NCBI GenBank assembly: GCA_040388625.1
Contig: JAZKBK010000003.1
Location: 186,001 to 250,000, forward strand
Direction: 5' to 3'
From: Gemmatimonadota bacterium
GTDB lineage: Bacteria; Gemmatimonadota; Gemmatimonadetes; Gemmatimonadales; Gemmatimonadaceae
DNA: 64,000 nt
The notes under the pieces are model-generated. The model saw only the letters and a program-made list of their open reading frames with translations, was not told the origin of the DNA and did not search any database. A program made the position numbers and the translations under genes. Shown here one piece after another: positions 1 through 64,000 of the stretch. Each line of letters starts with the position of its first letter. The stretch's first letter is position 1.

Positions 1-559
1 CCCGCGACAGCTCTGCGGCGGCGGCGCGAATTCTGTCGATGTCGGTGTCGGGATCGCCGCCCACCTTGAGCTGGAACTTGTGATAGCCCTGCTTGCGGTA
101 GAGCGCGATCTTCTTCGCCATCTGCGCCGGCGACTCCTGCGAAATAGCGCGATACAGCGCGAAGTCCTGCCCTACGTGTCCGCCCATCAGCGTTGCGACC
201 GGTAGCCCGCTCGCCTTGCCGAGTATATCCCAGCACGCCATGTCGATCGCTGATTTGACGTACGGATGACCGCGCATCGACCGGTCCATCAACTCATTCA
301 GTTCGCCCAGCGCAAGCGGATCCGTACCGAGCAGCTGGGGAGCGAGCTCGGCGATACCTGCGCGCGCACCGCGCGCATATGCAGGCAGGTACGCAGGCCC
401 CAGCGGACAGACCTCGCCCCAGCCAGTCAGTCCCTCATCGGTCTCGACAGAGACGACAGTCGAATCGAAGACCGACACGGCGTTGCCGCCGGACCAGCTG
501 TATTTGCCTTCGTGGAGCGGCAGGTCGATCTGGTACGCGCGAATTGCAGAGATCTTCAT
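1..559 (-). CDS. Enolase-superfamily (mandelate racemase/muconate lactonizing-like) enzyme, C-terminus beyond window
   Basis: The visible N-terminal 186 residues start [15 protein letters not shown] and contain the capping-domain signature of the MR/MLE branch ([26 protein letters not shown]). They reach the start of the barrel domain, where FQLKVGG carries the K-x-K-type lysine that usually acts as catalytic base. Enzymes of this branch abstract a proton alpha to a carboxylate (dehydratases, racemases, dipeptide epimerases). The metal ligands lie outside the window, so the substrate cannot be named. The ATG at 559 has a GAGGA about 10 nt upstream and overlaps the TGA of the upstream exporter gene by 4 bp, implying translational coupling. 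The gene runs off the left edge. Confidence 0.85.
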
Positions 560-1365
560 GCGACGACATTCCTCGGATTGCGAGACGACATCCAGAGCGT
601 GGCGGATGTGTAGAGAAGGACGCCGACCACTACCCATTTGACAACACCCAGCGGCAGCTCCTTGACGACGAATGCGGCGACGAGCACTCCGGGCACTCCG
701 CCAATCGCGAAGGCGAGCGCGGTGCGACGGTCGAAGCGGCCGGAGCGATAGAAGCGGATCGCCGCAGCAGGCAGAATCAGCGCCGCGGATGCGGCCATGA
801 TCGGGAACACCGCTTTGGTGTTCATGCCAAGCATGTACGTCATCGCCATCGTTGGCGCATAATTGCCGATCCCGAGGCTGGTGAGCGACCCTATCAGCAC
901 GCTGCCCAGGACCGCGATGACAAGTGCCATGCCGGAGAGACCGATGGTCCCGACGCTCAGCGAAAGACTCGCCAGCATGCGCACGGCCATGAATCCCGCC
1001 GTGATCAGCAGCGCGATCGCCATCGCGCGCTGCATCAATTGACGCGGCCAGTGGACGACGATGCCGGTGCCGAACCACGCGCCGATGCCGCCCGCGATCA
1101 CCATGCTTGTGATGGTCGGCAGATCGATCAATCCTCCCAGCAGAATGATGTAGATGATCGCTTCTGAAACAGTCGGGAGCGCCATCCCGACATTGAGTGT
1201 CCCGGGTATGTCGTCGTCCTCCACCATGCGCCCGAGTACCAGTGCAGCGGTCGTCGTTGCGAACGAGCCAATGCCGAGTGTGTCGAAGAAGTTTGCAGCT
1301 GCGCCAACTCCGAGCAGCAGCGGCATCGAAGTGTGACGAGTAGTGCTACTGGCCGGTGTTGTCAT
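556..1365 (-). CDS. TSUP (TauE/SafE) family membrane transporter
   Basis: A roughly 269-residue polytopic membrane protein with about eight hydrophobic segments in two halves. Each half opens with the glycine-rich motif typical of TauE/SafE permeases ([20 protein letters not shown] near the N-terminus, [16 protein letters not shown] after the middle). Family members are thought to export small sulfur- or carboxylate-containing anions. The cargo here is unknown, but coupling to the enolase-superfamily gene (ATGA overlap at 556-559) suggests a related organic acid. The ATG at 1365 was chosen because GGAG lies 5 nt upstream; a TTG one codon earlier is the alternative. Confidence 0.85.
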
Positions 1366-1676
1366 CAACGCTCCAGAACAAGTGTGAATTCCGCGCCGTT
1401 CACGGAACGCGAGATACCGCGCGGCCGTGATTGCCAGCGAGAGTCGGGGATCATGATACAGGCCCCGACGGCGATTCCCGGAATCGCCACGGATAGTTTA
1501 TCCAATATCCGGTTACTCGGTAAGGCCGTGTCCTCGACCCCGCCGGATCGACACCCGCCGGTCCGGCGGCGGGGTGCCGGCGAGCTGGTCTTCCACCGCC
1601 GACACGCTCGCGCGCCCTCCGTCACCGGTAGTGGTGCTCGGTGAATCGATGCCAACCCTGCTCGTTCCTTGCTTTG
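1366..1676. other. Intergenic region with a 19-bp palindrome
   Basis: No convincing gene lies between the amidase stop and the TSUP start. The only structure seen is a perfect inverted repeat at 1470-1488 (GGCGATTCC, one central base, GGAATCGCC), followed by a short GGATA-GTT-TATCC repeat near 1491-1503. Both lie roughly 100-130 bp upstream of the TSUP start, so an operator or a hairpin is possible. There is no T-tract on either side, so it does not look like a simple intrinsic terminator. Confidence 0.4.
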
Positions 1677-3479
1677 CTACAGCGTCGGGTGCCGCCGCAC
1701 GGTGTCGTCGTGAATCTGGAATTGGTGCGCGACGGACAGGATCAGATCGTCGTTGTACAGGTTGCCGATTATCTGACCGCAGATGGGTTGCGGATTGAGT
1801 TGCGGCGCCGGCGCGGCTGGTGCGGCGCCAGGTCTGCCACCGGCGGGCTGCGGTACGCCAAACTTGTACGGTAGAACGGCGCTGGGGTGTCCGGTCTGCG
1901 CGTTGGCGCCGATGTCGGCGAACGGGCTTCCGATGTACATGTCCAGATCCTTGAGGAACTCCGCCCACTTGGTCACCAGTACGTAGCGACGACGTTCGGT
2001 TTGCAGGAACTCCAGTCCCGCTATGCGCCGCCCGTTGACGAACCGGGGATTCCAGTCCGCTGGCGCCATCGGATTGGTTGGCGCTGTCGCACGATTATCA
2101 CGCCCCTCGCCGCTGCCGCGCACCGGCAACGGCGGCAGGTTGTTGAGATCGAGTCCGATCTCCTTTGCCTTGGTCTGCACGTACGAGTCGAACGCCGCTG
2201 CATCTTCGACGTCGAGTCCGCCACTGCCGGTGAGACCAGGTACGGTCGGACGGGCTCCGATGGTCACGGGCTTCATTCCCAGTTCCTTCAGCTTGTCCAC
2301 CAGCTCCTTTGGTGCCTTGTCGTCCACACCGATGCGGAGTGCACCGACATCGATGCTCCGGTTGAACTGGAACGGCATCGTCACCGTGGACGGATCCTTC
2401 TCATCGACACCGTGAATCACGTTGAACACCATGGCAGCGTCCTCGCTGCTACGCACGATGGGTCCCACGCGATCCTGGGACCAGGCCAGCACCATGCCGC
2501 CGTAACGACTTACACTGCCGAACGTGGGACGAAGCGCACTCAAGCCACAGCGGATGGTCGGCGATACGATCGAGCCCGATGTCTCTGTGCCGATTCCGAA
2601 TGCAACACAGCCTGCCGCTGTAGCAGATGCCGGACCGGCGGACGAACCGCTGGAACCCTGCGACAGATTCCACGGATTGTTGGTGCGTCCCCGGAACCAC
2701 TGATCGTTCTGCGCGAAAAGTCCGGTGGCGAGTTTCGCGATCAATACCGCGCCAGCGTCGCGCAAACGCACGACAACTTCAGCGTCCATGTCGATGATGC
2801 GATTCTCGAAATCCTTCGCACCCCAGGTAGTTGGCACGCCCTTGGTGGCGAACAGATCCTTTACACCGTAAGGAAGTCCGTGGAGCGGTCCGCGGTAATG
2901 ACCGGCGGCGAGCTCCGCATCGGCACGCGCGGCCTCGGCGCGCGCCTGGTCTTCCATGATGGTGACCGCGCAGAGCAGAGTTGGATTGAGGCGTTTGAGT
3001 CGCGCGAGGTAGATGTCGGTGAGGCGCGCCGATGTGATCCGCCGAGCCTTGATGAGTGCGGAGAGCTGGTGCGCGGGGAGAAAGGCGATGTCGTCGTCCG
3101 AGGCGGGCACCGCACCGGTCCACGCTTCGGGCTCATACGTGCCGCGGTCGAACGCCGCAGCACCGCGTTGACGCACGAGCTTTTCCATGAGCGCACCGGT
3201 GCCGCCCGGGTATGGCTGAAACTGGAGTGCCGGAGCTTCGCCGTTGCCGAGCGCGAGCGCGGTCTCCTGTTGGAGGAGCTGCGGTCGCCCAAGAGAGCCG
3301 GCGGCAGTCCCGAGGCTGGACTCAGCGAGCGCAGGTCTGACCCCGAGCGCAGAGGCTGCCGCGGCAGCGAGTGAGAAGAAGACGAACTGACGGCGATCGA
3401 TCCCGAATTTTTCTGCGTCGAAGTCGGAAGATTCCAGATCGGTCTGATACTGCTCCAACAGGTCCTCGGGATTGCTCAC
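1677..3479 (-). CDS. Tat-exported amidase-signature family hydrolase
   Basis: A 600-residue protein whose N-terminus has a twin-arginine type signal (DRRQFVFFSLAAAAASALG... followed by ALA), so it is probably exported folded. The rest is an amidase-signature enzyme. The catalytic Lys is in PLHGLPYGVKDL, the first Ser in the GSSGSSAGPASATAAG loop and the nucleophilic Ser region in GTETSGSI, giving the Ser-cisSer-Lys triad. Family members hydrolyse amides; GatA is the intracellular relative, but export rules out tRNA amidotransferase work. The substrate is unknown. The start is GTG, with GGAG 8 nt upstream. A proline/alanine-rich insert (PAGGRPGAAPAAPAP) lies near the C-terminus. It stands alone. 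Confidence 0.9.
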   Translation of the reverse strand: MSNPEDLLEQYQTDLESSDFDAEKFGIDRRQFVFFSLAAAAASALGVRPALAESSLGTAAGSLGRPQLLQQETALALGNGEAPALQFQPYPGGTGALMEKLVRQRGAAAFDRGTYEPEAWTGAVPASDDDIAFLPAHQLSALIKARRITSARLTDIYLARLKRLNPTLLCAVTIMEDQARAEAARADAELAAGHYRGPLHGLPYGVKDLFATKGVPTTWGAKDFENRIIDMDAEVVVRLRDAGAVLIAKLATGLFAQNDQWFRGRTNNPWNLSQGSSGSSAGPASATAAGCVAFGIGTETSGSIVSPTIRCGLSALRPTFGSVSRYGGMVLAWSQDRVGPIVRSSEDAAMVFNVIHGVDEKDPSTVTMPFQFNRSIDVGALRIGVDDKAPKELVDKLKELGMKPVTIGARPTVPGLTGSGGLDVEDAAAFDSYVQTKAKEIGLDLNNLPPLPVRGSGEGRDNRATAPTNPMAPADWNPRFVNGRRIAGLEFLQTERRRYVLVTKWAEFLKDLDMYIGSPFADIGANAQTGHPSAVLPYKFGVPQPAGGRPGAAPAAPAPQLNPQPICGQIIGNLYNDDLILSVAHQFQIHDDTVRRHPTL

Positions 3480-3701
3480 TGCAGTGCTCCGATGGCTGTG
3501 ATTGGGAGGGGTGATTTACGCATGCAGAGAATCGCGCGTGAAGCGCGAGTTGGTAAGGGGTAGAAAACCCGGCGTGGCGTCCACGGGGAATGCTTTGTTA
3601 GGTTTTTGTTAGGTTATGGATGGCGCCCGTTCGACCGCCGCTATAAAACAGCATCCGTGAGGAAGCCTCGAGTGACCAGCGATTTTCGTTTTTTGTGGTC
3701 C

Positions 3702-3715
3702 TTCGTAAATACGAA
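3702..3715. promoter_or_regulatory. Inverted repeat TTCGTA-AA-TACGAA upstream of the membrane protein gene
   Basis: A perfect 6+6 bp inverted repeat sits 20 bp before the ATG at 3736, in an AT-rich stretch (3595-3725) that contrasts with the surrounding GC-rich DNA. It could be a repressor operator. The rest of 3480-3735 holds no gene; it includes a TTGTTAGG-type direct repeat near 3595-3615 and a TATAAA near 3642 that could serve as a promoter element. The assignment rests on sequence shape only. Confidence 0.3.
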
Positions 3716-3735
3716 AAACAATCAGAGACAGTCGC

Positions 3736-4386
3736 ATGGAGCCTGACATCCCCGAACTGCCGCATCATTCGCACAAGCCGTCCGGTCTGCCGCGCTGGCT
3801 GGAATGGACGACCGCCATCTCGGCGTTGATCATCTCCGTCTGCTCGATCGGCATCGCGATCTACAACGCACGCATCGAGTCACGGCTTCTCAAGGCCAAC
3901 TCCTATCCGTATCTCGTCGCCGGCATCAGTGACGGCCAGCTCGCCGGACCGAATGGGCCCGAGAGCATCACCATCGAGCTGCTGAACAACGGCGTCGGCC
4001 CCGCCAACGAACAGAGTCTCAAGATCAGACTCGGCGACCAGTACGTCACCAACGTTAAGGACCTTATCCGCACCGCAGTCGGGTCCGCCGAGGCCGACAA
4101 GGCAGTCGAGCTTCTGACGCCGGTGTACGACGACGAGCCCACGCGGTTCATCGCGTCCAGGGACCACGGGCTGATCTTCCATATCGACAAGACGCAAGCG
4201 AACGCACGCTACTGGGACATGTTCGACCACGCAATGAACGCAAAGCGCCTGAGCGTCGAATTCTGCTATTGCTCGGTGTTCGACGAGTGCTGGTCGGTAA
4301 AGGGGCAGGTCCGGGAGGAAGTGAAGGCGTGTGTCCCGGATCCGCATCTCGAATTCGTACCGAAGCCGCGGGCGCAGATAGTTTAG
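3736..4386 (+). CDS. Hypothetical membrane-anchored protein
   Basis: A 216-residue protein not recognised as a named family. Residues about 25-47 (TTAISALIISVCSIGIAIYNA) form one hydrophobic helix after a short His/Pro-rich cytoplasmic N-terminus. The remainder looks like a soluble beta-rich domain (ITIELLNNGVGPANEQSLKIRLGD) resembling a small immunoglobulin-like fold seen in other one-helix anchored proteins of unknown function. It contains FCYCSVFDECW with three cysteines near the C-terminus. The gene is monocistronic, preceded by AT-rich DNA with an inverted repeat and followed by an 11-bp repeat array. Confidence 0.7.
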   Translation: MEPDIPELPHHSHKPSGLPRWLEWTTAISALIISVCSIGIAIYNARIESRLLKANSYPYLVAGISDGQLAGPNGPESITIELLNNGVGPANEQSLKIRLGDQYVTNVKDLIRTAVGSAEADKAVELLTPVYDDEPTRFIASRDHGLIFHIDKTQANARYWDMFDHAMNAKRLSVEFCYCSVFDECWSVKGQVREEVKACVPDPHLEFVPKPRAQIV

Positions 4387-4425
4387 GCGAGGCGCGAGCG
4401 AGGGCACGCATCATCAATTCCGTGC

Positions 4426-4497
4426 GGAGTCCGTCCCTACTCCGTCCCCACTCCGTCCCCACTCCGTCCCTACTCCGTCCCCACTCCGTCCCCGCCC
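4426..4497. repeat. Tandem 11-bp repeat array (CTCCGTCCCYA), about six units
   Basis: Beginning with GGAGTCCGTCCCTA, the unit CTCCGTCCCCA or CTCCGTCCCTA repeats at an exact 11-bp period up to 4497. Closely similar arrays occur at 7093-7200 and, inverted, at 29320-29354, each between genes. The opening GGAGT can pair with the first ACTCC across an 8-nt loop, so each array can start with a hairpin. Confidence 0.9.
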
Positions 4498-4571
4498 CTT
4501 GTTGAACGCACGGATTGACGTTATCACTCGCACTTCCTGATTGAAATCATCATCTGGAGCCGGAGCAGCCA

Positions 4572-4964
4572 ATGTCGAGAGTGCAGACCGTTCAGGCGGC
4601 TTATGCCGCGTTTGCGAAGAACGATCCTTCGGTGCTGTTCGGCGCGATGGCGCCCGACATTCACTGGTGGGAGGCGGCGGGCAGCCCGCTGTCCGACCAG
4701 AATCCGTACGTCGGCCCGCAGGCGGTAGGCGAAGGCGTGTTCGGCCGCTTGCTCGCCGCGATCGACAACTTCAGCGTGGCGCCCGATCACTTTGTGGACG
4801 GCGGCGACCGCATCATCGTGCTCGGCCGCTACGGTGGGACGATGAAGCACACAGGCGCCAGGCTGGACGCGCCGTTCTGTCACGTCTATCGCTTCGATGG
4901 CGACGGGATCGCGTCGTTCCATCAGTACACGGACACTGAACAGTGGACGCGGCTGCTCGCGTAA
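4572..4964 (+). CDS. NTF2-like / SnoaL-like domain protein
   Basis: A 130-residue single-domain protein of the NTF2-like superfamily (AAYAAFAKNDPSVLFGAMAPDIHWWEA, then DRIIVLGRYGGTMKHTGARLDAPFCHVYRFDGDGIASFHQYTD). This is the usual order for SnoaL-type ketosteroid-isomerase-like proteins: N-terminal helices forming a cone, then a curved sheet. The histidines in FCHVY and FHQYTD would face the cavity. No substrate can be inferred; many such genes are stand-alone. A GGAG motif lies shortly upstream of the ATG at 4572. Confidence 0.85.
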   Translation: MSRVQTVQAAYAAFAKNDPSVLFGAMAPDIHWWEAAGSPLSDQNPYVGPQAVGEGVFGRLLAAIDNFSVAPDHFVDGGDRIIVLGRYGGTMKHTGARLDAPFCHVYRFDGDGIASFHQYTDTEQWTRLLA

Positions 4965-5018
4965 TCGAACATCGCGCAAGACGGAATTGGTGTAGCGACG
5001 CGGCGTTGGCCCGCGTCG

Positions 5019-6323
5019 CTATGCCATGCCCGTCCTGATCGCCCGCGAGACACGGTCCGCGAACAGATCCACTTCGTCCAGAGTGGTATAGATGCTCGGT
5101 GTGATGCGGATTCCCTGAAACTCGTCGGTCACCATGGGTGTCGTGACGATGTGATGCTTGTCCAGCAGCCACCCACCGAGCTTGCCCATATCCATCCCAT
5201 CGATCGCCAGCACGCCGATGGCTCCGCTTTCAGTGGGGCCGATCTTCGTGATCATGTGCGCACGGTCGCTCGACGCGAGCACTTGACGCGCCCACCGATC
5301 GCGCAGGAACCGCAGGCGCGCGATCTTCCGTTCCGCCCCGATCGATCGGTGAAAGGCGATGGCAACGGAGATTGCGTTGTGGTTCGCGGCTGGATGCGTT
5401 CCGATCTCCTCGTACTTGCGGATGTTGTCCTCCTCTTCCACCCCGCCTGCCATCAGCGGCCACAGCGACTTGACCTTGTCGCGCCGAACGTAGAGGAAAC
5501 CGGTGCCGATGGGCGCGTTCATCCACTTGTGCAGGCTCGTGCCATAGTAATCGCATCCCAGATCGTCGCGCTTGAACGGGAAGTGCGCAAATGCATGCGC
5601 GCCGTCCACGAACACCTTGATCCCGTGCGGCCGAGCCAGCTCGACGATCTCGCGCACGGGTGCGATGTATCCAGTCTGGTAGCTGACGTGCATCACCTCG
5701 ATCACTTTGGTGCGCGGCGTGATCGCGGCCGAGATGTGATCGACGAATGACGCCGTGCTCTGCACCGGCGTCTCGATCTTCACCGGCTTCAGCACGATGC
5801 CCTCACGACGCTCACGCTGCCGCCACGCGTTCTGCATGCGTGGATAGTTCTGCGTCGTGAAGACGACCTCGTCGCCGCGCGCGAGGTCGGTGCCGAAGAT
5901 CATCGTCTCGTTGGCTTCCGACGCGTTGCGCGTGATCGCCATCTCCTCGGGATCGCATCCGAATTCGGTGGCGAGATCTCGGCGCACCGACTCGATGCGG
6001 GGTTCGAGCACGCGCCACATGTGATCCACGGGGAGCTCGTTCGAGAAGCGAAGGTCGCGGATCATCTGCTCCAGCACGTGCGTGGGCGCGGGCGAACAAC
6101 CGCCGTTGTTGAGATTCACCATCGTGCGATCGATGTCGAACGCGCGCTGGATCTCGCCCCAGTAAGACTCGTCATCACTGGTGGCTGCCGGCGGACCGCG
6201 GCGCGCTCTCTCGTCGGCACGCCGAAGGTGCCGAAATGCGTCGGCCCGCATGGCGGGCAGGACAGTGGGCATTGTGACGCTCGCGCCGAGCATGGACGCG
6301 AGGAACGTGCGGCGGTCAGGCAT
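5019..6323 (-). CDS. Tat-exported class V aminotransferase-fold PLP enzyme
   Basis: A PLP-dependent protein of about 434 residues related to isopenicillin N epimerase and cysteine desulfurase-like enzymes. FVDGAHAFAHF carries the Asp that contacts the PLP ring nitrogen, and GTSLHKWMNAPIGTGFLYV carries the lysine that forms the Schiff base. The N-terminus MPDRRTFLASMLGASVTMPTVLP is a twin-arginine-like signal, which fixes the start at 6323 rather than the upstream ATG at 6398. Exported members of this group are common beside peptidases, but their reaction is not established. It is likely monocistronic. Confidence 0.85.
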   Translation of the reverse strand: MPDRRTFLASMLGASVTMPTVLPAMRADAFRHLRRADERARRGPPAATSDDESYWGEIQRAFDIDRTMVNLNNGGCSPAPTHVLEQMIRDLRFSNELPVDHMWRVLEPRIESVRRDLATEFGCDPEEMAITRNASEANETMIFGTDLARGDEVVFTTQNYPRMQNAWRQRERREGIVLKPVKIETPVQSTASFVDHISAAITPRTKVIEVMHVSYQTGYIAPVREIVELARPHGIKVFVDGAHAFAHFPFKRDDLGCDYYGTSLHKWMNAPIGTGFLYVRRDKVKSLWPLMAGGVEEEDNIRKYEEIGTHPAANHNAISVAIAFHRSIGAERKIARLRFLRDRWARQVLASSDRAHMITKIGPTESGAIGVLAIDGMDMGKLGGWLLDKHHIVTTPMVTDEFQGIRITPSIYTTLDEVDLFADRVSRAIRTGMA

Positions 6324-6428
6324 GGGAGTGAGGGCTGGAGACGCACCCAACTTCGCTCGGCGCGGTGGATTCGTCCAGTGGGACGACCAGCCACGCATTA
6401 CTGGCGTGCAGCGCGGGGAATAGCGCGT

Positions 6429-6974
6429 TCAGGCCGGGACACATGTCACCCGAACCGCGTCCTCGCCAACGCGATCGCTGGCAATGATGCGGAGCGGTGG
6501 CCGCGCGCCGGCGAAGTACGGTTTGCCGCCGCCAAGCACGAAGGGGCGGAAGTAGAGACGATACTCGTCGATCAGACCGAGGTCAGTCAGGCTCGCCGCC
6601 ATGATGGGCCCCGCGACGTCGATGTCACCCTCGATGTCCGTCTTCAGTCTGCGCACGAACGCATCGACGTTATCGCCGACGAGTGTGGCGTTCGCGCCGA
6701 CCGACTTGAGCGTACGTGATACGACCCACTTCGGGACCGCGCGCCATGCCGCAGCGAATTCGTGGTCACCCGCATCCCACTCCGGCCGATCCTCGTCCCA
6801 GTAGCGCATGATCTCGTATATCCGTCGACCATACAAGGCGCCGGACAGACCGCGGACGTGATCCGTGAAATGACGGCCAAGCGCAACGCCAGGCGGAGGC
6901 AATTCCAGCTTCCCATCGACGCCATCGACGTAGCCGTCGAGGGATTGCATCATGCCGAATACGAGCTTGCCCAT
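6429..6974 (-). CDS. Dihydrofolate-reductase-family (RibD C-terminal-like) protein
   Basis: A 181-residue protein of the RibD_C/DHFR-like superfamily. It opens MGKLVFGMMQSLDGYVDG, contains ALYGRRIYEIMRYW and WVVSRTLKS, and ends with DEYRLYFRPFVLGGGKPYF, the standard landmarks. These NADPH-binding proteins are widespread as stand-alone genes and are rarely true folate enzymes. The start at 6974 has GGAGG 9 nt upstream, preferred over an ATG 51 nt earlier. A second, unrelated-looking paralogue lies at 8006-8587. Substrate unknown. Confidence 0.88.
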   Translation of the reverse strand: MGKLVFGMMQSLDGYVDGVDGKLELPPPGVALGRHFTDHVRGLSGALYGRRIYEIMRYWDEDRPEWDAGDHEFAAAWRAVPKWVVSRTLKSVGANATLVGDNVDAFVRRLKTDIEGDIDVAGPIMAASLTDLGLIDEYRLYFRPFVLGGGKPYFAGARPPLRIIASDRVGEDAVRVTCVPA

Positions 6975-7078
6975 GTCCTCATGCCTCCGCATAGATGTCC
7001 GATAGAATCGCGCACACTGGGACAAAAGTGGTTCTGACGGCTCGGAGGAGCGCAGGCTGAGCCCGGCGATAGCTAACG

Positions 7079-7200
7079 CTCCGAAGTAATTCGGAGTCCG
7101 TCCCTACTCCGTCCCCACTCCGTCCCCACTCCGTCCCCCCGGCAGAAAGTTCCGCCGGAGTCCGTCCCTACTCCGTCCCCACTCCGTCCCCACTCCGTCC
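7079..7200. repeat. Hairpin plus two blocks of the 11-bp CTCCGTCCCCA repeat
   Basis: A CTCCGAA-GTAA-TTCGGAG hairpin (7079-7096) leads into a four-unit block (7093-7140). After a short spacer able to form a CCGGC/GCCGG stem, a near-identical four-unit block follows (7157-7200). The two blocks share their whole sequence, suggesting duplication of the array. The array ends just before the stop codon of the next gene, so it may sit in a 3' untranslated region. Confidence 0.9.
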
Positions 7201-7212
7201 TGCTCGCGATGA

Positions 7213-7968
7213 TTACTTGATCTTCCTGACGTTGATGTCGTAGCCGTTGTCGCGAATGATCAGGTGCGTCACCTTCCCTTTGGCATCCTTCGCAAAAATG
7301 ATCTCCCCGCTCTCGTCTCGGGAAAAGAATACCGTAGGCGACTCCGGGAGAAGCTCTCGCCGATCGGGTTGGCCGACCTCCTGCATGAACAGCTTGTCGC
7401 CATCTCTCGTTACCGAATACACCAGCGAGCGCATCAGCTGATACCGCCCGACGTATGCATCATACGTCTTCGGGTTGATCCGAACGGCCTTGTGCTCCGG
7501 CGGGACAAACGTCTCCTGGGAAGCGAGGATCAGCCAGCGGCCGCCGCGAAGGATGTATGTGTCAGTCTTGCGAAGTTTCGGTATGTCGTATCTCTCGTCA
7601 TCCCAGAATTCGTGCTCGTCGATGATGTAGCTCATCATCGCCACGTCGCCGGCACGCCTGATGTGAACATCCTCGAATTGAAACACGTCACGGTATCCGG
7701 CGAGCGGCGGTCGAAATCCCTGCATCACCTGCTTCTTCGTCCTGATTCCTCCCGAAGGCGTGGCAATGATATACGCGTCATCGACGTACGGCGACCACAG
7801 GGCCGTATCCCCCTTGTCGAACGCCAGTATCCTTTCGCGCGCCACCTTTCGCAATTCACGTTCAAGGATGGTGTCGGCGTTCGATCGGCCGATGACGGCC
7901 GTCGCTTGCGCTGCACACGGACGAACGGGTACAGCAAGGAGAAGGGCGACTACAAGGGCCAGCTTCAA
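7213..7968 (-). CDS. Exported NTF2-like (DUF4440-type) protein
   Basis: A 251-residue protein with a clear Sec signal peptide (MKLALVVALLLAVPVRPCAAQA, cleavage likely after CAA). It is followed by an NTF2-like domain at about residues 30-160 (ARERILAFDKGDTALWSPYVDDAYIIATPSG, then DVAMMSYIIDEHEFWDD). A C-terminal portion (YVGRYQLMRSLVYSVTRDGDKLFMQ and ELLPESPTVFFSRDE) resembles the lipocalin-like tail found in many secreted hydrolases. The start is TTG with AGGAG 7 nt upstream. No enzymatic function is evident. It is separated by 37 bp from the DHFR-like gene transcribed upstream on the same strand, so they may be co-transcribed. Confidence 0.8.
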   Translation of the reverse strand: MKLALVVALLLAVPVRPCAAQATAVIGRSNADTILERELRKVARERILAFDKGDTALWSPYVDDAYIIATPSGGIRTKKQVMQGFRPPLAGYRDVFQFEDVHIRRAGDVAMMSYIIDEHEFWDDERYDIPKLRKTDTYILRGGRWLILASQETFVPPEHKAVRINPKTYDAYVGRYQLMRSLVYSVTRDGDKLFMQEVGQPDRRELLPESPTVFFSRDESGEIIFAKDAKGKVTHLIIRDNGYDINVRKIK

Positions 7969-8005
7969 GGTGTTGCTCCTGGTCAGAAGTCGGTGGTGCG
8001 CGAAA

Positions 8006-8587
8006 CTACTCCACCTTCAATTCCCCGGCAACCTTGTAGGTATTGATCAGGACGCCTGTCGGCGTTGTAGTCGTCCTGACGAGCTCGAACTTCTGTGCCA
8101 GCGCTCCCTCCGCGAAGACTCGCTTTCCCGTCCCGAGCACCAGTGGATACACGATCAGGACGACTTCATCCGCCAGCCCATGCTCGAGCACCGTCGTCGT
8201 GAGCGTCGAGCTGCCCCAAAGCACGATATCCGGCCCGCTCTGCGACTTGATCCGGCGAATACCATCGACTACGTCCGGTCCAACGCCCTCGAACGGTCCC
8301 CACGAAAGACTGTCCGGATGGTGCGTGACGACATACTTCGTCGCCGCGTTCAGCCCGTCCGCAAACGGACTGCTCGGCGCCTTCGGCCAGAAGCCCGACC
8401 AGATGTCGTATGTGCGACGCCCGAGCAGCAGATCGAAGCTGTCGCCGTGTGTCGCGAGGACAGCGTCACGGCCCACTGTGGTTCGGTAGGGCGTGGTCCA
8501 GGCGTCGTACGGAAAACCGTTCTCGTCCGCGGAATGCTGGATCACGCCGTCCAGCGAGATGTGTTCAATAAGTCTGAGCTTTCGCAT
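8006..8587 (-). CDS. Dihydrofolate-reductase-family (RibD C-terminal-like) protein, second copy
   Basis: A 193-residue RibD_C/DHFR-like protein: MRKLRLIEHISLDGVIQ at the start, LLLGRRTYDIWSGFWP in the middle, then DIVLWGSSTLTTTVLEHGLADEVVLIVYPLVLGTGKRVF. The last stretch is the conserved nucleotide-binding half of the domain. GGAGG 5 nt before the ATG at 8587 decides the start over an in-frame ATG 12 nt upstream. It lies upstream of the exported NTF2-like gene on the same strand. Substrate unknown. Confidence 0.88.
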   Translation of the reverse strand: MRKLRLIEHISLDGVIQHSADENGFPYDAWTTPYRTTVGRDAVLATHGDSFDLLLGRRTYDIWSGFWPKAPSSPFADGLNAATKYVVTHHPDSLSWGPFEGVGPDVVDGIRRIKSQSGPDIVLWGSSTLTTTVLEHGLADEVVLIVYPLVLGTGKRVFAEGALAQKFELVRTTTTPTGVLINTYKVAGELKVE

Positions 8588-8704
8588 TTGAACCTCCATG
8601 GGCGTATCCCAGGTTAGAACCGTCGCATCAGCAACGCGCTCATCACGAGCGAATCGATCGCCGCCGATTGCTTGGGCGAGCCTGTCTGATCGGGTTCTTG
8701 CGTA

Positions 8705-8909
8705 TCACCAATCGGGAACGGCATGCCACGAGAAGGCCGACCACCACGAATCAACCAGCACCAGCAGGATGACGACGTTGGCCAGGATGTAAACCGGATC
8801 CACTCTCTAGCTGCCTGCGCATCAGCTGCCCGAGACCGAACAGTAGCTGGGAAACCGCCATGCCGACGACGATCGACACGAGAACACTCAGGTGTTCAAA
8901 TGCCGGCAT
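8705..8909 (-). pseudogene. Frameshifted remnant of a small membrane protein gene
   Basis: From ATG 8909 (AAGGA 7 nt upstream) the frame reads MPAFEHLSVLVSIVVGMAVSQLLFGLGQLM, typical of the start of a small polytopic protein family of unknown function. It then runs into unrelated low-complexity coding and a stop. A second frame within the same stretch reads VYILANVVILLVLVDSWWSAF up to a TGA at 8705, which looks like the next membrane helix and the WW motif of that family. A single indel near 8790-8800 would join them. The segment 8600-8704 shows no further intact coding. Confidence 0.55.
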
Positions 8910-8932
8910 GTACTGATCCTTGCGCGTTGACG

Positions 8933-9097
8933 CTAGCTACGCTTCGCCCGCACCAGGTAGGAAGCGCCAATGGCGATGAAAGCCACACCGACACCAGTGA
9001 AAGCCACCTGCTTGCCCAGCAAGGCAGCGACGAAGAATACGCATCCTGCGGCGATGAAGAGATAGCCGGCGCGGCTCAGGTTGGAGCTACGTGACAC
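8933..9097 (-). CDS. Small two-helix membrane protein (about 54 aa)
   Basis: An open frame from GTG 9097 to TAG at 8933 encodes SRSSNLSRAGYLFIAAGC, then VFFVAALLGKQVAFTG and VGVAFIAIGASYLVRAKRS. There are two short hydrophobic helices joined by a GKQ turn, with a positive C-terminus. It is too short and lacks an ATG, so it is easily missed. Composition and third-position GC agree with coding. No clear ribosome binding site is seen. It lies between two other small membrane-protein ORFs on the same strand (the remnant at 8705-8909 and the gene at 9233-9451). Function unknown. Confidence 0.5.
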   Translation of the reverse strand: MSRSSNLSRAGYLFIAAGCVFFVAALLGKQVAFTGVGVAFIAIGASYLVRAKRS

Positions 9098-9232
9098 TCG
9101 AGTCTGCTTGTTGACGCCTTACGCGTATCGAACGACACTCTATACTCCGCGGCGATGTGTGCATGCCCCGCGACTCCTGCGCGAAAGAGGGAACTGGGAT
9201 CAGACGCGAGACACCGTTGCGACGCATCAAAA

Positions 9233-9451
9233 TCAGATCTTTCGCCGACTGCCAACCACAAGTAGTGCGATGCCCGCAATCAACGCAAGTCCCGCAACGA
9301 CAGGAGACACGGGGAACGTATCACGCTGCGTGACGCTCGCGCTGAGCGGGCCGACCTGAACCGTGTCGCGGTGACTTCCATATGTGATGCCGCCGTAAAC
9401 CAGGCCGATCACGCCACCGACAATCAAGACTATTCCAATGATTCGTACCAT
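9233..9451 (-). CDS. Small two-TM membrane protein
   Basis: A 72-residue protein: MVRIIGIVLIVGGVIGLVYGG is the first helix, a short exposed loop (TYGSHRDTVQVGPLSASVTQRDTFPV) follows, and SPVVAGLALIAGIALLVVG is the second helix, ending in RRKI. The pattern matches small conserved proteins of unknown function, possibly DUF3185-like. GGAG lies 7 nt before the ATG. It is often stand-alone. Function unknown. Confidence 0.75.
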   Translation of the reverse strand: MVRIIGIVLIVGGVIGLVYGGITYGSHRDTVQVGPLSASVTQRDTFPVSPVVAGLALIAGIALLVVGSRRKI

Positions 9452-9560
9452 ACGTCAGCTCCCGCATCGGTGAGTGTTCCGAGGAAGTTGCGCCTGCGGG
9501 AGAGTTTCCGCCAGCCGGAAGAGTAGATCGGGAAGATCGCTCCCCGCGGCTATTCCGCGA

Positions 9561-11498
9561 CTATCGGCTCGCGGTTGCCGCAGCGACAACCCGGATGGCT
9601 TGCCGCGCAATCACCTTCTCATCACTCCGTCGCACCTCGAGTGTCAGTTCGGCCGGTTTGGGAAACTCTACCTGCATGTCATACGTCTCCCCGATGCTCA
9701 CGCGCTGCAGTGCGCGGCTGCTTTCGCGTTGCCACGCTGGCAGAGAGAATCCGTCCTTGGCCACGTGCGTCCACTCGGCAGGTGCGCCGTCCCGCACCAG
9801 GCGAAATTCCAGTCCAGGCGAGTCCAGCGTGATATTCATGAGCCGAAGCCTGTACGTCCTGCCCGCCTGGAAGGTCGCGACAGGCGGCATGTCTCCGCCG
9901 TTCACAATGGGTTCGTCTTGCGCGTTCGTGCTCAGTATGTAGATGCGGTTCGCGTCGGGATTCCACCTCTGGCCGCTGTCCAGGACGACGAGCGCGCCAT
10001 ACAGGCCGTGACTCTGCTGCCGGATATCATTGATGTGCGTGTGGTACATGAAGCTTCCTGTCCTGGGCGGCGTGATGTGCACCACGAAGGAGTCGTTCGG
10101 CATGATCATCGGCTCCATCTTGCCCGCGTCACTGCTGACGCCGGCCACGCCGTCGTAGTAGCTGTCGATCTCCAACCCATGCCAGTGCACCTGCGACGGT
10201 TCTGGCGAACGGTTCACGACCGTGATGCTCGTCGGTTCGTTGCGGTGCAGCACGATCGTGGGTCCTGGCCACTGTATCGCGGCGCCGTGTGGCTCGGGGG
10301 CGTTGCCTTCGGTCAGAACATACCCGAAGCGGCGCAGGGTGTCCGCGGACGCAGAGTCACTCTCGATGTAGAGGTGGAGCTGACGGCGTGGTCCGGCATA
10401 ATCATGCCATCCCTTTCTGGGATGAATGTTGATCGCCAGCACCAGGCCACCCATTCCAGTGCGCGCATGGTCCATCATGTCGTGCATCACGGGGCCAACG
10501 AGCAGTTCATGGTCGCGGAGTGAGTCGGATTGCATCTCCGCTCCGACAGCTGGATTCGGCACCACATGCCAGTTCAGATGACAGTGAAACAGCCACGAGC
10601 CGGGTCTGTCGGCGAACCAGGCCAGGTCCATGGTGGTGCCGTCGAGCAGAAGTTCGGTGACGGCCATTCTGCGCTGCTCCGGCCAGTACACCGAATCCTG
10701 CTGAACATCTCCACGGGCGCGGATCTGATAAAAGAAGCCGTGCAGATGCAGCGGATGCACGTCCGCACTTGCGTTGATGATTCGCCAGCGAATGCTGTCG
10801 CCCTGCTGGTACGACAGGCGCTCCGTATTCGGCCACGGCCGGCCGTTGAACGTGAAGACTCCGTTCGACCGGTCCGGGTTGCCCGCCGAGTCGTGTCCCG
10901 GGATGTACCACTGAATGACAAAGACACGATCGGGCGTTCGCCGGCTCGCGTCCGTGGGATCCACAATGAGTGCGCCGTTGAGCTGGGCGTCCTGGTACAG
11001 CCGCTTCTCAAAATCAGTACCCGTCGTCGAGCCCCAGTAGTAGTACGTCCCCTCGGCGTCGGCGGTGAATTCCACGTCGCGGGTTGCGCCGGACGGCACG
11101 ACCAGCGTGTCCATGACTGTGCGGCGACGTGACGACAACCCATGCACCACCAGCGTGGTGGCGGCGCGGTTTGTGACCCATGCATGGATTCGCTCACCGG
11201 CAACCACACGCAGCATCGGGCCCGGCGTCTCGAGCGGATGTCCCGCCTCGCGGAATGCAAGGATCCGAACGCCGGCGCTGTCCTTGGAATACGGATGCCA
11301 TTCACCCGTGTCCACCTCGAGATGCACGTCGAGCACGCCGGCTCGAACCACTCCGGCTGAAACGCGATTGTCGTTGAACGCGACTGGCGGTGGCGCTGCG
11401 CCGGCGTTCCATCTGTTGGGTGTACGGTTTGACGACGCCGTCCCAAGAATCAGGAGAGGCGCGATGGCGGCTGCATGACGCATTCGTGACGTCGGCAT
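9561..11498 (-). CDS. Four-domain exported multicopper oxidase with rearranged copper motifs
   Basis: A 645-residue protein with an N-terminal signal-like segment (MRHAAAIAPLLILGTASS). All four copper-binding motifs of a multicopper oxidase are present but in unusual order. HPLHLHG (248-254) and HCHLNWH (305-311) occur in the middle; HWHG (438-441) and HTH (486-488) occur in the C-terminal half. Residues 100-160 look like a first cupredoxin domain whose motifs have decayed (VVHGL, YYYWGST). A trinuclear cluster could form between domains 2 and 3, with the type 1 site in domain 2. The downstream partner of a cupredoxin lipoprotein gene on the same strand suggests periplasmic oxidation of copper, phenols or another reductant. 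Confidence 0.9.
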   Translation of the reverse strand: MPTSRMRHAAAIAPLLILGTASSNRTPNRWNAGAAPPPVAFNDNRVSAGVVRAGVLDVHLEVDTGEWHPYSKDSAGVRILAFREAGHPLETPGPMLRVVAGERIHAWVTNRAATTLVVHGLSSRRRTVMDTLVVPSGATRDVEFTADAEGTYYYWGSTTGTDFEKRLYQDAQLNGALIVDPTDASRRTPDRVFVIQWYIPGHDSAGNPDRSNGVFTFNGRPWPNTERLSYQQGDSIRWRIINASADVHPLHLHGFFYQIRARGDVQQDSVYWPEQRRMAVTELLLDGTTMDLAWFADRPGSWLFHCHLNWHVVPNPAVGAEMQSDSLRDHELLVGPVMHDMMDHARTGMGGLVLAINIHPRKGWHDYAGPRRQLHLYIESDSASADTLRRFGYVLTEGNAPEPHGAAIQWPGPTIVLHRNEPTSITVVNRSPEPSQVHWHGLEIDSYYDGVAGVSSDAGKMEPMIMPNDSFVVHITPPRTGSFMYHTHINDIRQQSHGLYGALVVLDSGQRWNPDANRIYILSTNAQDEPIVNGGDMPPVATFQAGRTYRLRLMNITLDSPGLEFRLVRDGAPAEWTHVAKDGFSLPAWQRESSRALQRVSIGETYDMQVEFPKPAELTLEVRRSDEKVIARQAIRVVAAATASR

Positions 11499-11591
11499 TC
11501 AGAACACCGGTGAACGGAGGAGCAACACAGGAGTTTACAGCAAGGAACGCCAACTCGACGCGGTAGAACCTGCCGCGGCTGGCGGCGGGTG

Positions 11592-12071
11592 TCAAGATGT
11601 TTGTCGCGCGACGCCCGCCATCGTCGCAGCGGGAAGCACGATCAACTGCCCCGCCATCATCGGCAGGTGTGACGGCACGGCACACTGGATGGTGAAGATG
11701 CCGGCGTGCTTCGCAACGTATGTCGCCTGGGTGGCCGTTCCGCCGGGCAATGAAACGGCGAAATCCGGCAGCACAAACGAGTGCGCGTCATCTTCGGGAT
11801 TGATGATGTCGAGCCGGAGCGTGTCGCCTTCGACCACCGTGATGGAGCTCGGCGAAAAAGCGTAGACCTCCTTTCCGTCGAGAACGCCGCCCTTGGCGAA
11901 GGCTGGTTTGAGAAACGGATACATGCTCTGCTCTTCCTTCACGAGCAGCGGCACCGTCGTTATGGTGATGGCGCGCGTACGCGGAGTGTAGGCCGCGCGC
12001 GCAACTGGTGGAGTCGAGCGCGCACACGCCGCGGCCACGACAAGAGTCGCAAGAATTGGAAGAGTTTTCAT
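11592..12071 (-). CDS. Cupredoxin-domain lipoprotein
   Basis: A 159-residue protein with a lipoprotein-like N-terminus (MKTLPILATLVVAAAC, lipid-modified Cys near residue 16) and one cupredoxin domain. Type 1 copper ligands are visible: His97 in DDAHSF, Cys130 and His135 in IQCAVPSH, and Met138 or Met139 just after. This spacing is that of plastocyanin/azurin-like electron carriers and of nitrosocyanin-like or quinol oxidase subunit II-like domains. It lies 93 bp upstream of the multicopper oxidase on the same strand, so it could donate electrons to it or deliver copper. Confidence 0.88.
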   Translation of the reverse strand: MKTLPILATLVVAAACARSTPPVARAAYTPRTRAITITTVPLLVKEEQSMYPFLKPAFAKGGVLDGKEVYAFSPSSITVVEGDTLRLDIINPEDDAHSFVLPDFAVSLPGGTATQATYVAKHAGIFTIQCAVPSHLPMMAGQLIVLPAATMAGVARQTS

Positions 12072-12135
12072 TACCGGTGTGGATTGTTGGTTAAACCGAC
12101 ACGCGTCGCGAACGCGTGGCGAAAAACGTAACCCG

Positions 12136-12480
12136 TTACGCGCTTCGTGATCCTACTCCAGCATTCAATCTGACACGACGTTTCAACGGCTGAATCTTTG
12201 CGATCGCCTTTGCGGCGACCGAATGCTTCGCATGATAGAGATCCCACGCCAACTGGAGATTCAGCCAGAACTGCGCCTCGACACCAAGCAACCTCTCCAG
12301 GCGAAGTGCAGTGTCCGGCGTCATGTCGCGCTTTCCATGCACGAGCTCATTGACACGCGGATACGATACGCCGAGGCGATCCGCGAGCTCGGTCTGCGTC
12401 AAACCGAGCGGCTTGAGGAATTCCTCGATGAGCATCTCTCCAGGATGTGTGGGCGGACGATGTGTTGGAATGCGAACCAT
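12136..12480 (-). CDS. higA: HigA-family antitoxin (XRE HTH), toxin partner broken
   Basis: A 114-residue protein typical of HigA addiction-module antitoxins. RPPTHPGEMLIEEFLKPLGLTQTELADRLGVSYPRVNELVHGKRDMTPDTALRLERLLG spans the XRE helix-turn-helix at about 20-70, then FWLNLQLAWDLYHAK. AGAGGA precedes the ATG. HigA normally binds HigB and represses the higBA promoter. Here the gene immediately upstream (10 bp gap) is a HigB remnant lacking its middle, so HigA is probably an orphan autoregulator. It may still cross-neutralise other HigB copies in the genome. Confidence 0.92.
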   Translation of the reverse strand: MVRIPTHRPPTHPGEMLIEEFLKPLGLTQTELADRLGVSYPRVNELVHGKRDMTPDTALRLERLLGVEAQFWLNLQLAWDLYHAKHSVAAKAIAKIQPLKRRVRLNAGVGSRSA

Positions 12481-12490
12481 GCTTTCCTCT

Positions 12491-12635
12491 TTAATGGTAG
12501 TTCACTATCTCGACCTCGCGCGGGCCATCCGATGCCCAGACAAAACAGATCCGGAATTTCTGGTTGCCGCGCGGCCCGCGAATCGATGCCGTTAAACACG
12601 TCCTCCGTGCCGGCATTTGCGAAAGACTTAATCAC
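12491..12635 (-). pseudogene. higB: HigB toxin remnant with an internal deletion
   Basis: The GTG at 12635 opens IKSFANAGTEDVFNGIDSRAAR, a near-perfect match to the N-terminus of HigB/RelE-type toxins (usual start MIKSF...TEDVFNG...S..AR). In another frame the same segment ends GNQKFRICFVWASDGPREVEIVNYH and a TAA at 12491, the usual C-terminus. Only about 145 bp remain of the roughly 280 bp expected, so about 45 central residues are missing. The two ends are out of frame, with the junction around 12565-12575. The toxin cannot be functional. Confidence 0.85.
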
Positions 12636-12664
12636 GCCGGCGACCGAAGAGCGACAACGTCGTA

Positions 12665-12685
12665 GTATAACGCATACCGTTATAC
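12665..12685. promoter_or_regulatory. higBA operator/promoter palindrome
   Basis: A perfect inverted repeat GTATAACG-N5-CGTTATAC lies 30 bp upstream of the higB remnant start. On the minus strand it contains TATACT, a good -10 box. Overlap of a dyad with the -10 region is what is expected for a HigA-repressed promoter. Its intact state contrasts with the broken toxin. Confidence 0.65.
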
Positions 12686-12881
12686 GTAGCAAAGGCCGGC
12701 GGCTACATCAATACCGGAATGTGGTCAGTACCACAGCCACCGTATCGATTCTCTTCGCGTGATACCACGCGCCCGATCCGACGCCGAAAACGGAATCGGA
12801 GTCGAGTTTCCTGAGTCCACGTGGATTGCCGGCAACGCTGCTGGTCCGCAGCCCCCCTTGTGTGGCGTCACCTCATGTTAT

Positions 12882-12905
12882 ATACTGAACCATATGGTTC
12901 AGTAT
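12882..12905 (+). promoter_or_regulatory. 24-bp perfect palindrome centred on the arsR start codon
   Basis: ATACTGAACCAT followed directly by its reverse complement ATGGTTCAGTAT. The dyad axis falls exactly between base 12893 and the A of the ATG at 12894, so the right half encodes MVQY. TATACT at 12881-12886 is a plausible -10 box 7 nt from the ATG, implying a leaderless transcript whose promoter and first codons form the operator. Autorepression by the encoded ArsR-type protein is the simplest reading. Confidence 0.75.
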
Positions 12906-13259
12906 TTCCAAAGCCACTTCGACGCCTCGTTCGGCGCGCTCTCGGATCCCACCCGACGCGGCGTTCTGGAGCAACTGGGGCGTGCGGACGCTTCGATCTC
13001 GACCCTCGCCGAGCGGTTTCACATGACCCTCACGGGCATGAAGAAACATGTAGGCGTCCTGGAGCAGGCGGGCCTCGTCACCACGGAGAAAGTCGGCCGC
13101 GTGCGGACCTGCAGGCTCGGCGTCCGCGGACTGCAGGAAGAGGCGGCATGGATCGAGAAGTACCGCCAGCTCTGGAGCGCACGCTTCGACGAGTTGGACA
13201 ACGTTGTGGACGAACTAAAACACAAGGAGAGAGTCGATGGACGAAAGAAGAGAAAGTGA
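12894..13259 (+). CDS. ArsR/SdpR-type winged-helix transcriptional regulator
   Basis: A 121-residue ArsR-family protein: FGALSDPTRRGVLEQLGRADASISTLAERFHMTLTGMKKHVGVLEQAGLVTTEKVGRVRTCRLG covers the helix-turn-helix and the beta-wing. The C-terminal helix KYRQLWSARFDELDNVVDELK probably mediates dimerisation. No cysteine metal sites are visible, so it is unlikely to sense arsenic. The start was set at MVQYF because the family begins this way and the palindrome with a -10 box lies immediately upstream; the longer open frame to 12759 is not needed. It overlaps the SRPBCC gene by 23 bp, a very common pairing. Confidence 0.92.
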   Translation: MVQYFQSHFDASFGALSDPTRRGVLEQLGRADASISTLAERFHMTLTGMKKHVGVLEQAGLVTTEKVGRVRTCRLGVRGLQEEAAWIEKYRQLWSARFDELDNVVDELKHKERVDGRKKRK

Positions 13260-13725
13260 GGCCACGCCCACGAAGAATCACACGACGCTGGAACGGAAGT
13301 CCGACCGCGAAGTCGTCGTCACAAGAACCGTAAACGCTCCTGCGCGCATCGTGTTCGAGGCGTGGACGAAGGCAGAACTGTTCAGAAGGTGGTGGGTGCC
13401 TAAATCGTATGGGCAGACCCTGCTTTCCTGCGAGATGGATGTTCGCGTCGGGGGGCAGTATCGTTTGGTGTTTCCCTTTGAAGATTCGACGATGGAGTTC
13501 TTCGGCACGTACGTCGAAGTGACACCGCACTCACGCCTCGTCTGGACCAATGATGAAGGAGACGCCGGCAAGACCATCACCACGGTGACCTTCGAGGAGA
13601 AGGGCGGCAAGACGTTGTTGGTAGTGCACGATGTCTATCCATCGGCAGAAGCTGTCGACACCGGATCGACGGGTGCGCTGCCCGAGGCGCTGGACCAGCT
13701 CGACGAGCTTCTCGCCAGCCTGTGA
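13237..13725 (+). CDS. SRPBCC (AHSA1-like) domain protein
   Basis: A 162-residue START/SRPBCC-fold protein: DREVVVTRTVNAPARIVFEAWTKAELFRRWWVPKS at the start of the domain, RVGGQYRLVFPFEDS in the middle, and a C-terminal helix EALDQLDELLASL. The fold makes a deep hydrophobic pocket for a ligand, but the ligand of ArsR-linked members is unknown. AAGGAG lies 5 nt before the ATG, inside the end of arsR, so the two are translationally coupled and probably repressed together. Confidence 0.9.
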   Translation: MDERRESEATPTKNHTTLERKSDREVVVTRTVNAPARIVFEAWTKAELFRRWWVPKSYGQTLLSCEMDVRVGGQYRLVFPFEDSTMEFFGTYVEVTPHSRLVWTNDEGDAGKTITTVTFEEKGGKTLLVVHDVYPSAEAVDTGSTGALPEALDQLDELLASL

Positions 13726-13803
13726 TCGAACACAGAGACAAGATGACGCAGTCAATCGTCCACCAGAGATTCCCGTAATGGGTGATTACCAAGGAGTGTT
13801 TGG

Positions 13804-14670
13804 ATGAAACGGAATTACACCAGCATGCGGACAGCAGCTTTCCTCCTGATGACGCTCGCGGCGACCGCCGCGTCGGCGCAGCGGGAATCAACGAGCGGCT
13901 ACGCACCAGTCAACGGAATCAACATGTACTACGAAATCCACGGCAGCGGCGAACCGGTGGTGTTGCTTCATGGCGCGTTCATGACCATCACCAACAACTG
14001 GGGCGGGTGGATCGAGGAGCTCTCCAAAACGCGGAAAGTGATTGCCATCGAAATGCAGGGTCACGGCCGGACGGCGGACGTCGCACGAGATATCACCTAC
14101 GAAAACCTCGCCGACGACGTGGCTGGACTGCTCGATTATCTCAAGATCCCGCGAGCGGACCTTATCGGCTACAGCATGGGCGGAACCGTGGCGATGGAGT
14201 GTGCGATCCGACACCCTGACAAAGTGCGGAAGGCAGTCATCATTTCGTCAACGTTCCGCACTGACGGCATGGCCCCGGCAGCGGTCCAGGCCATCCGGAA
14301 TCTCACGGCTGACGATTTCAAAGGCTCGCCCATCGAGACCGAGTACAAGAAGCTGAGTCCCACTCCGGACGACTTTCCCAAGTTCGTCAAGCGACTCGCC
14401 GCCACGGCCGCGAAAGGGTACGACCTCGGAGCCGACAACCTCAAGGCCACCACGGCGCCCATGTTTTTCATCTTCGGTGACGCTGACGGAATACGGCTCG
14501 CGCACGTCGCGGAGATGTTTCGCCTCAAGGGTGGCGAGGTCCACGGCGACATGCAGCAACGCTCCGCATCGCGACTGGCAATTCTGCCCAACACCACTCA
14601 CGTGACACTGATGCAGCGCATACCCATCATCGTCCCGATGGTGAACGACTTTCTCGACGCCAAGCCTTAG
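13804..14670 (+). CDS. Exported alpha/beta hydrolase
   Basis: A 288-residue alpha/beta-hydrolase with a Sec signal peptide ([18 protein letters not shown] then Q). The oxyanion motif LLHGAF, the nucleophile elbow GYSMGG (Ser124), an acid in IFGDADG and the catalytic His in LPNTTHVTL are all present, so it should be active. Close relatives are annotated as esterases or peroxidase-like hydrolases; the substrate is unknown. AGGAG lies 7 nt upstream of the ATG. It follows the ArsR/SRPBCC pair by 78 bp on the same strand and could belong to that transcript. Confidence 0.88.
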
Positions 14671-14695
14671 GCCGTGGGGGCACTTTGGCAATTCG

Positions 14696-14748
14696 GGGTC
14701 AGATCGGAGTTGATGCACGCGCGCTGTGCACCGCGCGGGATCTGACCC
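14696..14748. repeat. REP-like hairpin with GGGTCAGATC ends
   Basis: GGGTCAGATC (14696-14705) and its reverse complement GATCTGACCC (14739-14748) bracket an inner TGCAC/GTGCA stem, so the whole 53 bp can fold as a nested hairpin. A second element with the same GGGTCAGA ends lies at 17530-17608. Such paired ends resemble REP/BIME sequences mobilised by REP-associated tyrosine transposases, but no transposase is in the window. Confidence 0.6.
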
Positions 14749-14780
14749 TCAATTCGTGCTCAATTCGTGCTCAATTCGGG
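14748..14780. repeat. Three tandem 11-bp units (CTCAATTCGTG)
   Basis: Immediately after the REP-like hairpin, CTCAATTCGTG occurs twice and CTCAATTCGGG once in exact tandem. The array overlaps the 3' end of the VOC gene and encodes its last residues (ELSTN) and its stop codon. Confidence 0.8.
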
Positions 14781-15170
14781 CAGCGGACGATAGAATTGCA
14801 GGCTATTGCGACTCGGATCGCGGAGATGAAACTCTCTCGTGCCCCATGGTGTGTCAGCAGGTACGGCCCATGGGCTGCCGTCGCTCGTATCCGGGCGGAC
14901 GGCTCCGCTCTCACGAAATTCCTCAAAGATCGCGTCGACATCGCTGACCATGAAGCGGAACGCAGGGCGATCGATCGGATACGCCCATTGCTCTGCATCA
15001 GCCCACTGAACATGCAACTGCACTTCATCTCGCTGTATGCCGACGTATTTCGGATTCTTCAGGTCGTCTTGAAAGACAATCACGAACCCGAGAGTCTCGT
15101 AGAACCGTACTACGTCACTTACATCGCGAGCACCAAGAACAGGATGCACGGCTTGAAGAGAAGCACTCAC
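14760..15170 (-). CDS. VOC superfamily (glyoxalase/bleomycin-resistance-like) protein
   Basis: A 136-residue vicinal-oxygen-chelate domain: AVHPVLGARDVSDVVRFYETLGFVIVFQDD forms the first beta-alpha-beta-beta-beta module and FRFMVSDVDAIFEEFRESGAV ... WGTREFHLRDPSRNSLQFYRP the second. The final PELSTN tail is not part of the domain and derives from the tandem repeat that overlaps the gene. GGAGG lies 6 nt before the GTG start at 15170. Activity (glyoxalase, antibiotic binding or dioxygenase) cannot be assigned. Confidence 0.87.
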   Translation of the reverse strand: MSASLQAVHPVLGARDVSDVVRFYETLGFVIVFQDDLKNPKYVGIQRDEVQLHVQWADAEQWAYPIDRPAFRFMVSDVDAIFEEFRESGAVRPDTSDGSPWAVPADTPWGTREFHLRDPSRNSLQFYRPLPELSTN

Positions 15171-15270
15171 TATACGCCTCCGGAAGATGTCGTCCGTTTA
15201 TGCGTTCTGACGCAGATACTTTCGTCGAAGGCGCACGCTTGAATGAATTGTCAGGCGGCGACTCGAGCGC

Positions 15271-15708
15271 CTAAAAGACGAATGGAACCAAGCGTTTCGC
15301 GTGACGCATGTACTCCAAGTATTCGGGATACGCGGTGACGAGGAACTGCTCCTCGAGCACCATTCGGCCCACCAGCCCAGCAGTTACTGCGACTGCCAGC
15401 AAAACAGAAACCATGGTTGGCATCTCCACCTGGCCAGCCCACACGAAATAGATGATGGAGGCATAAATGGGATGCCGCCAATAGCGGTACGGCCCGGTTG
15501 TAACAAGGCCGCCGCCGGTTGTGTTAGCCGTTGCGTGAAAGCTGCGAAGACCAAACGTCGCGCGTGCCCAAAGCATGAGAAGAACGGCACACGCTTGAAC
15601 TACTAGCAGCACGTGGTTGGTCGCAAACAGATGATGAATGGCAAACAGCCACAACGTGCCCGCAGCTGCCACCACGAATCCGCACAGCGAAAGCGTTTTT
15701 CTCAGCAC
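15271..15708 (-). CDS. Isoprenylcysteine methyltransferase-like membrane protein
   Basis: An integral membrane methyltransferase of the ICMT/phospholipid methyltransferase type, about 145 residues. LVTTGPYRYWRHPIYASIIYFVWAG carries the family signature GPYR.xRHPxY that binds S-adenosylmethionine, and EEQFLVTAYPEYLEYMRHAKRLVPF is the conserved C-terminal signature. Three or four helices flank these. The GTG at 15708 has GAGGA 5 nt upstream and avoids overlap with the DUF1801 gene, so it is preferred to the ATG at 15798. The bacterial substrate is unknown. Confidence 0.82.
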   Translation of the reverse strand: MLRKTLSLCGFVVAAAGTLWLFAIHHLFATNHVLLVVQACAVLLMLWARATFGLRSFHATANTTGGGLVTTGPYRYWRHPIYASIIYFVWAGQVEMPTMVSVLLAVAVTAGLVGRMVLEEQFLVTAYPEYLEYMRHAKRLVPFVF

Positions 15709-15739
15709 ACGGAATCCTCGGTTAAATTGCCTTGCGTCG

Positions 15740-16168
15740 TCACGCGCTGGTCTGCGCAATCCCGTCGCGGATCGCCGCTTCGAGCACGGCCAGGTCAATG
15801 TTGCGAAGTGCGCTGAACTTGATGCAGTACCCCGTCACACTCGCCTTGCCGATGTCACCGCCGTAGGTCCTGGCCAGATGCGTCTTGTCATCGAGCCCCA
15901 TGATGTAGACGGAGATTCCGCTGGTGTTGGCGCTCAGGCCAATCTGATAGAACTCCCGGGTTCGCTTATCGGCGTAGGCTATGGTCCGGAGTCCATACCC
16001 GATGTTCGGGTTGGAAACCGTCTTACCGCTCTCGTCCTTGCCATCCAGAAACCACAACCTGCAGTGGGGCATCAGCTTCAGTATCATGCCGTGCAGCGTC
16101 TGCATGTCACCGCGTTTCGGCTCCGGCTGAGCGGCAAGGTAGTCGTTGATCTGCGCCTTTACGTTCAT
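15740..16168 (-). CDS. DUF1801 domain protein
   Basis: A 142-residue DUF1801-family protein, a small alpha/beta fold related to YdhG: INDYLAAQPEPKRGDMQTLHGMILKLMPHCRLWFLDG, then IGYGLRTIAYADKRTREFYQIGLSANTSGISVYIMG, and SVTGYCIKFSALRNIDLAVLEAAIRDGI. The biochemical role of the family is not known. AGGAG lies about 7 nt before the ATG. It is 31 bp upstream of the ICMT-like gene on the same strand and is probably co-transcribed with it. Confidence 0.85.
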   Translation of the reverse strand: MNVKAQINDYLAAQPEPKRGDMQTLHGMILKLMPHCRLWFLDGKDESGKTVSNPNIGYGLRTIAYADKRTREFYQIGLSANTSGISVYIMGLDDKTHLARTYGGDIGKASVTGYCIKFSALRNIDLAVLEAAIRDGIAQTSA

Positions 16169-16320
16169 GTCTCGCTCCTGTCCCGGGTCATCTCGGTTTG
16201 CTACGCATGTGGTGTGCGGTCCGCGGTTATTTCCATGAACTTGCGGGATTCACACCGTTACCTGACGCTACGGATAAGCGGCTTGCCATGATCGACTGGT
16301 CGATGGCATGTGACGCACAC

Positions 16321-16887
16321 TCATTGCGGTTTGCTGCGTAGCTCAAGAACTTTCTGCGGGTCAATGCGAATGATCGTGTACACAATGCGTGGCGTCGTGA
16401 TGTCAACAAAGCCGTGCGGTACGTGCGGCGGAATAATGACGATGTCGCCGGGAACTACATGACGCGATGTTCCTCCAGCGATGGACTGACCCGCTGAGCT
16501 CGGACCAATCTCACCCACGACAGCGGCAGCGGTCAGAGGCTTTGCCGACCTGAGCGTCCCGCCCGTGATCAGAACTCCTTCACCCTCGATAATCTGATAA
16601 ACCTCGGCAACATCGTCATGAATCAGTGCATCGGGCAGCATGCGGCCACCGATTCTTGTCCGACGAATCACGGCCACCCCAACGTTGTACTTTGACTCTA
16701 TCGGTACTACGCGGAGCGGAGAATCTGAAAACGCACCGCTGTCGCTTTTTTGCACCGCTGCCTTGATCTCTCCTGCGCTGACGAAAGTGGCAGCAGTCGC
16801 TGCGGCTTGAGTTGGCGCATCATACTTTGCTGAACCAGTGGTCGATATGGCGAGCACTGCGGCGATCACAAGCCAATTTACCGTCAT
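16321..16887 (-). CDS. Exported cupin-domain protein
   Basis: A 188-residue protein with a signal peptide (NWLVIAAVLAISTTGSA) and one cupin barrel. DALIHDDVAEVYQIIEGEGVLITGG is cupin motif 1 (His and Glu ligands), and VPGDIVIIPPHVPHGF is motif 2 with the second His. A metal site is therefore likely. The cargo or reaction is unknown. The ATG overlaps the stop codon of the upstream hypothetical gene (ATGA at 16884-16887), with AGGAG 7 nt before it, so the two are translationally coupled. Confidence 0.85.
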   Translation of the reverse strand: MTVNWLVIAAVLAISTTGSAKYDAPTQAAATAATFVSAGEIKAAVQKSDSGAFSDSPLRVVPIESKYNVGVAVIRRTRIGGRMLPDALIHDDVAEVYQIIEGEGVLITGGTLRSAKPLTAAAVVGEIGPSSAGQSIAGGTSRHVVPGDIVIIPPHVPHGFVDITTPRIVYTIIRIDPQKVLELRSKPQ

Positions 16888-17516
16888 GACTTTACTCCTC
16901 GCTGTGTTGACAGGCGTCCGCCCAACGATTGAGCTGAGCCGCGGAGGGGCGTCGGCAACTCCACGGCGTCGCCTGAGTCAAAACCCACGACTATGCGACA
17001 TCTCATGTCAAGTTGCCTGACCGCGAAGTAGCTGAGGATCGATGCAGTGCAAAGCATCAGCGCATAATCGTACTCGTCGTGCTGAGACTCGTTGGCTAGG
17101 GCGGCTTCCTTGATCCGTTGTAGAATTGGACTCCAGAGATATTTGTTCTCCGACAAATAGTCGAGAATACCACCCGACAATTCAGAGCTCGAATCAACCA
17201 ATGGTACAGCTCGCGTGGTGCCGGAAACGTAGTAGCCAGCGACCTGCTGGGACGTATCTGGGTTGACACCGGTAAAGAGGCCAAAGTACAATAACTGCAA
17301 GTTCGATGGAGGCGGAGCCTCGGCGAAGACCTCTCGCAACTGAGCGACGATCAGTTTGGTTTCCCGACTGATACCGCTCTTCAGAACTTCGGAAGCGGAG
17401 TTCCACCTCGCACCTACTCTGGACCGGAGATTCCTCCAGGCTTCATCAGGAGAAGCGGCTTCGTCTACGATTGATGGAATCGCTAGAACCGTCGAGACGA
17501 ACTCGGGAATGCTCAT
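16884..17516 (-). CDS. Hypothetical protein coupled to the exported cupin
   Basis: About 210 residues, not recognised. It looks like a mostly helical soluble protein (SIPEFVSTVLAIPSIVDEAASPDEAWRNLRSRVGARWNSA) with a middle section LQLLYFGLFTGVNPDTSQQVAGYYVSG and a hydrophobic DYALMLCTASILSYFAVRQL near the C-terminus. Start at ATG 17516 was preferred to 17582 because the extra codons would lie in the GGGTCAGA hairpin. GC content is a little lower than in the neighbours and codon use is less strict, consistent with recent acquisition. It ends inside the ATG of the cupin gene. Confidence 0.6.
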   Translation of the reverse strand: MSIPEFVSTVLAIPSIVDEAASPDEAWRNLRSRVGARWNSASEVLKSGISRETKLIVAQLREVFAEAPPPSNLQLLYFGLFTGVNPDTSQQVAGYYVSGTTRAVPLVDSSSELSGGILDYLSENKYLWSPILQRIKEAALANESQHDEYDYALMLCTASILSYFAVRQLDMRCRIVVGFDSGDAVELPTPLRGSAQSLGGRLSTQRGVKS

Positions 17517-17529
17517 TTGCGTCAAACCG

Positions 17530-17608
17530 GGGTCAGAGTGGACTTTCTTGCGAAGCATCCTGACGCGGACAGTCAGCGGCACTCACCACAAGAAGTGCAC
17601 TCTGACCC
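17530..17608. repeat. REP-like hairpin with GGGTCAGAGTG ends
   Basis: GGGTCAGAGTG (17530-17540) and its perfect reverse complement CACTCTGACCC (17598-17608) bracket about 57 bp. The ends match those at 14696-14748 in the first eight bases. It lies just upstream of the hypothetical gene and 70 bp from the vapC stop codon. Confidence 0.6.
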
Positions 17609-17678
17609 TATTTTCACCATCCTGATGCGCGAATTCAGAAGGAAGGGCACAACGTGATACCTGCCCGCGCCAAACGTG

Positions 17679-18092
17679 TTACGACTTCCCGCCGCCCCTA
17701 CGAAAATACTCGACGTCCATCAGCCCATCGAAGTCGTCATCCTGAGTCCACACTACACCACCGACGCTCTGCGCAGTCGCATACACGATACTGTCCGCAA
17801 GCGGCAACTCGTGGTCAACGCCAACCTTCGCCGCAGCAAGTGCCAGCGACGCGTCCAGATCGATCACCGTTCCCTGCTGCATCAATGCAACTGCCTGCAG
17901 CGCGTCACTCTCACCGCGCTGCCTCAAGACCACCTTGAACACTTCGAGCAGACATACGGCCGGCACCACAAGGCGACCGACAGACTCGATCGCTCCCGCG
18001 AAGTGCACCGCCCCCGCTCCATCGGCGAAGTACTCCAGCCACGCCGAAGAATCGACGACATTCGGCCCGGTGTGCTTGCGTGGTGCGATCAC
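17679..18092 (-). CDS. vapC: VapC-family PIN-domain toxin
   Basis: A 137-residue PIN-domain ribonuclease. VVDSSAWLEYF carries the first acidic residue, VPAVCLLEVFKVV the conserved Glu, and LPLADSIVYATAQ plus VWTQDDDFDGL the remaining Asp residues of the Mg2+ site. All appear intact, so the toxin is probably active against RNA. Its start overlaps the vapB stop by 4 bp. Its position in an area of hairpins and broken genes fits a mobile module. Confidence 0.92.
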   Translation of the reverse strand: MIAPRKHTGPNVVDSSAWLEYFADGAGAVHFAGAIESVGRLVVPAVCLLEVFKVVLRQRGESDALQAVALMQQGTVIDLDASLALAAAKVGVDHELPLADSIVYATAQSVGGVVWTQDDDFDGLMDVEYFRRGGGKS

Positions 18093-18295
18093 ACGCGATC
18101 GCGCTCTCGGCGCACCGTCGTATCGATACCCTGAAGAAAGCCGCGCATGCTCTTGAGCGAGCGCACCGGGATGAACTCGATCCGATTGTCGTACGCAAGC
18201 GCCTGGACCTTCTGCCCAGGCTCCAGCCCCAGCCGCTCGCGAATGGCGAGCGGGATCACGACCTGAAATTTGGGCGAAACAGTCACTACGTCCAT
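18089..18295 (-). CDS. vapB: VapB-type antitoxin (AbrB/MazE-like swapped hairpin)
   Basis: A 68-residue protein: MDVVTVSPKFQVVIPLAIRERLGLEPGQKVQAL is the AbrB/SpoVT DNA-binding domain, and the C-terminal tail (EFIPVRSLKSMRGFLQGIDTTVRRERDRV) would wrap around VapC. GAGG lies 6 nt before the ATG at 18295, preferred to an in-frame ATG 42 nt upstream that would overlap the palindromes. It probably represses its own promoter together with VapC. Confidence 0.9.
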   Translation of the reverse strand: MDVVTVSPKFQVVIPLAIRERLGLEPGQKVQALAYDNRIEFIPVRSLKSMRGFLQGIDTTVRRERDRV

Positions 18296-18307
18296 TGCGA
18301 CCTCGAT

Positions 18308-18331
18308 CGATAGCGCTATCGTATGACGATA
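18308..18331. promoter_or_regulatory. vapBC operator with two overlapping palindromes
   Basis: CGATAGC-GCTATCG (18308-18321) is a perfect 14-bp palindrome. TATCGT-ATG-ACGATA (18317-18331) is a second dyad that shares its left arm. They sit 13-36 bp upstream of the vapB ATG. Two adjacent dyads suit an AbrB-type dimer-of-dimers, so this is the likely autoregulatory operator. Confidence 0.6.
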
Positions 18332-18370
18332 TCTCAATCTATCGATAATCCGACATACCCACCAGAACGA

Positions 18371-18396
18371 GACCGGCGCGGAGGCCCGCGCCGGTC
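18371..18396 (-). terminator. GC-rich stem-loop after the M14 peptidase gene
   Basis: GACCGGCGCGG and CCGCGCCGGTC form an 11-bp perfect stem with an AGGC/GCCT loop, starting 14 bp after the stop codon at 18410. On the minus strand it is followed by TCTCGTTCTG, not a clean U-run, so it may act as an mRNA 3' stabiliser or a weak terminator. Confidence 0.5.
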
Positions 18397-18409
18397 AATG
18401 GAAGCGAGA

Positions 18410-21382
18410 TTACCGCCCGCCGGCCTGCACTTCCGGAGCCGTTGCCTTCCCCGCCCCCAGATCATTCCAATTCATGATCGCATTGAACCCCAACATATAA
18501 GTCCCCTGCGTCTGCCATCTCCAGAACGGCCTTATCGCGAACATCACGATATGCCCCTTCCCTACAGACTCGTCAACAACCTGCGCGCGCCCTGACAGCG
18601 CCTCACCACCCGACAACACCCCCGACAACAACATGTCCGCGGGCCTCGTCGGGAATTTCAGAATCACACGCGGTCCGTCAGTATCAGCATTACCAGCCGC
18701 AGCTCCGCGCCCACCACGCTGCGCACCAGCTTCGCCAGCACCCGCAGCAGCGCCAGGCTGTGCAGGACGACGACGCGCCCCCTCACCAGCCGACGCATCA
18801 GCATCCGGATTCCACGGCGACAGCTGCTGCACCGTCGCCATCGGCGTGATGTCCTGGCTGTTCACACCACCGCGTCCGAACCCGCCGAATCCACCACCGC
18901 CACCACCCGCGCGAATCACCGGTCCCTGATTGAAGTACACCGGGATCTGGTCGTGCCCGTATCCATACACGATCGGACTCTTCATGTCGCTGATCACTCC
19001 GCGCATGATGCTGCCGCGCACGAACAGGCTGTCCGGCTCCTCGATCGTCACGCCGGGCGTGAGGTTGTAGCTCGGCATTATCGTCGACGTCGATCCTTCG
19101 ACGATCAGCGTTCCACCCTGCCGCACGAACTCGTCGAGATTCTTCACACCATCGAGCCCCATCCCGCCGCGAATGTCATCCGACGCGTCGGGTGTGCCGA
19201 GTGCCTGGAACTCGGCGGTCTTCTTGTATGGAAGCGGAGTCGCGCCGTTCTTCGGGATCCCGTTCACCATCGTCTGCACGGTACCACCGATGTGCGGGAA
19301 GATTATCACGTCGTACTTCTGGCGCAGGTTGTCCTTACGTAGATCGATGTCGCCGAAGTACGAGTACGGAATGCCGTAAGTGTCGAGCGCAGCACGAACC
19401 CACCCCTCGTCCTGCGTGCGCGACCAGCTGTGGACGTAACCGATGCGCGGAACGTCGAGATCGTGCGTCTTCACACTCGGCGCTGCCGACATCGCGTAGG
19501 CAGAGAGGCCGAGCTTCTTCAGCTCGGGCTCCAGCGCCGAACGATTGGCGTTCGCAATGATCATCGCGCCGGCGCGGAAGTGATGACCGTCGGCGTCGAA
19601 ATCCTCTTCCGCGGCCGACATCTTCGTCTTCGCGAACTTGAAGCGGAATGCAGCAATGTTGTTGTCGGCCGTGTTGTCGACGACTACGACGTTGCCGGTG
19701 CCCGAGATCCCGCCAGCGGCGACAGCGTTGGCAGTGAGCAACGTCATCGGCTGCGTCAACAGACTCCTGTCGTTCACGGCCGCGATCGTGATGTCGCGCA
19801 TCAAAGGGAATGTCCAGCCCGTATCGTCATACGGCGCGGGGTTACCGGGCGCGAAATGCTGTAGAGCGAAGTACATGTCTGCGATCGTGCGATATGGCTG
19901 ATCGCCACGCACGATGTAGTCGCCGGGCTTGACCGAAAGCTTACCAACTGTAAAAGCAGTAGTTGCGGTATCCACCTCGAGTCCCTGCGCCCGCAGCTCG
20001 TTCACCGCGTCAGCCGCATCGGCCTTGCGGCGCTGCGACGCCGGGATCACCCAGCCGAAGATCGGCCCTGTCTTTCCCTTGTCCACCGCGCGCTGCGCCT
20101 TGCGCCAGAAGTTGTCCAGGAACTGGTCCCTGTTCTTCGCGACGTTGTTGAGCGCGAACAGGATCGCGGACTCCTGGATATTGGTGTTGTTGCGCGGCCC
20201 CCAGTTGATGCTGTCCAGCGGCGGGTTGGGCCTGAACCACTCGCGGCTTGTAGTAGTGTTGCGCGGCTTCACTACATAATTATCCGGCCCGTAACTCTGC
20301 ACTTCATAGAACCGGCCGATCTCGTTGTGCGTGTGCGCAATGAAGAAGAGATAGTTCGGCGTCCACCCGTCGTAGTATCCGTACGTCCACACACCCGGCA
20401 CGTTACGTTTCGTCATCTCCATCACGTCGTTCTCGGCCATCATCCACCACTCGTCGATCGTGATCGGATCGACGGCTTCGTTGTACGGGCCGGTACCGGT
20501 CGATGCGTACAGATACGTCTGCGCTTCGTGCAGATCGTGCAGCACAGTAGGATGCCAGTCGAGCACGGCCTGCGTGGTGTGCTGCGTCAGCTTGAGGAAC
20601 TGACCCATTCCGTCACGGTTGTTATCATGCTGCACGTACTTGCCCCAGTACATCAGCGGCAACCGCTCGGCGCCCTTGGGCAGCTTCTTGTTGTAGTAGT
20701 AGGTGTCGACAGCCTTGTCGCGGCCGTCGGGCTCGATCACCGGCGTGATCAGTGTGATGACGTTGTTTCGAATGTTCGAAACGATTGCAGACGAATCCAC
20801 GACGAGCCGGTACGCCAGCTCCATCAACATCTCGGGGCCGCCGAACTCGGGCGAGTGGATGCCGCTGGTGATGTAGTAGATGGGCTTGGCAGTGTGGATC
20901 AGCTTCTGCGCCTCTTCCTGCGTCGTCTTGCGCGGATCGCTCAACCGCGCGAGCATGCCGCGATAGTTGTCGATGTTCTTGATCGTCTCCTCATCGCCGA
21001 TCGCCGCGAGGATCATCTCGCGCCCCTCTTCCGTCTTGCCGATGCGCCATACCTTGACGCGCGGCGACGCCTTGGCCAGCGCGTCGAAGTACTTGTAGAT
21101 GTCTGCAGAGCGATCCAGCTCGCCCGGCGCGCCGATGATGTGCCCGAGCAACTTGAGCGGCGTTGGCACTGTCGACGACGCGGGCAGATAATCCACGAGC
21201 TCCGTCGTGATGCGCGGATCTTCCAGATCCTTCCTGATCTGCGCTGTGTACACGGAGTCGATCGCCTGATGCGCGGCCTGCTGCGCGCCAGCGATCGAAG
21301 GGAGCACGAGCGCGCCGGATGCGGCCGTTACACCGGCCAGCGTGCACGTCGTCAGATACTTCCGGATCGACTTCTGATACAT
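18410..21382 (-). CDS. Large exported M14-family zinc carboxypeptidase-like protein
   Basis: A 990-residue protein with a Sec signal (TTCTLAGVTAASGALVLPSIAGA) and an M14 peptidase domain at about 80-400. The zinc ligands are His176 and Glu179 in GIHSPEFGGPEM and a later His in VLHDLHEAQ. The long C-terminal half (about 400-990) has no catalytic motif. It contains a ThuA/glutamine-amidotransferase-like stretch (VIFPHIGG, LDEFVRQGGTLIVEG), common in this exported subfamily, and a low-complexity Gly/Ala/Arg linker (GGGGGGFGGFGRGG, GAAAGAGEAG). GAGGAAG lies 7 nt before the ATG. It probably degrades extracellular peptides. It is monocistronic. Confidence 0.92.
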   Translation of the reverse strand: MYQKSIRKYLTTCTLAGVTAASGALVLPSIAGAQQAAHQAIDSVYTAQIRKDLEDPRITTELVDYLPASSTVPTPLKLLGHIIGAPGELDRSADIYKYFDALAKASPRVKVWRIGKTEEGREMILAAIGDEETIKNIDNYRGMLARLSDPRKTTQEEAQKLIHTAKPIYYITSGIHSPEFGGPEMLMELAYRLVVDSSAIVSNIRNNVITLITPVIEPDGRDKAVDTYYYNKKLPKGAERLPLMYWGKYVQHDNNRDGMGQFLKLTQHTTQAVLDWHPTVLHDLHEAQTYLYASTGTGPYNEAVDPITIDEWWMMAENDVMEMTKRNVPGVWTYGYYDGWTPNYLFFIAHTHNEIGRFYEVQSYGPDNYVVKPRNTTTSREWFRPNPPLDSINWGPRNNTNIQESAILFALNNVAKNRDQFLDNFWRKAQRAVDKGKTGPIFGWVIPASQRRKADAADAVNELRAQGLEVDTATTAFTVGKLSVKPGDYIVRGDQPYRTIADMYFALQHFAPGNPAPYDDTGWTFPLMRDITIAAVNDRSLLTQPMTLLTANAVAAGGISGTGNVVVVDNTADNNIAAFRFKFAKTKMSAAEEDFDADGHHFRAGAMIIANANRSALEPELKKLGLSAYAMSAAPSVKTHDLDVPRIGYVHSWSRTQDEGWVRAALDTYGIPYSYFGDIDLRKDNLRQKYDVIIFPHIGGTVQTMVNGIPKNGATPLPYKKTAEFQALGTPDASDDIRGGMGLDGVKNLDEFVRQGGTLIVEGSTSTIMPSYNLTPGVTIEEPDSLFVRGSIMRGVISDMKSPIVYGYGHDQIPVYFNQGPVIRAGGGGGGFGGFGRGGVNSQDITPMATVQQLSPWNPDADASAGEGARRRPAQPGAAAGAGEAGAQRGGRGAAAGNADTDGPRVILKFPTRPADMLLSGVLSGGEALSGRAQVVDESVGKGHIVMFAIRPFWRWQTQGTYMLGFNAIMNWNDLGAGKATAPEVQAGGR

Positions 21383-21501
21383 CCTGTCTTCCTCTCGGGT
21401 TGGATCGAGTGGCGCCGGGAGGCACCGGGTCGTACGTGGAGGGTGCGATATAATACGCCAACCCAGGGAGCGGCGTTAGGACACGGCGATCGCCGGCGAA
21501 A

Positions 21502-21957
21502 CTATGCCGAGCAGATGCGCATGCCGAATTTCTCGAACACCGGGCCGACTGCCTGCGGCGTCTTCTCGCGGTCGTACGGGCCCTGCCATGCCGCAGCCAG
21601 CGCGCGGAAGAACTGCTCGTATTCAGGCGGTCCGATGGTGAGCATCCGTGATGGCGCGTAGCCTGCGCCTGCGAACCGGTGCTTAATTCCAGGCGGCACC
21701 ACGATGGTCTCTCCCTGGTTCGCCAACCACGTGACGAGATCGCCGTTCCGCTCGAGCGTCCACTCGACCTCGCCCTCGATCACGTGAAACGTTTCGAGCC
21801 AGCGGTCGGTGTGCAGAACAGTCGCGCCGCCGCGCGGCTGAACCACCAACTCCATGATGCAGTACGCGCCACCCGATTCCTCACTTGAAACGAGCACGTT
21901 TATCTCGTTGTTACCGAGAAATCGGATTACCCGATCGTACTTCACTCCAGCTTTCAT
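21502..21957 (-). CDS. Cupin-domain protein
   Basis: A 151-residue single-domain cupin: VVQPRGGATVLHTDRWLETFHVIEGEVEWTLERNG is motif 1 and QGETIVVPPGIKHRFAGAG is motif 2, with the metal-binding histidines in place. No signal peptide is seen, so it is cytoplasmic. GGAG lies 8 nt before the ATG. The gene is divergent from the MFS transporter; 21958-22098 between them must hold both promoters. Ligand unknown. Confidence 0.85.
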   Translation of the reverse strand: MKAGVKYDRVIRFLGNNEINVLVSSEESGGAYCIMELVVQPRGGATVLHTDRWLETFHVIEGEVEWTLERNGDLVTWLANQGETIVVPPGIKHRFAGAGYAPSRMLTIGPPEYEQFFRALAAAWQGPYDREKTPQAVGPVFEKFGMRICSA

Positions 21958-22098
21958 GATCCATCTCCAGCACTATGAATGTGATCGTCCTGTGCGATCA
22001 CGATATGGTAGCAAAAAATGGGGCAGTCTGCTGGCATGAGTATCCTCTTCACCAGGTCGCGGTAAATTCCGGAAGTCCACTCGAACCCGCGTGTCCAA

Positions 22099-23478
22099 TT
22101 GACTGAGTCCGCCAAGCGCTGGACGCTCATCGGATCGATACTCGGCTCCGGTGCGGTTTTCATAGAGGGGAGCGTGACGAACGTCGCGCTGCCGGCCATC
22201 GCGCGCGATCTGCATCTCGGAATCACGGGCCTGCAGTGGACGATGAACGGCTACCTGCTCACGCTGAGCGCGCTCATCCTGCTCGGCGGTGCACTCGGCG
22301 ACCGGTTCTCGCGCCGCAAGGTATTTGCGTGGGGACTTGTCGCATTCGCCGTCGCCTCGCTGGCGTGCGCGGTGGCGCCGAATCTGCTTCTGCTCGTGAC
22401 AGCGCGCGTGCTTCAGGGAATCGCCGGCGGCATCCTCATACCGAACAGCCTCGCTCTGCTCGAGTCGACGTTCGAGGGCGAGGAGCGTGGCGCCGCCGTC
22501 GGACACTGGGCATCGTGGTCGGCAGTATCTACGGCGATAGGGCCGCTGCTCGGCGGATGGATCGTGGATGCAGCGTCGTGGCGATTCGTATTCGTGATAA
22601 TGGTGCCGTTCGCGATCGCAGGCGCCATCGCAGTGACGGTCGCTGGCAGATCCGCAAAGGAAAGTAAGTCCGCAACGACCGTCGATTACCCAGGCGCCGC
22701 ACTCATGACGCTCGGCCTTGCAGCGATCGTCGGCGCTCTGATGCTGGGACCCGATCGCGGATTCACGACGCTCTACCCGATATCGCTCGGCGTCGCGGGT
22801 ATTCTATTGCTCGTTGCATTCGTCGTCGTCGAGAATCGCACGAGAGAGCCGCTTCTTCCACCGAATACTTTCAGATCGAAGAAGTTCGCCGGCGTGAACG
22901 CTGCCACGTTTGCGATATACGCCGCGCTGACGGGCCTGTTCTTCCTCCTCATGCTCCAGCTCCAGGACGTACTCGGCTACAGCGCGCTCGCGGCCGGCGC
23001 ATCGTTGATGCCGATCAATGTTCTCTTGCTGATCATCTCGCCATTTTCAGGACGAATCTCGGAACGATGGGGAGCGCGGCTGCCGATGACCGCCGGGGCG
23101 TTTGTGGCGGCAGTTGGAATGCTGCTGTTCGCTCTGGTGCGTCCTGGTGCTAGCTATCTGACTTCGGTGTTGCCCGCCGCAATCGTGTTCGGAGTCGGAC
23201 TGTCATCACTCGTCACACCGCTCACAACTGTCGCACTCGCTTCACTGGGTGAGAGTCGTGCGGGTCTCGCATCCGGTGTGAACAATTCAGTTGCACGCGT
23301 CGCCGGATTGCTGGCTACCGCGATAATCCCGTTGGCTGCCGGACTCGGTGGCGCACAGAGCCTGTCTGGCGCGACACTGGCGCATGGATTCACGCGCGCG
23401 ATGTTCATCTGCGCTGGGTTGTGTGCGGCTGGTAGCGTGATATCGCTGTTCACGATGAGCGGCCGACCAGAACGTTAG
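22099..23478 (+). CDS. MFS transporter, DHA2 (EmrB/QacA-like) family
   Basis: A 459-residue transporter with about 14 predicted helices. It carries DHA2 signatures: FIEGSVTNVALPAIARDLH in helix 1, LQWTMNGYLLTLSALILLGGALGDRFSRRKVF (motif A) and the motif-C-like GPLLGGWIVDAASWRFVFVI. Family members export drugs or biocides in exchange for protons. The start is TTG at 22099; no in-frame ATG or GTG fits the family N-terminus better. There is no TetR neighbour, and the specificity is unknown. Confidence 0.9.
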   Translation: MTESAKRWTLIGSILGSGAVFIEGSVTNVALPAIARDLHLGITGLQWTMNGYLLTLSALILLGGALGDRFSRRKVFAWGLVAFAVASLACAVAPNLLLLVTARVLQGIAGGILIPNSLALLESTFEGEERGAAVGHWASWSAVSTAIGPLLGGWIVDAASWRFVFVIMVPFAIAGAIAVTVAGRSAKESKSATTVDYPGAALMTLGLAAIVGALMLGPDRGFTTLYPISLGVAGILLLVAFVVVENRTREPLLPPNTFRSKKFAGVNAATFAIYAALTGLFFLLMLQLQDVLGYSALAAGASLMPINVLLLIISPFSGRISERWGARLPMTAGAFVAAVGMLLFALVRPGASYLTSVLPAAIVFGVGLSSLVTPLTTVALASLGESRAGLASGVNNSVARVAGLLATAIIPLAAGLGGAQSLSGATLAHGFTRAMFICAGLCAAGSVISLFTMSGRPER

Positions 23479-23504
23479 GAAGCAGCGCTGCGCTGCGTCC
23501 GGCA

Positions 23505-24836
23505 TCATCGCAGATGAAAGAGCTCCTGATGGAAAGCACTTCCGGAGAATCCGTGCGCGACGAAGTCCTCGCGCAATTCCTTCCCAAATATCACCGGCCC
23601 GCAGAACCAGATGTCCGCAGACTTCCATTCCGGCACGACTCTGCGAATATCTTCTCCGGTCATTCGTCCATCCTCGGCGGCGACCCAGACGCGCAGGAGT
23701 ACGTGCGCGGATTCCGCGAGTGCGCGTAGCTGCTCGACAGGCGCGATGTCACGCGAGCCCGTCGCGTGGAACAGATCGATGGCCTTTCCGTCGGGGTGGG
23801 CTGCGAGTTCCTGCATCCGGGAGACGAACGGCGTGATGCCGATTCCTGCGCTCACCCAGATCTGACGTTGGCTTTCACCCTCGAAGGTGAAGCGGCCGTA
23901 CGGGCCTTCGACTGTGACAAGCGTGCCTGGCTTCAGTGTTGTCGGAAGCGACCGCGTGTAATCTCCCAGTCCCTTGATAAGGAAAAGCAGGTGGCCGTCG
24001 CCCTTCCAGGTGGACGAAATGGTGAACGGATGCGGCCCTTCCCCATCCTCGAAGTTCACGAATGCGAACTGCCCCGCATTGTGACCGTTCCAACGGTCCT
24101 TGAGACGGATGCTGACCTGCAGAATACCCACATCCGCGCGCGATGTGACTTCATCGATCTCACCAACAGCACGATGCGTGTGTCCAACTCTGCGAAACAG
24201 CATCAGGATCGCTGACACTGTCCCCGCCGCCATCAGTGCGACGATCACGTACGAAATCGCGTGGGACCAGTACGAGATCTTCAGCAGGACCACGCCGTGG
24301 AACACGAGGAGGAGAAATACTATCGCAAGCAGCCGGTGAATCTTCAGGAAGTAGCGATAGGGAAACCAGCGCAGCAGCGCGAGTACCACGAGGACGACGA
24401 GCGCGTAGAAGCAGATCTGACCAACGGATCGCGCCGGATTCTGCAGCGTGCGGAGAAGCGCCGGCCCTTCTGCACTCGCCGCGGCACGTCCCGGCTGGCG
24501 CGCGGCCGGCGCCATCACGCCAAGGGCGGTGAGCCATCCTGGTCCGCTGATCCACAGCCAGTGCGCGATCGCCATGAGGAGGCCGGTGACGCCGAGCCAC
24601 TTGTGCAGCCGGTAGCCCTTGTCGAGCCCGCCGATGAAGGACTCCACCTTCGACGATCGTACCGCCAGTATCATCGCCACACTTATCACGCCCATGGCGA
24701 GGATGCCAGTGTAGTTGATGAGCGACAGCCGCACCTGCGAGAATGGAGCGGTGTGCAGCAGGATCGGATCGGCGGCGATCCACAGAGCCGTGATGCCGAT
24801 GCACAGTACCCAGAAGCTGACCTTGATGCGCGTCAT
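23505..24836 (-). CDS. Ferric-reductase-like transmembrane flavocytochrome
   Basis: About 443 residues. The N-terminal half has around six helices with heme-coordinating histidines (KWLGVTGLLMAIAHWLW, LVFHGVVLL, YWSHAISYV). The C-terminal half is an FAD/NAD(P)H module: GPHPFTISSTW binds FAD, VEGPYGRFTF precedes it, and VSAGIGITPFVSRMQEL plus WFCGP bind the nicotinamide nucleotide. It resembles the ferredoxin-reductase/NADPH-oxidase-like family that moves electrons across the membrane, for example to Fe(III). Start at 24836 is uncertain (ATG 24866 is possible). It is convergent with the MFS gene. Confidence 0.88.
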   Translation of the reverse strand: MTRIKVSFWVLCIGITALWIAADPILLHTAPFSQVRLSLINYTGILAMGVISVAMILAVRSSKVESFIGGLDKGYRLHKWLGVTGLLMAIAHWLWISGPGWLTALGVMAPAARQPGRAAASAEGPALLRTLQNPARSVGQICFYALVVLVVLALLRWFPYRYFLKIHRLLAIVFLLLVFHGVVLLKISYWSHAISYVIVALMAAGTVSAILMLFRRVGHTHRAVGEIDEVTSRADVGILQVSIRLKDRWNGHNAGQFAFVNFEDGEGPHPFTISSTWKGDGHLLFLIKGLGDYTRSLPTTLKPGTLVTVEGPYGRFTFEGESQRQIWVSAGIGITPFVSRMQELAAHPDGKAIDLFHATGSRDIAPVEQLRALAESAHVLLRVWVAAEDGRMTGEDIRRVVPEWKSADIWFCGPVIFGKELREDFVAHGFSGSAFHQELFHLR

Positions 24837-25031
24837 TTCCCCAGCCCGATGTGGAAATCGCCTCACCGTGAGACCCCGTAATCCGAGGAAGAGGCGACTG
24901 CATGACCGGCCTTACGCATGGATCATGCTCCCACGGTCGCGTCAGACCATGACGGAGCGCGCCCTCGATCGCATCCAGTGGCGACCGCTGGCCTGCCAGA
25001 CGAGAGTGCTGTTCAACGCTCCTATGGGGAC

Positions 25032-25463
25032 CTACATGGCGTCGATCTCGTCGATCCGCCTCTGATGCCGGCCGCCATCAAACGGCGTATTCAGCCACAT
25101 CTCCAGTATCTGGATCGCCAGCTCCTCCGACACCATCCGCTCGCCGATCGAAAGCACGTTGGCATTGTTGTGCCGTCGTCCCAACTCAGCCGAGTCCAGG
25201 TTCCAGCAGAGAGCGGCGCGTACACCCTTCACGCGATTCGCGACCATCGCCTCGCCGTTCCCCGAGCCGCCGATCACTATTCCTCGCTCCGTGTCGCCGT
25301 TCGCAACGGCAGCGGCGACAGGATGACAGAACAAGGGATAATCCACCGGCAGCTCTGAGTCAGTTCCGAAATCCTTCACTTCATGCCCGAGCTCGGTGAG
25401 GCGTGCCTTGAACATTTCCTTGTAACGGAAGCCCGCGTGGTCCGATCCGATTGCGATGCGCAT
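25032..25463 (-). CDS. rpiB: Ribose-5-phosphate isomerase B
   Basis: A 143-residue RpiB/LacAB family protein: MRIAIGSDHAGFRYKEMF binds the phosphate, then DFGTD..LPVDYPLFCHPVA. ERGIVIGGSGNGEAMVANRVKGVRAALCWN surrounds the site where many family members carry an active-site Cys; here the position reads GGSGNGE, with Ser. HNNANVLSIGERMV is the other signature. It interconverts ribose-5-P and ribulose-5-P in the pentose phosphate pathway. The Cys-to-Ser change occurs in some family branches and does not exclude activity. No obvious operon partner. Confidence 0.9.
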   Translation of the reverse strand: MRIAIGSDHAGFRYKEMFKARLTELGHEVKDFGTDSELPVDYPLFCHPVAAAVANGDTERGIVIGGSGNGEAMVANRVKGVRAALCWNLDSAELGRRHNNANVLSIGERMVSEELAIQILEMWLNTPFDGGRHQRRIDEIDAM

Positions 25464-25546
25464 TTGATGGCTGTGAGGTTGGTTTGACGATGTTCACTAA
25501 CTATAGCACGAACTGCATCTGACCTAACGCTCTCGCGCGCGCTCAC

Positions 25547-26770
25547 CTAGCGAACGGTCCGCAAGGCCGGATTCTTTGCGAATGCCCATGCCGAATGCGC
25601 GAACACGATGACCGCGCATCCGCCGATCGCCCAATCGACCCCAACGACGTGCGCCAGTGCGCCCGAGATGAACGATCCCACCGGCACCAGTCCAACAGCG
25701 ACGAATACGTACGCGGACACCACTCTGCCCCGCAATTCATCCGGCGCGATGGATTGCAGCAATCCATTCGCCAGCGCGCCCATCACCAGCATCGCGAATC
25801 CTACGAACACGAGGATCACCGCTGCTGGCAGAAGTCTGCTCATCAGCGAAAAGACCATGAGGCCTGCGGAGAATCCATATGCAGACCATACGTACAGCTT
25901 CCCCCGAGCGATGTGCTGGCCGAGTGCCGCCATCGAAAGAGCACCGATCAGAGCGCCGAGTCCTACGCAGGCGAGCAGAATCCCGTAACCCGCTGCACCC
26001 GCATGCACGACGTCACGCGCCACCACAGGCATCATGGCGAGAAACGGCATCCCGAAGACTGACGTCACTCCCACGACGCGTACCAGCACGCTCACCAGCG
26101 GTGTATCGCGCATGTAGCGGAAACCTTCCAGCATTCCCTCGATCGGCGACACGCGAGTTTTGACGCGCTGCCACTTGGGGACCTGGATCATGAACAGCCC
26201 GGTGAGCACCGCGAAATAGCTCATGGAGTTGAGCGCGAAGCACCACTTGGGGCCGAGCGTGCCGATGACTACGGCGGCGATCGACGGGCCGATAACGCGC
26301 GCCAGGTTGAAACCGGCGGAATTGAGCGCGATCGCATCCACCAGGTCTTCGCGGCCGACCAGCTCGACTATGAAGCTCTGTCGCGCCGGAATCTCGAAAG
26401 CGCTGATGGTCCCGTTGAGCGTCGCGAGGATGATCAGCCAGTTGATCGTGAGATGGTTGGACGCGGTGAACCACCACAGCACGGACGCCTGCACAAGCAG
26501 CAGCGATTGCGCGATTCTGACCAGCTTGAGCTTGTCGTTCCGATCGGCAACCACGCCGCCGTACAGGGAGAGCAACAGGACCGGGAGCGCGGACGCACCA
26601 GCCACGACTCCGACCATCAGTGCGCTGTTGGACAGTTGCAGCGCAAGCCACCCCTCGCCCACCGACTGCATCCACGTGCCCACGAGCGACAACGTCTGCC
26701 CGCCCCAGAATATCCGGAAATTCCGATGTTTGAGCGGACGAAACGGATTGTTGGCGGCGGCCTTCTGCAC
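25547..26770 (-). CDS. MFS transporter (EntS/MFS_3-like)
   Basis: About 407 residues with twelve helices: FRIFWGGQTLSLVGTWMQSVGEGWLALQLS is the conserved first segment, SLYGGVVADRNDKLKLV is motif A, and AFEIPARQSFIVELVGREDLVDAIALNSAGFNLARVIGP is diagnostic of the branch that includes the enterobactin exporter EntS and macrolide-efflux relatives. Substrate unknown. The GTG at 26770 was chosen because the longer frame (to 26824) would overlap the divergent vWA gene and its promoter. Confidence 0.87.
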   Translation of the reverse strand: MQKAAANNPFRPLKHRNFRIFWGGQTLSLVGTWMQSVGEGWLALQLSNSALMVGVVAGASALPVLLLSLYGGVVADRNDKLKLVRIAQSLLLVQASVLWWFTASNHLTINWLIILATLNGTISAFEIPARQSFIVELVGREDLVDAIALNSAGFNLARVIGPSIAAVVIGTLGPKWCFALNSMSYFAVLTGLFMIQVPKWQRVKTRVSPIEGMLEGFRYMRDTPLVSVLVRVVGVTSVFGMPFLAMMPVVARDVVHAGAAGYGILLACVGLGALIGALSMAALGQHIARGKLYVWSAYGFSAGLMVFSLMSRLLPAAVILVFVGFAMLVMGALANGLLQSIAPDELRGRVVSAYVFVAVGLVPVGSFISGALAHVVGVDWAIGGCAVIVFAHSAWAFAKNPALRTVR

Positions 26771-26796
26771 GCGGGAAATGTATTGCGTACCGGGTG

Positions 26797-26802
26797 TATT
26801 AT
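26797..26802 (+). promoter_or_regulatory. -10 box (TATTAT) 6 nt from the vWA ATG
   Basis: TATTAT is spaced 6 nt from the ATG at 26809, which would place the transcription start at or next to the start codon. No Shine-Dalgarno sequence is seen. This supports a leaderless mRNA and argues against the in-frame GTG at 26794. Confidence 0.45.
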
Positions 26803-26808
26803 TCAGAT

Positions 26809-28089
26809 ATGCGGTTCCATACATACTCCAGGTTCAGCCCGGAGATGGCCGACGCGGTCGATCTTCAGTCGCTCCTGGATAAGATGGCCGACTTCCTCCT
26901 CCAGTCCGGCTTCGCCGGCGGCGAGAATTTCAATCCCTACTGGGGGATGACTGGCGAGGACGCCGACCGCTCCGTGGACGCGTTGCGCGAGGCGATCCTC
27001 AACGCGATGATCGAGAGCGGCCAGTTCACGCCGGAGATGCTCGAAGCTCTGCGCGGCAACGGCGACGAGGACGCGCAGGAAAAGCTCGCGAAGTTCCTGG
27101 ACGAGCTGATCGAGCGCCTCACAAAAGAAGGCTACCTCAACCTCGAAGCTCCGCCCCAGATGCCGGCCGGCCACCAGCAGGTCGAGGGCAAGGGCAGTCT
27201 CTCCCACGCAGCCTCCAAATCGGTCCAGTTCAATCTCACCGACAAGGGCGTCGACTTCCTGGGCTACAAGGCGCTCCGGCACATCATGAGCTCCCTCGGC
27301 AAGTCCAGCTTCGGGAGTCACGACACTCCGTATCTGGCCACCGGAATCGAGTCGGACGGATGGAGCAAGCAGTACGAGTTCGGCGACGTCCTGAACCTCG
27401 ACGTGAACGAGACCCTCAAGCGCTCCATGGCGCGCACGGGCTCGTTGACCGTGCCGATGGATCTGGACTACGACGACCTGATGGTGCACCAGGCCGAGTA
27501 CCGCTCGTCGTGCGCGACCGTGCTGATGCTGGACACGTCGCACTCGATGATCCTGTACGGCGAGGATCGCTTCACCCCCGCCAAGAAGGTCGCGCTCGCG
27601 CTGACGCATCTCATCCGCACCCAGTTTCCCGGCGACACCATCCGCATCGTGCTCTTTCACGATTCGGCGGAAGAGATTCCGATCTCCGCGCTGGCGCGCG
27701 CGCAGGTTGGCCCGTACCACACCAACACGGCCGAAGGTCTGAAGCTTGCGCGTCGCATTCTTCTGTCGCAGAAGAAGGACATGCGCCAGATCGTGATGAT
27801 CACCGACGGAAAGCCGAGTGCCCTGACACTTCCGAACGGTCAGATCTACAAGAATTCGATGGGTCTGGACATGAACGTGGTGTCGGAGACGCTGCGCGAA
27901 GTGGCAGACTGCCGCCGATCGGGGATCGTCATCAACACGTTCATGCTGGCGCGCGATCGGGCATTGGTGGAATTCGTGAAGCGCGTATCAGCGATCGCGA
28001 AGGGCAAGGCCTACTTCACGAACACGATGACGCTGGGCCAGTTCATCCTGATGGACTTTTTGCGGAAGAAGACGAGAACGGTTTCGTAG
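26809..28089 (+). CDS. von Willebrand factor A-domain protein
   Basis: About 426 residues. The N-terminal part (1-200) is acidic and helical ([40 protein letters not shown]). The C-terminal vWA domain starts with [33 protein letters not shown], where D-T-S-H-S is the MIDAS metal motif, and continues [14 protein letters not shown] and [14 protein letters not shown]. Such cytoplasmic vWA proteins usually work with a MoxR or magnesium-chelatase-like AAA+ ATPase, but none is adjacent here. The function is presumably assembly or remodelling of a metal-dependent complex. It is divergent from the MFS gene. Confidence 0.88.
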
Positions 28090-28105
28090 GAAGACGACGC
28101 TATCC

Positions 28106-28525
28106 ACGCACCGATCCGGTACGCCTGCGTAGGGCGCGGATTCTTCCGCGCCTGGCCCATTTACGTGGGATCGGAATTGGATGTTCGTGGGATAAACCCG
28201 CGCCTGGCCCATTGACGTGCGATCGGAATTGGATATTCGTGGGATAAACCCGCGCCTGGCCCATTTACGTGGGATCGGAATTGGATATTCACCGGTGTCG
28301 TTAAATGTCATCACGCAGCGCCTGGTGGGGATGACGGGATGGCGTATGACGCCCGCTGCCGCAGCGGCGCGGGATCCAAATTCCATCATCCGAATTTCGT
28401 CAATCGTAATGGCTGGATACGCGGTGTTCCAGAATTGACGATGCGTTCATTCGCGTTCGATCGCGCGTAAATGGGCCAGGCGCGGAAGAATCCGCGCCCT
28501 ACGCAGGCGTACCGGATCGGCGCGT
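28106..28525. mobile_element. MITE-like element with 60-bp terminal inverted repeats and 52-bp internal tandem repeats
   Basis: 28111-28165 and 28466-28520 are perfect 55-bp inverted copies (60 bp at 28106-28165 and 28466-28525 with one mismatch). Each end contains a GGCGCGGA-TTCT-TCCGCGCC hairpin. Inside the left end, a 52-bp unit beginning CGCGCCTGGCCCATT repeats at 28147, 28199 and 28251 with few differences. There is no open reading frame that looks like a transposase, so it is a non-autonomous element or a large structured repeat. No clear target duplication is visible. It fills most of the 28090-28587 gap. Confidence 0.75.
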
Positions 28526-28587
28526 CGAATGGAGTCGTCATCGTTCGTGGAAACGATGTTTCATGCGATGTCCCCATCCCCCCACCA

Positions 28588-29232
28588 TCACCCCGTATAC
28601 ACGTACGTGCAGTGTTGCTCCTGCGCGCGCCCAACCGCGATGATCATCGCGGGCACCAGCACCACACCCGGAATGAGCGACGCCGTCAGATCCCGCTCGA
28701 TCTCTTCCTTGCTGCCGAATTTCTTCTGATCCGCGAGCTCGCTCGCGATTCCCCGCAGCGCCGTTCTGCACGACAGCACCACGACGCCAGCAGCGAGCGC
28801 CTCCCGAATGCCGGGATTCTCGTCGTCACCGGCGTAGTACACGTTCCGCGTTGCCGTGTCCTTGGTCTTGGGATCCTTCACGTCGAACATCTTTCCGAAA
28901 CCGTACTTCTCCCACGCCGCATCGACGTACGTGGTAGCTCCCGTCTTCCCGTGAGCGGCGAGCACGGCGTTGACGTCGTTTGGATTCACGCCGTATTCCG
29001 TGGGATACGCCGTCTTGTATCGTATGGAGTATTCGATTCCCTTGGTCCACTTGTCATGCGCGTGGAACAGTTGACGGTGTTTCCCGGTCAACGCCTTGAG
29101 CCACGCCTCCGGCTCGTCGCCGGGCTCGGGCGCGACGCCCGCGAGCGATACGTCCGGAAGTAACGCGCTGGCACCAGCGAGCGCGGCGAGATGAGTCACG
29201 AAAGCCCTGCGGCTCGGTTTGTAGCTGAACAT
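28588..29232 (-). CDS. Tat-exported protein of unknown function, possibly DsrE-like
   Basis: A 214-residue protein with a twin-arginine signal (KPSRRAFVTHLAALAGASALLPDVSLA). The mature part has no family I can name with certainty. Its C-terminal half (GVVVLSCRTALRGIASELADQ and SLIPGVVLVPAMIIAVGRAQEQHCTYVYTG) has the layout of DsrE/DsrF-like sulfur-relay folds, including a Cys in the LSCRTAL loop. AGGAG lies 5 nt before the ATG. The gene lies between the MITE-like element and an 11-bp repeat array. Confidence 0.65.
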   Translation of the reverse strand: MFSYKPSRRAFVTHLAALAGASALLPDVSLAGVAPEPGDEPEAWLKALTGKHRQLFHAHDKWTKGIEYSIRYKTAYPTEYGVNPNDVNAVLAAHGKTGATTYVDAAWEKYGFGKMFDVKDPKTKDTATRNVYYAGDDENPGIREALAAGVVVLSCRTALRGIASELADQKKFGSKEEIERDLTASLIPGVVLVPAMIIAVGRAQEQHCTYVYTG

Positions 29233-29319
29233 TGAAGCTCCTGAGCTGATTTGCGCGCGACGCGTTACACCATCGTTCCAGCCGCAAATCTACGAGAGAA
29301 ATCGCTTGTTTGCCGGCGC

Positions 29320-29354
29320 GGGGACGGAGTAGGGACGGAGTAGGGACGGACTCC
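29320..29354. repeat. Inverted copy of the 11-bp repeat (GGGACGGAGTA)
   Basis: Three units reading GGGACGGAGTA, GGGACGGAGTA and GGGACGGACTCC, the reverse complement of the arrays at 4426 and 7093. It lies upstream of the Tat-exported gene on one side and of osmC on the other, in a 214-bp intergenic region. Confidence 0.85.
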
Positions 29355-29446
29355 AACGTGGCGCCTGCACCCGCCCACAAGCGTCCGCGGCGCATATCGT
29401 GCGACGATTCGCTAGACTGCATTACGTCACCATCAACGGAGAAAAA

Positions 29447-29875
29447 ATGCCCACACGCAAGGCAAGCGCGATCTGGGAGAAGGGTCTTCAGAACGGAAAG
29501 GGATCGTTCAAGGGCGAAAGCGGAACGATCAGCGGCAACTACTCATTCGGCTCCCGCTTCGAGAGCGCTGCCGGCTCCAACCCCGAAGAGCTACTGGCAG
29601 CCGCCGAGGCCGCCTGTTTCTCGATGGCACTCGCCCTGGGCCTCGAGAAGAACGGCACGCCCGCCGACAAGGTAGAGACCAGCGCAGCATGCACCATCGA
29701 AAAGTCCGGCGACGGCTTCAAGATCACCACGATGAGCCTGGTGGTCAACGCGAAGGTCCCGGGAATCGACAACGCGAAGTTTCAACAGATCGCCGAAGGC
29801 ACCAGGGAGGGATGCCCGGTGTCGCAGGCGTTGAAGGGAAACGTGAACATCACGCTGACGGCAACGCTGAATTAA
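29447..29875 (+). CDS. osmC: OsmC-family peroxiredoxin
   Basis: A 142-residue OsmC protein: MPTRKASAIWEKGLQNGKGSFKGESG at the N-terminus, the helix NPEELLAAAEAACFSMALALGLEKNG with Cys57, and GTREGCPVSQALKGNVNITL with Cys123. These are the two catalytic cysteines that reduce organic hydroperoxides. The fold acts as an intertwined dimer in the cytoplasm. GGAG lies a few nt before the ATG at 29447, which matches the family start; the longer frame to 29399 is not supported. It is convergent with gltA. Confidence 0.93.
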   Translation: MPTRKASAIWEKGLQNGKGSFKGESGTISGNYSFGSRFESAAGSNPEELLAAAEAACFSMALALGLEKNGTPADKVETSAACTIEKSGDGFKITTMSLVVNAKVPGIDNAKFQQIAEGTREGCPVSQALKGNVNITLTATLN

Positions 29876-29940
29876 AGCCGCATCCGACTGCGCGCCGCAT
29901 GTCCAGCGGCGCCTGCGCGGCCGCAGATCATGAAAGTCAA

Positions 29941-29970
29941 ACGGGCGCGCCGATTTCTCGGCGCGCCCGT
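29941..29970. terminator. Bidirectional terminator between osmC and gltA
   Basis: ACGGGCGCGCCGA and TCGGCGCGCCCGT form a 13-bp perfect stem with a 4-nt loop. It is flanked by TGTTTC on the plus side and TTTGACTTTC on the minus side, midway between two convergent genes. Confidence 0.75.
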
Positions 29971-29996
29971 TGTTTCACCTGGTGCCGAACCGGCTT

Positions 29997-31328
29997 CTAC
30001 TTGATACCGACGTTGATGGTCTGCTCGAACTTGCGCTCGCCATGCCCGGTAAAGATCTGGCGCGGACGGGCAATCTTCTGCTCCTTGTCCAGCAACATCT
30101 CCTCCCACTGCGACAGCCACCCCGCCATGCGCGCGATCGCGAACAGCACGGTGAAGAATTCCGTCGGGAAGCCCATCGAGCGATAGATGAGACCTGTGTA
30201 GAAATCGACGTTCGGGTACAGCTTGCGCGAGACGAAGTAATCGTCCTGCAGCGCGATGCGCTCCAGCTCCAGCGCGATCTCGAGGCCGCGATCGACGCCG
30301 GTGATCTTGAACACGCTGTCCGCCAGCTGCTTCACGATCTTGGCACGCGGATCGTAGCTCTTGTACACGCGGTGGCCGAAGCCCATCAGCTTGCCGCTGC
30401 CACTCTTCACCGTCTCGATGAATGCCGGCACGTTCTGAATGGTGCCGATCTCCTCGATCATGCGCAGCACCTGCTCGTTCGCGCCACCATGCAGCGGGCC
30501 GAACAGAGCCGCGACGCCGGCGGACATCGCAGAGAATGGATCCACGTGCGACGAGCCCACCATGCGCACCGAGCTGGTCGAGCAGTTCTGCTCGTGATCG
30601 GCGTGCAGGATGAACAGAATCTCCAGAGCGCGAACGAAGGTCGGATTCGCCTCGTAGCGCGGCTCCGTCATCCTGTTGATCATCGACAGGAAGTTCTCGA
30701 CGTACGACAGCGAGTTGTCGGGATATACGACCGGCAGACCCTTGGAGTGACGATACGAAAAAGCCGCGATCGTCGGCGTCTTGGCCAGCAGCCGGATCAC
30801 GGCGATGTTGCGCTGCTCGGGATCGAAGATGTTGCGCGCTTCAGGATAGAATGACGACAGCGCCGCGACGGAACTCTGCAGCATCGACATCGGATGCGCG
30901 TCGTACCTGAAGCCCTGCAGGAAGTTGCGGATGTTCTCGTGCACGTACGTGTGGTACGTGATGTCGTGCACGAAACCGTCGTACTCCTTCTGATTGGGCA
31001 ACTCTCCGTGACGCAGCAGCCACGCTACCTCGAGAAACGACGCCTTCTCGGCCAGCTGCTCGATCGGGTATCCGCGATAGCGCAGGATTCCCTTGTCGCC
31101 GTCGATGTAGGTGATCGAGCTGCGACACGAGGCAGTGTTCATGAACGCCGGATCGTACGATAGGAGACCAACGTCGTCACGATCGGCGGTCTTTATCTGT
31201 CGCAGATCGGCGGCTCTGATCGCGCCGTCCTTGATCGAAAGGTCGTAGTTCTTGTTGGTCCGCTTGTCGGTGATCGAAAGATCGCCAGCGGTCTTGTCTG
31301 TGGACTGAGTGGTTCCGGGTGTGGTCAT
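29997..31328 (-). CDS. gltA: Citrate synthase
   Basis: About 443 residues, type II (hexameric) citrate synthase. GILRYRGYPIEQLAEKASFLEVAWLL is the N-terminal signature. FGPLHGGANEQVLRMIEEIG and KLMGFGHRVYKSYDPRA carry the two active-site histidines, and RPRQIFTGH lies near the C-terminal Arg/CoA site. It condenses acetyl-CoA and oxaloacetate. The start at MTTPGTTQS (31328) is preferred because the upstream open frame (to 31406) passes through an inverted repeat. It has its own promoter and is followed by a strong terminator. Confidence 0.95.
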   Translation of the reverse strand: MTTPGTTQSTDKTAGDLSITDKRTNKNYDLSIKDGAIRAADLRQIKTADRDDVGLLSYDPAFMNTASCRSSITYIDGDKGILRYRGYPIEQLAEKASFLEVAWLLRHGELPNQKEYDGFVHDITYHTYVHENIRNFLQGFRYDAHPMSMLQSSVAALSSFYPEARNIFDPEQRNIAVIRLLAKTPTIAAFSYRHSKGLPVVYPDNSLSYVENFLSMINRMTEPRYEANPTFVRALEILFILHADHEQNCSTSSVRMVGSSHVDPFSAMSAGVAALFGPLHGGANEQVLRMIEEIGTIQNVPAFIETVKSGSGKLMGFGHRVYKSYDPRAKIVKQLADSVFKITGVDRGLEIALELERIALQDDYFVSRKLYPNVDFYTGLIYRSMGFPTEFFTVLFAIARMAGWLSQWEEMLLDKEQKIARPRQIFTGHGERKFEQTINVGIK

Positions 31329-31354
31329 CTCGGATGAGCCGTTCTTGGTAGGGG

Positions 31355-31393
31355 TTTCGATGCGAAATCTAGCGGGTGGGTTCCGCATCGAAA
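31355..31393 (-). promoter_or_regulatory. Inverted repeat upstream of gltA
   Basis: TTTCGATGCG (31355-31364) and CGCATCGAAA (31384-31393) form 10-bp perfect arms, extendable to 13 bp with one mismatch. The nearer arm begins about 27 bp before the gltA start. It could be a 5'-UTR hairpin or an operator. Confidence 0.4.
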
Positions 31394-31594
31394 ACGCCGG
31401 GAGCAAATCGAGGGACCAGGCGTCGTCTGCCGGTTGCCATATGGAAGACCGGGAGCGATGCCAAACCGGCAGCGGGCGCGACGGTCGAACAAGCAGGCCC
31501 GTCGCACATATTTATGGATGAGCTTGCGGCGACGGCCACTTCCGGGCCGTCCCGTCGGTCGACGATTACACACACCATTCCAGGAATCGCAGCA

Positions 31595-32245
31595 ATGTTT
31601 CTCGGGCATTACGGCATTGCGTTCGGATCCAAGCGGGTTGTGCCGGATACGTCGCTGGGGACGCTCGCATTCGCGGCTCAGTTCCTCGATGAGCTGTGGC
31701 CAATCCTTCTGTTGTTCGGCATCGAGCAGGTGCGTATTGCACCAGGCTCGACATCGAGCAATCCGCTCGTGTTCACGTCGTATCCTTTCTCTCACAGTCT
31801 GGCCATGGCCGTGTTGTGGGGAGCGATCATCGGCGCAATCCATTATGCCGCGCGGCGAAATCGTCGCACCGCCTGTGTCATCGCACTCGTCGTGATCAGC
31901 CACTGGATACTGGACTTTCCCGTGCACACGGCAGATCTGCCGCTATGGCCGGGAGGATCCACGCGCGTCGGGTTGGGCCTGTGGGACTCGATTCCTGCAA
32001 CGTTGATCCTCGAGCTCGGAATATTCGGCGGCGGTCTGCTGCTTTACATTCGGCAGACGCGCACGCGCGATCGCGTTGGCACCTGGGGTCTGTGGTCAAT
32101 GGTGCTGGTGCTGCTGCTCATATTCGCGAGCGGCTACGTGACCCCGCCGCCGCCCAGTCCTCGTGCAGTGGCGTGGACCGCACTCGGACTCTGGCTGTTC
32201 GTGCCGTGGAGCTACTGGGTGGATCGTCATCGCGAGCGAATCTGA
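31595..32245 (+). CDS. Multi-pass membrane protein (metal-dependent-hydrolase-like, possibly DUF457)
   Basis: About 216 residues with six or more helices. Polar motifs are embedded at helix ends: MFLGHYGIAFGSKRV, FTSYPFSHSLAMAVLWG, and ISHWILDFPVHTADLPLWPGG. The spaced His and Asp residues are those of the YdjM/DUF457 group of putative membrane-embedded metal-dependent hydrolases. No substrate is known. The ATG at 31595 has AGGA 9 nt upstream; the 73 extra codons upstream lack coding character. It is divergent from gltA. Confidence 0.75.
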   Translation: MFLGHYGIAFGSKRVVPDTSLGTLAFAAQFLDELWPILLLFGIEQVRIAPGSTSSNPLVFTSYPFSHSLAMAVLWGAIIGAIHYAARRNRRTACVIALVVISHWILDFPVHTADLPLWPGGSTRVGLGLWDSIPATLILELGIFGGGLLLYIRQTRTRDRVGTWGLWSMVLVLLLIFASGYVTPPPPSPRAVAWTALGLWLFVPWSYWVDRHRERI

Positions 32246-32263
32246 CCTCGGGATGCCCCCGAA

Positions 32264-32785
32264 TTACTTGTGTCCTGTACTGCCGAATCCACCGTCCCGA
32301 TCTGTTGTCTGCCGTACATCTCCGTCTTCGAATTCGAGCACCTCGTATTTCGCAATCACCATCTGCGCGATGCGCTCGCCATGCGTGATGAAGATGGGCT
32401 CCGCACCGTCGTTTCTAACCAGCACGCCCCACTCACCGTTGTAGTCGGGATCGATGGTGCCGGGCGAGTTCGCGATGGCGAGCGATGTTTTGAAGCTGGT
32501 GCCGCTCCGAGGACGGATCTGCGCCTCGTAACCCGGTGGCAGCGAAGCGCGAAACCCGAGCGGGATTATCGCACGCTCACCCGGCAACAGCTGCAGCGAC
32601 GCGCCATCAGCTGTGGGTTTCGGCACGCCCTCGTACTGGCGGCCGCCCAGGCTCAACTTGACTGTCGGATCACCAAGCAGAAATGCCTTGAGATCGTAGC
32701 CGGCACTGTGCGCGGTCGCACGAACCGGAAATTCGACCCCGTCCCGGAGTCGTTCGAAACGGATGCTCTTGCGCTCTGAATCCAT
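32264..32785 (-). CDS. dut: dUTP diphosphatase
   Basis: A 173-residue trimeric dUTPase with all five motifs in order: [47 protein letters not shown] and RDGGFGSTG. It converts dUTP to dUMP and pyrophosphate, preventing uracil incorporation and supplying thymidylate synthesis. It is slightly longer than typical enzymes (about 150) because of an insert [23 protein letters not shown] after motif 1. It is convergent with the membrane-protein gene and divergent from acs. Confidence 0.95.
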
Positions 32786-32853
32786 GCGGCCAATCTAGCC
32801 ACTCGCCCGGACCAGCCGTCGCGCACGGGCGCGGAAGCTGTATTTTCAGACTC

Positions 32854-34818
32854 ATGAACGAGATCGACGCGCTCCTCACCGAAGAGCGGAAATTTCCGCC
32901 GCCGACAAAATTCGCCGCCAACGCCGTGGTCAACGACCCGGCAATCTACGACGAAGCCGCACGTGATCCGGAAGCATACTGGGCACGTGAAGCTGCTCGC
33001 CTCGACTGGATCCAGCCATGGACGCAGGTTCTCGACTGGACGCCACCCCACTTCAAATGGTTCGTTGGCGGAAAGCTCAACGCCGCCGCGAATTGCGTCG
33101 ACCGGCACGCACACGGCCCAAGACGCGACAAGCCAGCGCTCATATGGGAAGGTGAGCCAGGCGATAAGCGCACCATCACCTACGGCGAGCTGTACGGTGA
33201 GGTAACGCGCTTCGCGAATGCCCTCAAGTCACTCGGCGTGACGAAAGGCGATCGCGTCGCAGTGTATCTGCCGCTCATCCCCGAGGCCGCAGTCGCGATG
33301 CTCGCGTGCGCACGCATCGGCGCGATCCACTCGGTCGTGTTCGGCGGATTCTCCCCCGATTCGCTGCGCGACAGAATCATCGACGCGAAGGCCCGCGTTC
33401 TCATCACCGCCGACGGTGGCTATCGCCGCGGAGGCGTCGTCGCGCTCAAGGCCAATGCCGACAAAGCCTTGACCGCGACTCCATCAATCGAGCACGTCGT
33501 GGTCGTGCAGCGCAACCACGGAACATCCACCGAACAGATCTCCTGCTCCATGCAGCAGCCACGCGATCTCTGGTGGCACGAGTTGATGGAAAAGGCGCCG
33601 GAAGGCGGCGATCCGGTCCCCATGGACGCCGAGGATATTCTGTACATCCTCTACACGTCGGGAACTACCGGAAATCCCAAGGGCGTCGTGCACACCACCG
33701 GCGGTTACATGACCGCGGTGACCAGCACGACACGCAACGTCTTCGATCTGCGCGAGGACGACGTATTCTGGTGCACGGCCGATGTGGGTTGGGTGACCGG
33801 CCACTCCTATCTCGTGTACGGTCCGCTCTCCAACGGCGCGACGTGCGTCATGTACGAGGGCGCCCCCGACTGGCCCGACAAAGACCGCTTCTGGGCGCTG
33901 ATCGCGAAGCACAAGATCACGATCCTCTACACGGCGCCCACCGCCATCCGCGCCTTCATGAAATGGGGCGACCAGTACCCCGCTCGGCATGACCTCTCCT
34001 CGCTGAGACTGCTGGGCTCCGTGGGCGAGCCCATCAATCCGGAAGCCTGGATCTGGTATTCCAGACACATCGGCCACGACCGATGCCCGATAGTCGACAC
34101 CTGGTGGCAGACCGAGACCGGCTCGATCGTCATCTCGCCGCTTCCGGGCATCACCTCCACCAAACCCGGCAGCGCGACCTTCCCGCTCCCCGGCTGCAGC
34201 GCCGATCTACTCGATTCGAACGGTCGTTCGATACCTGTCGGCGGTGGCCTTCTGGCCCTCACTCGGCCCATCCCGTCGATGCTCCGCACCGTCTGGGGCG
34301 ACGACGAGCGGTATCAGAAGACGTATTTCTCCAAATGGCCCGGCCGGCCGGATTTGTATTTTCCGGGGGATGGCGCCAAGCGTGACGACGACGGCTTTTA
34401 CTGGATCCTGGGTCGCGTGGACGACGTCCTCAACGTCGCTGGCCACCGAATCGGGACGATGGAAGTCGAATCAGCCCTCGTGGAGCATCCGGCTGTCGCC
34501 GAGGCCGCGGTGGTCGGCAAGGCGCACGAGCTCAAGGGGCAGGCGCTGGCAGCGTTCGTGACAGTTCGCGCGAGCCATCAGTCGTCGCCGGAGCTGGCCA
34601 CCGAGCTCAAGCAATTCGTGGCCGATAAGATCGGTGCGATAGCTCGGCCGGACGACATAATCTTCGCCGCCGACCTTCCCAAGACTCGGTCCGGCAAGAT
34701 CATGCGCCGTTTATTGCGTGATATCGCCGAAGGTCGCGCGCTCGGCGACACCACGACGCTTGCGGATGCCGCAGTCGTCGAGGGCCTCAAGCAGCAGTAC
34801 GAATCACTGGAGCCATGA
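32854..34818 (+). CDS. acs: Acetyl-CoA synthetase (acetate-CoA ligase)
   Basis: 654 residues, the normal length. The P-loop-like A3 motif is [18 protein letters not shown], followed by [15 protein letters not shown] (A5). [20 protein letters not shown] is the hinge and A8. [11 protein letters not shown] carries Lys615, the catalytic lysine that is typically controlled by reversible acetylation. It activates acetate to acetyl-CoA through acetyl-AMP. TATTTT 8 nt before the ATG is a weak -10 candidate. The next gene starts inside its stop codon (ATGA). Confidence 0.96.
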
Positions 34819-35192
34819 TTTTTCGATCGCTGTTTCCCGAAGCACTCTTTGGCCGCAGGCTGCATCCCAACGCGGAGCGGCGTCTGCGGCTGGCCCAGGC
34901 CCGCGCGGACGAGACGATAATTCGCGCCCACGTCGACAACGCGCTCATGTTCGTGGACACGCTGGCGGAGGACCTGTCGTTCGATCGCGCAATCGACACG
35001 TACATCCGCGTGATGGCGATCCCGGAGCCGCTGGCGAGCGCGGTTGCAACGCGCGCGCTCGTAACCCTCGGGCGCGACCTGGTCCCGTTCCGCCGTCGCG
35101 CGCGCGAGGAAGGCGAGGAAGATGTCGAAGTGAAACCGCGTGTCCGTCTGGACGACGCGGCCGCACGTCAACGCTCCATACGGCGGGTGTAA
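34815..35192 (+). CDS. Hypothetical protein coupled to acs
   Basis: 125 residues with no recognised domain: helical and strongly charged ([39 protein letters not shown]), ending in an Arg/Glu-rich tail ([22 protein letters not shown]). It overlaps acs by 4 bp and so is translationally coupled. A link to control or modification of acetyl-CoA synthetase is possible but is inference only. It converges with the VKOR gene after 22 bp. Confidence 0.65.
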
Positions 35193-35214
35193 CTACAGCG
35201 TAGCTACCTCGCTA

Positions 35215-35649
35215 CTACTCGCCGGGCTGCACTCGATTCCCCATCGCCACGTCGGCGATGCTCACGATGAAGATCGCCGTCACGATCACCGCCGACGTCA
35301 CGCAGTACTTGCAGATCGCTTCTATCACGAACAGCTCGAGATACGTGAGCCACGCGGTGAACGCGACGCCGACGAACGACATCCCCGCGAGCACGTAGGC
35401 AATCTCGCGGCGATCGATCCACGACGGCGACGTTCCGACCAGTGCAACCACGAACGTCGCCGTGTAGAACGCCACCCCCCACGCGGCCACCGGCGCGCCG
35501 GCGAATATCGCCCACTTGCTCGTGTTGACGCGCTCGCACCCCCCCAGCCCGCATGCGAGATGTCCTATCACGCCCATCTTGTACAGCGTGAGATACAGCG
35601 CCACGAACACGCCGATCAGCGCGAGCGCGGCAATCACCATCCGTCTCAT
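35215..35649 (-). CDS. Vitamin K epoxide reductase (VKOR) family protein
   Basis: A 144-residue membrane protein with four helices. Cys33 and Cys38 in HLACGLGGCERVNTSKWA form the loop pair and include the family's conserved Ser/Thr site. Cys113 and Cys116 in CKYC, near the last helix, form the redox centre that passes electrons to quinone. In bacteria it re-oxidises a DsbA-like protein. That partner lies 10 bp upstream on the same strand. It replaces DsbB. Confidence 0.93.
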   Translation of the reverse strand: MRRMVIAALALIGVFVALYLTLYKMGVIGHLACGLGGCERVNTSKWAIFAGAPVAAWGVAFYTATFVVALVGTSPSWIDRREIAYVLAGMSFVGVAFTAWLTYLELFVIEAICKYCVTSAVIVTAIFIVSIADVAMGNRVQPGE

Positions 35650-35659
35650 ATCGCCAGCT

Positions 35660-36505
35660 CTACTTGGACGCCGCTGGCTTTGCTGCGGGGTTGACCGCGG
35701 GGGTTCCTGCTGGTGTCGTCGCAGGCGCTGCTGCCGGAGCTGACTTCTTCGCTGCCGCTGCGTCGTCTACTGCTTTCTTCATCACGTCGTACGGAATCGA
35801 GCCGGCGAACATCTTTCCATTGATGAAGAACGTGGGTGTCTGATTCACGTTGCGGCGGAAGCCTTCAGCCGCGTTTGCGTTGACGCGAGCCTGCTCCTTC
35901 TTGCTGTCGTAGCACTGCTCGAAGTCCGACGTATTGAGCCCGATCGCCTTGGCGTACCCCATGAAGACAGACTTCGGATTGTCCGTAACCTGCGTGGCGC
36001 CGTCGGGATTGAGTCCCCACGCATCCTGACCTGCAAACAGCTGGTCGTGCATCTGCCAGAACTTGCCCTGATCGGCCGCACAGGCGGCAGCATTCGATGC
36101 CGACTGTGTGTTGTGGTGCATCGGCAGCGGAAAATCGTAGTACTTGTAGTACGCCAGATGCGTGTCGATGATCATCCTGCGAACGTCCGGCTCCGTGACC
36201 GTTGCATACGATCCGCACACGGGGCATTCGAAGTCGGCGAACTCCTCGATCACGACTGGCGCGGTGCTGTCGCCCATCACGTAGGGCCTGGGCGGACCGG
36301 CCTTCGCGTAATCCCGCTGCATGGCGGCATATGCGGCCTGCGCTTCCGCGCCGCTATCGGCCGAGGGCGGACTGGACTTGAGGTAGAGGATCGCGGCGAT
36401 GCCGACGATCACTATTGCGACGAGGATTCCGTAGAATGCCCCGCGATTGGACGACGGCTTCGCTGCCGCGCTTTTTGCGTTCCTGGGAGGATTATTATTC
36501 GCCAT
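35660..36505 (-). CDS. Membrane-anchored DsbA-family thiol oxidoreductase
   Basis: 281 residues: a short cytoplasmic tail, one helix (about 22-42, FYGILVAIVIVGIAAILYL), then a thioredoxin-fold domain with an inserted helical region. The CPVC active site is Cys94/Cys97 in FADFECPVCGSY, and the cis-Pro loop is NQTPTFFINGKMF. Two more cysteines (SNAAACAADQG and QCYDSK) could form a structural disulfide. The C-terminus is an Ala/Pro-rich tail. It introduces disulfides in the periplasm and would be re-oxidised by the adjacent VKOR protein. Confidence 0.93.
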   Translation of the reverse strand: MANNNPPRNAKSAAAKPSSNRGAFYGILVAIVIVGIAAILYLKSSPPSADSGAEAQAAYAAMQRDYAKAGPPRPYVMGDSTAPVVIEEFADFECPVCGSYATVTEPDVRRMIIDTHLAYYKYYDFPLPMHHNTQSASNAAACAADQGKFWQMHDQLFAGQDAWGLNPDGATQVTDNPKSVFMGYAKAIGLNTSDFEQCYDSKKEQARVNANAAEGFRRNVNQTPTFFINGKMFAGSIPYDVMKKAVDDAAAAKKSAPAAAPATTPAGTPAVNPAAKPAASK

Positions 36506-36524
36506 CCCGTGAATTTATCTCCAG

Positions 36525-37400
36525 ATGCAAGCTGACGTCTTACGCGTTCCGGTTGGGCCCGGCGCGGTGCACGTGGAGCGATACGGCCACGGCGGCGTGC
36601 CGATCGTCCTGCTGCACGGCTTCGGCACGTGCACTTTCCTCTGGCGCTACGTGGCGCCGATCCTGGCCGAGGCGGGCCATACGGCCTACGCCATCGACCT
36701 GTTCGGGCACGGTGAATCGGACCGGACGCCAGACGCGGATTTCGGGATCGCGGCGCAGGCTGAATATCTCGACGCGGCAATGACCGCGCTGCGGCTCGCC
36801 CGCGCGACCATCGTCGGCGTCGACCTGGGTGGCGACGTGGCACTCCGGCTGGCGGCCACACGCCCGGATCGCGTCGCCCGGCTCGTCCTGATCAACGTTC
36901 CAGCGTACGACGAGCTGCCCGCACGCGACATCGGCGTGATGCAGCGGAGCACGGCCAGATTCGCCTTCAAGGTGACGCGCGGAGTGCTGGGCGCCACGAC
37001 GTTGCTCCAGTCGCTTCTCGAGGGGAGCGTCGCGCTGCCGGACCACATGCCCACCCGGCTTCTGGCCAGATATCTGGCCCCGTTTGCCGGTCGCGATGGA
37101 GTGAGTCACCTTCTGACGCTCGGCGCCGCGATCCGGCGCTCGGACATCGAGGATCTGGATCTTTCGGACGTCAGGGCACCGACGCTGATAATTCGCGGCG
37201 ATCACGACGAGTGGTTGAGCCGGGACGTCGCAAACCGACTCGCAGCCGACATTCCGCGCGCGACCTTGCATCGCATGGCCGGAGTGGCGCGATTGATCCC
37301 TGAAGAAAGTCCGGACAATCTGGCTGAACAGCTGCTCGAATTCATCGGATCAGCGGGCGCGGTTGCGGATTCTCGATCGAGTGCATCCACTATTAAATGA
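36525..37400 (+). CDS. Alpha/beta hydrolase with Asp nucleophile and no visible catalytic His
   Basis: 291 residues. VLLHGFGTCTFLWRY is the oxyanion loop. The nucleophile elbow reads GVDLGG (Asp100), as in haloalkane dehalogenases and epoxide hydrolases rather than esterases. RGDHDEWL supplies the usual acid. At the place where the family has a His before LIPEE (usually GHLIPEE), the sequence is GVARLIPEE with Arg256. His249, seven residues earlier, is the only nearby candidate. Divergent from the DsbA gene with only 19 bp between starts. Confidence 0.8.
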   Translation: MQADVLRVPVGPGAVHVERYGHGGVPIVLLHGFGTCTFLWRYVAPILAEAGHTAYAIDLFGHGESDRTPDADFGIAAQAEYLDAAMTALRLARATIVGVDLGGDVALRLAATRPDRVARLVLINVPAYDELPARDIGVMQRSTARFAFKVTRGVLGATTLLQSLLEGSVALPDHMPTRLLARYLAPFAGRDGVSHLLTLGAAIRRSDIEDLDLSDVRAPTLIIRGDHDEWLSRDVANRLAADIPRATLHRMAGVARLIPEESPDNLAEQLLEFIGSAGAVADSRSSASTIK

Positions 37401-37458
37401 CCGACGGATTAGTTAAATTAGAGTGTTGTAGCAGGGCGACTTTTCTTAACCGGGTTTA

Positions 37459-37731
37459 ATGGCCAAGAAGCAGAATTCACCGAGATACCAGGCGCACTCG
37501 GCGCCAACGAGTCAGAAGTCACCGTTGGACGAGGCGCGTGACGAGCTATTTCAGCACATCATGCGGTGCGGCGTCATTGGCGCCGAACAGGAGCATCAGC
37601 AGGAGTGGTTCGACGCGACGATTGCGTACTTCGCTGAGCGGTATCCCGAGCTTACAAAGCTCGAGCTTACACAGCTCCGCACGTTGGGCGAGCGTTTCGC
37701 TCAGCCGCTGAAGACGAAACAAGCTGTTTGA
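37459..37731 (+). CDS. Hypothetical small protein
   Basis: 90 residues, basic N-terminus (MAKKQNSPRYQAHSAPTSQKS) and a predicted helical domain (DEARDELFQHIMRCGVIGAEQEHQQEWFDATIAYFAERYPELTKLELTQLRTLGERF). No family recognised. The acidic/aromatic helical part is well conserved in appearance and has normal coding composition. It is followed 3 bp later by an intrinsic terminator. Confidence 0.7.
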   Translation: MAKKQNSPRYQAHSAPTSQKSPLDEARDELFQHIMRCGVIGAEQEHQQEWFDATIAYFAERYPELTKLELTQLRTLGERFAQPLKTKQAV

Positions 37732-37733
37732 CG

Positions 37734-37764
37734 AACGGGCGCCATTGGCGCCCGTTATGTTTTT
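37734..37764 (+). terminator. Intrinsic terminator
   Basis: AACGGGCGCC-ATT-GGCGCCCGTT (10-bp stem, 37734-37756) is followed by ATGTTTTT. It closes the short gene ending at 37731. Confidence 0.85.
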
Positions 37765-37818
37765 CAGTCATGTAGCGAGCGCGAAATCACGCTCGCTGCT
37801 CGTCGGTCAGTTGCAGCG

Positions 37819-38400
37819 CTAGCGATGAGCGGGCTTGCCCGTGAATCGCATCGTGACGCCCAGTCGTACTCCGCCGCCGAATCCGAGCTCGACACCGGGA
37901 GCGATGCTGCCGGTGCTGGGCCCGTTTGCGCCGATGAAGCCGAGCAGATAGGTGCGCGTGCCCGGCCCACCGCCATCGCCGCGCACCGTGACGCCACCGC
38001 CCACGTACGGCTCCCATTCGTACTGGTGATACGGATCGAGCGAGAACTGACCATATGCGTCACCGCGGCCGCTGAAGCCCGTCGAGCTGATTCCAGCGCC
38101 GACAGTGCCGCCGACGCTGAAATAATTGCTGAACGGGAACGCGATCCCCGCGCCCGCCTGAAGCGCCGTCGGGTTGCCGCCCAGCACGTCCAGTCGCAGC
38201 GACGGAATGTAGGAGACCGCAACTGCGACCTGCTGAGTCTGGGCTGATGCGATGTGCGGAGCGACAGCCGATGCTGAGAGAATCATTGCGGCTGACAGAA
38301 CCGCTTGCCGCAGCGCTGGCGCCAGTCGCCGGCAACGGCGCGGCAAACCGATCTCGTTAGACGCTCTTGGTGCGGCGACGACGGCCGCGCGGTGAATCAT
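37819..38400 (-). CDS. Probable outer-membrane beta-barrel or secreted beta protein
   Basis: About 193 residues with a long basic N-terminus and then a Sec-like segment (QAVLSAAMILSASAVAPHIASAQ). The mature part is Gly-rich with alternating hydrophobic strands (GAGIAFPFSNYFSVGGTVGAGISSTGFSG, GVELGFGGGVRLGVTMRFTG) and no Cys. This is typical of small outer-membrane beta barrels. The final RFTGKPAHR lacks a clean terminal aromatic. The start is uncertain (ATG 38400 or 38481). Function unknown. Confidence 0.6.
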   Translation of the reverse strand: MIHRAAVVAAPRASNEIGLPRRCRRLAPALRQAVLSAAMILSASAVAPHIASAQTQQVAVAVSYIPSLRLDVLGGNPTALQAGAGIAFPFSNYFSVGGTVGAGISSTGFSGRGDAYGQFSLDPYHQYEWEPYVGGGVTVRGDGGGPGTRTYLLGFIGANGPSTGSIAPGVELGFGGGVRLGVTMRFTGKPAHR

Positions 38401-38487
38401 CACTGTTGGAGTTCCTCTTGCGTTGACGGTGTGACGGCGAGCGCTGATTGCTCGTGACGGTTTGTGCAGGCTCGTGTGCAAGCGCTT

Positions 38488-39024
38488 TCATGCAGGCGAC
38501 CGAACACGCGCGCGCCACAGTGCCAATGTATAATCGAAAATCGACATGGCCGACAGGATTGCAATGGCGACGATCAACCAGGGTGTAGCCGATGGCTGCA
38601 GCAGCACCGCCATCAGCGTCGCGAGTTGGAGAACCGTCACCGCCTTGCCGAGCAGACGCGCACGAAATGTTACAGGCCGTAGCCACGGAATGATCCGCGC
38701 GACGATGAATCCAACCGCGGTCGCAATGTCCCGCGAGATGAAGATGAAGTACTGGCCCGTGGTGAGCAGCCCGTTGAACAGGTACGCGGAAACCGCCGCC
38801 AGGACGAACAACCGGTCGGCAATTGGATCGAGCAGCGCGCCGACGACACTGCGCTGGTCGGAAAGTCGCGCGACCAGCCCATCGAGAAAGTCGGTCAGCG
38901 CCGCGACCGCGATGAGCACGATCCTGGCGGGAGTATCGTTTACCAGCACGAATGCGACCGCGAGCGCCACGCGCGACGATGAGATCACATTCGGTACGTT
39001 CCACAACCGCGTGCTCCGGTTCAT
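38488..39024 (-). CDS. CDP-alcohol phosphatidyltransferase family protein
   Basis: 178 residues with about five helices. The catalytic signature is complete: DFLDGLVARLSDQRSVVGALLDPIADR corresponds to D-x2-D-G-x2-A-R-x8-G-x3-D-x3-D, which binds CDP and two metal ions. Length and N-terminus (NVPNVISSSRVALAVAF) resemble PgsA or a cardiolipin synthase of the same family, so it most likely makes phosphatidylglycerol phosphate or a related lipid. A perfect TATAAT lies 5 nt before its ATG. Confidence 0.88.
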   Translation of the reverse strand: MNRSTRLWNVPNVISSSRVALAVAFVLVNDTPARIVLIAVAALTDFLDGLVARLSDQRSVVGALLDPIADRLFVLAAVSAYLFNGLLTTGQYFIFISRDIATAVGFIVARIIPWLRPVTFRARLLGKAVTVLQLATLMAVLLQPSATPWLIVAIAILSAMSIFDYTLALWRARVRSPA

Positions 39025-39029
39025 GGCGA

Positions 39030-39035
39030 ATTATA
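39030..39035 (-). promoter_or_regulatory. Consensus -10 box (TATAAT) 5 nt from the ATG
   Basis: On the minus strand TATAAT is followed by TCGCC and then the ATG at 39024. Transcription would begin at or a base or two beside the start codon, giving a leaderless mRNA. No Shine-Dalgarno sequence could be accommodated. Confidence 0.6.
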
Positions 39036-39082
39036 TCGGGCTTTGGTGCGGTCGAGTGAATCGGAGCCGTCATTGTTCAGCC

Positions 39083-39185
39083 GTCATTCCCGCGAAAGCG
39101 GGAATCCAGGTTATAAGTCTCTGGTTGCGACAGGAGCAGGAAGGCTGGTCGGCAGCGGATGGATTCCCGCTTTCGCGGGAACGAC
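39083..39185. repeat. Paired TTCCCGCGAAAGCGGGAA repeat element
   Basis: A 26-bp sequence (39083-39108), itself a hairpin (TTCCCGC-GAAA-GCGGGAA), recurs as its inverted complement at 39160-39185 with one mismatch, flanking about 50 bp. This CATTCCCGCGAAAGCGGGAATCCA motif is a familiar bacterial intergenic REP-type repeat. It lies between two divergent genes. Confidence 0.75.
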
Positions 39186-39245
39186 GATCCTGGGACGCTG
39201 CCCGCCTGGTTGCCAGCGCCGAGTCCACTCCCTAGCTTCGGCGCG

Positions 39246-40778
39246 ATGCTCTCGACGTACCGCGCGCTTCTGACAGGCTATTTCGGGCTCGGCGCCGCGA
39301 TCATCCTGTGGAACATCGCCGCGGCCACTCTGATCCTTCGGGGCCGCCGGTCGCCATCCGTTTCTACCCTCGCGACGAGCTTTGCCGCGTTGCTCCTCGT
39401 GCCCGGCCTCGTCGTCACGGTTTCCGACGCCTCGCTGGTGTACGGACGCGCGATTCAACATGTGGCGTGGCTCTGGCCCCTCGTGACGGTGCTGTTCGTG
39501 ATCCAGGCCGTCGCCGCGCTCTCGACCGGGCGCGTGGGGTCGATGCTCGGCGTTCCGATAGTCGCGTACGACCTGATGATCGCCATCGTCTCGATCGCGC
39601 GATACATGAACTCGCTCGGAGTTGCTCCGCCGTATTTCTCGCTGGTGCTCTCCGCCGCGCAGTCGGACGCACTTGGCGTCGTCGCCGGCTCTGCCGCCCT
39701 GGCGCGTGCGACCTGGCTGCTGGTCCCCATGTTCTCGCCCGCCTTGCCGTCGCACTCACGCGTACGCGTGGTAATTCGCTATGCGCTCACGCTGGGTGCG
39801 AGCATCGCCACTGCACTCGTGCTGGTGGAGCTTCCCGGCGCCAGCGAGACGATAAGCAGCTACAACCGCTATCAGCACGACGCGCTCACCGCTCGCGGAG
39901 CTGGCGACTTTCAGTTCGCCCTCAAGGTATTTCCCGATCTGCGTGCCGCGCCGCCACCCGTCGCGATCAACAATGATTTTCAGCTCACCGACTCGCTCGG
40001 CGTCGACGGAATCTCGATAGTCGTGGACCCGGAAGGTGCGCGGGGAAAGGCGCTCGATTCCCTGGTACACTCGCTGGACAACGTTCGCGATGACAGCACG
40101 GTGCTCATCGTCACGCTGGGGTATCCGCGCGGCGCGCGTGCAGCGCTGAACCGCTCACCGTCAGCGTACATGAACGACCGGCTGGCCGACGTGAATCGTC
40201 TTGCGCGCGCGCTCCGGCCCAACATCATCGTACCGGCGTACGAGCCCTACGGCGAAGGTGCACGAGCATTGGGGGTGAGAACGCCGGACTACTGGATCGA
40301 CTTCATCACTCGATCTGCAGCGATCGTGCACCACGTCAATCCGAACATTCGCGTTGCAGTCGCAGCGGCGAGCTTCGGCGCACGCGACAGCGTCGTGTAT
40401 CGCTGGGCCGCCGCGCGTGGGTCACCGGTCGACGTACTCGGATTCTCGCTGATGCCCGGCTTCAATGGTGCAACGTCGCTGGACACGCACATGCGCATCG
40501 CGCAGCGCTGGCTCCGCGCCACTCCTCGTCCCAAACCGCACTGGATACTCGCGGCTGGTGGCTATCCAGTCGCTCATGGCGAGAACAGTCAGGTCATGGC
40601 GTTGCGCGGAGTGCTCGCGTGGGCCACCTCACAGCCGGCAGTCCGCGGCGTCGTATTCACGGACGCCGGAGACTACGATGCCCAACGCGGGCTTCGAGCA
40701 CCGGACGGCCGCTTTCGTCCGGCGCTCGCGGAGCTGATGCGCTCGATCGATGCCGAGCGCGAGTCAGCCAGTCAGTAG
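39246..40778 (+). CDS. Membrane protein with a C-terminal glycosidase-like extracytoplasmic domain
   Basis: About 510 residues. The first 200 residues contain six or seven helices (YFGLGAAIILWNIAAATLIL, SFAALLLVPGLVVTV, YALTLGASIATALVLVEL). Residues about 230-510 are soluble and look like a TIM barrel: VDGISIVVDPEG, NIIVPAYEPYGEGAR, DYWIDFITRSAAIVHHVNPNIRVAVAAASF, VDVLGFSLMPGFNG, WILAAGGYPVAHGENSQ and VRGVVFTDAGDY. The order recalls glycoside hydrolases, but I cannot name a family. The ATG at 39246 was preferred to 39159, which would start inside the repeat element. Confidence 0.7.
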   Translation: MLSTYRALLTGYFGLGAAIILWNIAAATLILRGRRSPSVSTLATSFAALLLVPGLVVTVSDASLVYGRAIQHVAWLWPLVTVLFVIQAVAALSTGRVGSMLGVPIVAYDLMIAIVSIARYMNSLGVAPPYFSLVLSAAQSDALGVVAGSAALARATWLLVPMFSPALPSHSRVRVVIRYALTLGASIATALVLVELPGASETISSYNRYQHDALTARGAGDFQFALKVFPDLRAAPPPVAINNDFQLTDSLGVDGISIVVDPEGARGKALDSLVHSLDNVRDDSTVLIVTLGYPRGARAALNRSPSAYMNDRLADVNRLARALRPNIIVPAYEPYGEGARALGVRTPDYWIDFITRSAAIVHHVNPNIRVAVAAASFGARDSVVYRWAAARGSPVDVLGFSLMPGFNGATSLDTHMRIAQRWLRATPRPKPHWILAAGGYPVAHGENSQVMALRGVLAWATSQPAVRGVVFTDAGDYDAQRGLRAPDGRFRPALAELMRSIDAERESASQ

Positions 40779-40795
40779 TCGCAGTTGCTCGTGCA

Positions 40796-43423
40796 TCACT
40801 TGGCGATGCCGGCAGGCTCACCACGCACGACGCCCTCGACGATCCGAGTCGTATCGAAGTAGTCCAGCGCGAGGCGCTGGATGTCGTCCGCGCTCACCGC
40901 TGCGATCTTCGCCGCGTAACTGTCCAGCTCCGACAGGCCCGCTCCAAGCAGCCACGCGTTGATGATGTCGCCGAGAACCGCGCCACCACTTTCCTGTCGA
41001 ATGTCATGCATGCCGAGCATGTAACGTTTTGCGCGCGTCAGTTCCTCGTCCGTCACGGGTGCAGTACGCAGGTTGGTGAATTGCTGGATCAGTGCATCGC
41101 GTGCTTCTTCCTCCCGTTCCGGTGACGTCGCGATGTAGGCCATGAATTCGCCGCTCAGCCGATGCTCGCTACCGAATGCGTGCACCGTGTAGGCGAGCGA
41201 GCGACGGTCGCGCAGCTCCTCGAAGAACCGTCCGCCCAGGCCACTCGCAATGGAAGCCAGTACGTGCGCAGCGAACCGATCGTCATTCGTACGCGACGGT
41301 GATGGCAATCCGAGCACGAGGGCACTCTGGTTCTTGTCGCGCGCGACACGGCGCACGACGGACTCCGATGGCCATTCCGGAACGGACAGACTCTCCCGTG
41401 CAGCGAGCGACAGCTCGCTGAAATTATCGGCCACGATGTTGGCGACTTCGTCGGCACTCATGTCGCCCGTCAGCGCGATCACGAACGGCGCGCGTAGCAA
41501 TGCGGTGCGATACCAATCGCGCACATCACTGAACGCGAGCGAGCGCAGGGACTCTTCCGTTCCGCCCGCCGGAATCGAATACGGGTGCCCGTCATACGTC
41601 GCTTCGGTGGCGAGACGCATCGGGTAGCGATACATGTCGTCTCGCAGCCGAGCGACGTCGGTCAGCATCGCCGACCGCTCGGTCACGAGCGCGTCATCCG
41701 GAAGCGTTGCGTGCTGTATCACGTCGCCGAGAAGCGCGAGCGCCGGCTGCAGGTTCGCGGCGGGAACCGAGAACGACCAGCCGAAAGTCTCGGAGCCGAC
41801 CGACGCTCCGATGCTGCCACCCAGCAGCTCCGACTCTTCCGCAATCTGAAGCGAGGTGCGTGAGTTGGTCGCGCGCGACGCAGTGCGTGCACCGAGTGCG
41901 GAGATACCCGCCCGCTCGCGCGGCTCGTACGCGGATCCGGACGCAGCGTACACACCGATGTGCGCGATCGGCGCATTTGCGCGATGCTTGATCAACACCG
42001 GAATTCCCGATTCGAGCTCGTACACGCGTACGCCCGCTTCGTCGCGTACGAACCTGGCTGTTGCACGCGACGGCGCAACTTCCACGACTGACGGCGCCGA
42101 TGCATCGAGCGGTGCAACGTTCCCGCTGTTCAGGAGAGCGTGGAATGCGGCTGGATCGACTGCCATCACAGCCTCGTTGCGCGGACGATACACTACCGCG
42201 CCAGCGAGATCCTCGCTCAGATACTTCCGTACGACCGCGACGACCGATTTCGCGTCCGCACGCATGAACGAGTCGTAATACTCCTGTCCCTTTCGCCATC
42301 CGCCCAGCGACTCCCACTCGGCGAGATACGCCGCCTGTCCTTCCGTCGTCTCGAGATGTCGAGCCCAGCGCGACATGAACAGCTTGTGCGCACGCTCGAC
42401 TTCGTCGGCCGAGACTTCGCCCGCGCGCACTGCCGCAAGCTGCGCCCACATCGCACGCGCAGCATCGGCCGCGGTCGCCGGATCTCCCTCGGATGACATG
42501 ACGAATACGCCGACTTCAGCGGGTGAATAATTGTATGCCCCGACGCTGCCAGCCAGTTTCCGGTCTCTTACTGCACGATACAACCGCGATGCACGACCGC
42601 TTCCCAGCACTGCCGCCGCGAGATCCAGCGCCGGAACGTCTGGATGCTCGCTCGGCACGGTGCGCCAACCAATCTCGACTTGCGTCTGCTCCACGTCGCC
42701 GCTCAGCTCCTCGTAGCGAAACCCGGAATGCGCTGGCTCCGGCGGTCCGGGCGTTCGTACCGGCTCACCTGAGGGCAGTGCGCCGTACAGTGCCTTCACA
42801 CGCTCCAGGGTTCTCACCGGATCTACGTCGCCCGCGATCGCAAGGACGGTATTCGACGGTGTGTAGAAGTTGCGGTAGAAGCGCGAAACGTCGTCGCGCG
42901 TGAATCCGCGCAGCTCGCTCGGTCTGCCGATGCGCCAGCGCCGGATGCGATGCCGGTCGTGCAACAGCGCGTGCAGCGTCTCCGTCGTGACCGCCCCCGC
43001 GTTGTCTTCCTTGCGCATCGCTTCCTGGATGATCACCTCCAGCTCCTTCGCGAGCGCGTCGGCCTCTATCGCCGAGTTGGCATACGCATCCGCCTGAACC
43101 GCGAGACCCTCGTCGAATCCGCTCGCCGGCAGCACGGCGTAATAGCTCGTATGGTCGTAGATCGTGTGAGCGTTGAGGTATCCGCCCGCCGCTTTCGTTG
43201 CCTTCGCTATCTCACCGACTCCGTACTTCGCCGTCCCCTTGAAGTACATGTGCTCCAGCACGTGCGCGATTCCCGCGACGTCATCGGTCTCGTCAAAGTA
43301 GCCAGCCCTCACGTACGTATTGACGGCGACAACTGGCGCTGCCGGATTCTGATAGATGAGCACGGCAAGGCCGTTTGCGAGCACCGTGCGCGTTACTGCG
43401 TCTGCATTGATGAACGTCGTCAT
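40796..43423 (-). CDS. M16 (insulinase/pitrilysin) family zinc metallopeptidase
   Basis: 875 residues, a fused pair of M16 modules. The first is catalytic: the inverted zinc motif HVLEH (His54, Glu57, His58) lies in AGIAHVLEHMYFKGTAKYG, with the third ligand in ELEVIIQEAMRKED. The second module (about 440-875) lacks HxxEH but keeps RDKNQSALVLGLPSPSRTND and RFFEELRDRRSLAYTVHAFGS, the substrate-clamp signature. No clear signal peptide is seen. It degrades peptides. The start at 43423 follows the family's usual N-terminus. Confidence 0.92.
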   Translation of the reverse strand: MTTFINADAVTRTVLANGLAVLIYQNPAAPVVAVNTYVRAGYFDETDDVAGIAHVLEHMYFKGTAKYGVGEIAKATKAAGGYLNAHTIYDHTSYYAVLPASGFDEGLAVQADAYANSAIEADALAKELEVIIQEAMRKEDNAGAVTTETLHALLHDRHRIRRWRIGRPSELRGFTRDDVSRFYRNFYTPSNTVLAIAGDVDPVRTLERVKALYGALPSGEPVRTPGPPEPAHSGFRYEELSGDVEQTQVEIGWRTVPSEHPDVPALDLAAAVLGSGRASRLYRAVRDRKLAGSVGAYNYSPAEVGVFVMSSEGDPATAADAARAMWAQLAAVRAGEVSADEVERAHKLFMSRWARHLETTEGQAAYLAEWESLGGWRKGQEYYDSFMRADAKSVVAVVRKYLSEDLAGAVVYRPRNEAVMAVDPAAFHALLNSGNVAPLDASAPSVVEVAPSRATARFVRDEAGVRVYELESGIPVLIKHRANAPIAHIGVYAASGSAYEPRERAGISALGARTASRATNSRTSLQIAEESELLGGSIGASVGSETFGWSFSVPAANLQPALALLGDVIQHATLPDDALVTERSAMLTDVARLRDDMYRYPMRLATEATYDGHPYSIPAGGTEESLRSLAFSDVRDWYRTALLRAPFVIALTGDMSADEVANIVADNFSELSLAARESLSVPEWPSESVVRRVARDKNQSALVLGLPSPSRTNDDRFAAHVLASIASGLGGRFFEELRDRRSLAYTVHAFGSEHRLSGEFMAYIATSPEREEEARDALIQQFTNLRTAPVTDEELTRAKRYMLGMHDIRQESGGAVLGDIINAWLLGAGLSELDSYAAKIAAVSADDIQRLALDYFDTTRIVEGVVRGEPAGIAK

Positions 43424-43469
43424 TTCTCGATGAAGCAAGGATGAAGCAGGGTTGAGCCACGACGGACGA

Positions 43470-43502
43470 AAAAAGCTCGGCCGCAAATCTTATGCGGCCG
43501 AG
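43470..43502 (-). terminator. Intrinsic terminator after the TPR operon
   Basis: On the minus strand CTCGGCCGCA and TGCGGCCGAG form a 10-bp stem with a 7-nt loop, followed by CTTTTTTCG. It begins 39 bp after the stop at 43541 and separates that operon from the M16 gene. Confidence 0.85.
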
Positions 43503-43540
43503 GATCATTGTCGAAGCTGAAGCCTGAGGCGCGTACCGTG

Positions 43541-44650
43541 TCAGGGACCCGCTGGCGCGTTTGGATTGGGCTGTATCGTAACGCACGAAGACCATGTCCC
43601 CGTGCCGGCACGCGCGAAGAATTTCTGCGCTTCCGCCGCGCGGTTCAGTCCCATCAGCGCGCACCCAAGGTAGCCCTGTGCCGCACTGTCGGCAGGATTG
43701 AGCTGAGCCGCACGAATGAGAAAATTGCGGGCCAGCGATGGATTGTGATCCGCGAGCTGGAATATCCCCATCTCCCGCTGAGCAGGCTCGTAAGCCGGAT
43801 CGAGCCGGATTGCCGTGACGAGCTCCTGCCGCGCTGTGTTCATGTCGGGCGGAGTGTCGCTGCGCGCGAGCCGGGAGAGAAAGACGTGCGGCTCTGCTCT
43901 GTCCGGGTACTCGTGTGCGATGGCGCCGAACGCAGCACGCGCCGCCTCGGTGCGGCCAGTGGTCATCAGATCGATGGCAGTGCTCATCTCGCCGTCGAAC
44001 TTGGAATTGCCACCCATCGTGAGGTACGCCGCCGCCGCGATGATGATCACCAGGATCACGCCAGCACCGATCATCATGGGACGCGAAATCTTCCTTGCAC
44101 GCGCGGGAATGCGCGACTGCGCGGCTGTCGCATCATCTACTGAAAAACCAGTAGTTCGCGGGGCTGCGGATGAACCGGCTGTCGCACCGCTCGACGCACC
44201 CATTGCCGCACCGGTTGCCGCACCGGTTGCCGCACCGCCTGGCGCGAAAGTGGAGGTCGACGAAGCGGCTGTTGCGTTCGGCGCTGCTGTCGTCGGCGGC
44301 TCGTTTGCGACGCGGGTGAGCTCGTTGTAGCCGGCACGTGCAAAGCCGACGTCGGTCAACGTCGGCTTGTACGCGACATCATCGGAGCGGTTCCTGGCAT
44401 CCCAGAAGCTCGCGATGGTATTCGCGTTCTCGAGATTGAGAACTCCGCGCTGGCGCAGCTCGCGGACCAGGGCCTGACCGGCAAGGGTGGAACCGCCAAG
44501 CATTGCTCGCATGGCGGTTTCCGCGACTGTCCAGAGGTCCATTATGTCGGCTGCCGCGTCCTCCGGGCCGCGGATCTGGTCGAGCCGGGCGTAGACCACC
44601 CGGCCAGCGCTCAGGGCAGCCTGAGCGGCAGCTCTATCGGAGGGCGTCAC
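43541..44650 (-). CDS. Membrane-anchored TPR-type protein of unknown function
   Basis: 369 residues. The N-terminal domain (1-115) is helical (AAQAALSAGRVVYARLDQI, ALVRELRQRGVLNLENANTIASFWDARNRSDD). A long Ala/Thr/Gly/Ser linker containing GAATGAATGAAMGASSGAT follows. One helix (MMIGAGVILVIIIAAAAYL) crosses the membrane. The C-terminal domain has TPR-like repeats (ARAAFGAIAHEYPDRAEPHVFLSRLA, ELVTAIRLDPAYEPAQREMGIFQLAD, FLIRAAQLNPADSAAQGYLGCAL). It overlaps the upstream TPR gene by 4 bp. It probably scaffolds a complex. Confidence 0.75.
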   Translation of the reverse strand: MTPSDRAAAQAALSAGRVVYARLDQIRGPEDAAADIMDLWTVAETAMRAMLGGSTLAGQALVRELRQRGVLNLENANTIASFWDARNRSDDVAYKPTLTDVGFARAGYNELTRVANEPPTTAAPNATAASSTSTFAPGGAATGAATGAAMGASSGATAGSSAAPRTTGFSVDDATAAQSRIPARARKISRPMMIGAGVILVIIIAAAAYLTMGGNSKFDGEMSTAIDLMTTGRTEAARAAFGAIAHEYPDRAEPHVFLSRLARSDTPPDMNTARQELVTAIRLDPAYEPAQREMGIFQLADHNPSLARNFLIRAAQLNPADSAAQGYLGCALMGLNRAAEAQKFFARAGTGTWSSCVTIQPNPNAPAGP

Positions 44651-45786
44651 CTATCGATGCGCAGCAGTCCCGCCGTGGCGCTCCCCTTGATGAAGCTTTC
44701 CGGGTCGCGCCAGGGAATTTCCACGCCCGTCTTTCCATATCCGCGTCTGGCTTCCTTCGCCATGTACTGGTCGATTGGCAGGCCCGCTGCCTTCTGGTCT
44801 CGCATCTGCTGCACGATCTCCTCCCAGGTGCCCTGGTACGTGTGTCCGCCACTCTCGATACTGTGGTGGGTCACTGGCAACTCCTGGACCTCTCCGATCG
44901 CTTCGTCCGCTGGCGTACCGCCATCGACCAGCGAATTCAGCAGCGCCCCGAACATCTCGATCTGGCCCCGGGTCTTCTGCTGATCCCGCTCCATGGCTCT
45001 GGCCTCTATCTCGGCCAGCATGTCGTCGATCTCGTCCGGCTCGCCCGCCAGCTCCTGGACACGGTCCTCCCACGGCTTCAGCTCCGGATCTCCGTCCGTC
45101 AGCTTGAAGATCGTTTTCTTGAGTTCGATGAGGCGCCAGATGCCGAGCTCGTCCCAGTGGTCGTCCGGATTGGACTTGTCCAGATGGAACAGCGCAGCCT
45201 CGTAGTCGCCGCGGTCGTACAGGATGTTGGCGAGATAGACCCTGGCCTCGACGTGATCCGGGTCCAGTCGCAATGCGGAGCGGAGCGTGACTATCGCCGC
45301 CTCGTCCTCGCCCAGCCGATGCTGCGCGTAACCGACGCACGACACGGCTTCGGCATTTTCAGGCGCATTCTGGACGGCTATCTCGAAGAACTCCCGCGCG
45401 TTGCCGATCATCCCTTCCCTGAAGAGCGCGCGGCCGATCTGAAGCATCAGATCGAGATCGTCGGCATAGCCAAGCTCGAGCGTTCGCCTGAAGCAGTGAA
45501 GCGAGGCGTCCCGCAGGCCGAATTTGAGCAGGGTTTCACCGATGCCTGCAAGGGCATCTTCGTGATCGGGATCCAGGATGAGCGCCTCCTCGAAGGCGCG
45601 ACGGGCCCACGCGTATTCCTCGCGCGCGTGGTGTGCGTATCCCACGCCGATGTGAAGCTCCACGGCGCTCGGATAGAGTGTCAGACCTTCGCGGAGTACT
45701 GCTAGTGCTTGATCGTATTCTCCCTCGTTATAAAGTTGGTGCGCGCGTTCGTCATATTCTTCGGACGAAAGGAATGGGCTGGGCAT
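44647..45786 (-). CDS. Tetratricopeptide-repeat protein
   Basis: About 379 residues; residues 1-190 contain at least five TPR units (YDERAHQLYNEGEYDQALAVLREGLTLYPSAVELH; WARRAFEEALILDPDHEDALAGIG; NAREFFEIAVQNAPENAEAVSCVG; ... LRSALRLDPDHVEARVYLANILYDRGDYEAALFHLDK). The C-terminal half is not recognised (EIEARAMERDQQKTRGQIEMFGALLNSLVDGG; GTWEEIVQQMRDQKAAGLPIDQYM). GGAGG lies 9 nt before the ATG at 45786. It is the first gene of a two-gene operon. Confidence 0.85.
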   Translation of the reverse strand: MPSPFLSSEEYDERAHQLYNEGEYDQALAVLREGLTLYPSAVELHIGVGYAHHAREEYAWARRAFEEALILDPDHEDALAGIGETLLKFGLRDASLHCFRRTLELGYADDLDLMLQIGRALFREGMIGNAREFFEIAVQNAPENAEAVSCVGYAQHRLGEDEAAIVTLRSALRLDPDHVEARVYLANILYDRGDYEAALFHLDKSNPDDHWDELGIWRLIELKKTIFKLTDGDPELKPWEDRVQELAGEPDEIDDMLAEIEARAMERDQQKTRGQIEMFGALLNSLVDGGTPADEAIGEVQELPVTHHSIESGGHTYQGTWEEIVQQMRDQKAAGLPIDQYMAKEARRGYGKTGVEIPWRDPESFIKGSATAGLLRIDR

Positions 45787-46052
45787 CCGGCACACCTCCC
45801 TCGATCGGATACATTGCTGTCGTATTCTACTCGGCGACACACGGTTTGTTCAAGAACCGACACAACTAATATTCAACGCGGTCCGCTACTTCGACAGTCA
45901 CCAGATTCGTGCTCAAGCCGGTCAAATGGCAAGTCGCCTGCCACTCCCGCGGCTAGTTATCATTAAAGTCTCGGCTTGACCGCTCAGGTAATAATAGCGG
46001 CCAGGCCGTTGTCGCTTCCGTGGCCGTTTTGGTTGCCGCTTCGGTTGCTGCG
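45787..46052. other. Intergenic region, no gene seen
   Basis: The stretch between the TPR operon and the kynureninase-like gene end has no convincing frame. It contains imperfect repeats of TTGCCGCTTCGGTTG type near 46020-46060, and AT-rich patches near 45860 and 45955 that may hold the promoter of the TPR operon. Confidence 0.4.
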
Positions 46053-47261
46053 TCAGGTGACGACGGCAGCGCTCGCGGCTTCGGAAAAGCGACGCCAATC
46101 GCCGTTGGCGAGACACTCGTCGATCGCACCTATGCATGTGTCAAGCTCCTCATCTCGCGTGTAGAAATGGGGTCCGACTCTGATGCCCGCTCCGACACGA
46201 TAATCAACGATGATGTCTCGCGACAGAAGGAATTGCGCGACCTCACGTCCGTGCGGAACGTCGAACGCCACGGTGCCGCCGCGTTGCCCGGACTCACGTG
46301 GCGCATGTACACGGTAGCCGCGCGCATCCGCAGCGGCGATCAGCCACTCGGTCTGCCGTACTGACTTGGCGCGAATGGCGTCGATGCCGGCGTCGAGTAC
46401 GATCCGGGGGCCGGCGACGGCTGCGAACAACGCCGGAATCGCCGGCGTGCCGGTAAGCCAGCGCTCGATTCCGCCCGCGTAGTCCATATCCTGTTCGAAT
46501 GCGAACGGATGCGCGTGCGCCTGCCAGCCGGTCAGCGCCGGCGCCAGAGTCGTTCGCACCTCGGGCGAGACGTACAGAAAGGCGGCGCCAGGGCCGCCGC
46601 ACAGCCACTTCAGCACGCCGCCGGTGAGAAAATCCACGCCGGATCGCTTCACGTCCACCGGAATCACTCCCACCGAATGATACGCATCCAGTGAGACCAG
46701 GGCTCCGACATTGTGCGCGTGCGCACAGATCGCATCGGCGTCCATGATGAATGCCGACTTGAACAGAACGTGCGACACGGAGACGAGTCGCACACGCTCG
46801 TCGATCGCCTCCATCAGGCGATTCTGATCGATGCTGAGTCCGTCATCAGACGGAACGACGACGACGCGCGCGCCGAATCGTCGGGCCAGCTGCTCGTAGG
46901 CATATCGCACGGAAGGGAAGTCCAGCTCGGTCATCACGATGGTGTCGCGCTCGCCGGTGAAGTCCATCGCTGACAGAACGATCGACTGCGCGATCGAGAC
47001 GCTCGGCTGCATGGACACCGAGCGTGCATCGGCACCAATCAATGGCGCGATCGTATCGCCAACGCGCACCGGCATGTCCCACCAGCCCTGCGCCCACGCA
47101 CGCACGCCACGCTCGGCCCACTCGCGCGAGTATTCCGCAAGCTGGTCCGGCACCTCACGCGGCATCGCGCCAAGCGAGTTGGAGACCAGATAATTCGTCC
47201 GTGCGAGAATGGGAAATTCGTCGCGGAATGCAAGCAGTTCGTCAGCCACTGTATCGTCCAC
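46053..47261 (-). CDS. Kynureninase-like PLP enzyme (aminotransferase class V fold)
   Basis: About 402 residues. YLVSNSLGAMPREVPDQLAEYSREWAERGVRAWAQGWW is the family N-terminal signature. VSLDAYHSVGVIPVDVKRSGVDFLTGGVLKWLCGGPGAAFLYV carries the Asp-pyridine and Lys-PLP region and matches kynureninases closely. HAHPFAFEQDMDYAGGIERWLTGTPAIPALFA follows. It would cleave kynurenine or a related amino acid, but other substrates are possible. The start GTG at 47261 lies 1 bp after the stop of the M28 gene, so the two form an operon. Confidence 0.82.
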   Translation of the reverse strand: MDDTVADELLAFRDEFPILARTNYLVSNSLGAMPREVPDQLAEYSREWAERGVRAWAQGWWDMPVRVGDTIAPLIGADARSVSMQPSVSIAQSIVLSAMDFTGERDTIVMTELDFPSVRYAYEQLARRFGARVVVVPSDDGLSIDQNRLMEAIDERVRLVSVSHVLFKSAFIMDADAICAHAHNVGALVSLDAYHSVGVIPVDVKRSGVDFLTGGVLKWLCGGPGAAFLYVSPEVRTTLAPALTGWQAHAHPFAFEQDMDYAGGIERWLTGTPAIPALFAAVAGPRIVLDAGIDAIRAKSVRQTEWLIAAADARGYRVHAPRESGQRGGTVAFDVPHGREVAQFLLSRDIIVDYRVGAGIRVGPHFYTRDEELDTCIGAIDECLANGDWRRFSEAASAAVVT

Positions 47262-47262
47262 T

Positions 47263-48915
47263 CTACCGTGAGCTGAGAGACTTTTCACGAATCGCACGGA
47301 ACTCGGCGTCCTTGTTCCACGTCGGGATCGTCGCCGAGTTGGCGAGCTCGGTTCCAAAGCGGTAGGCGATGTCGGCGATCTGTGCGGTTCCCGTGAGTGG
47401 CCACTTTGGATTGTACTCGTCCGATGGCTGATGGTATCGCTTCGCGACGTACTCGTCCGCCTGTGCCTTGCCCCACCCCGCCGGCTTGCCGACAAAGTCC
47501 ACACCGGCTGCGATGGTGGTCGACGGAATTCCAACGCGCGCGAACGAGAAGTGGTCGGAGCGATAGAAATAACCGGCTTCCGGATGCTCGTCCGGAGATA
47601 TGCGAACGCCTTCGGGCTTGAGCATCGCCGCGAGCGCGGGACCGAGCGAGCTCTTGTTGTCGCCCATTACGGTGACATCGCGGACCGGACCTTCGGGATT
47701 CGCTTCATCCACATTCAGATCCGCGATGATGTCGCGCGCAGGCACGGGCGGATGCTCGCCGAAGTATTGCGAGCCAAGCAACCCTGCTTCTTCGGCGGTG
47801 ACGAATGCGAACACCTGCGAGCGCTTTGGTTTTACCGGTGCCTTCGCCGCAGCGTGCGCAACAGCGAGGATCGCGGCGACGCCTGACGCATTGTCGTACG
47901 CACCATTGTATATGGAATCGCCGTTGATCGCCGGTCCGATTCCGAAGTGATCGTGATGCGCGCTGTAGACCACGTACTGCGAAGCGAGCTTCGCGTCCGA
48001 GCCCGGTACCAATCCCACCACGTTGTTCGCCGACATGTGAGCTACACGATTTCTGAACGACATGTCGATCGTTATGCCGGTCGGGACAGGACGAAAGGCG
48101 CGCGTGTCAGCCTGTTTTACGAGATCCGCGAGATTCAGCCCAGCCTGCTTCAGAAGATTGGCCGCGACGTCATGCTGTATCCAGCCACGCACCCCGATCG
48201 GAGCAGGGCCGTTTTCGGGACGGGGAAGCGTCCTGTGCTCTGTAGAGTTCGAGGAGACCACCACCTGCCACGGATAACCCGCTTCGTACGTCGTGTGCAC
48301 GATCAGCATTCCCGCCGCGCCCTGACGCTCCGCCTCTTCGTACTTGTAGGTCCATCGGCCGTAGTAGGTCATCGCCTTGCCGCCGAACAACGCCGGCTCC
48401 GCCGAAGTCGCCGGCGGATCGTTCACGAGAACGAGCAGGATCTTCCCCTTGAGATTCATTCCCTTGAAATCGTCCCAACGATATTCCGGTGCCTTCACAC
48501 CATATCCAACAAAGACGAGCTCGCCCCGTGCTTCGCTCGCGGGCGTCGCAGAGCCGGCCCAGACCACCACATCACCGGTTGAATGAAGATTTGCAGTCGC
48601 CTTGCCGGACGCCGTTACCTTGATCGTCGCAGGTTCCGCCGTCACGATGTCGATGGGCACCTTCTGAAAATAGGAGCCGTTCATGCCTGGCTTCACGCCA
48701 TACGATTCGAGCTGCGCGGCGATGAATTGCTCGGCGAGCGCGCCGCCGCGCGTTGCAGGTGCGCGGCCCTCAAGGAGATCGGACGAGAGGAATCGGAGAT
48801 TGGCGTCTATCTCGCGAACCGGCATCACGGCAGTTGCAGGTTGCTGGGCAGCCGCGGCGGCGGAAACAAGAATCAACGCCAGGCCGGCGATGGACGCATG
48901 ACGGGAGATGGGCAC
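47263..48915 (-). CDS. Exported M28-family zinc aminopeptidase
   Basis: About 550 residues. Signal peptide: HASIAGLALILVSAAAAAQQ. A protease-associated (PA) domain occupies about 120-270 (AAGMLIVHTTYEAGYPW). The M28 catalytic domain follows, with zinc ligands in YSAHHDHFG, GAYDNASG, VTAEEAGLLG, DLNVDEANP and KRYHQPSDEY. It should remove N-terminal residues from peptides in the periplasm. AGAGGA precedes the GTG at 48915 by 9 nt; another GTG at 48945 is possible. It is followed directly by the kynureninase-like gene. Confidence 0.9.
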   Translation of the reverse strand: MPISRHASIAGLALILVSAAAAAQQPATAVMPVREIDANLRFLSSDLLEGRAPATRGGALAEQFIAAQLESYGVKPGMNGSYFQKVPIDIVTAEPATIKVTASGKATANLHSTGDVVVWAGSATPASEARGELVFVGYGVKAPEYRWDDFKGMNLKGKILLVLVNDPPATSAEPALFGGKAMTYYGRWTYKYEEAERQGAAGMLIVHTTYEAGYPWQVVVSSNSTEHRTLPRPENGPAPIGVRGWIQHDVAANLLKQAGLNLADLVKQADTRAFRPVPTGITIDMSFRNRVAHMSANNVVGLVPGSDAKLASQYVVYSAHHDHFGIGPAINGDSIYNGAYDNASGVAAILAVAHAAAKAPVKPKRSQVFAFVTAEEAGLLGSQYFGEHPPVPARDIIADLNVDEANPEGPVRDVTVMGDNKSSLGPALAAMLKPEGVRISPDEHPEAGYFYRSDHFSFARVGIPSTTIAAGVDFVGKPAGWGKAQADEYVAKRYHQPSDEYNPKWPLTGTAQIADIAYRFGTELANSATIPTWNKDAEFRAIREKSLSSR

Positions 48916-49052
48916 TATTGTGTGTCCTCTGATTGGTGGGAACACTGTATTCTTCTACAGATAAATTACCCGCCAGAGGGCGCAGATGTATCCGCGTCCC
49001 GAGTTATACCTCGATCACGCCGGCATTCGCGTAGTCTGTCACACTGAGGGAC

Positions 49053-50678
49053 ATGGTTTCACAGGGGCGATCAAACTCAATCGGACCGAAGCGCTTCGTG
49101 GCTCTGGGCGCGCTCCAGATCGGAGCGCTGGCTGTCGTTCTCGCCTCGACGCCGTTCAAGCCGTTCGAGCTGGACCGGTTCTTCGTACCGAAAGAGCTTG
49201 CGCTTCACGTGGCGGCCTTCGTCTGCGTGCTGTTCTGCCTGGGCCGTCTGCGCACACTGGCGCTCGACCGCGTGGACTTCTTCCTCGTCGCGTTCGGTGT
49301 GCTGTCGGTCGTCTCCGCAATTTTCGCATCGAATCGGTGGCTCTCGATGCGCTCCGTGGCCATCACGATCTCCGGACTCGCCGTTTTCTGGTGCGCGCGA
49401 TCACTGGCGGCAAGCGGCCTAAAGCGCCCGCTCATGGCAGTGATAGTACTGGCGACGGTCCTCGGCGCGGCCAGCTCGCTCGCGCAGGCTTACGGACTCG
49501 AAAGCGATTACTTCACGCTGAGCCGCGCACCCGGCGGTACGTTCGGAAATCGGAACTTCGTCGCGCACGTGTCCGCGATCGGTGTGCCGCTCCTCGTGTG
49601 GTACGCAGTAACGGCACGACGAGCGATAGCAGTGCTTCTCTGCGCGCTGGGCGGCGCGATTCTGGCCGCCGCGCTGGTGCTATCGCGCTCGCGCGCCGCA
49701 TGGCTGGCGCTCCTCGTGGTCGCGATTCTCCTCGCGATGCCAGTGTGGCGCGCCGCTCTCCGGGTGCCGCACGCGGACGCCGGACGACGACTGGTCCTTC
49801 TCGGGATCCTCGCCGTCGTCGGCGTCGTGCTCTCACTGGTTCTTCCCAACAGACTCAACTGGAAGAGCGACTCTCCATATCTCGACTCCGTGCGCGGTGT
49901 GGTCGCGTACAACAGCGGCAGTGGACGCGGAAGGATCATACAGTACCGCAACACGCTCCACATGGTCGAGGCATATCCAATCCTCGGTGTCGGTCCGGGC
50001 AACTGGCCGGTGCACTACCCGAGATTCGCTTCCCGTAACGATCCCTCGCTGACGCGCGACGACAACGTGACCGCAAACCCGTGGCCGAGTAGCGATTGGG
50101 TCGCTCTCGTTGCGGAGCGCGGAGTGATTACCGTCGTTGCGCTGCTGTTGGCCTTCGCTGGAATCATCATCAATGCATTTCAACTGACACGCGGAAGCAC
50201 TGCCAACAATCCGGATGCGCGCGATCCATTTCTGCCCGTCGCTGTTACGGCGACTGTGTTGATCGCGATCGCAGTCGGATTCTTCGACGCGGTCCTGATA
50301 CTCGCGGCCCCCGCCTTCATTGTCTGGGCGTCGCTCGGCGCGCTCGGCGCGACGGGACGAACGCGTTCCGAGTGGACTCCGAGCACAGGTTCACGAGCGC
50401 GCTGGTCGCTCGTCCTCGTCGTACCACTATTCCTTTTCGCCCTGCAGAGCACGGGTATGACATTCGCGATGCAGGCGTTCGGCACCGGTGACCGGCTCGG
50501 GAGAGTGGAGCAGGCCGCCATCCTGGATCCCGGCAGCTACCGGATCCAGATGCGGCTGGCCTTGCTCGCTCTCAACCGACAGGGCTGTGCGCTGGCGCGC
50601 CCACATGCACTCCGCGCGCAGGCAATGTTCCCCGCCGCGGGCGCGCCACGGAGCGTCCTGCGACATTGCGGCGGCTGA
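49053..50678 (+). CDS. O-antigen ligase/polymerase-like membrane protein
   Basis: 541 residues with about eleven helices and one long periplasmic loop. GGTFGNRNFVAHVSAIGVPLL and the loop YLDSVRGVVAYNSGSGRGRIIQYRNTLHMVEAYPILGVGPGNWPVHYPRF match the Wzy_C/O-antigen ligase family, where an Arg in the loop and the GxGxGN motif are conserved. The short C-terminal region (LGRVEQAAILDPGSYRIQMRLALLAL) is TPR-like, seen in some family members. It may ligate polysaccharide onto lipid A-core or protein. GAGGG lies just before the ATG. No glycan cluster is adjacent. Confidence 0.85.
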   Translation: MVSQGRSNSIGPKRFVALGALQIGALAVVLASTPFKPFELDRFFVPKELALHVAAFVCVLFCLGRLRTLALDRVDFFLVAFGVLSVVSAIFASNRWLSMRSVAITISGLAVFWCARSLAASGLKRPLMAVIVLATVLGAASSLAQAYGLESDYFTLSRAPGGTFGNRNFVAHVSAIGVPLLVWYAVTARRAIAVLLCALGGAILAAALVLSRSRAAWLALLVVAILLAMPVWRAALRVPHADAGRRLVLLGILAVVGVVLSLVLPNRLNWKSDSPYLDSVRGVVAYNSGSGRGRIIQYRNTLHMVEAYPILGVGPGNWPVHYPRFASRNDPSLTRDDNVTANPWPSSDWVALVAERGVITVVALLLAFAGIIINAFQLTRGSTANNPDARDPFLPVAVTATVLIAIAVGFFDAVLILAAPAFIVWASLGALGATGRTRSEWTPSTGSRARWSLVLVVPLFLFALQSTGMTFAMQAFGTGDRLGRVEQAAILDPGSYRIQMRLALLALNRQGCALARPHALRAQAMFPAAGAPRSVLRHCGG

Positions 50679-50743
50679 AACTTCGCAAGCACCCCGCTTT
50701 ACAGGCGCCAGACAACGGCGAATTAGTATAGATTTGTAACAGC

Positions 50744-50773
50744 CTGCATGGCTCGGAAGCTCGCGCCATGCAG
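50744..50773 (+). promoter_or_regulatory. Hairpin in the acnA leader
   Basis: CTGCATGGC and GCCATGCAG form a 9-bp perfect stem around a 12-nt loop, about 80 bp before the acnA ATG. An AT-rich stretch (AATTAGTATAGATTTGTAA, 50721-50739) just upstream may hold the promoter. The hairpin may stabilise the leader or bind a regulator. Confidence 0.4.
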
Positions 50774-50854
50774 TGGCTCCGCCTTTCACCGCGCACCGCC
50801 GCACGCCGGCGCAGTCCCGCGCGGCCGTGCGCGACCGCACCGAGAACCACACAA

Positions 50855-53629
50855 ATGACGCACCCGAATTCGTTCGGATCCCGCGCGACACTATCTGTCG
50901 CCGGACGCGACTACACAATTTTCCGCCTCGACGCCCTCACGTCGCCTTCTGGCGGAAACTCGGACCGACTTCCCGTCAGCCTCAAGATCCTGCTCGAGAA
51001 CCTGTTGCGAAACGAGGACGGCGCTTTCGTCAAGCGCGACGACGTCCTCGCACTCGCAAACTGGCGCGTGAAGGACAGGGCGGAAAAGGAAATCGCCTTC
51101 AAGACCGCACGCGTGCTGCTGCAGGACTTCACCGGGGTACCGGCCGTCGTCGATCTCGCCGCGATGCGGGATGCGCTTTCGAAGCTGGGCGGTGATGCCA
51201 CGCTCATCAACCCGCTCCAGCCGGTCGATCTCGTGATCGATCACTCGGTTCAGGTCGATGAGTACGGCTCCGAAGCCGCGTTCCTCATCAATGCAGACAT
51301 GGAATTGCAGCGCAACAGACAGCGCTATGCGTTCCTGCGATGGGGCCAGACGGCGTTCAGAAACTTCCGCGTCGTTCCGCCAGACACCGGCATCGTGCAC
51401 CAGGTGAATCTCGAATATCTGGCGAGCTGCGTATTCACGCGCGACGACAATGGCGAGACAATCGCATACCCCGATTCGCTCGTCGGCACGGACTCGCACA
51501 CCACGATGATCAACGGGCTCGGCGTGCTGGGTTGGGGCGTTGGTGGAATCGAAGCGGAGGCGGCCATGCTCGGCCAACCCGTGTCGATGCTCATTCCGGA
51601 AGTCATCGGATTCAAGGTGCACGGTAAGCTTCCACCTGGCGCGACCGCGACGGATCTGGTGCTCACTGTCACCGAGATGCTTCGCAAGAAGAAAGTCGTC
51701 GGCAAGTTCGTCGAGTTCTACGGCAACGGGCTCTCGTCTCTGTCGCTCGCCGATCGCGCGACACTTGGAAACATGGCTCCGGAGTACGGTGCAACCATGG
51801 GCTTCTTCCCCGTGGACGACGAGACGATTCGCTACCTCCGCTTCACCGGACGCGAGGAGCGCGCCGATCTCGCCGAAGCGTATTGCAAGGCACAGGGGAT
51901 GTTCCGCACCGACGACATGCCCGAGCCTGAATTTACCGATACGGTAGAGCTGGATCTGAGCACCGTTACGCCGAGCATCGCCGGTCCCAAGCGGCCGCAG
52001 GACCGCATTCCGCTGCGCCAGGCCAAGACCATGTTCCGCGAGGCCTTGACCGTCGATCTCGAGCGCGCGACGCCGGCCGGCGCAGCTGCAATTCTTCGTC
52101 GCGCGACAGCGGTGAGCGCGCCGAACCAGCTCGATCCCGCAACCGTTGCAACCGAGCAACTGCCCTCGGATGAATCCGTGAGCGTCACGATGAACGGCGA
52201 GCAGTTCTCTCTCCGTCACGGATCGGTGGTAATCGCGGCGATCACCAGCTGCACCAATACCAGCAACCCCAGCGTGATGCTCGCCGCCGGACTGCTCGCA
52301 CGCAATGCGGTCGCCAAGGGATTGAGCACGCGGCCGTGGGTCAAGACCAGTCTCGCTCCCGGCTCCAAGGTCGTGACGGACTACTTCAACGCCGCAGGCG
52401 TGACAGAAGCCTTGAACAAGCTTCGCTTCAACACCGTTGGTTACGGATGCACGACATGCATCGGCAATTCCGGTCCGCTGCCGCAGCCGATCGCGGAAGC
52501 CGTGGAATCCGGCAAGCTCGTAGTCGCGGCGGTCCTGTCCGGCAATCGCAACTTCGAGGGGCGCATCAATCCGATGACGCGCTTCAACTATCTCATGTCG
52601 CCCCCGCTCGTGGTTGCCTACGCGATCGCCGGCCGCATGGACATCGACTTCGAGACGGAGCCGCTTGCAATCGGCAAGGACGGCCCCGTGTTCCTGCGTG
52701 ACATATGGCCCGCGCCCAAGGAAGTCGCGGACGAGATACTTCGCAGTGTACGTGCAGACATGTTCCGCAAGCAGTACGCGAACGTGTTCGAGGGAGACGA
52801 GACGTGGCGTTCGCTGCCCATCCCCGAAGGCGATCTCTACGCGTGGGATGAGAACTCCACCTACGTGAAGAATCCGCCGTACTTCGAAGGAATGACGATG
52901 ACCCCGCCCGGCGTCAAGCCGGTGAAGGGCGCACGCGCACTCGCGATGCTCGGCGACTCGATCACCACCGATCACATCTCTCCGGCCGGATCGATTCCCG
53001 CCGCAAGTCCCGCGGGCAAGTGGCTCATCGCGCACGGCGTCGCGACCAAGGATTTCAATTCGTACGGCTCGCGGCGCGGCAATCACGAGGTGATGATGCG
53101 CGGAACGTTCGCCAACATCCGCCTCCGCAACGAGCTGGCCCCCGGCACCGAGGGCGGATGGACCGCGACGGAGCCCGGTGGAGAAGCATCAACAATTTTT
53201 GATGCGTCGATGGAGTATCAGAAGAACAACATTCCACTGATCATCATCGCCGGAAAGGAATACGGCACCGGATCGTCGCGCGACTGGGCCGCGAAGGGAA
53301 CGCTGCTGCTCGGAGTGAGCGCAGTCATCGCAGAATCGTTCGAGCGCATTCACCGCTCCAATCTCGTCGGAATGGGAGTGATTCCGCTCGAGTTCATGAA
53401 CGGCGAGACGCGTCAGTCGCTCGGCCTCACCGGCTTCGAGACCTTCGACATCGACGGAATGAACGACGAGATGCGTCCGCACGCGCTGGTCACCGTCCGG
53501 GCCACAGCCAGAGACGGCACCGTGCGCACGTTCAAGGCGCAGTCACGGATCGACACACCTGAAGAGATGCAGTATTACCGGCATGGCGGCATTCTACCCT
53601 ACGTCCTCCGCTCGCTGATGCGACGGTAG
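50855..53629 (+). CDS. acnA: Aconitate hydratase A
   Basis: 924 residues, the length of AcnA/IRP-type aconitase. The 4Fe-4S ligands are Cys466 ([11 protein letters not shown]), Cys532 and Cys535 ([14 protein letters not shown]), with the spacing of the bacterial enzyme. [33 protein letters not shown] and [16 protein letters not shown] are substrate-binding motifs of the N-terminal and swivel domains. It interconverts citrate and isocitrate in the TCA cycle and may act as an RNA-binding regulator when its cluster is lost. The start at MTHPNSF is preferred because the open frame to 50768 includes leader sequence. Confidence 0.96.
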
Positions 53630-53652
53630 GCTGCTCCTGACGCGTTCCGTTG

Positions 53653-53695
53653 GACAAGGGCACCGCGATTCATTCCGAATCGCGGTGCCCTTGTC
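53653..53695. terminator. 19-bp stem-loop after acnA
   Basis: GACAAGGGCACCGCGATTC (53653-53671) and its perfect complement (53677-53695) leave a 5-nt loop. No U-run follows on either strand, so it may be a rho-independent terminator of unusual type, or a 3' end stabiliser. It sits 23 bp after the acnA stop. Confidence 0.6.
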
Positions 53696-53780
53696 GTCCG
53701 GGCGCTGGAATGCGTGACTTTCAGATCGCATTGGTCCGACGTTTGCCCTTACGGCTTCCAACTCTCTCCGGGAGAAGGCT

Positions 53781-54272
53781 ATGCATTCGCTGACCTCGAA
53801 CACGCGTTTGAATCTCCGCCTTGCTGCGATCGCTGTAATCGCGACCGCATTCATGATCGCACCGCTATGTGCTTCAGCGCAGGACACGACCTCCAGCGAT
53901 TACCGCGTGTCGATCGACGGAGCGCCGGCCGGTACTGCGACAGCCGTGGTGAATCTTCCAGGCAATGCCGTCGTTCTGCATCAGGATTCGACTCCGAACC
54001 TTCCCTCCAAACAGATAGTGTCCGCAGACCAGGGCACCGTCATGCTGACGACCGCCGATCCCGCGCTCGTTTCAGCGATCCAGGCATGGATGAAGGCCGA
54101 CAACTCCGGCTACAAGGACACTGTACAGCGCAAGACAGTCGAGATCGACCGCATCGGCGGCGGCGCCAATTCGCGCACGCGTCTCTCCGGTGCGTGGCCC
54201 ACCAAGATGACCGCGGCAACTACAGGGAATACGATAACGATCGTGTATCAGCAGCTCGCGCCGGTGCCGTGA
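53781..54272 (+). CDS. Secreted protein, faint resemblance to gp19-like tail-tube proteins
   Basis: 163 residues with a Sec signal (LAAIAVIATAFMIAPLCASAQ). The mature part has DYRVSIDGAPAGTATAVVNLPG, then MLTTADPALVSAIQAWMKADNSGYKDTVQRKTVEIDRI and SRTRLSGAWPTKMTAATTG. The pattern of a charged helix, a strand and a GAWPTK turn is reminiscent of T4 gp19-like/Hcp tube proteins. That is a pattern impression, not a demonstrated homology. GGAGAAGGC lies before the ATG. Function unknown. Confidence 0.6.
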   Translation: MHSLTSNTRLNLRLAAIAVIATAFMIAPLCASAQDTTSSDYRVSIDGAPAGTATAVVNLPGNAVVLHQDSTPNLPSKQIVSADQGTVMLTTADPALVSAIQAWMKADNSGYKDTVQRKTVEIDRIGGGANSRTRLSGAWPTKMTAATTGNTITIVYQQLAPVP

Positions 54273-54377
54273 CCGTCAATTGCCGTGACTCGCATGGGAC
54301 TCTGGTCGCTCGGAAATCGGCCGCGAGATGAAATCCCGGCTTGCGCGATCGCGGCCATCACCACAATTTTATTTCCG

Positions 54378-54491
54378 ATGCGCCACTCTTCTCCCGCCAC
54401 GCGATTTTATTACTACGCCAGCTACTGGGGACTTCCCCAGGGTGTAATCGTCGCACGCGGGTACCTGGCCAGACAAGGACAGCAAGGCTAG
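54378..54491 (+). CDS. Putative aromatic leader peptide (37 aa) of the DAHP synthase operon
   Basis: ATG 54378 to TAG 54489-54491 encodes MRHSSPATRFYYYASYWGLP and 17 further residues. Phe-Tyr-Tyr-Tyr-Ala-Ser-Tyr-Trp (54405-54428) is a run no ordinary protein would need. It lies 90 nt before the DAHP synthase ATG and just before the competing RNA stems of the attenuator. A ribosome starved for Phe or Tyr would stall there. No strong Shine-Dalgarno is seen; in-frame upstream starts (GTG 54285, ATG 54294) exist, so the exact N-terminus is uncertain. Confidence 0.65.
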   Translation: MRHSSPATRFYYYASYWGLPQGVIVARGYLARQGQQG

Positions 54492-54557
54492 AAGTACAGA
54501 AGCAGCGCTCTCGATATCACGCCCTGGGGATTCAATCCTCAGGGCTTTTTTGTTTTT
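54425..54557 (+). promoter_or_regulatory. Transcription attenuator upstream of the aromatic operon
   Basis: Segment 1 CTGGGG (54425-54430) can pair with segment 2 CCCCAG (54435-54440). Segment 2, extended to CCCCAGGG (54435-54442), is the exact complement of CCCTGGGG (54522-54529). That is segment 3, the 5' arm of an intrinsic terminator: GCCCTGGGGA / TCCTCAGGGC (54521-54530, 54536-54545), followed by TTTTTTGTTTTT (54546-54557). Stalling on the Phe/Tyr run would mask segment 1, free segment 2 and break the terminator. This is the classical attenuator layout. Confidence 0.75.
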
Positions 54558-54581
54558 CCGACCGATCCACCGAGGCTCCAG

Positions 54582-55556
54582 ATGTCCCAGTCAGCTCCTG
54601 AATACACATTAGCCGCGCACCCGACAACTGTTGGTGACGCCAGATCATCGACCAAGCCCGTCCGCGTGACTCCCACACTGATCATCGGCGGACATGATGT
54701 GGTCGTCGCGGCTGGCCCGTGCTCCGTCGAGGGATACGACATGCTCCTCGCCAGCGCGCGGCACGTGCAGTCGGCCGGTGGCACGCTGCTGCGCGGCGGC
54801 GCATTCAAGCCGCGTACATCCCCCTACGCATTTCAGGGGCTCGGCGAGGAAGGACTTCTGCTGCTCGCATCGGTCCGCGAGCAGACTGGGATGCCGATCG
54901 TCACCGAAGTGATGGATACGCGCCAGGTCGCGCGCGTCGCACAGATCGCCGACGTGCTTCAGGTCGGTGCACGCAACATGCAGAACTTTCCACTGCTCGC
55001 CGAGCTGGGACGGGCGGGAAAACCGGTACTCCTCAAACGCGGTGCATCGGCGCGAATTTCGGAGCTTCTGCTTGCCGCCGAATATGTGATGGCCAACGGG
55101 AACGAGCGCGTGATACTGTGCGAACGCGGCATCCGAACGTTCGAGACGATCACCCGCAACACACTGGACATATCGGCGATCCCCGTGTTGAAAGCAGAGA
55201 CGCATCTTCCCGTGATCGTCGACCCGAGTCATGCCGGCGGTCGTGCGGATCTCGTGCTGCCGCTCGCCCTCGCGGCGATCGCCGCCGGCGCCGATGGATT
55301 GATCGTCGAGGTACACCCCGATCCATCGGCTGCGCGCTCCGACGCAGATCAGCAGCTGACGTTCGCGCAGTTCACCGATCTCATGCATGGCATCTCACTG
55401 ATCGCCGCTGCGACCAACCGCGCGGTCCGCAAGCCGATTCCATCTCCGGTCGTGCCTAACATCGCTGCGAGCGACGTCGCTACCAGGTCGCACGACACGC
55501 GACGGCTTGCGGAGGAGACTCTCGCGGAAGAGACTCTGACAGTGGTGGCCGCATGA
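54582..55556 (+). CDS. aroF: 3-deoxy-7-phosphoheptulonate (DAHP) synthase
   Basis: 324 residues, the short class I-beta (KDO8P-like) form without an N-terminal ACT domain. [95 protein letters not shown] are the substrate and metal sites. It joins PEP and erythrose-4-P, the first step of the shikimate pathway. The C-terminal tail ([22 protein letters not shown]...) is extra. GAGG lies upstream of the ATG. The gene is first in an operon controlled by the attenuator and overlaps the next gene by 4 bp. The symbol is approximate. Confidence 0.93.
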
Positions 55557-56227
55557 TCGCGACACACCGCTCGACCGCGCGACTCTCTTCCACACACGAA
55601 CACCCCGACGACGGTATCCACGTTGCATTTCAGGGCGAGCTCGGCGCATACGGACATCAGGCAATCGCGCAACGCTGGCACGGTGATGCGGTGCCAGCGC
55701 CATCGGCATCGTTCGAGCACGTAGTCACCGACGTGGCGTGGGAGATGGCCGATTTCGGGATACTGCCCGTGTGGAACTCCGTGGTGGGCGACATCGCCGG
55801 TGGATGTGCAGCCGTCAGGCTTGCCAGGAGCTCGCCATATGGGCTCATCGTGATCGGGGATACCCACGTCGTCGTGCGACACCATCTGCTCGCCCTTCCA
55901 GGTCATCGAATCGAGGACATCGAATCCGTGACCAGCCATCCCGTCGCGCTCGCGCAGTGCGGCAAGTTCCTCGCAGCGCATCCGAAAATCAGGCCGATAT
56001 CGGGCTATGACACCGCCGGCGCCGCCCGTGACCTCGCAATGCACGGCACGCGTAACGCCGCGGCAATCGCAGGGCGCTTCGCTGCCGAACGCTATGGTCT
56101 CGTCGTACTCGAAGCGGACATCCAGGATGTCCCCGACAACGTGACACACTTTCTCATACTGGCGCGTCCGGTGCGTAACAGCGGTGCATCGCGCATGCCG
56201 CGCGCGAGCGAGGTCGTACGATGGTGA
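55553..56227 (+). CDS. Divergent prephenate dehydratase
   Basis: 224 residues, no ACT domain. The dehydratase motifs are recognisable but altered: [15 protein letters not shown] (normally GPxGT), [18 protein letters not shown] (normally VPIENSxEG), [15 protein letters not shown], and [12 protein letters not shown]. The final motif reads [15 protein letters not shown], where the usual TRF triad is THF (Arg replaced by His). The fold and Thr are kept, so conversion of prephenate to phenylpyruvate is plausible but not certain. It overlaps its neighbours by 4 and 7 bp. Confidence 0.75.
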
Positions 56228-56652
56228 TCACACCCGATCTGGACGCGTGGCGCGTCCGGGCAGTCCGCGGCGCAACCACCGTCGCGGGAGACAATCAGCT
56301 GCTCGTCCACGACGCCATACGCGAGCTGCTGACCACCCTCATGGCGCACAACGATATCAGAAAGAGCGATATCGTCAGCGCAGTGTTCACCGCCACGACG
56401 GACCTGCGTTCCGCCTTCCCCGCCACCGCCGCACGCGACCTCGGCTGGAACGACGTTCCGATGCTGTGCGCGTCCGAGATCGACGTTCCCGATGCCCAGC
56501 CGCGCTGTCTTCGAGTGCTCCTGCACGTCGACCGGCGCGCCTCGCAAGCGCCGCTCGTGCCGATCTACCTCCGCGACGCCGCATCACTCAGACCCGATCT
56601 GCCGGCCGCATCTCAGCGGGAGCCGGAACTGGCGGGAATGGCTCGGAGTTGA
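56221..56652 (+). CDS. aroH: AroH-type chorismate mutase
   Basis: 143 residues, the trimeric Bacillus-type mutase. VRAVRGATTVAGDNQLLVHDAIRELLTTLM begins the domain (Arg of the active site). KSDIVSAVFTATTDLRSAFPATAARDLGWNDVPMLCASEIDVPDAQPRCLRVLLHV carries the Cys, Glu and Arg that bind the transition state. It rearranges chorismate to prephenate, the substrate of the overlapping upstream gene. The C-terminal 30 residues are extra and unstructured. Confidence 0.93.
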   Translation: MVITPDLDAWRVRAVRGATTVAGDNQLLVHDAIRELLTTLMAHNDIRKSDIVSAVFTATTDLRSAFPATAARDLGWNDVPMLCASEIDVPDAQPRCLRVLLHVDRRASQAPLVPIYLRDAASLRPDLPAASQREPELAGMARS

Positions 56653-56666
56653 TATATCCACTCGTA

Positions 56667-57776
56667 ATGCAATCAGCGACATCCGAAGTAACGCACTCCA
56701 GTACCAGACCACCCACAGCACGGGGCGTGTTGGCGCGCTATGCAGAATTTCTTCCGCTGACGGCAGCGACCCCTGCCCTGTCTCTCGCAGAGGGCGACAC
56801 CCCTCTGCTTGCAGCTCCGCGCCTTGCGAAGTGGGTTGGCGTGGACGATCTGCACCTCAAGTACGAAGGGGCCAATCCGAGCGGATCGTTCAAGGATCGC
56901 GGGATGGTGGTCGCCGTCGCCAAGGCGATCGAGGCTGGCTCGACGACGATAATCTGTGCGTCCACCGGCAACACCTCGGCAAGTGCTGCTGCTTACGCGG
57001 CGCGCGCTGGCATTGAGGCTGTAGTGTTGCTGCCCGCTGGAAAGGTTGCGCGCGGCAAGCTTGCGCAGGCCATCATGGCCGGTGCGACTGTGATCACGCT
57101 CGATGGAAACTTCGACCAGGCACTGTCGGTCGCGCGCGATCTCGCACGTGATTACCGCGTCGCGCTCGTGAACTCGGTCAACCCACATCGCATAGCTGGC
57201 CAGACGACTGCTGCATTCGAAGTGTGCGACGTACTCGGCGATGCACCGGAAGTTGTCGCGCTACCCGTCGGCAATGGCGGTAACGTCACCGCGTATTCGG
57301 AAGGTTTCCGCATCTATCGGGACGCGAACCGCAGTACACGCATGCCCATGTTCATCGGCGCACAGGCCGCCGGCGCCGCGCCGCTGGTACACGGCGCACC
57401 GGTCGCGAATCCCGAAACCGTAGCGACCGCAATACGCATCGGCAATCCGGCTAGCTGGAAGTCGGCGGTGAATGCGGTAACGTCATCGGGCGGTGAATTC
57501 AGCGCAGTCACCGACGATGAAATTCTTGAATCGTATCACAAGGTCGCCGAGCTCGAAGGCGTGTTCTGCGAGCCCGCCTCTGCCGCGGGGATCGCCGCAC
57601 TCAGAATCGCTGTTCGCAACGGACGCGTCGCGCCAGGAATGCGCTCGGTGTGCGTGCTTACAGGCAACGGACTGAAAGATCCCGATCGCGCAGTGCCTGA
57701 ATCGTTTGCTCCTGCAATTCTTCCAGCCGACGCGGCAGAGCTCGCCAGACAGCTGCATCTGACACGACTGTCGTAA
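56667..57776 (+). CDS. thrC: Threonine synthase
   Basis: 369 residues, the PLP-dependent fold II form. LHLKYEGANPSGSFKDRGMVVAVAKAIEAGSTTIICASTGNTSASAAAYAARAG carries the Schiff-base Lys (SGSFKDRG) and the phosphate-binding loop. VALPVGNGGNVTAYSEGFRIY and GVFCEPASAAGIAAL complete the site. It converts homoserine phosphate to threonine. It lies 14 bp after aroH and is therefore co-transcribed with the aromatic genes, although threonine belongs to the aspartate pathway. Confidence 0.93.
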   Translation: MQSATSEVTHSSTRPPTARGVLARYAEFLPLTAATPALSLAEGDTPLLAAPRLAKWVGVDDLHLKYEGANPSGSFKDRGMVVAVAKAIEAGSTTIICASTGNTSASAAAYAARAGIEAVVLLPAGKVARGKLAQAIMAGATVITLDGNFDQALSVARDLARDYRVALVNSVNPHRIAGQTTAAFEVCDVLGDAPEVVALPVGNGGNVTAYSEGFRIYRDANRSTRMPMFIGAQAAGAAPLVHGAPVANPETVATAIRIGNPASWKSAVNAVTSSGGEFSAVTDDEILESYHKVAELEGVFCEPASAAGIAALRIAVRNGRVAPGMRSVCVLTGNGLKDPDRAVPESFAPAILPADAAELARQLHLTRLS

Positions 57777-57970
57777 ATCACGGCGGCATGACACATCCGC
57801 CTGCAAGTTCCTCCTTGCGGGCGCGAGTACGGAGCTGTATCGTGGTTCAATGCCGTCATTCAAACACGCAAACAATGTGGTCCCATGCAATCTCGAGCGA
57901 AACTGCTTGGAGAGGGTGATCGTGTTGCGCGGATGATCTGACAGCACCAGACATACCGGTTGCACATTCG
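57777..57970. other. Gap after thrC with a hairpin, no gene seen
   Basis: CGCCTGCAAG/CTTGCGGGCG (57798-57823) forms a 10-bp stem without a U-run. The following 150 bp have no convincing frame. A small RNA ending at the next terminator is possible but unsupported. Confidence 0.4.
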
Positions 57971-58001
57971 CCCTTCGGAGCCGTCGCTCAGAAGGGTTTT
58001 T
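57971..58001 (+). terminator. Intrinsic terminator
   Basis: CCCTTCGGAGC and GCTCAGAAGGG form a stem with one G/A mismatch around CGTC, followed by TTTTT. It ends the aromatic operon transcript, about 195 bp after thrC. Confidence 0.8.
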
Positions 58002-58046
58002 CGTTTAGAACTCGTCGCTCATTGCCGAAACTCATGGCAATCCCGA

Positions 58047-58119
58047 TGGGGTGTAGGTCAATTGGCAGACCGCCCGACTGTTACTCGGGAAGTTGCAGGT
58101 TCGAATCCCGCCGCCCCAG
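58047..58119 (+). tRNA. tRNA-Asn (GUU)
   Basis: The full cloverleaf can be drawn: acceptor TGGGGTG/CGCCCCA, D-stem GGTC/GACC, anticodon stem CCCGA/TCGGG with loop CTGTTAC (anticodon GTT), variable loop AAGTT, and T-arm GCAGG-TTCGAAT-CCCGC with one A/C mismatch. The discriminator is G and the first base is T, both normal for tRNA-Asn. The 3' CCA is not encoded. 73 nt. Confidence 0.95.
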
Positions 58120-58307
58120 CTTGAGATACACGGTTACGAAATCAACGCTCGAGTCGTATTCATGAATTCGGAGCCACTCCAAAACCCTCGCGGCGACTGG
58201 CGGCATGCCAGCTGGCGCAAATCTGCAATGAAGTCAGCCCCACTTCGGCGCCTTGATAGCCACCCTGCCACTCGGCAGGGCGGGCACAACTGCGTCACAG
58301 CGACTCT
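58120..58307. other. Gap after tRNA-Asn with a small stem-loop
   Basis: CCCTGCC-ACTC-GGCAGGG (58263-58280) is a perfect 7-bp stem that may mark the end of the tRNA transcript, although no U-run follows. No gene seen. Confidence 0.35.
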
Positions 58308-60386
58308 GTGACCCCTTCGCGCAACTCGCCAGCGCAGGCCAACCCGTCGACTCCGGCGGAAGCAACTCGCGAGACAACCTCAGTCTGGGAGATCGGCCTC
58401 TTCCTGCTGGCGACCGCGTGCTTCGCGGGATATCTCGTCTGGGTCGGCTTCGACAGTATGGGCGCCGGTGGCACCGCCTCCCGCGTTCCGATCGTCACCC
58501 AGTCGCTGCTGTTCGTCCTCTCGATGCTGACCGCGGTCCTCTGCACCATCGTGTCCGGCCACGGCCTCGACCGGGCCACGCGGCGCGCCTGGCGCTTCTT
58601 CGCCATAGCCCAGATTGCGACCGGAATCGTCAGCCTGTCATGGGTTTACCGGCTCGCATCCGGCAGCAACGTCGCAGGCCCGCTGGCTCTCCAACTGATC
58701 GCCGCCACGTACGACGTGTTCCTGCTGGCGGCCCTCGTTACCTTCCCTGTCCGGCGCATGGCCAGTGGGGACCGGTCGACGTTCTGGTTCGATGGTGCAA
58801 TCGTCGCTGGCGTGGCAACCCTGCTGACGTGGCATCTGCTGCTACGAGCTGCCCTCGTCGCGGCCGGATCGGACTGGCGCACGGCCATGTACGCGTTGGC
58901 CTACCCGGTTGCCGACGTGGTGCTTCTGTTCGCAGCCGTGGTGTTGTTGCTCCGGCGTCCGATGCCGGGAAGTCTGCGGTCCATTCGCATCCTTGCCGTC
59001 AGCATTCTTCTGAATACAGCGGCCGATCTGCTCTACATGTGGGCATACATCGCCCATGACTCACAGAGCGGCCGGTTCTTCTACGTGGTGTGGGCTGTGG
59101 TCGCATGGATGGCCACGGCGGCAGTGTTCGCCCAGTACCAGAACGTGCAGCAGGATTTCGGGTCGGTACATCTCACGTCGCATGAACGGCGCAATCATCC
59201 GCAGAGCCTCATTCCGTACCTGGCGATAGCGGCAATTTACGCAACGCTGATAGTCGAGGCATTTCGAACCGAGGCGCACGCCGCAGGCGTGTTGCCAGTT
59301 GGCCACCGGCTGTCCATCGCCGCGGACTTCCCTGTCACCACGATTGTCGTCGGAGCGATGGTGGTGACAGCGATCGTGATCGCGCGTCAGGTCGCGGCGC
59401 AGCGGAGAAACGCCGAGCTCGTCCGCGAGCGGCTCGCGCGCGAGGCACACTTCCGTGCGCTCGTCCAGCATTCGTCCGACATGGTGCTGGTGCTCGAAGC
59501 AGATGGAACGGTACGCGAGGCCAGCCCCGCGGTCGCTCGCGTTCTCGGTCACGCCCCTCAAAAAGTTATCGGACGCACATTCTGGGAGTTCTTCGTCTCC
59601 GACGACATGGCGGTCGTTCAGGCCGACATCGCGCAGGCCATCGCTGCGGGAGACGGAGAAGTCACCGCGAGCGGCCCGTGCGAGTGGCGCATCCGCGCCG
59701 CCAACGGCAGCGAGCGATGGGTTGAAGCCATCTGCACGAACCTGCTCGACGATCCCGTCGTGATGGGTCTCGTCATCAACGGGCGTGACGTCAGCGAGCG
59801 CAAGCAACTGGAAGTCGAGCTCACACATCGCGCATATCACGATACCCTCACCGGCCTCGTGAATCGAACACGATTCCGTGCGAAAGTCGTCGACGCAATC
59901 GGTCGTACCAGATCCGGCAAGAGACCCGATGATGGACGGAGCGGACTCGCAATCCTCTACATCGATCTCGACGGCTTCAAGGCTGTGAACGACATCTTCG
60001 GGCACGATGCCGGCGATCTGGTCCTCGCAACGGTGGCCGACCGCCTGCGCGACGCCACACGCGGCTCCGATACCGCCGCACGACTGGGTGGCGATGAATT
60101 CGCCATCTTGCTGGAGCGTCTCCGAGACGCGGATGAAGTTCGCATGGTTGCGAAGCGCGTGTTACATCTCGTGCGCGGTCCGATCAGGATCGACCACCGG
60201 GAGGTCGTGGTCGGCGCCAGCATCGGAATCGTTTGCGCCGCACTCGGCGACACAACCCGCGAACGCGAATCTGCGATAGATCCCGATGTCCTGCTGCGCA
60301 ACGCCGACTCCGCGATGTACGCAGCGAAGGCACGGGGACGCGGGAATTATGAGTTTTTCGTTCCCGCCGCGGGCGGAATTGCGTGA
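58308..60386 (+). CDS. Membrane PAS-GGDEF diguanylate cyclase
   Basis: 692 residues. Residues 1-375 hold ten or so helices of an uncharacterised sensor domain. A PAS domain follows (about 380-500: HFRALVQHSSDMVLVLEADGTVREASPAVARVLGHAPQKVIGRTFWEFF). The GGDEF domain spans 515-690, with LGGDEF at 593-598, active-site Asp residues in IDLDGFKAVND, and the inhibitory I-site RGSD five residues before GGDEF. It should make cyclic di-GMP with product inhibition. The GTG start is uncertain. The gene stands alone after tRNA-Asn. Confidence 0.9.
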   Translation: MTPSRNSPAQANPSTPAEATRETTSVWEIGLFLLATACFAGYLVWVGFDSMGAGGTASRVPIVTQSLLFVLSMLTAVLCTIVSGHGLDRATRRAWRFFAIAQIATGIVSLSWVYRLASGSNVAGPLALQLIAATYDVFLLAALVTFPVRRMASGDRSTFWFDGAIVAGVATLLTWHLLLRAALVAAGSDWRTAMYALAYPVADVVLLFAAVVLLLRRPMPGSLRSIRILAVSILLNTAADLLYMWAYIAHDSQSGRFFYVVWAVVAWMATAAVFAQYQNVQQDFGSVHLTSHERRNHPQSLIPYLAIAAIYATLIVEAFRTEAHAAGVLPVGHRLSIAADFPVTTIVVGAMVVTAIVIARQVAAQRRNAELVRERLAREAHFRALVQHSSDMVLVLEADGTVREASPAVARVLGHAPQKVIGRTFWEFFVSDDMAVVQADIAQAIAAGDGEVTASGPCEWRIRAANGSERWVEAICTNLLDDPVVMGLVINGRDVSERKQLEVELTHRAYHDTLTGLVNRTRFRAKVVDAIGRTRSGKRPDDGRSGLAILYIDLDGFKAVNDIFGHDAGDLVLATVADRLRDATRGSDTAARLGGDEFAILLERLRDADEVRMVAKRVLHLVRGPIRIDHREVVVGASIGIVCAALGDTTRERESAIDPDVLLRNADSAMYAAKARGRGNYEFFVPAAGGIA

Positions 60387-60766
60387 ATCCGACAATGGTC
60401 GCCGCAGCCAGGCTGGCCGCGGTGATCGGCAAACCATCGGTATCCGCGCTGAGCGACTTGCCGCGCGAACGGTAGCCGGAACAACCACGATACAACCCAT
60501 CCGGCGCGCAACGCCTTTATGATCTCCTCGACCGCCGCCGCCCCTTCCCAGGTCCAGCCGTCGGAAGCACGCACTACCTGAAGCGATTCGTCGTACGCGC
60601 TTGCGGGAATCCATGGAAACCGGGCCCGAACTCCCGCTGACTGCGACGGCACGATCTCCAGAACGTGGTGCGTATCAAGTTTGGCGACCCGCTCCGCGAG
60701 CCGCGTGCAGACACTGCAATGGCCGTCGTAGATAACGGTGAGCTGCGTTCCCATCGCGTCGCTCAT
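60347..60766 (-). CDS. DCC-family (DUF393) thiol-disulfide protein
   Basis: About 139 residues: LTVIYDGHCSVCTRLAERVAKLD carries the DxxCxxC motif that names the family, followed by LEIVPSQSAGVRARFPWIP, LQVVRASDGWTWEGAAAVEEIIKAL and WLFRLPFARQVAQRGYRWFADHRG. Members are predicted thiol-disulfide proteins of unknown target. The 3' end overlaps the convergent GGDEF gene by 40 bp. The start at 60766 avoids overlap with aguA. Confidence 0.82.
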   Translation of the reverse strand: MSDAMGTQLTVIYDGHCSVCTRLAERVAKLDTHHVLEIVPSQSAGVRARFPWIPASAYDESLQVVRASDGWTWEGAAAVEEIIKALRAGWVVSWLFRLPFARQVAQRGYRWFADHRGQPGCGDHCRIHAIPPAAGTKNS

Positions 60767-60788
60767 GTGCCGCCATTCCCCGTCGTGG

Positions 60789-61850
60789 TCAGGTGCCGCG
60801 GTAATCGATCGCCATCGCCGGCTGCTGCTGCGTGAGGCAGTGCAGCGTTCCCATCCCCCACACGAGATCCACGGCATGTATTCCGATCACCGTGCGATCC
60901 GGGAATAGTGTGGCGATGGTTTCGAGCGCAACGCGGTCGTTCGCATCATTGAACGTGGGCACGAGAACGACTTCGTTCGCGATGTAGAAATTCGCGTAAC
61001 TCCCCGGAAGTCTCTGTCCATCCATCATGACCGGACGCGGATACGGCAGCAGCACGACGTTCAACGGCTGCCGCTCCGCCGCGAGACGCAACCGTTCCAG
61101 ATTGTCCACGGACGACGCGTGATTCGCATCCGACGGATCGGCTTCGTACGCCAACGCGACGGTATCGAAGTTGACGAAACGCGCCATGTCGTCAATGTGT
61201 CCGTGCGTGTCATCACCGGCGCATCCGTTGCCGAGCCAGATGGTGTCATGACAGCCAAGGTAGGTAGCGAATGCTTTTTCGTATCCAGCGCGCGTGACAC
61301 CTGGATTGCGGACCTGCACGTCGCTCAGCAACCATTCCTCGGTGACGAGGATTCTTCCCTGTCCATTCACCTCGATCCCACCCCCTTCGAGCACCAATCT
61401 CCGACTTGCGTCGTCCGGACGCATCGCAGACGTCATGGGCAACCCAGTCGCGTTCTGGATCGCGTCGGGAACTCGGCGGTCACGCGTGAAGTTGTCGTAC
61501 TTGGCCCAGGCGTTGAAATCCCACGCGATCATCTCGACTTCGCCGTTCTCGTTCCAAACGAACGACGGTCCGGAATCGCGCAGCCACACGCGATCTGTCG
61601 GAACGAGCCGCAGATTGACGCGCTGCATCGCAACGTCGTGCGAACGCAGCATCGCCACGGCAGAATCGCGAACGCGCTCGTCGTGGCACAGGATCTCGAC
61701 GCGTTCATGCATGGCGAGCACCCGTGCAATTTCGGCATACGCCCAGCGTACAGCCTCGAGTTTTGCAGGCCAATCGGGCTCGTGGTGTGGCCATGCTATC
61801 CAGGTCGCGTCGTGGCGCTCCCATTCGGCCGGCATGCGCCAGCGCGTCAC
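60789..61850 (-). CDS. aguA: Agmatine deiminase
   Basis: 353 residues, the peptidyl-arginine-deiminase-like fold. WIAWPHHEPDWPAKL, VPTDRVWLRDSGPSFV, VLEGGGIEVNGQGRILVTEEWLL, GDDTHGHIDDMARFV and WGMGTLHCLTQQQPA hold the catalytic Asp, His and Cys338. It hydrolyses agmatine to N-carbamoylputrescine and ammonia. It overlaps the upstream aguB stop by 4 bp, so the pair is translationally coupled. Confidence 0.95.
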   Translation of the reverse strand: MTRWRMPAEWERHDATWIAWPHHEPDWPAKLEAVRWAYAEIARVLAMHERVEILCHDERVRDSAVAMLRSHDVAMQRVNLRLVPTDRVWLRDSGPSFVWNENGEVEMIAWDFNAWAKYDNFTRDRRVPDAIQNATGLPMTSAMRPDDASRRLVLEGGGIEVNGQGRILVTEEWLLSDVQVRNPGVTRAGYEKAFATYLGCHDTIWLGNGCAGDDTHGHIDDMARFVNFDTVALAYEADPSDANHASSVDNLERLRLAAERQPLNVVLLPYPRPVMMDGQRLPGSYANFYIANEVVLVPTFNDANDRVALETIATLFPDRTVIGIHAVDLVWGMGTLHCLTQQQPAMAIDYRGT

Positions 61851-62767
61851 CCCAGGTACCGATTCAGAATGGGTGAGTATGCGTCGATACGCCTGTCACG
61901 CAGGAATGGCCAGTTGCGGCGCGTGTACTCGATCAGGGCAGGATCGCATTTCGCGACGAGCACGCTCGGCTCGAGCCCCGCCTCGGCGATCACTCTTCCG
62001 AACGGATCCGACACGAAAGAGTGGCCGAAGAATTCGATTCCATCGGTGCCCGACTCCTCCTCGAATCCCACGCGGTTGGGCGAGGCGACATACACGCCAT
62101 TCGCAATCGCGTGCGCGCGCTGCGCCGTACGCCATGCATCCAGCTGCGCCGGCCCGAACTCCGCCTTCTCCGCGGGATGCCAGCCAATCGCCGTAGGATA
62201 GAAGATGACGTCGGCACCGAGTAGTGCGGTGATACGTGCGGCCTCCGGATACCACTGATCCCAGCAGATCAGGACGCCGACATCGGCATAGCGCGTCTTC
62301 CAGACTCGAAAGCCGCTAGCCCCCGGGTGTTCTTCCTTCTCGTATGTGCGGTTCGCGTCGCCAGGCGTGAAGTAATACTTCTCGTAGTACAGCGGGTCGT
62401 CGGGGATGTGCATTTTGTGATACACACCCAGCAGCGAGCCGTCGGCGTCGATCACCGCAGCCGAGTTGCGATAGAGTCCAGCGGCCTGACGCTCGAAGAT
62501 GGGGACGATTATCACGACCTCGAGCTCCCGGGCCAGCTCCTGCATCCGATCCGTTACCGGCCCGGGAATGGGCTCCGCGATGTCGAACCGCTCGCAGCTC
62601 TGGCTGGTGCAGAAGTAGTGAGAGTTGAACATCTCCTGCAGGCAGATGATCTGGGCCCCGCGGCCCGCGGCTTCCCGGATCCGGGTCACTGCCCGGTCCA
62701 GCGTCTCGGCGGGCGTTGCGGCGACCGCTTCCTGGATGATTCCGACCGTGAAGGGCTCTCTGCGCAT
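61847..62767 (-). CDS. aguB: N-carbamoylputrescine amidase
   Basis: 306 residues of the nitrilase superfamily, with the Glu45-Lys118-Cys168 triad (ICLQEMFNS, VYHKMHIPDDP, VLICWDQWYPEAAR). YYFTPGDANRTYEKEEHPGASGFRV and SPNRVGFEEESG are typical of the AguB branch rather than of beta-ureidopropionase. It releases putrescine, CO2 and ammonia. Together with aguA it gives the arginine-decarboxylase route to putrescine. The upstream region 62768-62996 is the divergent promoter space shared with the binding-protein gene. Confidence 0.94.
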   Translation of the reverse strand: MRREPFTVGIIQEAVAATPAETLDRAVTRIREAAGRGAQIICLQEMFNSHYFCTSQSCERFDIAEPIPGPVTDRMQELARELEVVIIVPIFERQAAGLYRNSAAVIDADGSLLGVYHKMHIPDDPLYYEKYYFTPGDANRTYEKEEHPGASGFRVWKTRYADVGVLICWDQWYPEAARITALLGADVIFYPTAIGWHPAEKAEFGPAQLDAWRTAQRAHAIANGVYVASPNRVGFEEESGTDGIEFFGHSFVSDPFGRVIAEAGLEPSVLVAKCDPALIEYTRRNWPFLRDRRIDAYSPILNRYLG

Positions 62768-62996
62768 AGGCGAAAATTAACCGAATCCCGCTACATACAG
62801 GACCGTGGGCGGAGGCCGCTGGCTTCAATCGACGCCGTCGCCTGCCGAAACTCTCTCTAGAGCTGCGTCCCCGTCTGGTGAGATGGTGACACAGTGCTCG
62901 TCCATGTCGTCCTTGTAGGGCGGCATCGAGTGGAGCGGCGTCGAGCCGATGGCCTGCCTGGCTGTCTCGGTTGCATTGGTGGCATTGGAGGTTTTG

Positions 62997-64000
62997 TTGG
63001 ATCGTCGTATCGTCGTCGCGGCTCTTGCCGCGTCCATAAGCACCTTGAGCACCTTGGTCGCCTGCTCCCGTCAGCCTCGGGAGTACCTGCTTGGCGCGGC
63101 CGGTCCCCAGACTGTGGCCTACGGAATCCAGAACCAGCACGGGATCGATCTCGCTGTGGATGAGATCAACCGCGCCGGCGGGATAGACGGTGTGCCGCTA
63201 CGCGTCGTCGCAAGTGACGATCGTGCAAGCGGAGCCGACGCAGCTCGCGTCGCTGGTGAGTTCGTGGCGAACCGGAAGATTCTTGCGGTGATTGGCCACG
63301 CGGGATCCGGTGCCGAGGTATCTGCTGCGCGCGTATACGACGGCGGTCATCTTCCAGCTGTGGCCACGACGCCGTCGTCGCCCGACATAACCGGGATCTC
63401 GCCGTGGGTGTTTCGCATGAGCACCAGCGATTCTGTGAACGGAATAACGCTCGCGCGCTTCGCATCGTCGCTGAGCGACTCGCTGCACCGTCCCGCAAGG
63501 GTCGCCGTTCTGTATCACAACGACTCGTATGGACGCGGGCTGTCCGACGCGTTCCTGCACAGCTTCAAGGGCCAGGTTCTGAGCACAGATCCGATCGGCA
63601 CCGACACGAACCTCGAGCCGTACATCACGTACTTCAAGACACACGCTCCCGACATCGTATTCGTCGCAAGCGATGAGGATCTTGGAATCAAGGTGCTGCG
63701 CGAGGCGCGCAGGCAACACCTGTCGGCCACGTTCCTGGGTGGCGACGGATGGCAGGGTGTGGTGAGTGACCCTGCGTCGGAGGGAGCCTTTGTCGGAACA
63801 CCATTCACCGCGCAGAACAGCAGCGAAGCAACGCAGAGGTTCGCGTCCGCATTTCGCGCCAGGTACGGGATGGTGCCGGACGCACATGCCGCGCTGGCGT
63901 ACGACGCGACACGGCTGATCGCGAGCGCGCTCAGGAGCGGCGCTACCACCAGAACCGAAATTCGCGATTATCTCTCATCGCTGAAGCAATCGACCGCATT
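62997..64000 (+). CDS. Lipoprotein ABC substrate-binding protein, branched-chain amino acid type (partial)
   Basis: The frame opens at TTG 62997 with GGAGG 5 nt upstream and runs off the right edge without a stop. The N-terminus ends in TLSTLVAC, a lipobox with Cys23. The mature part is a type I periplasmic binding domain (Peripla_BP_6/LivJ-like): QNQHGIDLAVDEINRAGGIDGVPLRVV, ILAVIGHAGSGAEVSAARVYDGG, ARVAVLYHNDSYGRGLSDAF, YITYFKTHAPDIVFVAS and ATFLGGDGWQG. Candidates include amino acids, amides or urea; permease and ATPase genes may follow outside the window. The start is inferred from the ribosome binding site and signal. Confidence 0.85.
   Translation, partial: MDRRIVVAALAASISTLSTLVACSRQPREYLLGAAGPQTVAYGIQNQHGIDLAVDEINRAGGIDGVPLRVVASDDRASGADAARVAGEFVANRKILAVIGHAGSGAEVSAARVYDGGHLPAVATTPSSPDITGISPWVFRMSTSDSVNGITLARFASSLSDSLHRPARVAVLYHNDSYGRGLSDAFLHSFKGQVLSTDPIGTDTNLEPYITYFKTHAPDIVFVASDEDLGIKVLREARRQHLSATFLGGDGWQGVVSDPASEGAFVGTPFTAQNSSEATQRFASAFRARYGMVPDAHAALAYDATRLIASALRSGATTRTEIRDYLSSLKQSTA

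Follow-up and report, generated by a model that had tools for sequence, protein, structure and literature searches.

A predicted ribosome-mediated attenuator with an aromatic-rich leader ORF before DAHP synthase genes of Gemmatimonadota

Whether the short segment ahead of a DAHP synthase gene in a Gemmatimonadota genome is a transcription attenuator worked by a translating ribosome, and to which amino acids it might respond, is the question raised by the present locus. The window, i.e. the whole 64,000-nucleotide stretch of DNA analysed, had been given an attenuator interpretation from its letters alone (the sequence-only reading), and this is supported by conservation of the aromatic codons and by covariation of two of the proposed stems across the phylum. 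From its anatomy, conservation, covariation, ribosome geometry and promoter spacing, the element is very probably a ribosome-mediated transcription attenuator. The control codons, the genes present and an apparent route to Tyr from Phe all agree with a sensor of Phe and Tyr, to which Trp may be added.

All features of the locus are on the + strand. The leader ORF, read from the sequence, has 37 codons (MRHSSPATRFYYYASYWGLPQGVIVARGYLARQGQQG; 54378..54491, ATG at 54378 and stop codon at 54489-54491) and contains Phe-Tyr-Tyr-Tyr-Ala-Ser-Tyr-Trp in eight consecutive codons (54405..54428), just as the sequence-only reading had described it (a 37-codon frame with FYYYASYW). The coordinates it gave for three pairing segments are also right, namely CTGGGG at 54425-54430, CCCCAGGG at 54435-54442 and CCCTGGGG at 54522-54529. 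The first of these, region 1 (54425..54430), pairs with 54435-54440 in a hairpin of -10.0 kcal/mol. Complementarity between the other two is present as proposed but is longer than claimed: region 2 (TCCCCAGGGTGTAAT, 54434..54448) matches region 3 (ATCACGCCCTGGGGA, 54516..54530) at 14 of 15 positions, which none of 200 shuffles equalled, and the duplex is worth -24.9 kcal/mol. Region 3 overlies the 5′ arm of an intrinsic terminator hairpin, 3:4 (54521..54545, -18.7 kcal/mol), with a U tract (TTTTTTGTTTTT, 54546..54557) 24 nt 5′ of the aroF ATG (54582). Both the terminator and this distance had been proposed, though the stem has 11 bp with one G-U and not 10 bp. Overall, folding of the window leader beats 200 of 200 shuffles (z -4.0).

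The first gene after the terminator, aroF (54582..55556), encodes a DAHP synthase (DAHPS) reduced to its catalytic domain (PF00793, 3.5e-79; TIGR01361; no PF18152 match). It is followed by a 224-aa prephenate dehydratase (PDT; 55553..56227), whose sole Pfam match is PF00800 (3.2e-45), with no ACT domain match, and by an AroH-type chorismate mutase (CM; 56221..56652; PF07736, and TIGR01796 above cut-off), the three genes overlapping by a few bases. By domain profiles the order is thus DAHPS-PDT-CM followed by thrC, and the DAHPS-mutase-dehydratase order given earlier was wrong. The threonine synthase gene thrC (56667..57776; TIGR00260 above cut-off; start codon picked from the sequence) begins 14 bp 3′ of the mutase gene and may be the final gene of the operon. 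Being directly 3′ of the aromatic genes, it may therefore bring threonine synthesis under the same attenuator.

Relatives of the window's genome are Gemmatimonadota, the best DAHP synthase matches being named Gemmatimonadaceae and Gemmatimonadetes records. DNA matching the region is found in three other genomes of the same genus, with leader, pairing segments and terminator conserved in the alignment. The FYYY run varies within the genus (SYRSYW in L004), and in the genus alignment the Tyr-Trp codons of L003 contain NN. For the phylum, DAHP synthase was searched in 298 genomes, and the upstream DNA of 130 genes was examined under a strict rule, which asks for four or more F/Y/W within 8 codons of a short ORF and for a terminator 20-220 nt further on. 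The rule matches 73 of 130 loci; where enough upstream DNA is available, matches number 72/125, as against 0/125 for antisense, 0/124 for downstream DNA and 0/375 for dinucleotide shuffles. By eye, approximately 18 further loci look real, with fewer aromatics or a weak terminator or U tract. A terminator-like hairpin nearly devoid of U tract is seen at L074 and L077.

Genus alignment and phylum loci together show a leader ORF kept in sequence within the genus and in kind phylum-wide (e.g. MNVGAATYFYYYYRTPVTGRGGRG, MSCATAYRYYYYYATPNTGRWSRTR and MRHNASFYAYWFTPTPTGHGVGHCCA), so that conservation of aromatic codons in relatives, proposed as a check, proved positive across the phylum. Summed over 70 unique leaders, the control residues in the 8-codon windows are Y 208, F 103 and W 42, with 4 to 7 aromatic codons per 8, often including Trp. 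Other genes of the pathway were also inspected. Phe-rich leaders precede some stand-alone PDT genes (e.g. MTRAFTFAFFFFGFPNGG), and the leaders at L231, L236, L239, L240, L247 and L249 have the same leaderless promoter spacing as described below (e.g. MTRAFTFAFFFFGFPNGGREGQRAQ). No Trp leader was seen at trpE of the window's genome or before most trpE genes of the phylum, nor at the second DAHP synthase gene of the window's genome. At L252 and L253, which belong to a different class of Gemmatimonadota, trpE is preceded by short ORFs containing three Trp codons (HWAWHW and WPHHWIW).

Ribosome-mediated attenuation calls for a short ORF rich in codons for the operon's amino acids, for an intrinsic terminator between that ORF and the first gene, and for an antiterminator exclusive with the terminator; the first two are in place, and the third, 2:3, is conserved with covariation. 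On an alignment of 72 phylum leaders, the 2:3 covariation score is 0.230, versus 0.128 when shuffled and 0.039-0.098 in slid controls, and 70 cells are altered on both sides versus 33.8 in shuffles. The 3:4 terminator gives 0.518 versus 0.193. Taken singly, 37 of 73 phylum leaders have a 2:3 pairing with p<=0.05 against shuffles; counted from where the aromatic window begins, the median distance to the first position of region 2 is 34 nt, and the partner of region 2 is the 5′ arm of the terminator. The stem order 1:2, 2:3, 3:4 of the sequence-only reading, and the covariation suggested there as a check on all three, therefore stand phylum-wide for the latter two but not for 1:2, which is present in the window and in same-genus genomes. 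Elsewhere it is not above chance (p<=0.05 in 7/70 leaders, median p 0.52), and a phylum-wide 1:2 protector stem is rejected.

Placement of the control codons is a further matter, for the stalled ribosome has to leave region 2 free. In the phylum leaders the median distance from the last aromatic codon to region 2 is 13 nt, and the front of a ribosome with this codon in the A site, judged by ribosome footprints, reaches about that far. For a ribosome stalled at Tyr11, Tyr13 or Tyr16, the window RNA between its front and the 3′ end of region 3 folds into the antiterminator 2:3 (-43 to -35 kcal/mol), and the RNA 3′ of a ribosome at the stop codon gives the terminator fold only. One aspect of the window counts against the attenuator model. 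Its stop codon is some 40 nt 3′ of region 2, so a terminating ribosome leaves region 2 uncovered.

A sigma-70 promoter is predicted at 54341..54370, with a -35 element TTGCGC (54341-54346), an 18-nt spacer and a -10 element AATTTT (54365-54370), this spacing being kept in the genus. The hexamers are degenerate: the spacing is right, and the -35 and -10 sequences are weak. The -10 element is 7 nt from the ATG, and the predicted transcription start is the A of that codon (54378). The layout TTG..., 17-18 nt, NANNNT, 6-8 nt and a start codon (AUG or GUG) recurs in 55 of 73 leaders versus 0-2 in shuffles, and stricter hexamers are matched in 48 of 73 versus a mean of 4.4. Since the -10 ends 6-8 nt before AUG or GUG, the start codon itself is the predicted transcription start; given that and the rarity of Shine-Dalgarno-like words (4-mers in 4 of the 48 loci with the strict promoter), the leader mRNA is probably leaderless.

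As deduced from the sequence, the leader would be translated, stalling in it would cause read-through, and Phe, Tyr and perhaps Trp would be the amino acids that count. The A of the leader AUG would be the first transcribed base, and translation would be initiated on this leaderless end by a 70S ribosome. When charged tRNA-Tyr or tRNA-Phe (perhaps tRNA-Trp) is scarce, the ribosome would stall within FYYYASYW, its front reaching region 2; pairing of 2 with 3 would then preclude the terminator, and RNA polymerase would continue into the DAHPS, PDT and CM genes. With aromatic tRNAs charged, the ribosome would reach the stop codon, 2:3 pairing would come too late, and 3:4 with its U tract would terminate transcription 24 bp before aroF. 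For this genus there is an alternative, in that region 2 could refold with region 1 when the ribosome runs to the stop.

A variant of this mechanism, whose probability overlaps that of the main reading, has the same element acting mainly as a Tyr (or Phe) sensor, with part of the aromatic run carrying the weight. The C. glutamicum AroR leader, which has Phe-Tyr-Phe, responds to Phe limitation only (PMC11802643), and in the window region 1 is masked only by a ribosome at Tyr16 or Trp17, the one at Trp17 already overlapping region 2. Against such partial sensing, F, Y and W are mixed freely among the leaders, and the 2:3 fold is favoured from every Tyr codon tested, leaving the variant plausible at a little under an even chance. 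Another reading is arrest by the nascent peptide itself, with a free aromatic metabolite as the signal in place of slow decoding at starved codons; in its favour, YWG.PQ is kept in the genus. That conservation, however, falls in the sequence of the 1:2 and 2:3 pairings, so RNA pairing accounts for it. Across the phylum the peptide sequence differs, with aromatic density and geometry being what is kept, and leader residues vary with the downstream gene; peptide arrest is accordingly improbable.

Regulation by a riboswitch, T-box or protein-bound terminator, with the ORF incidental, would also place a terminator before the gene. Yet the combination of aromatic ORF and terminator is absent from all controls, the promoter is placed exactly on the ORF start, and nothing relevant in Rfam, including Phe_leader, Trp_leader and T-box, was found in the window at a relaxed threshold or in 12 loci at the gathering threshold. 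Such regulation is even harder to credit than peptide arrest. (An NsiR1 match at 23.9 bits was dismissed as a terminator look-alike below its family's cut-off.)

If the ribosome-mediated attenuator is as proposed, its control residues might be expected to bear some relation to the genes behind it. Where TyrA (prephenate/arogenate dehydrogenase) follows DAHPS (25 leaders) the control windows hold Y104 F25 W1, where prephenate dehydratase follows (9 leaders) F21 Y19 W7, and with any other gene (39 leaders) F61 Y100 W35. In a sample of 20 from this last class, the longest downstream ORF is an aromatic-pathway gene in L026 only (a chorismate mutase, at a contig end). Trp occurs in the control window of 1/25 leaders with TyrA downstream versus 36/48 of the rest (p 2e-9, on raw counts that ignore kinship). 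Phylogenetically independent pairs number 4-9, and a sign test on them is not significant. With the tree allowing so few contrasts, the link is therefore suggestive: control residues seem to follow the operon, with Tyr for DAHPS-TyrA, Phe and Tyr for DAHPS-PDT, and all three for a lone DAHPS.

Prominence of Tyr codons before what would, by its enzymes, be called a "Phe" operon merits attention. No match to PF02153 (TyrA) was found in the window's genome, the profile being found in controls, and there is one biopterin-dependent aromatic amino acid hydroxylase (PF00351). Among 101 genomes, PF00351 is present in at least 13 of 25 without PF02153 versus at most 19 of 76 with it (p 0.02). With PF00351 present and no PF02153 found, this organism probably obtains its Tyr from Phe, and the operon is then probably its Tyr supply as well, which would account for the FYYY..Y leader. 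A second peculiarity concerns the enzymes. Most DAHP synthases carry an N-terminal extension, for which a fused chorismate mutase was considered and rejected: in those relatives with longer N-termini that were checked, it is the ferredoxin-like regulatory domain PF18152. With a DAHPS lacking PF18152 and a PDT lacking ACT, less allosteric control is expected, and the attenuator may bear a larger share of feedback in the window's operon. A broader synthesis has somewhat better than even prospects: a leaderless two-stem attenuator (2:3 and 3:4, no 1:2) would be general in the phylum, with control codons re-tuned to the downstream genes (to Tyr before DAHPS-TyrA, to Phe before PDT, and to Phe, Tyr and Trp together before a lone DAHPS), and in the window's genus, where Tyr apparently comes from Phe and DAHPS and PDT are without their usual allosteric domains, the leader would be the main remaining feedback control.

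Outside the phylum, Clostridium and relatives (L156, L175, L203 and L188) have, upstream of DAHPS, a terminator preceded by ORFs whose peptide is conserved (for instance KYYFYFSWGYFYFSAGYFFCKK), and part of the L156 leader, CTAATGAGT, could pair with the terminator arm, GACTCATTA; the sequences suggest that Clostridia too may have an aromatic leader attenuator. Aromatic-rich short ORFs with terminators also precede DAHPS in Acidobacteria (L166, L204 and L190), Clostridia (L167, L177, L193 and L215) and Spirochaetia (L208).

A 2010 terminator survey named Proteobacteria and Actinobacteria as the only groups with known leader peptide systems and itself added Firmicutes; it makes no mention of Gemmatimonadota (PMC2965389). 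A literature search that covered few subscription papers found nothing relevant on attenuators or leaderless mRNAs of Gemmatimonadota. The mechanism is thus a known one, and the switch is apparently undescribed in this phylum. What appears to be new is the phylum-wide set, the predicted leaderless start, the lack of 1:2 outside the genus and control residues that seem to depend on the operon. Leader-peptide attenuation would thereby reach a phylum for which no prior description was found, with a large comparative set in which control codons appear to change with operon gene content. If the leaderless start is true, the leaders would be simple systems for the coupling of 70S initiation at a 5′ end to RNA polymerase, and would also suit asking whether attenuation works without a 1:2 stem.

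Likeness to the pheA (Phe), trp and his attenuators of E. coli lies in a leader ORF with cognate codons, a 2:3 antiterminator, a 3:4 terminator and a biosynthetic operon downstream. A Shine-Dalgarno site and a protector stem 1:2 are features of those E. coli leaders; the present mRNAs, in contrast, are probably leaderless, and only this genus has 1:2. A leader peptide translated from a leaderless transcript, as predicted here, has a parallel in the ilvBNC attenuator of C. glutamicum, treated as a leaderless mRNA in PMC11857589, which differs in sensing branched-chain amino acids and in its three-hairpin model. The uORFC-13-1 motif before aroF in Acholeplasma, a predicted Phe leader (PMC8632094), is similar in that an ORF with Phe codon(s), predicted to be a leader, lies together with a terminator ahead of a DAHP synthase gene; it differs in having at least one Phe codon, another structure, and a range limited to Acholeplasma and environmental sequences (PMC8632094). 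The sequence-only reading suggested that such a leader, with Tyr dominating, is not known to have been described for its group, and no earlier description was found for Gemmatimonadota, but a Phe/Tyr leader before DAHPS does have a precedent. The aroR leader of C. glutamicum aroF (Phe-Tyr-Phe) is experimentally studied as a case of ribosome-mediated attenuation (Neshat et al. 2014, as summarised in PMC11802643; likewise reported in PMC4046766). In AroR and in the present leaders alike, Phe and Tyr codons stand side by side ahead of a DAHP synthase gene, with ribosome-mediated attenuation, predicted for the present leaders. Compared by described layout, the Gemmatimonadota leaders differ from it, with its Phe-Tyr-Phe and response to Phe only, in belonging to another phylum, in having 4 to 7 aromatics in 8 codons, often with Trp, and in the genes downstream; AroR is the closest precedent.
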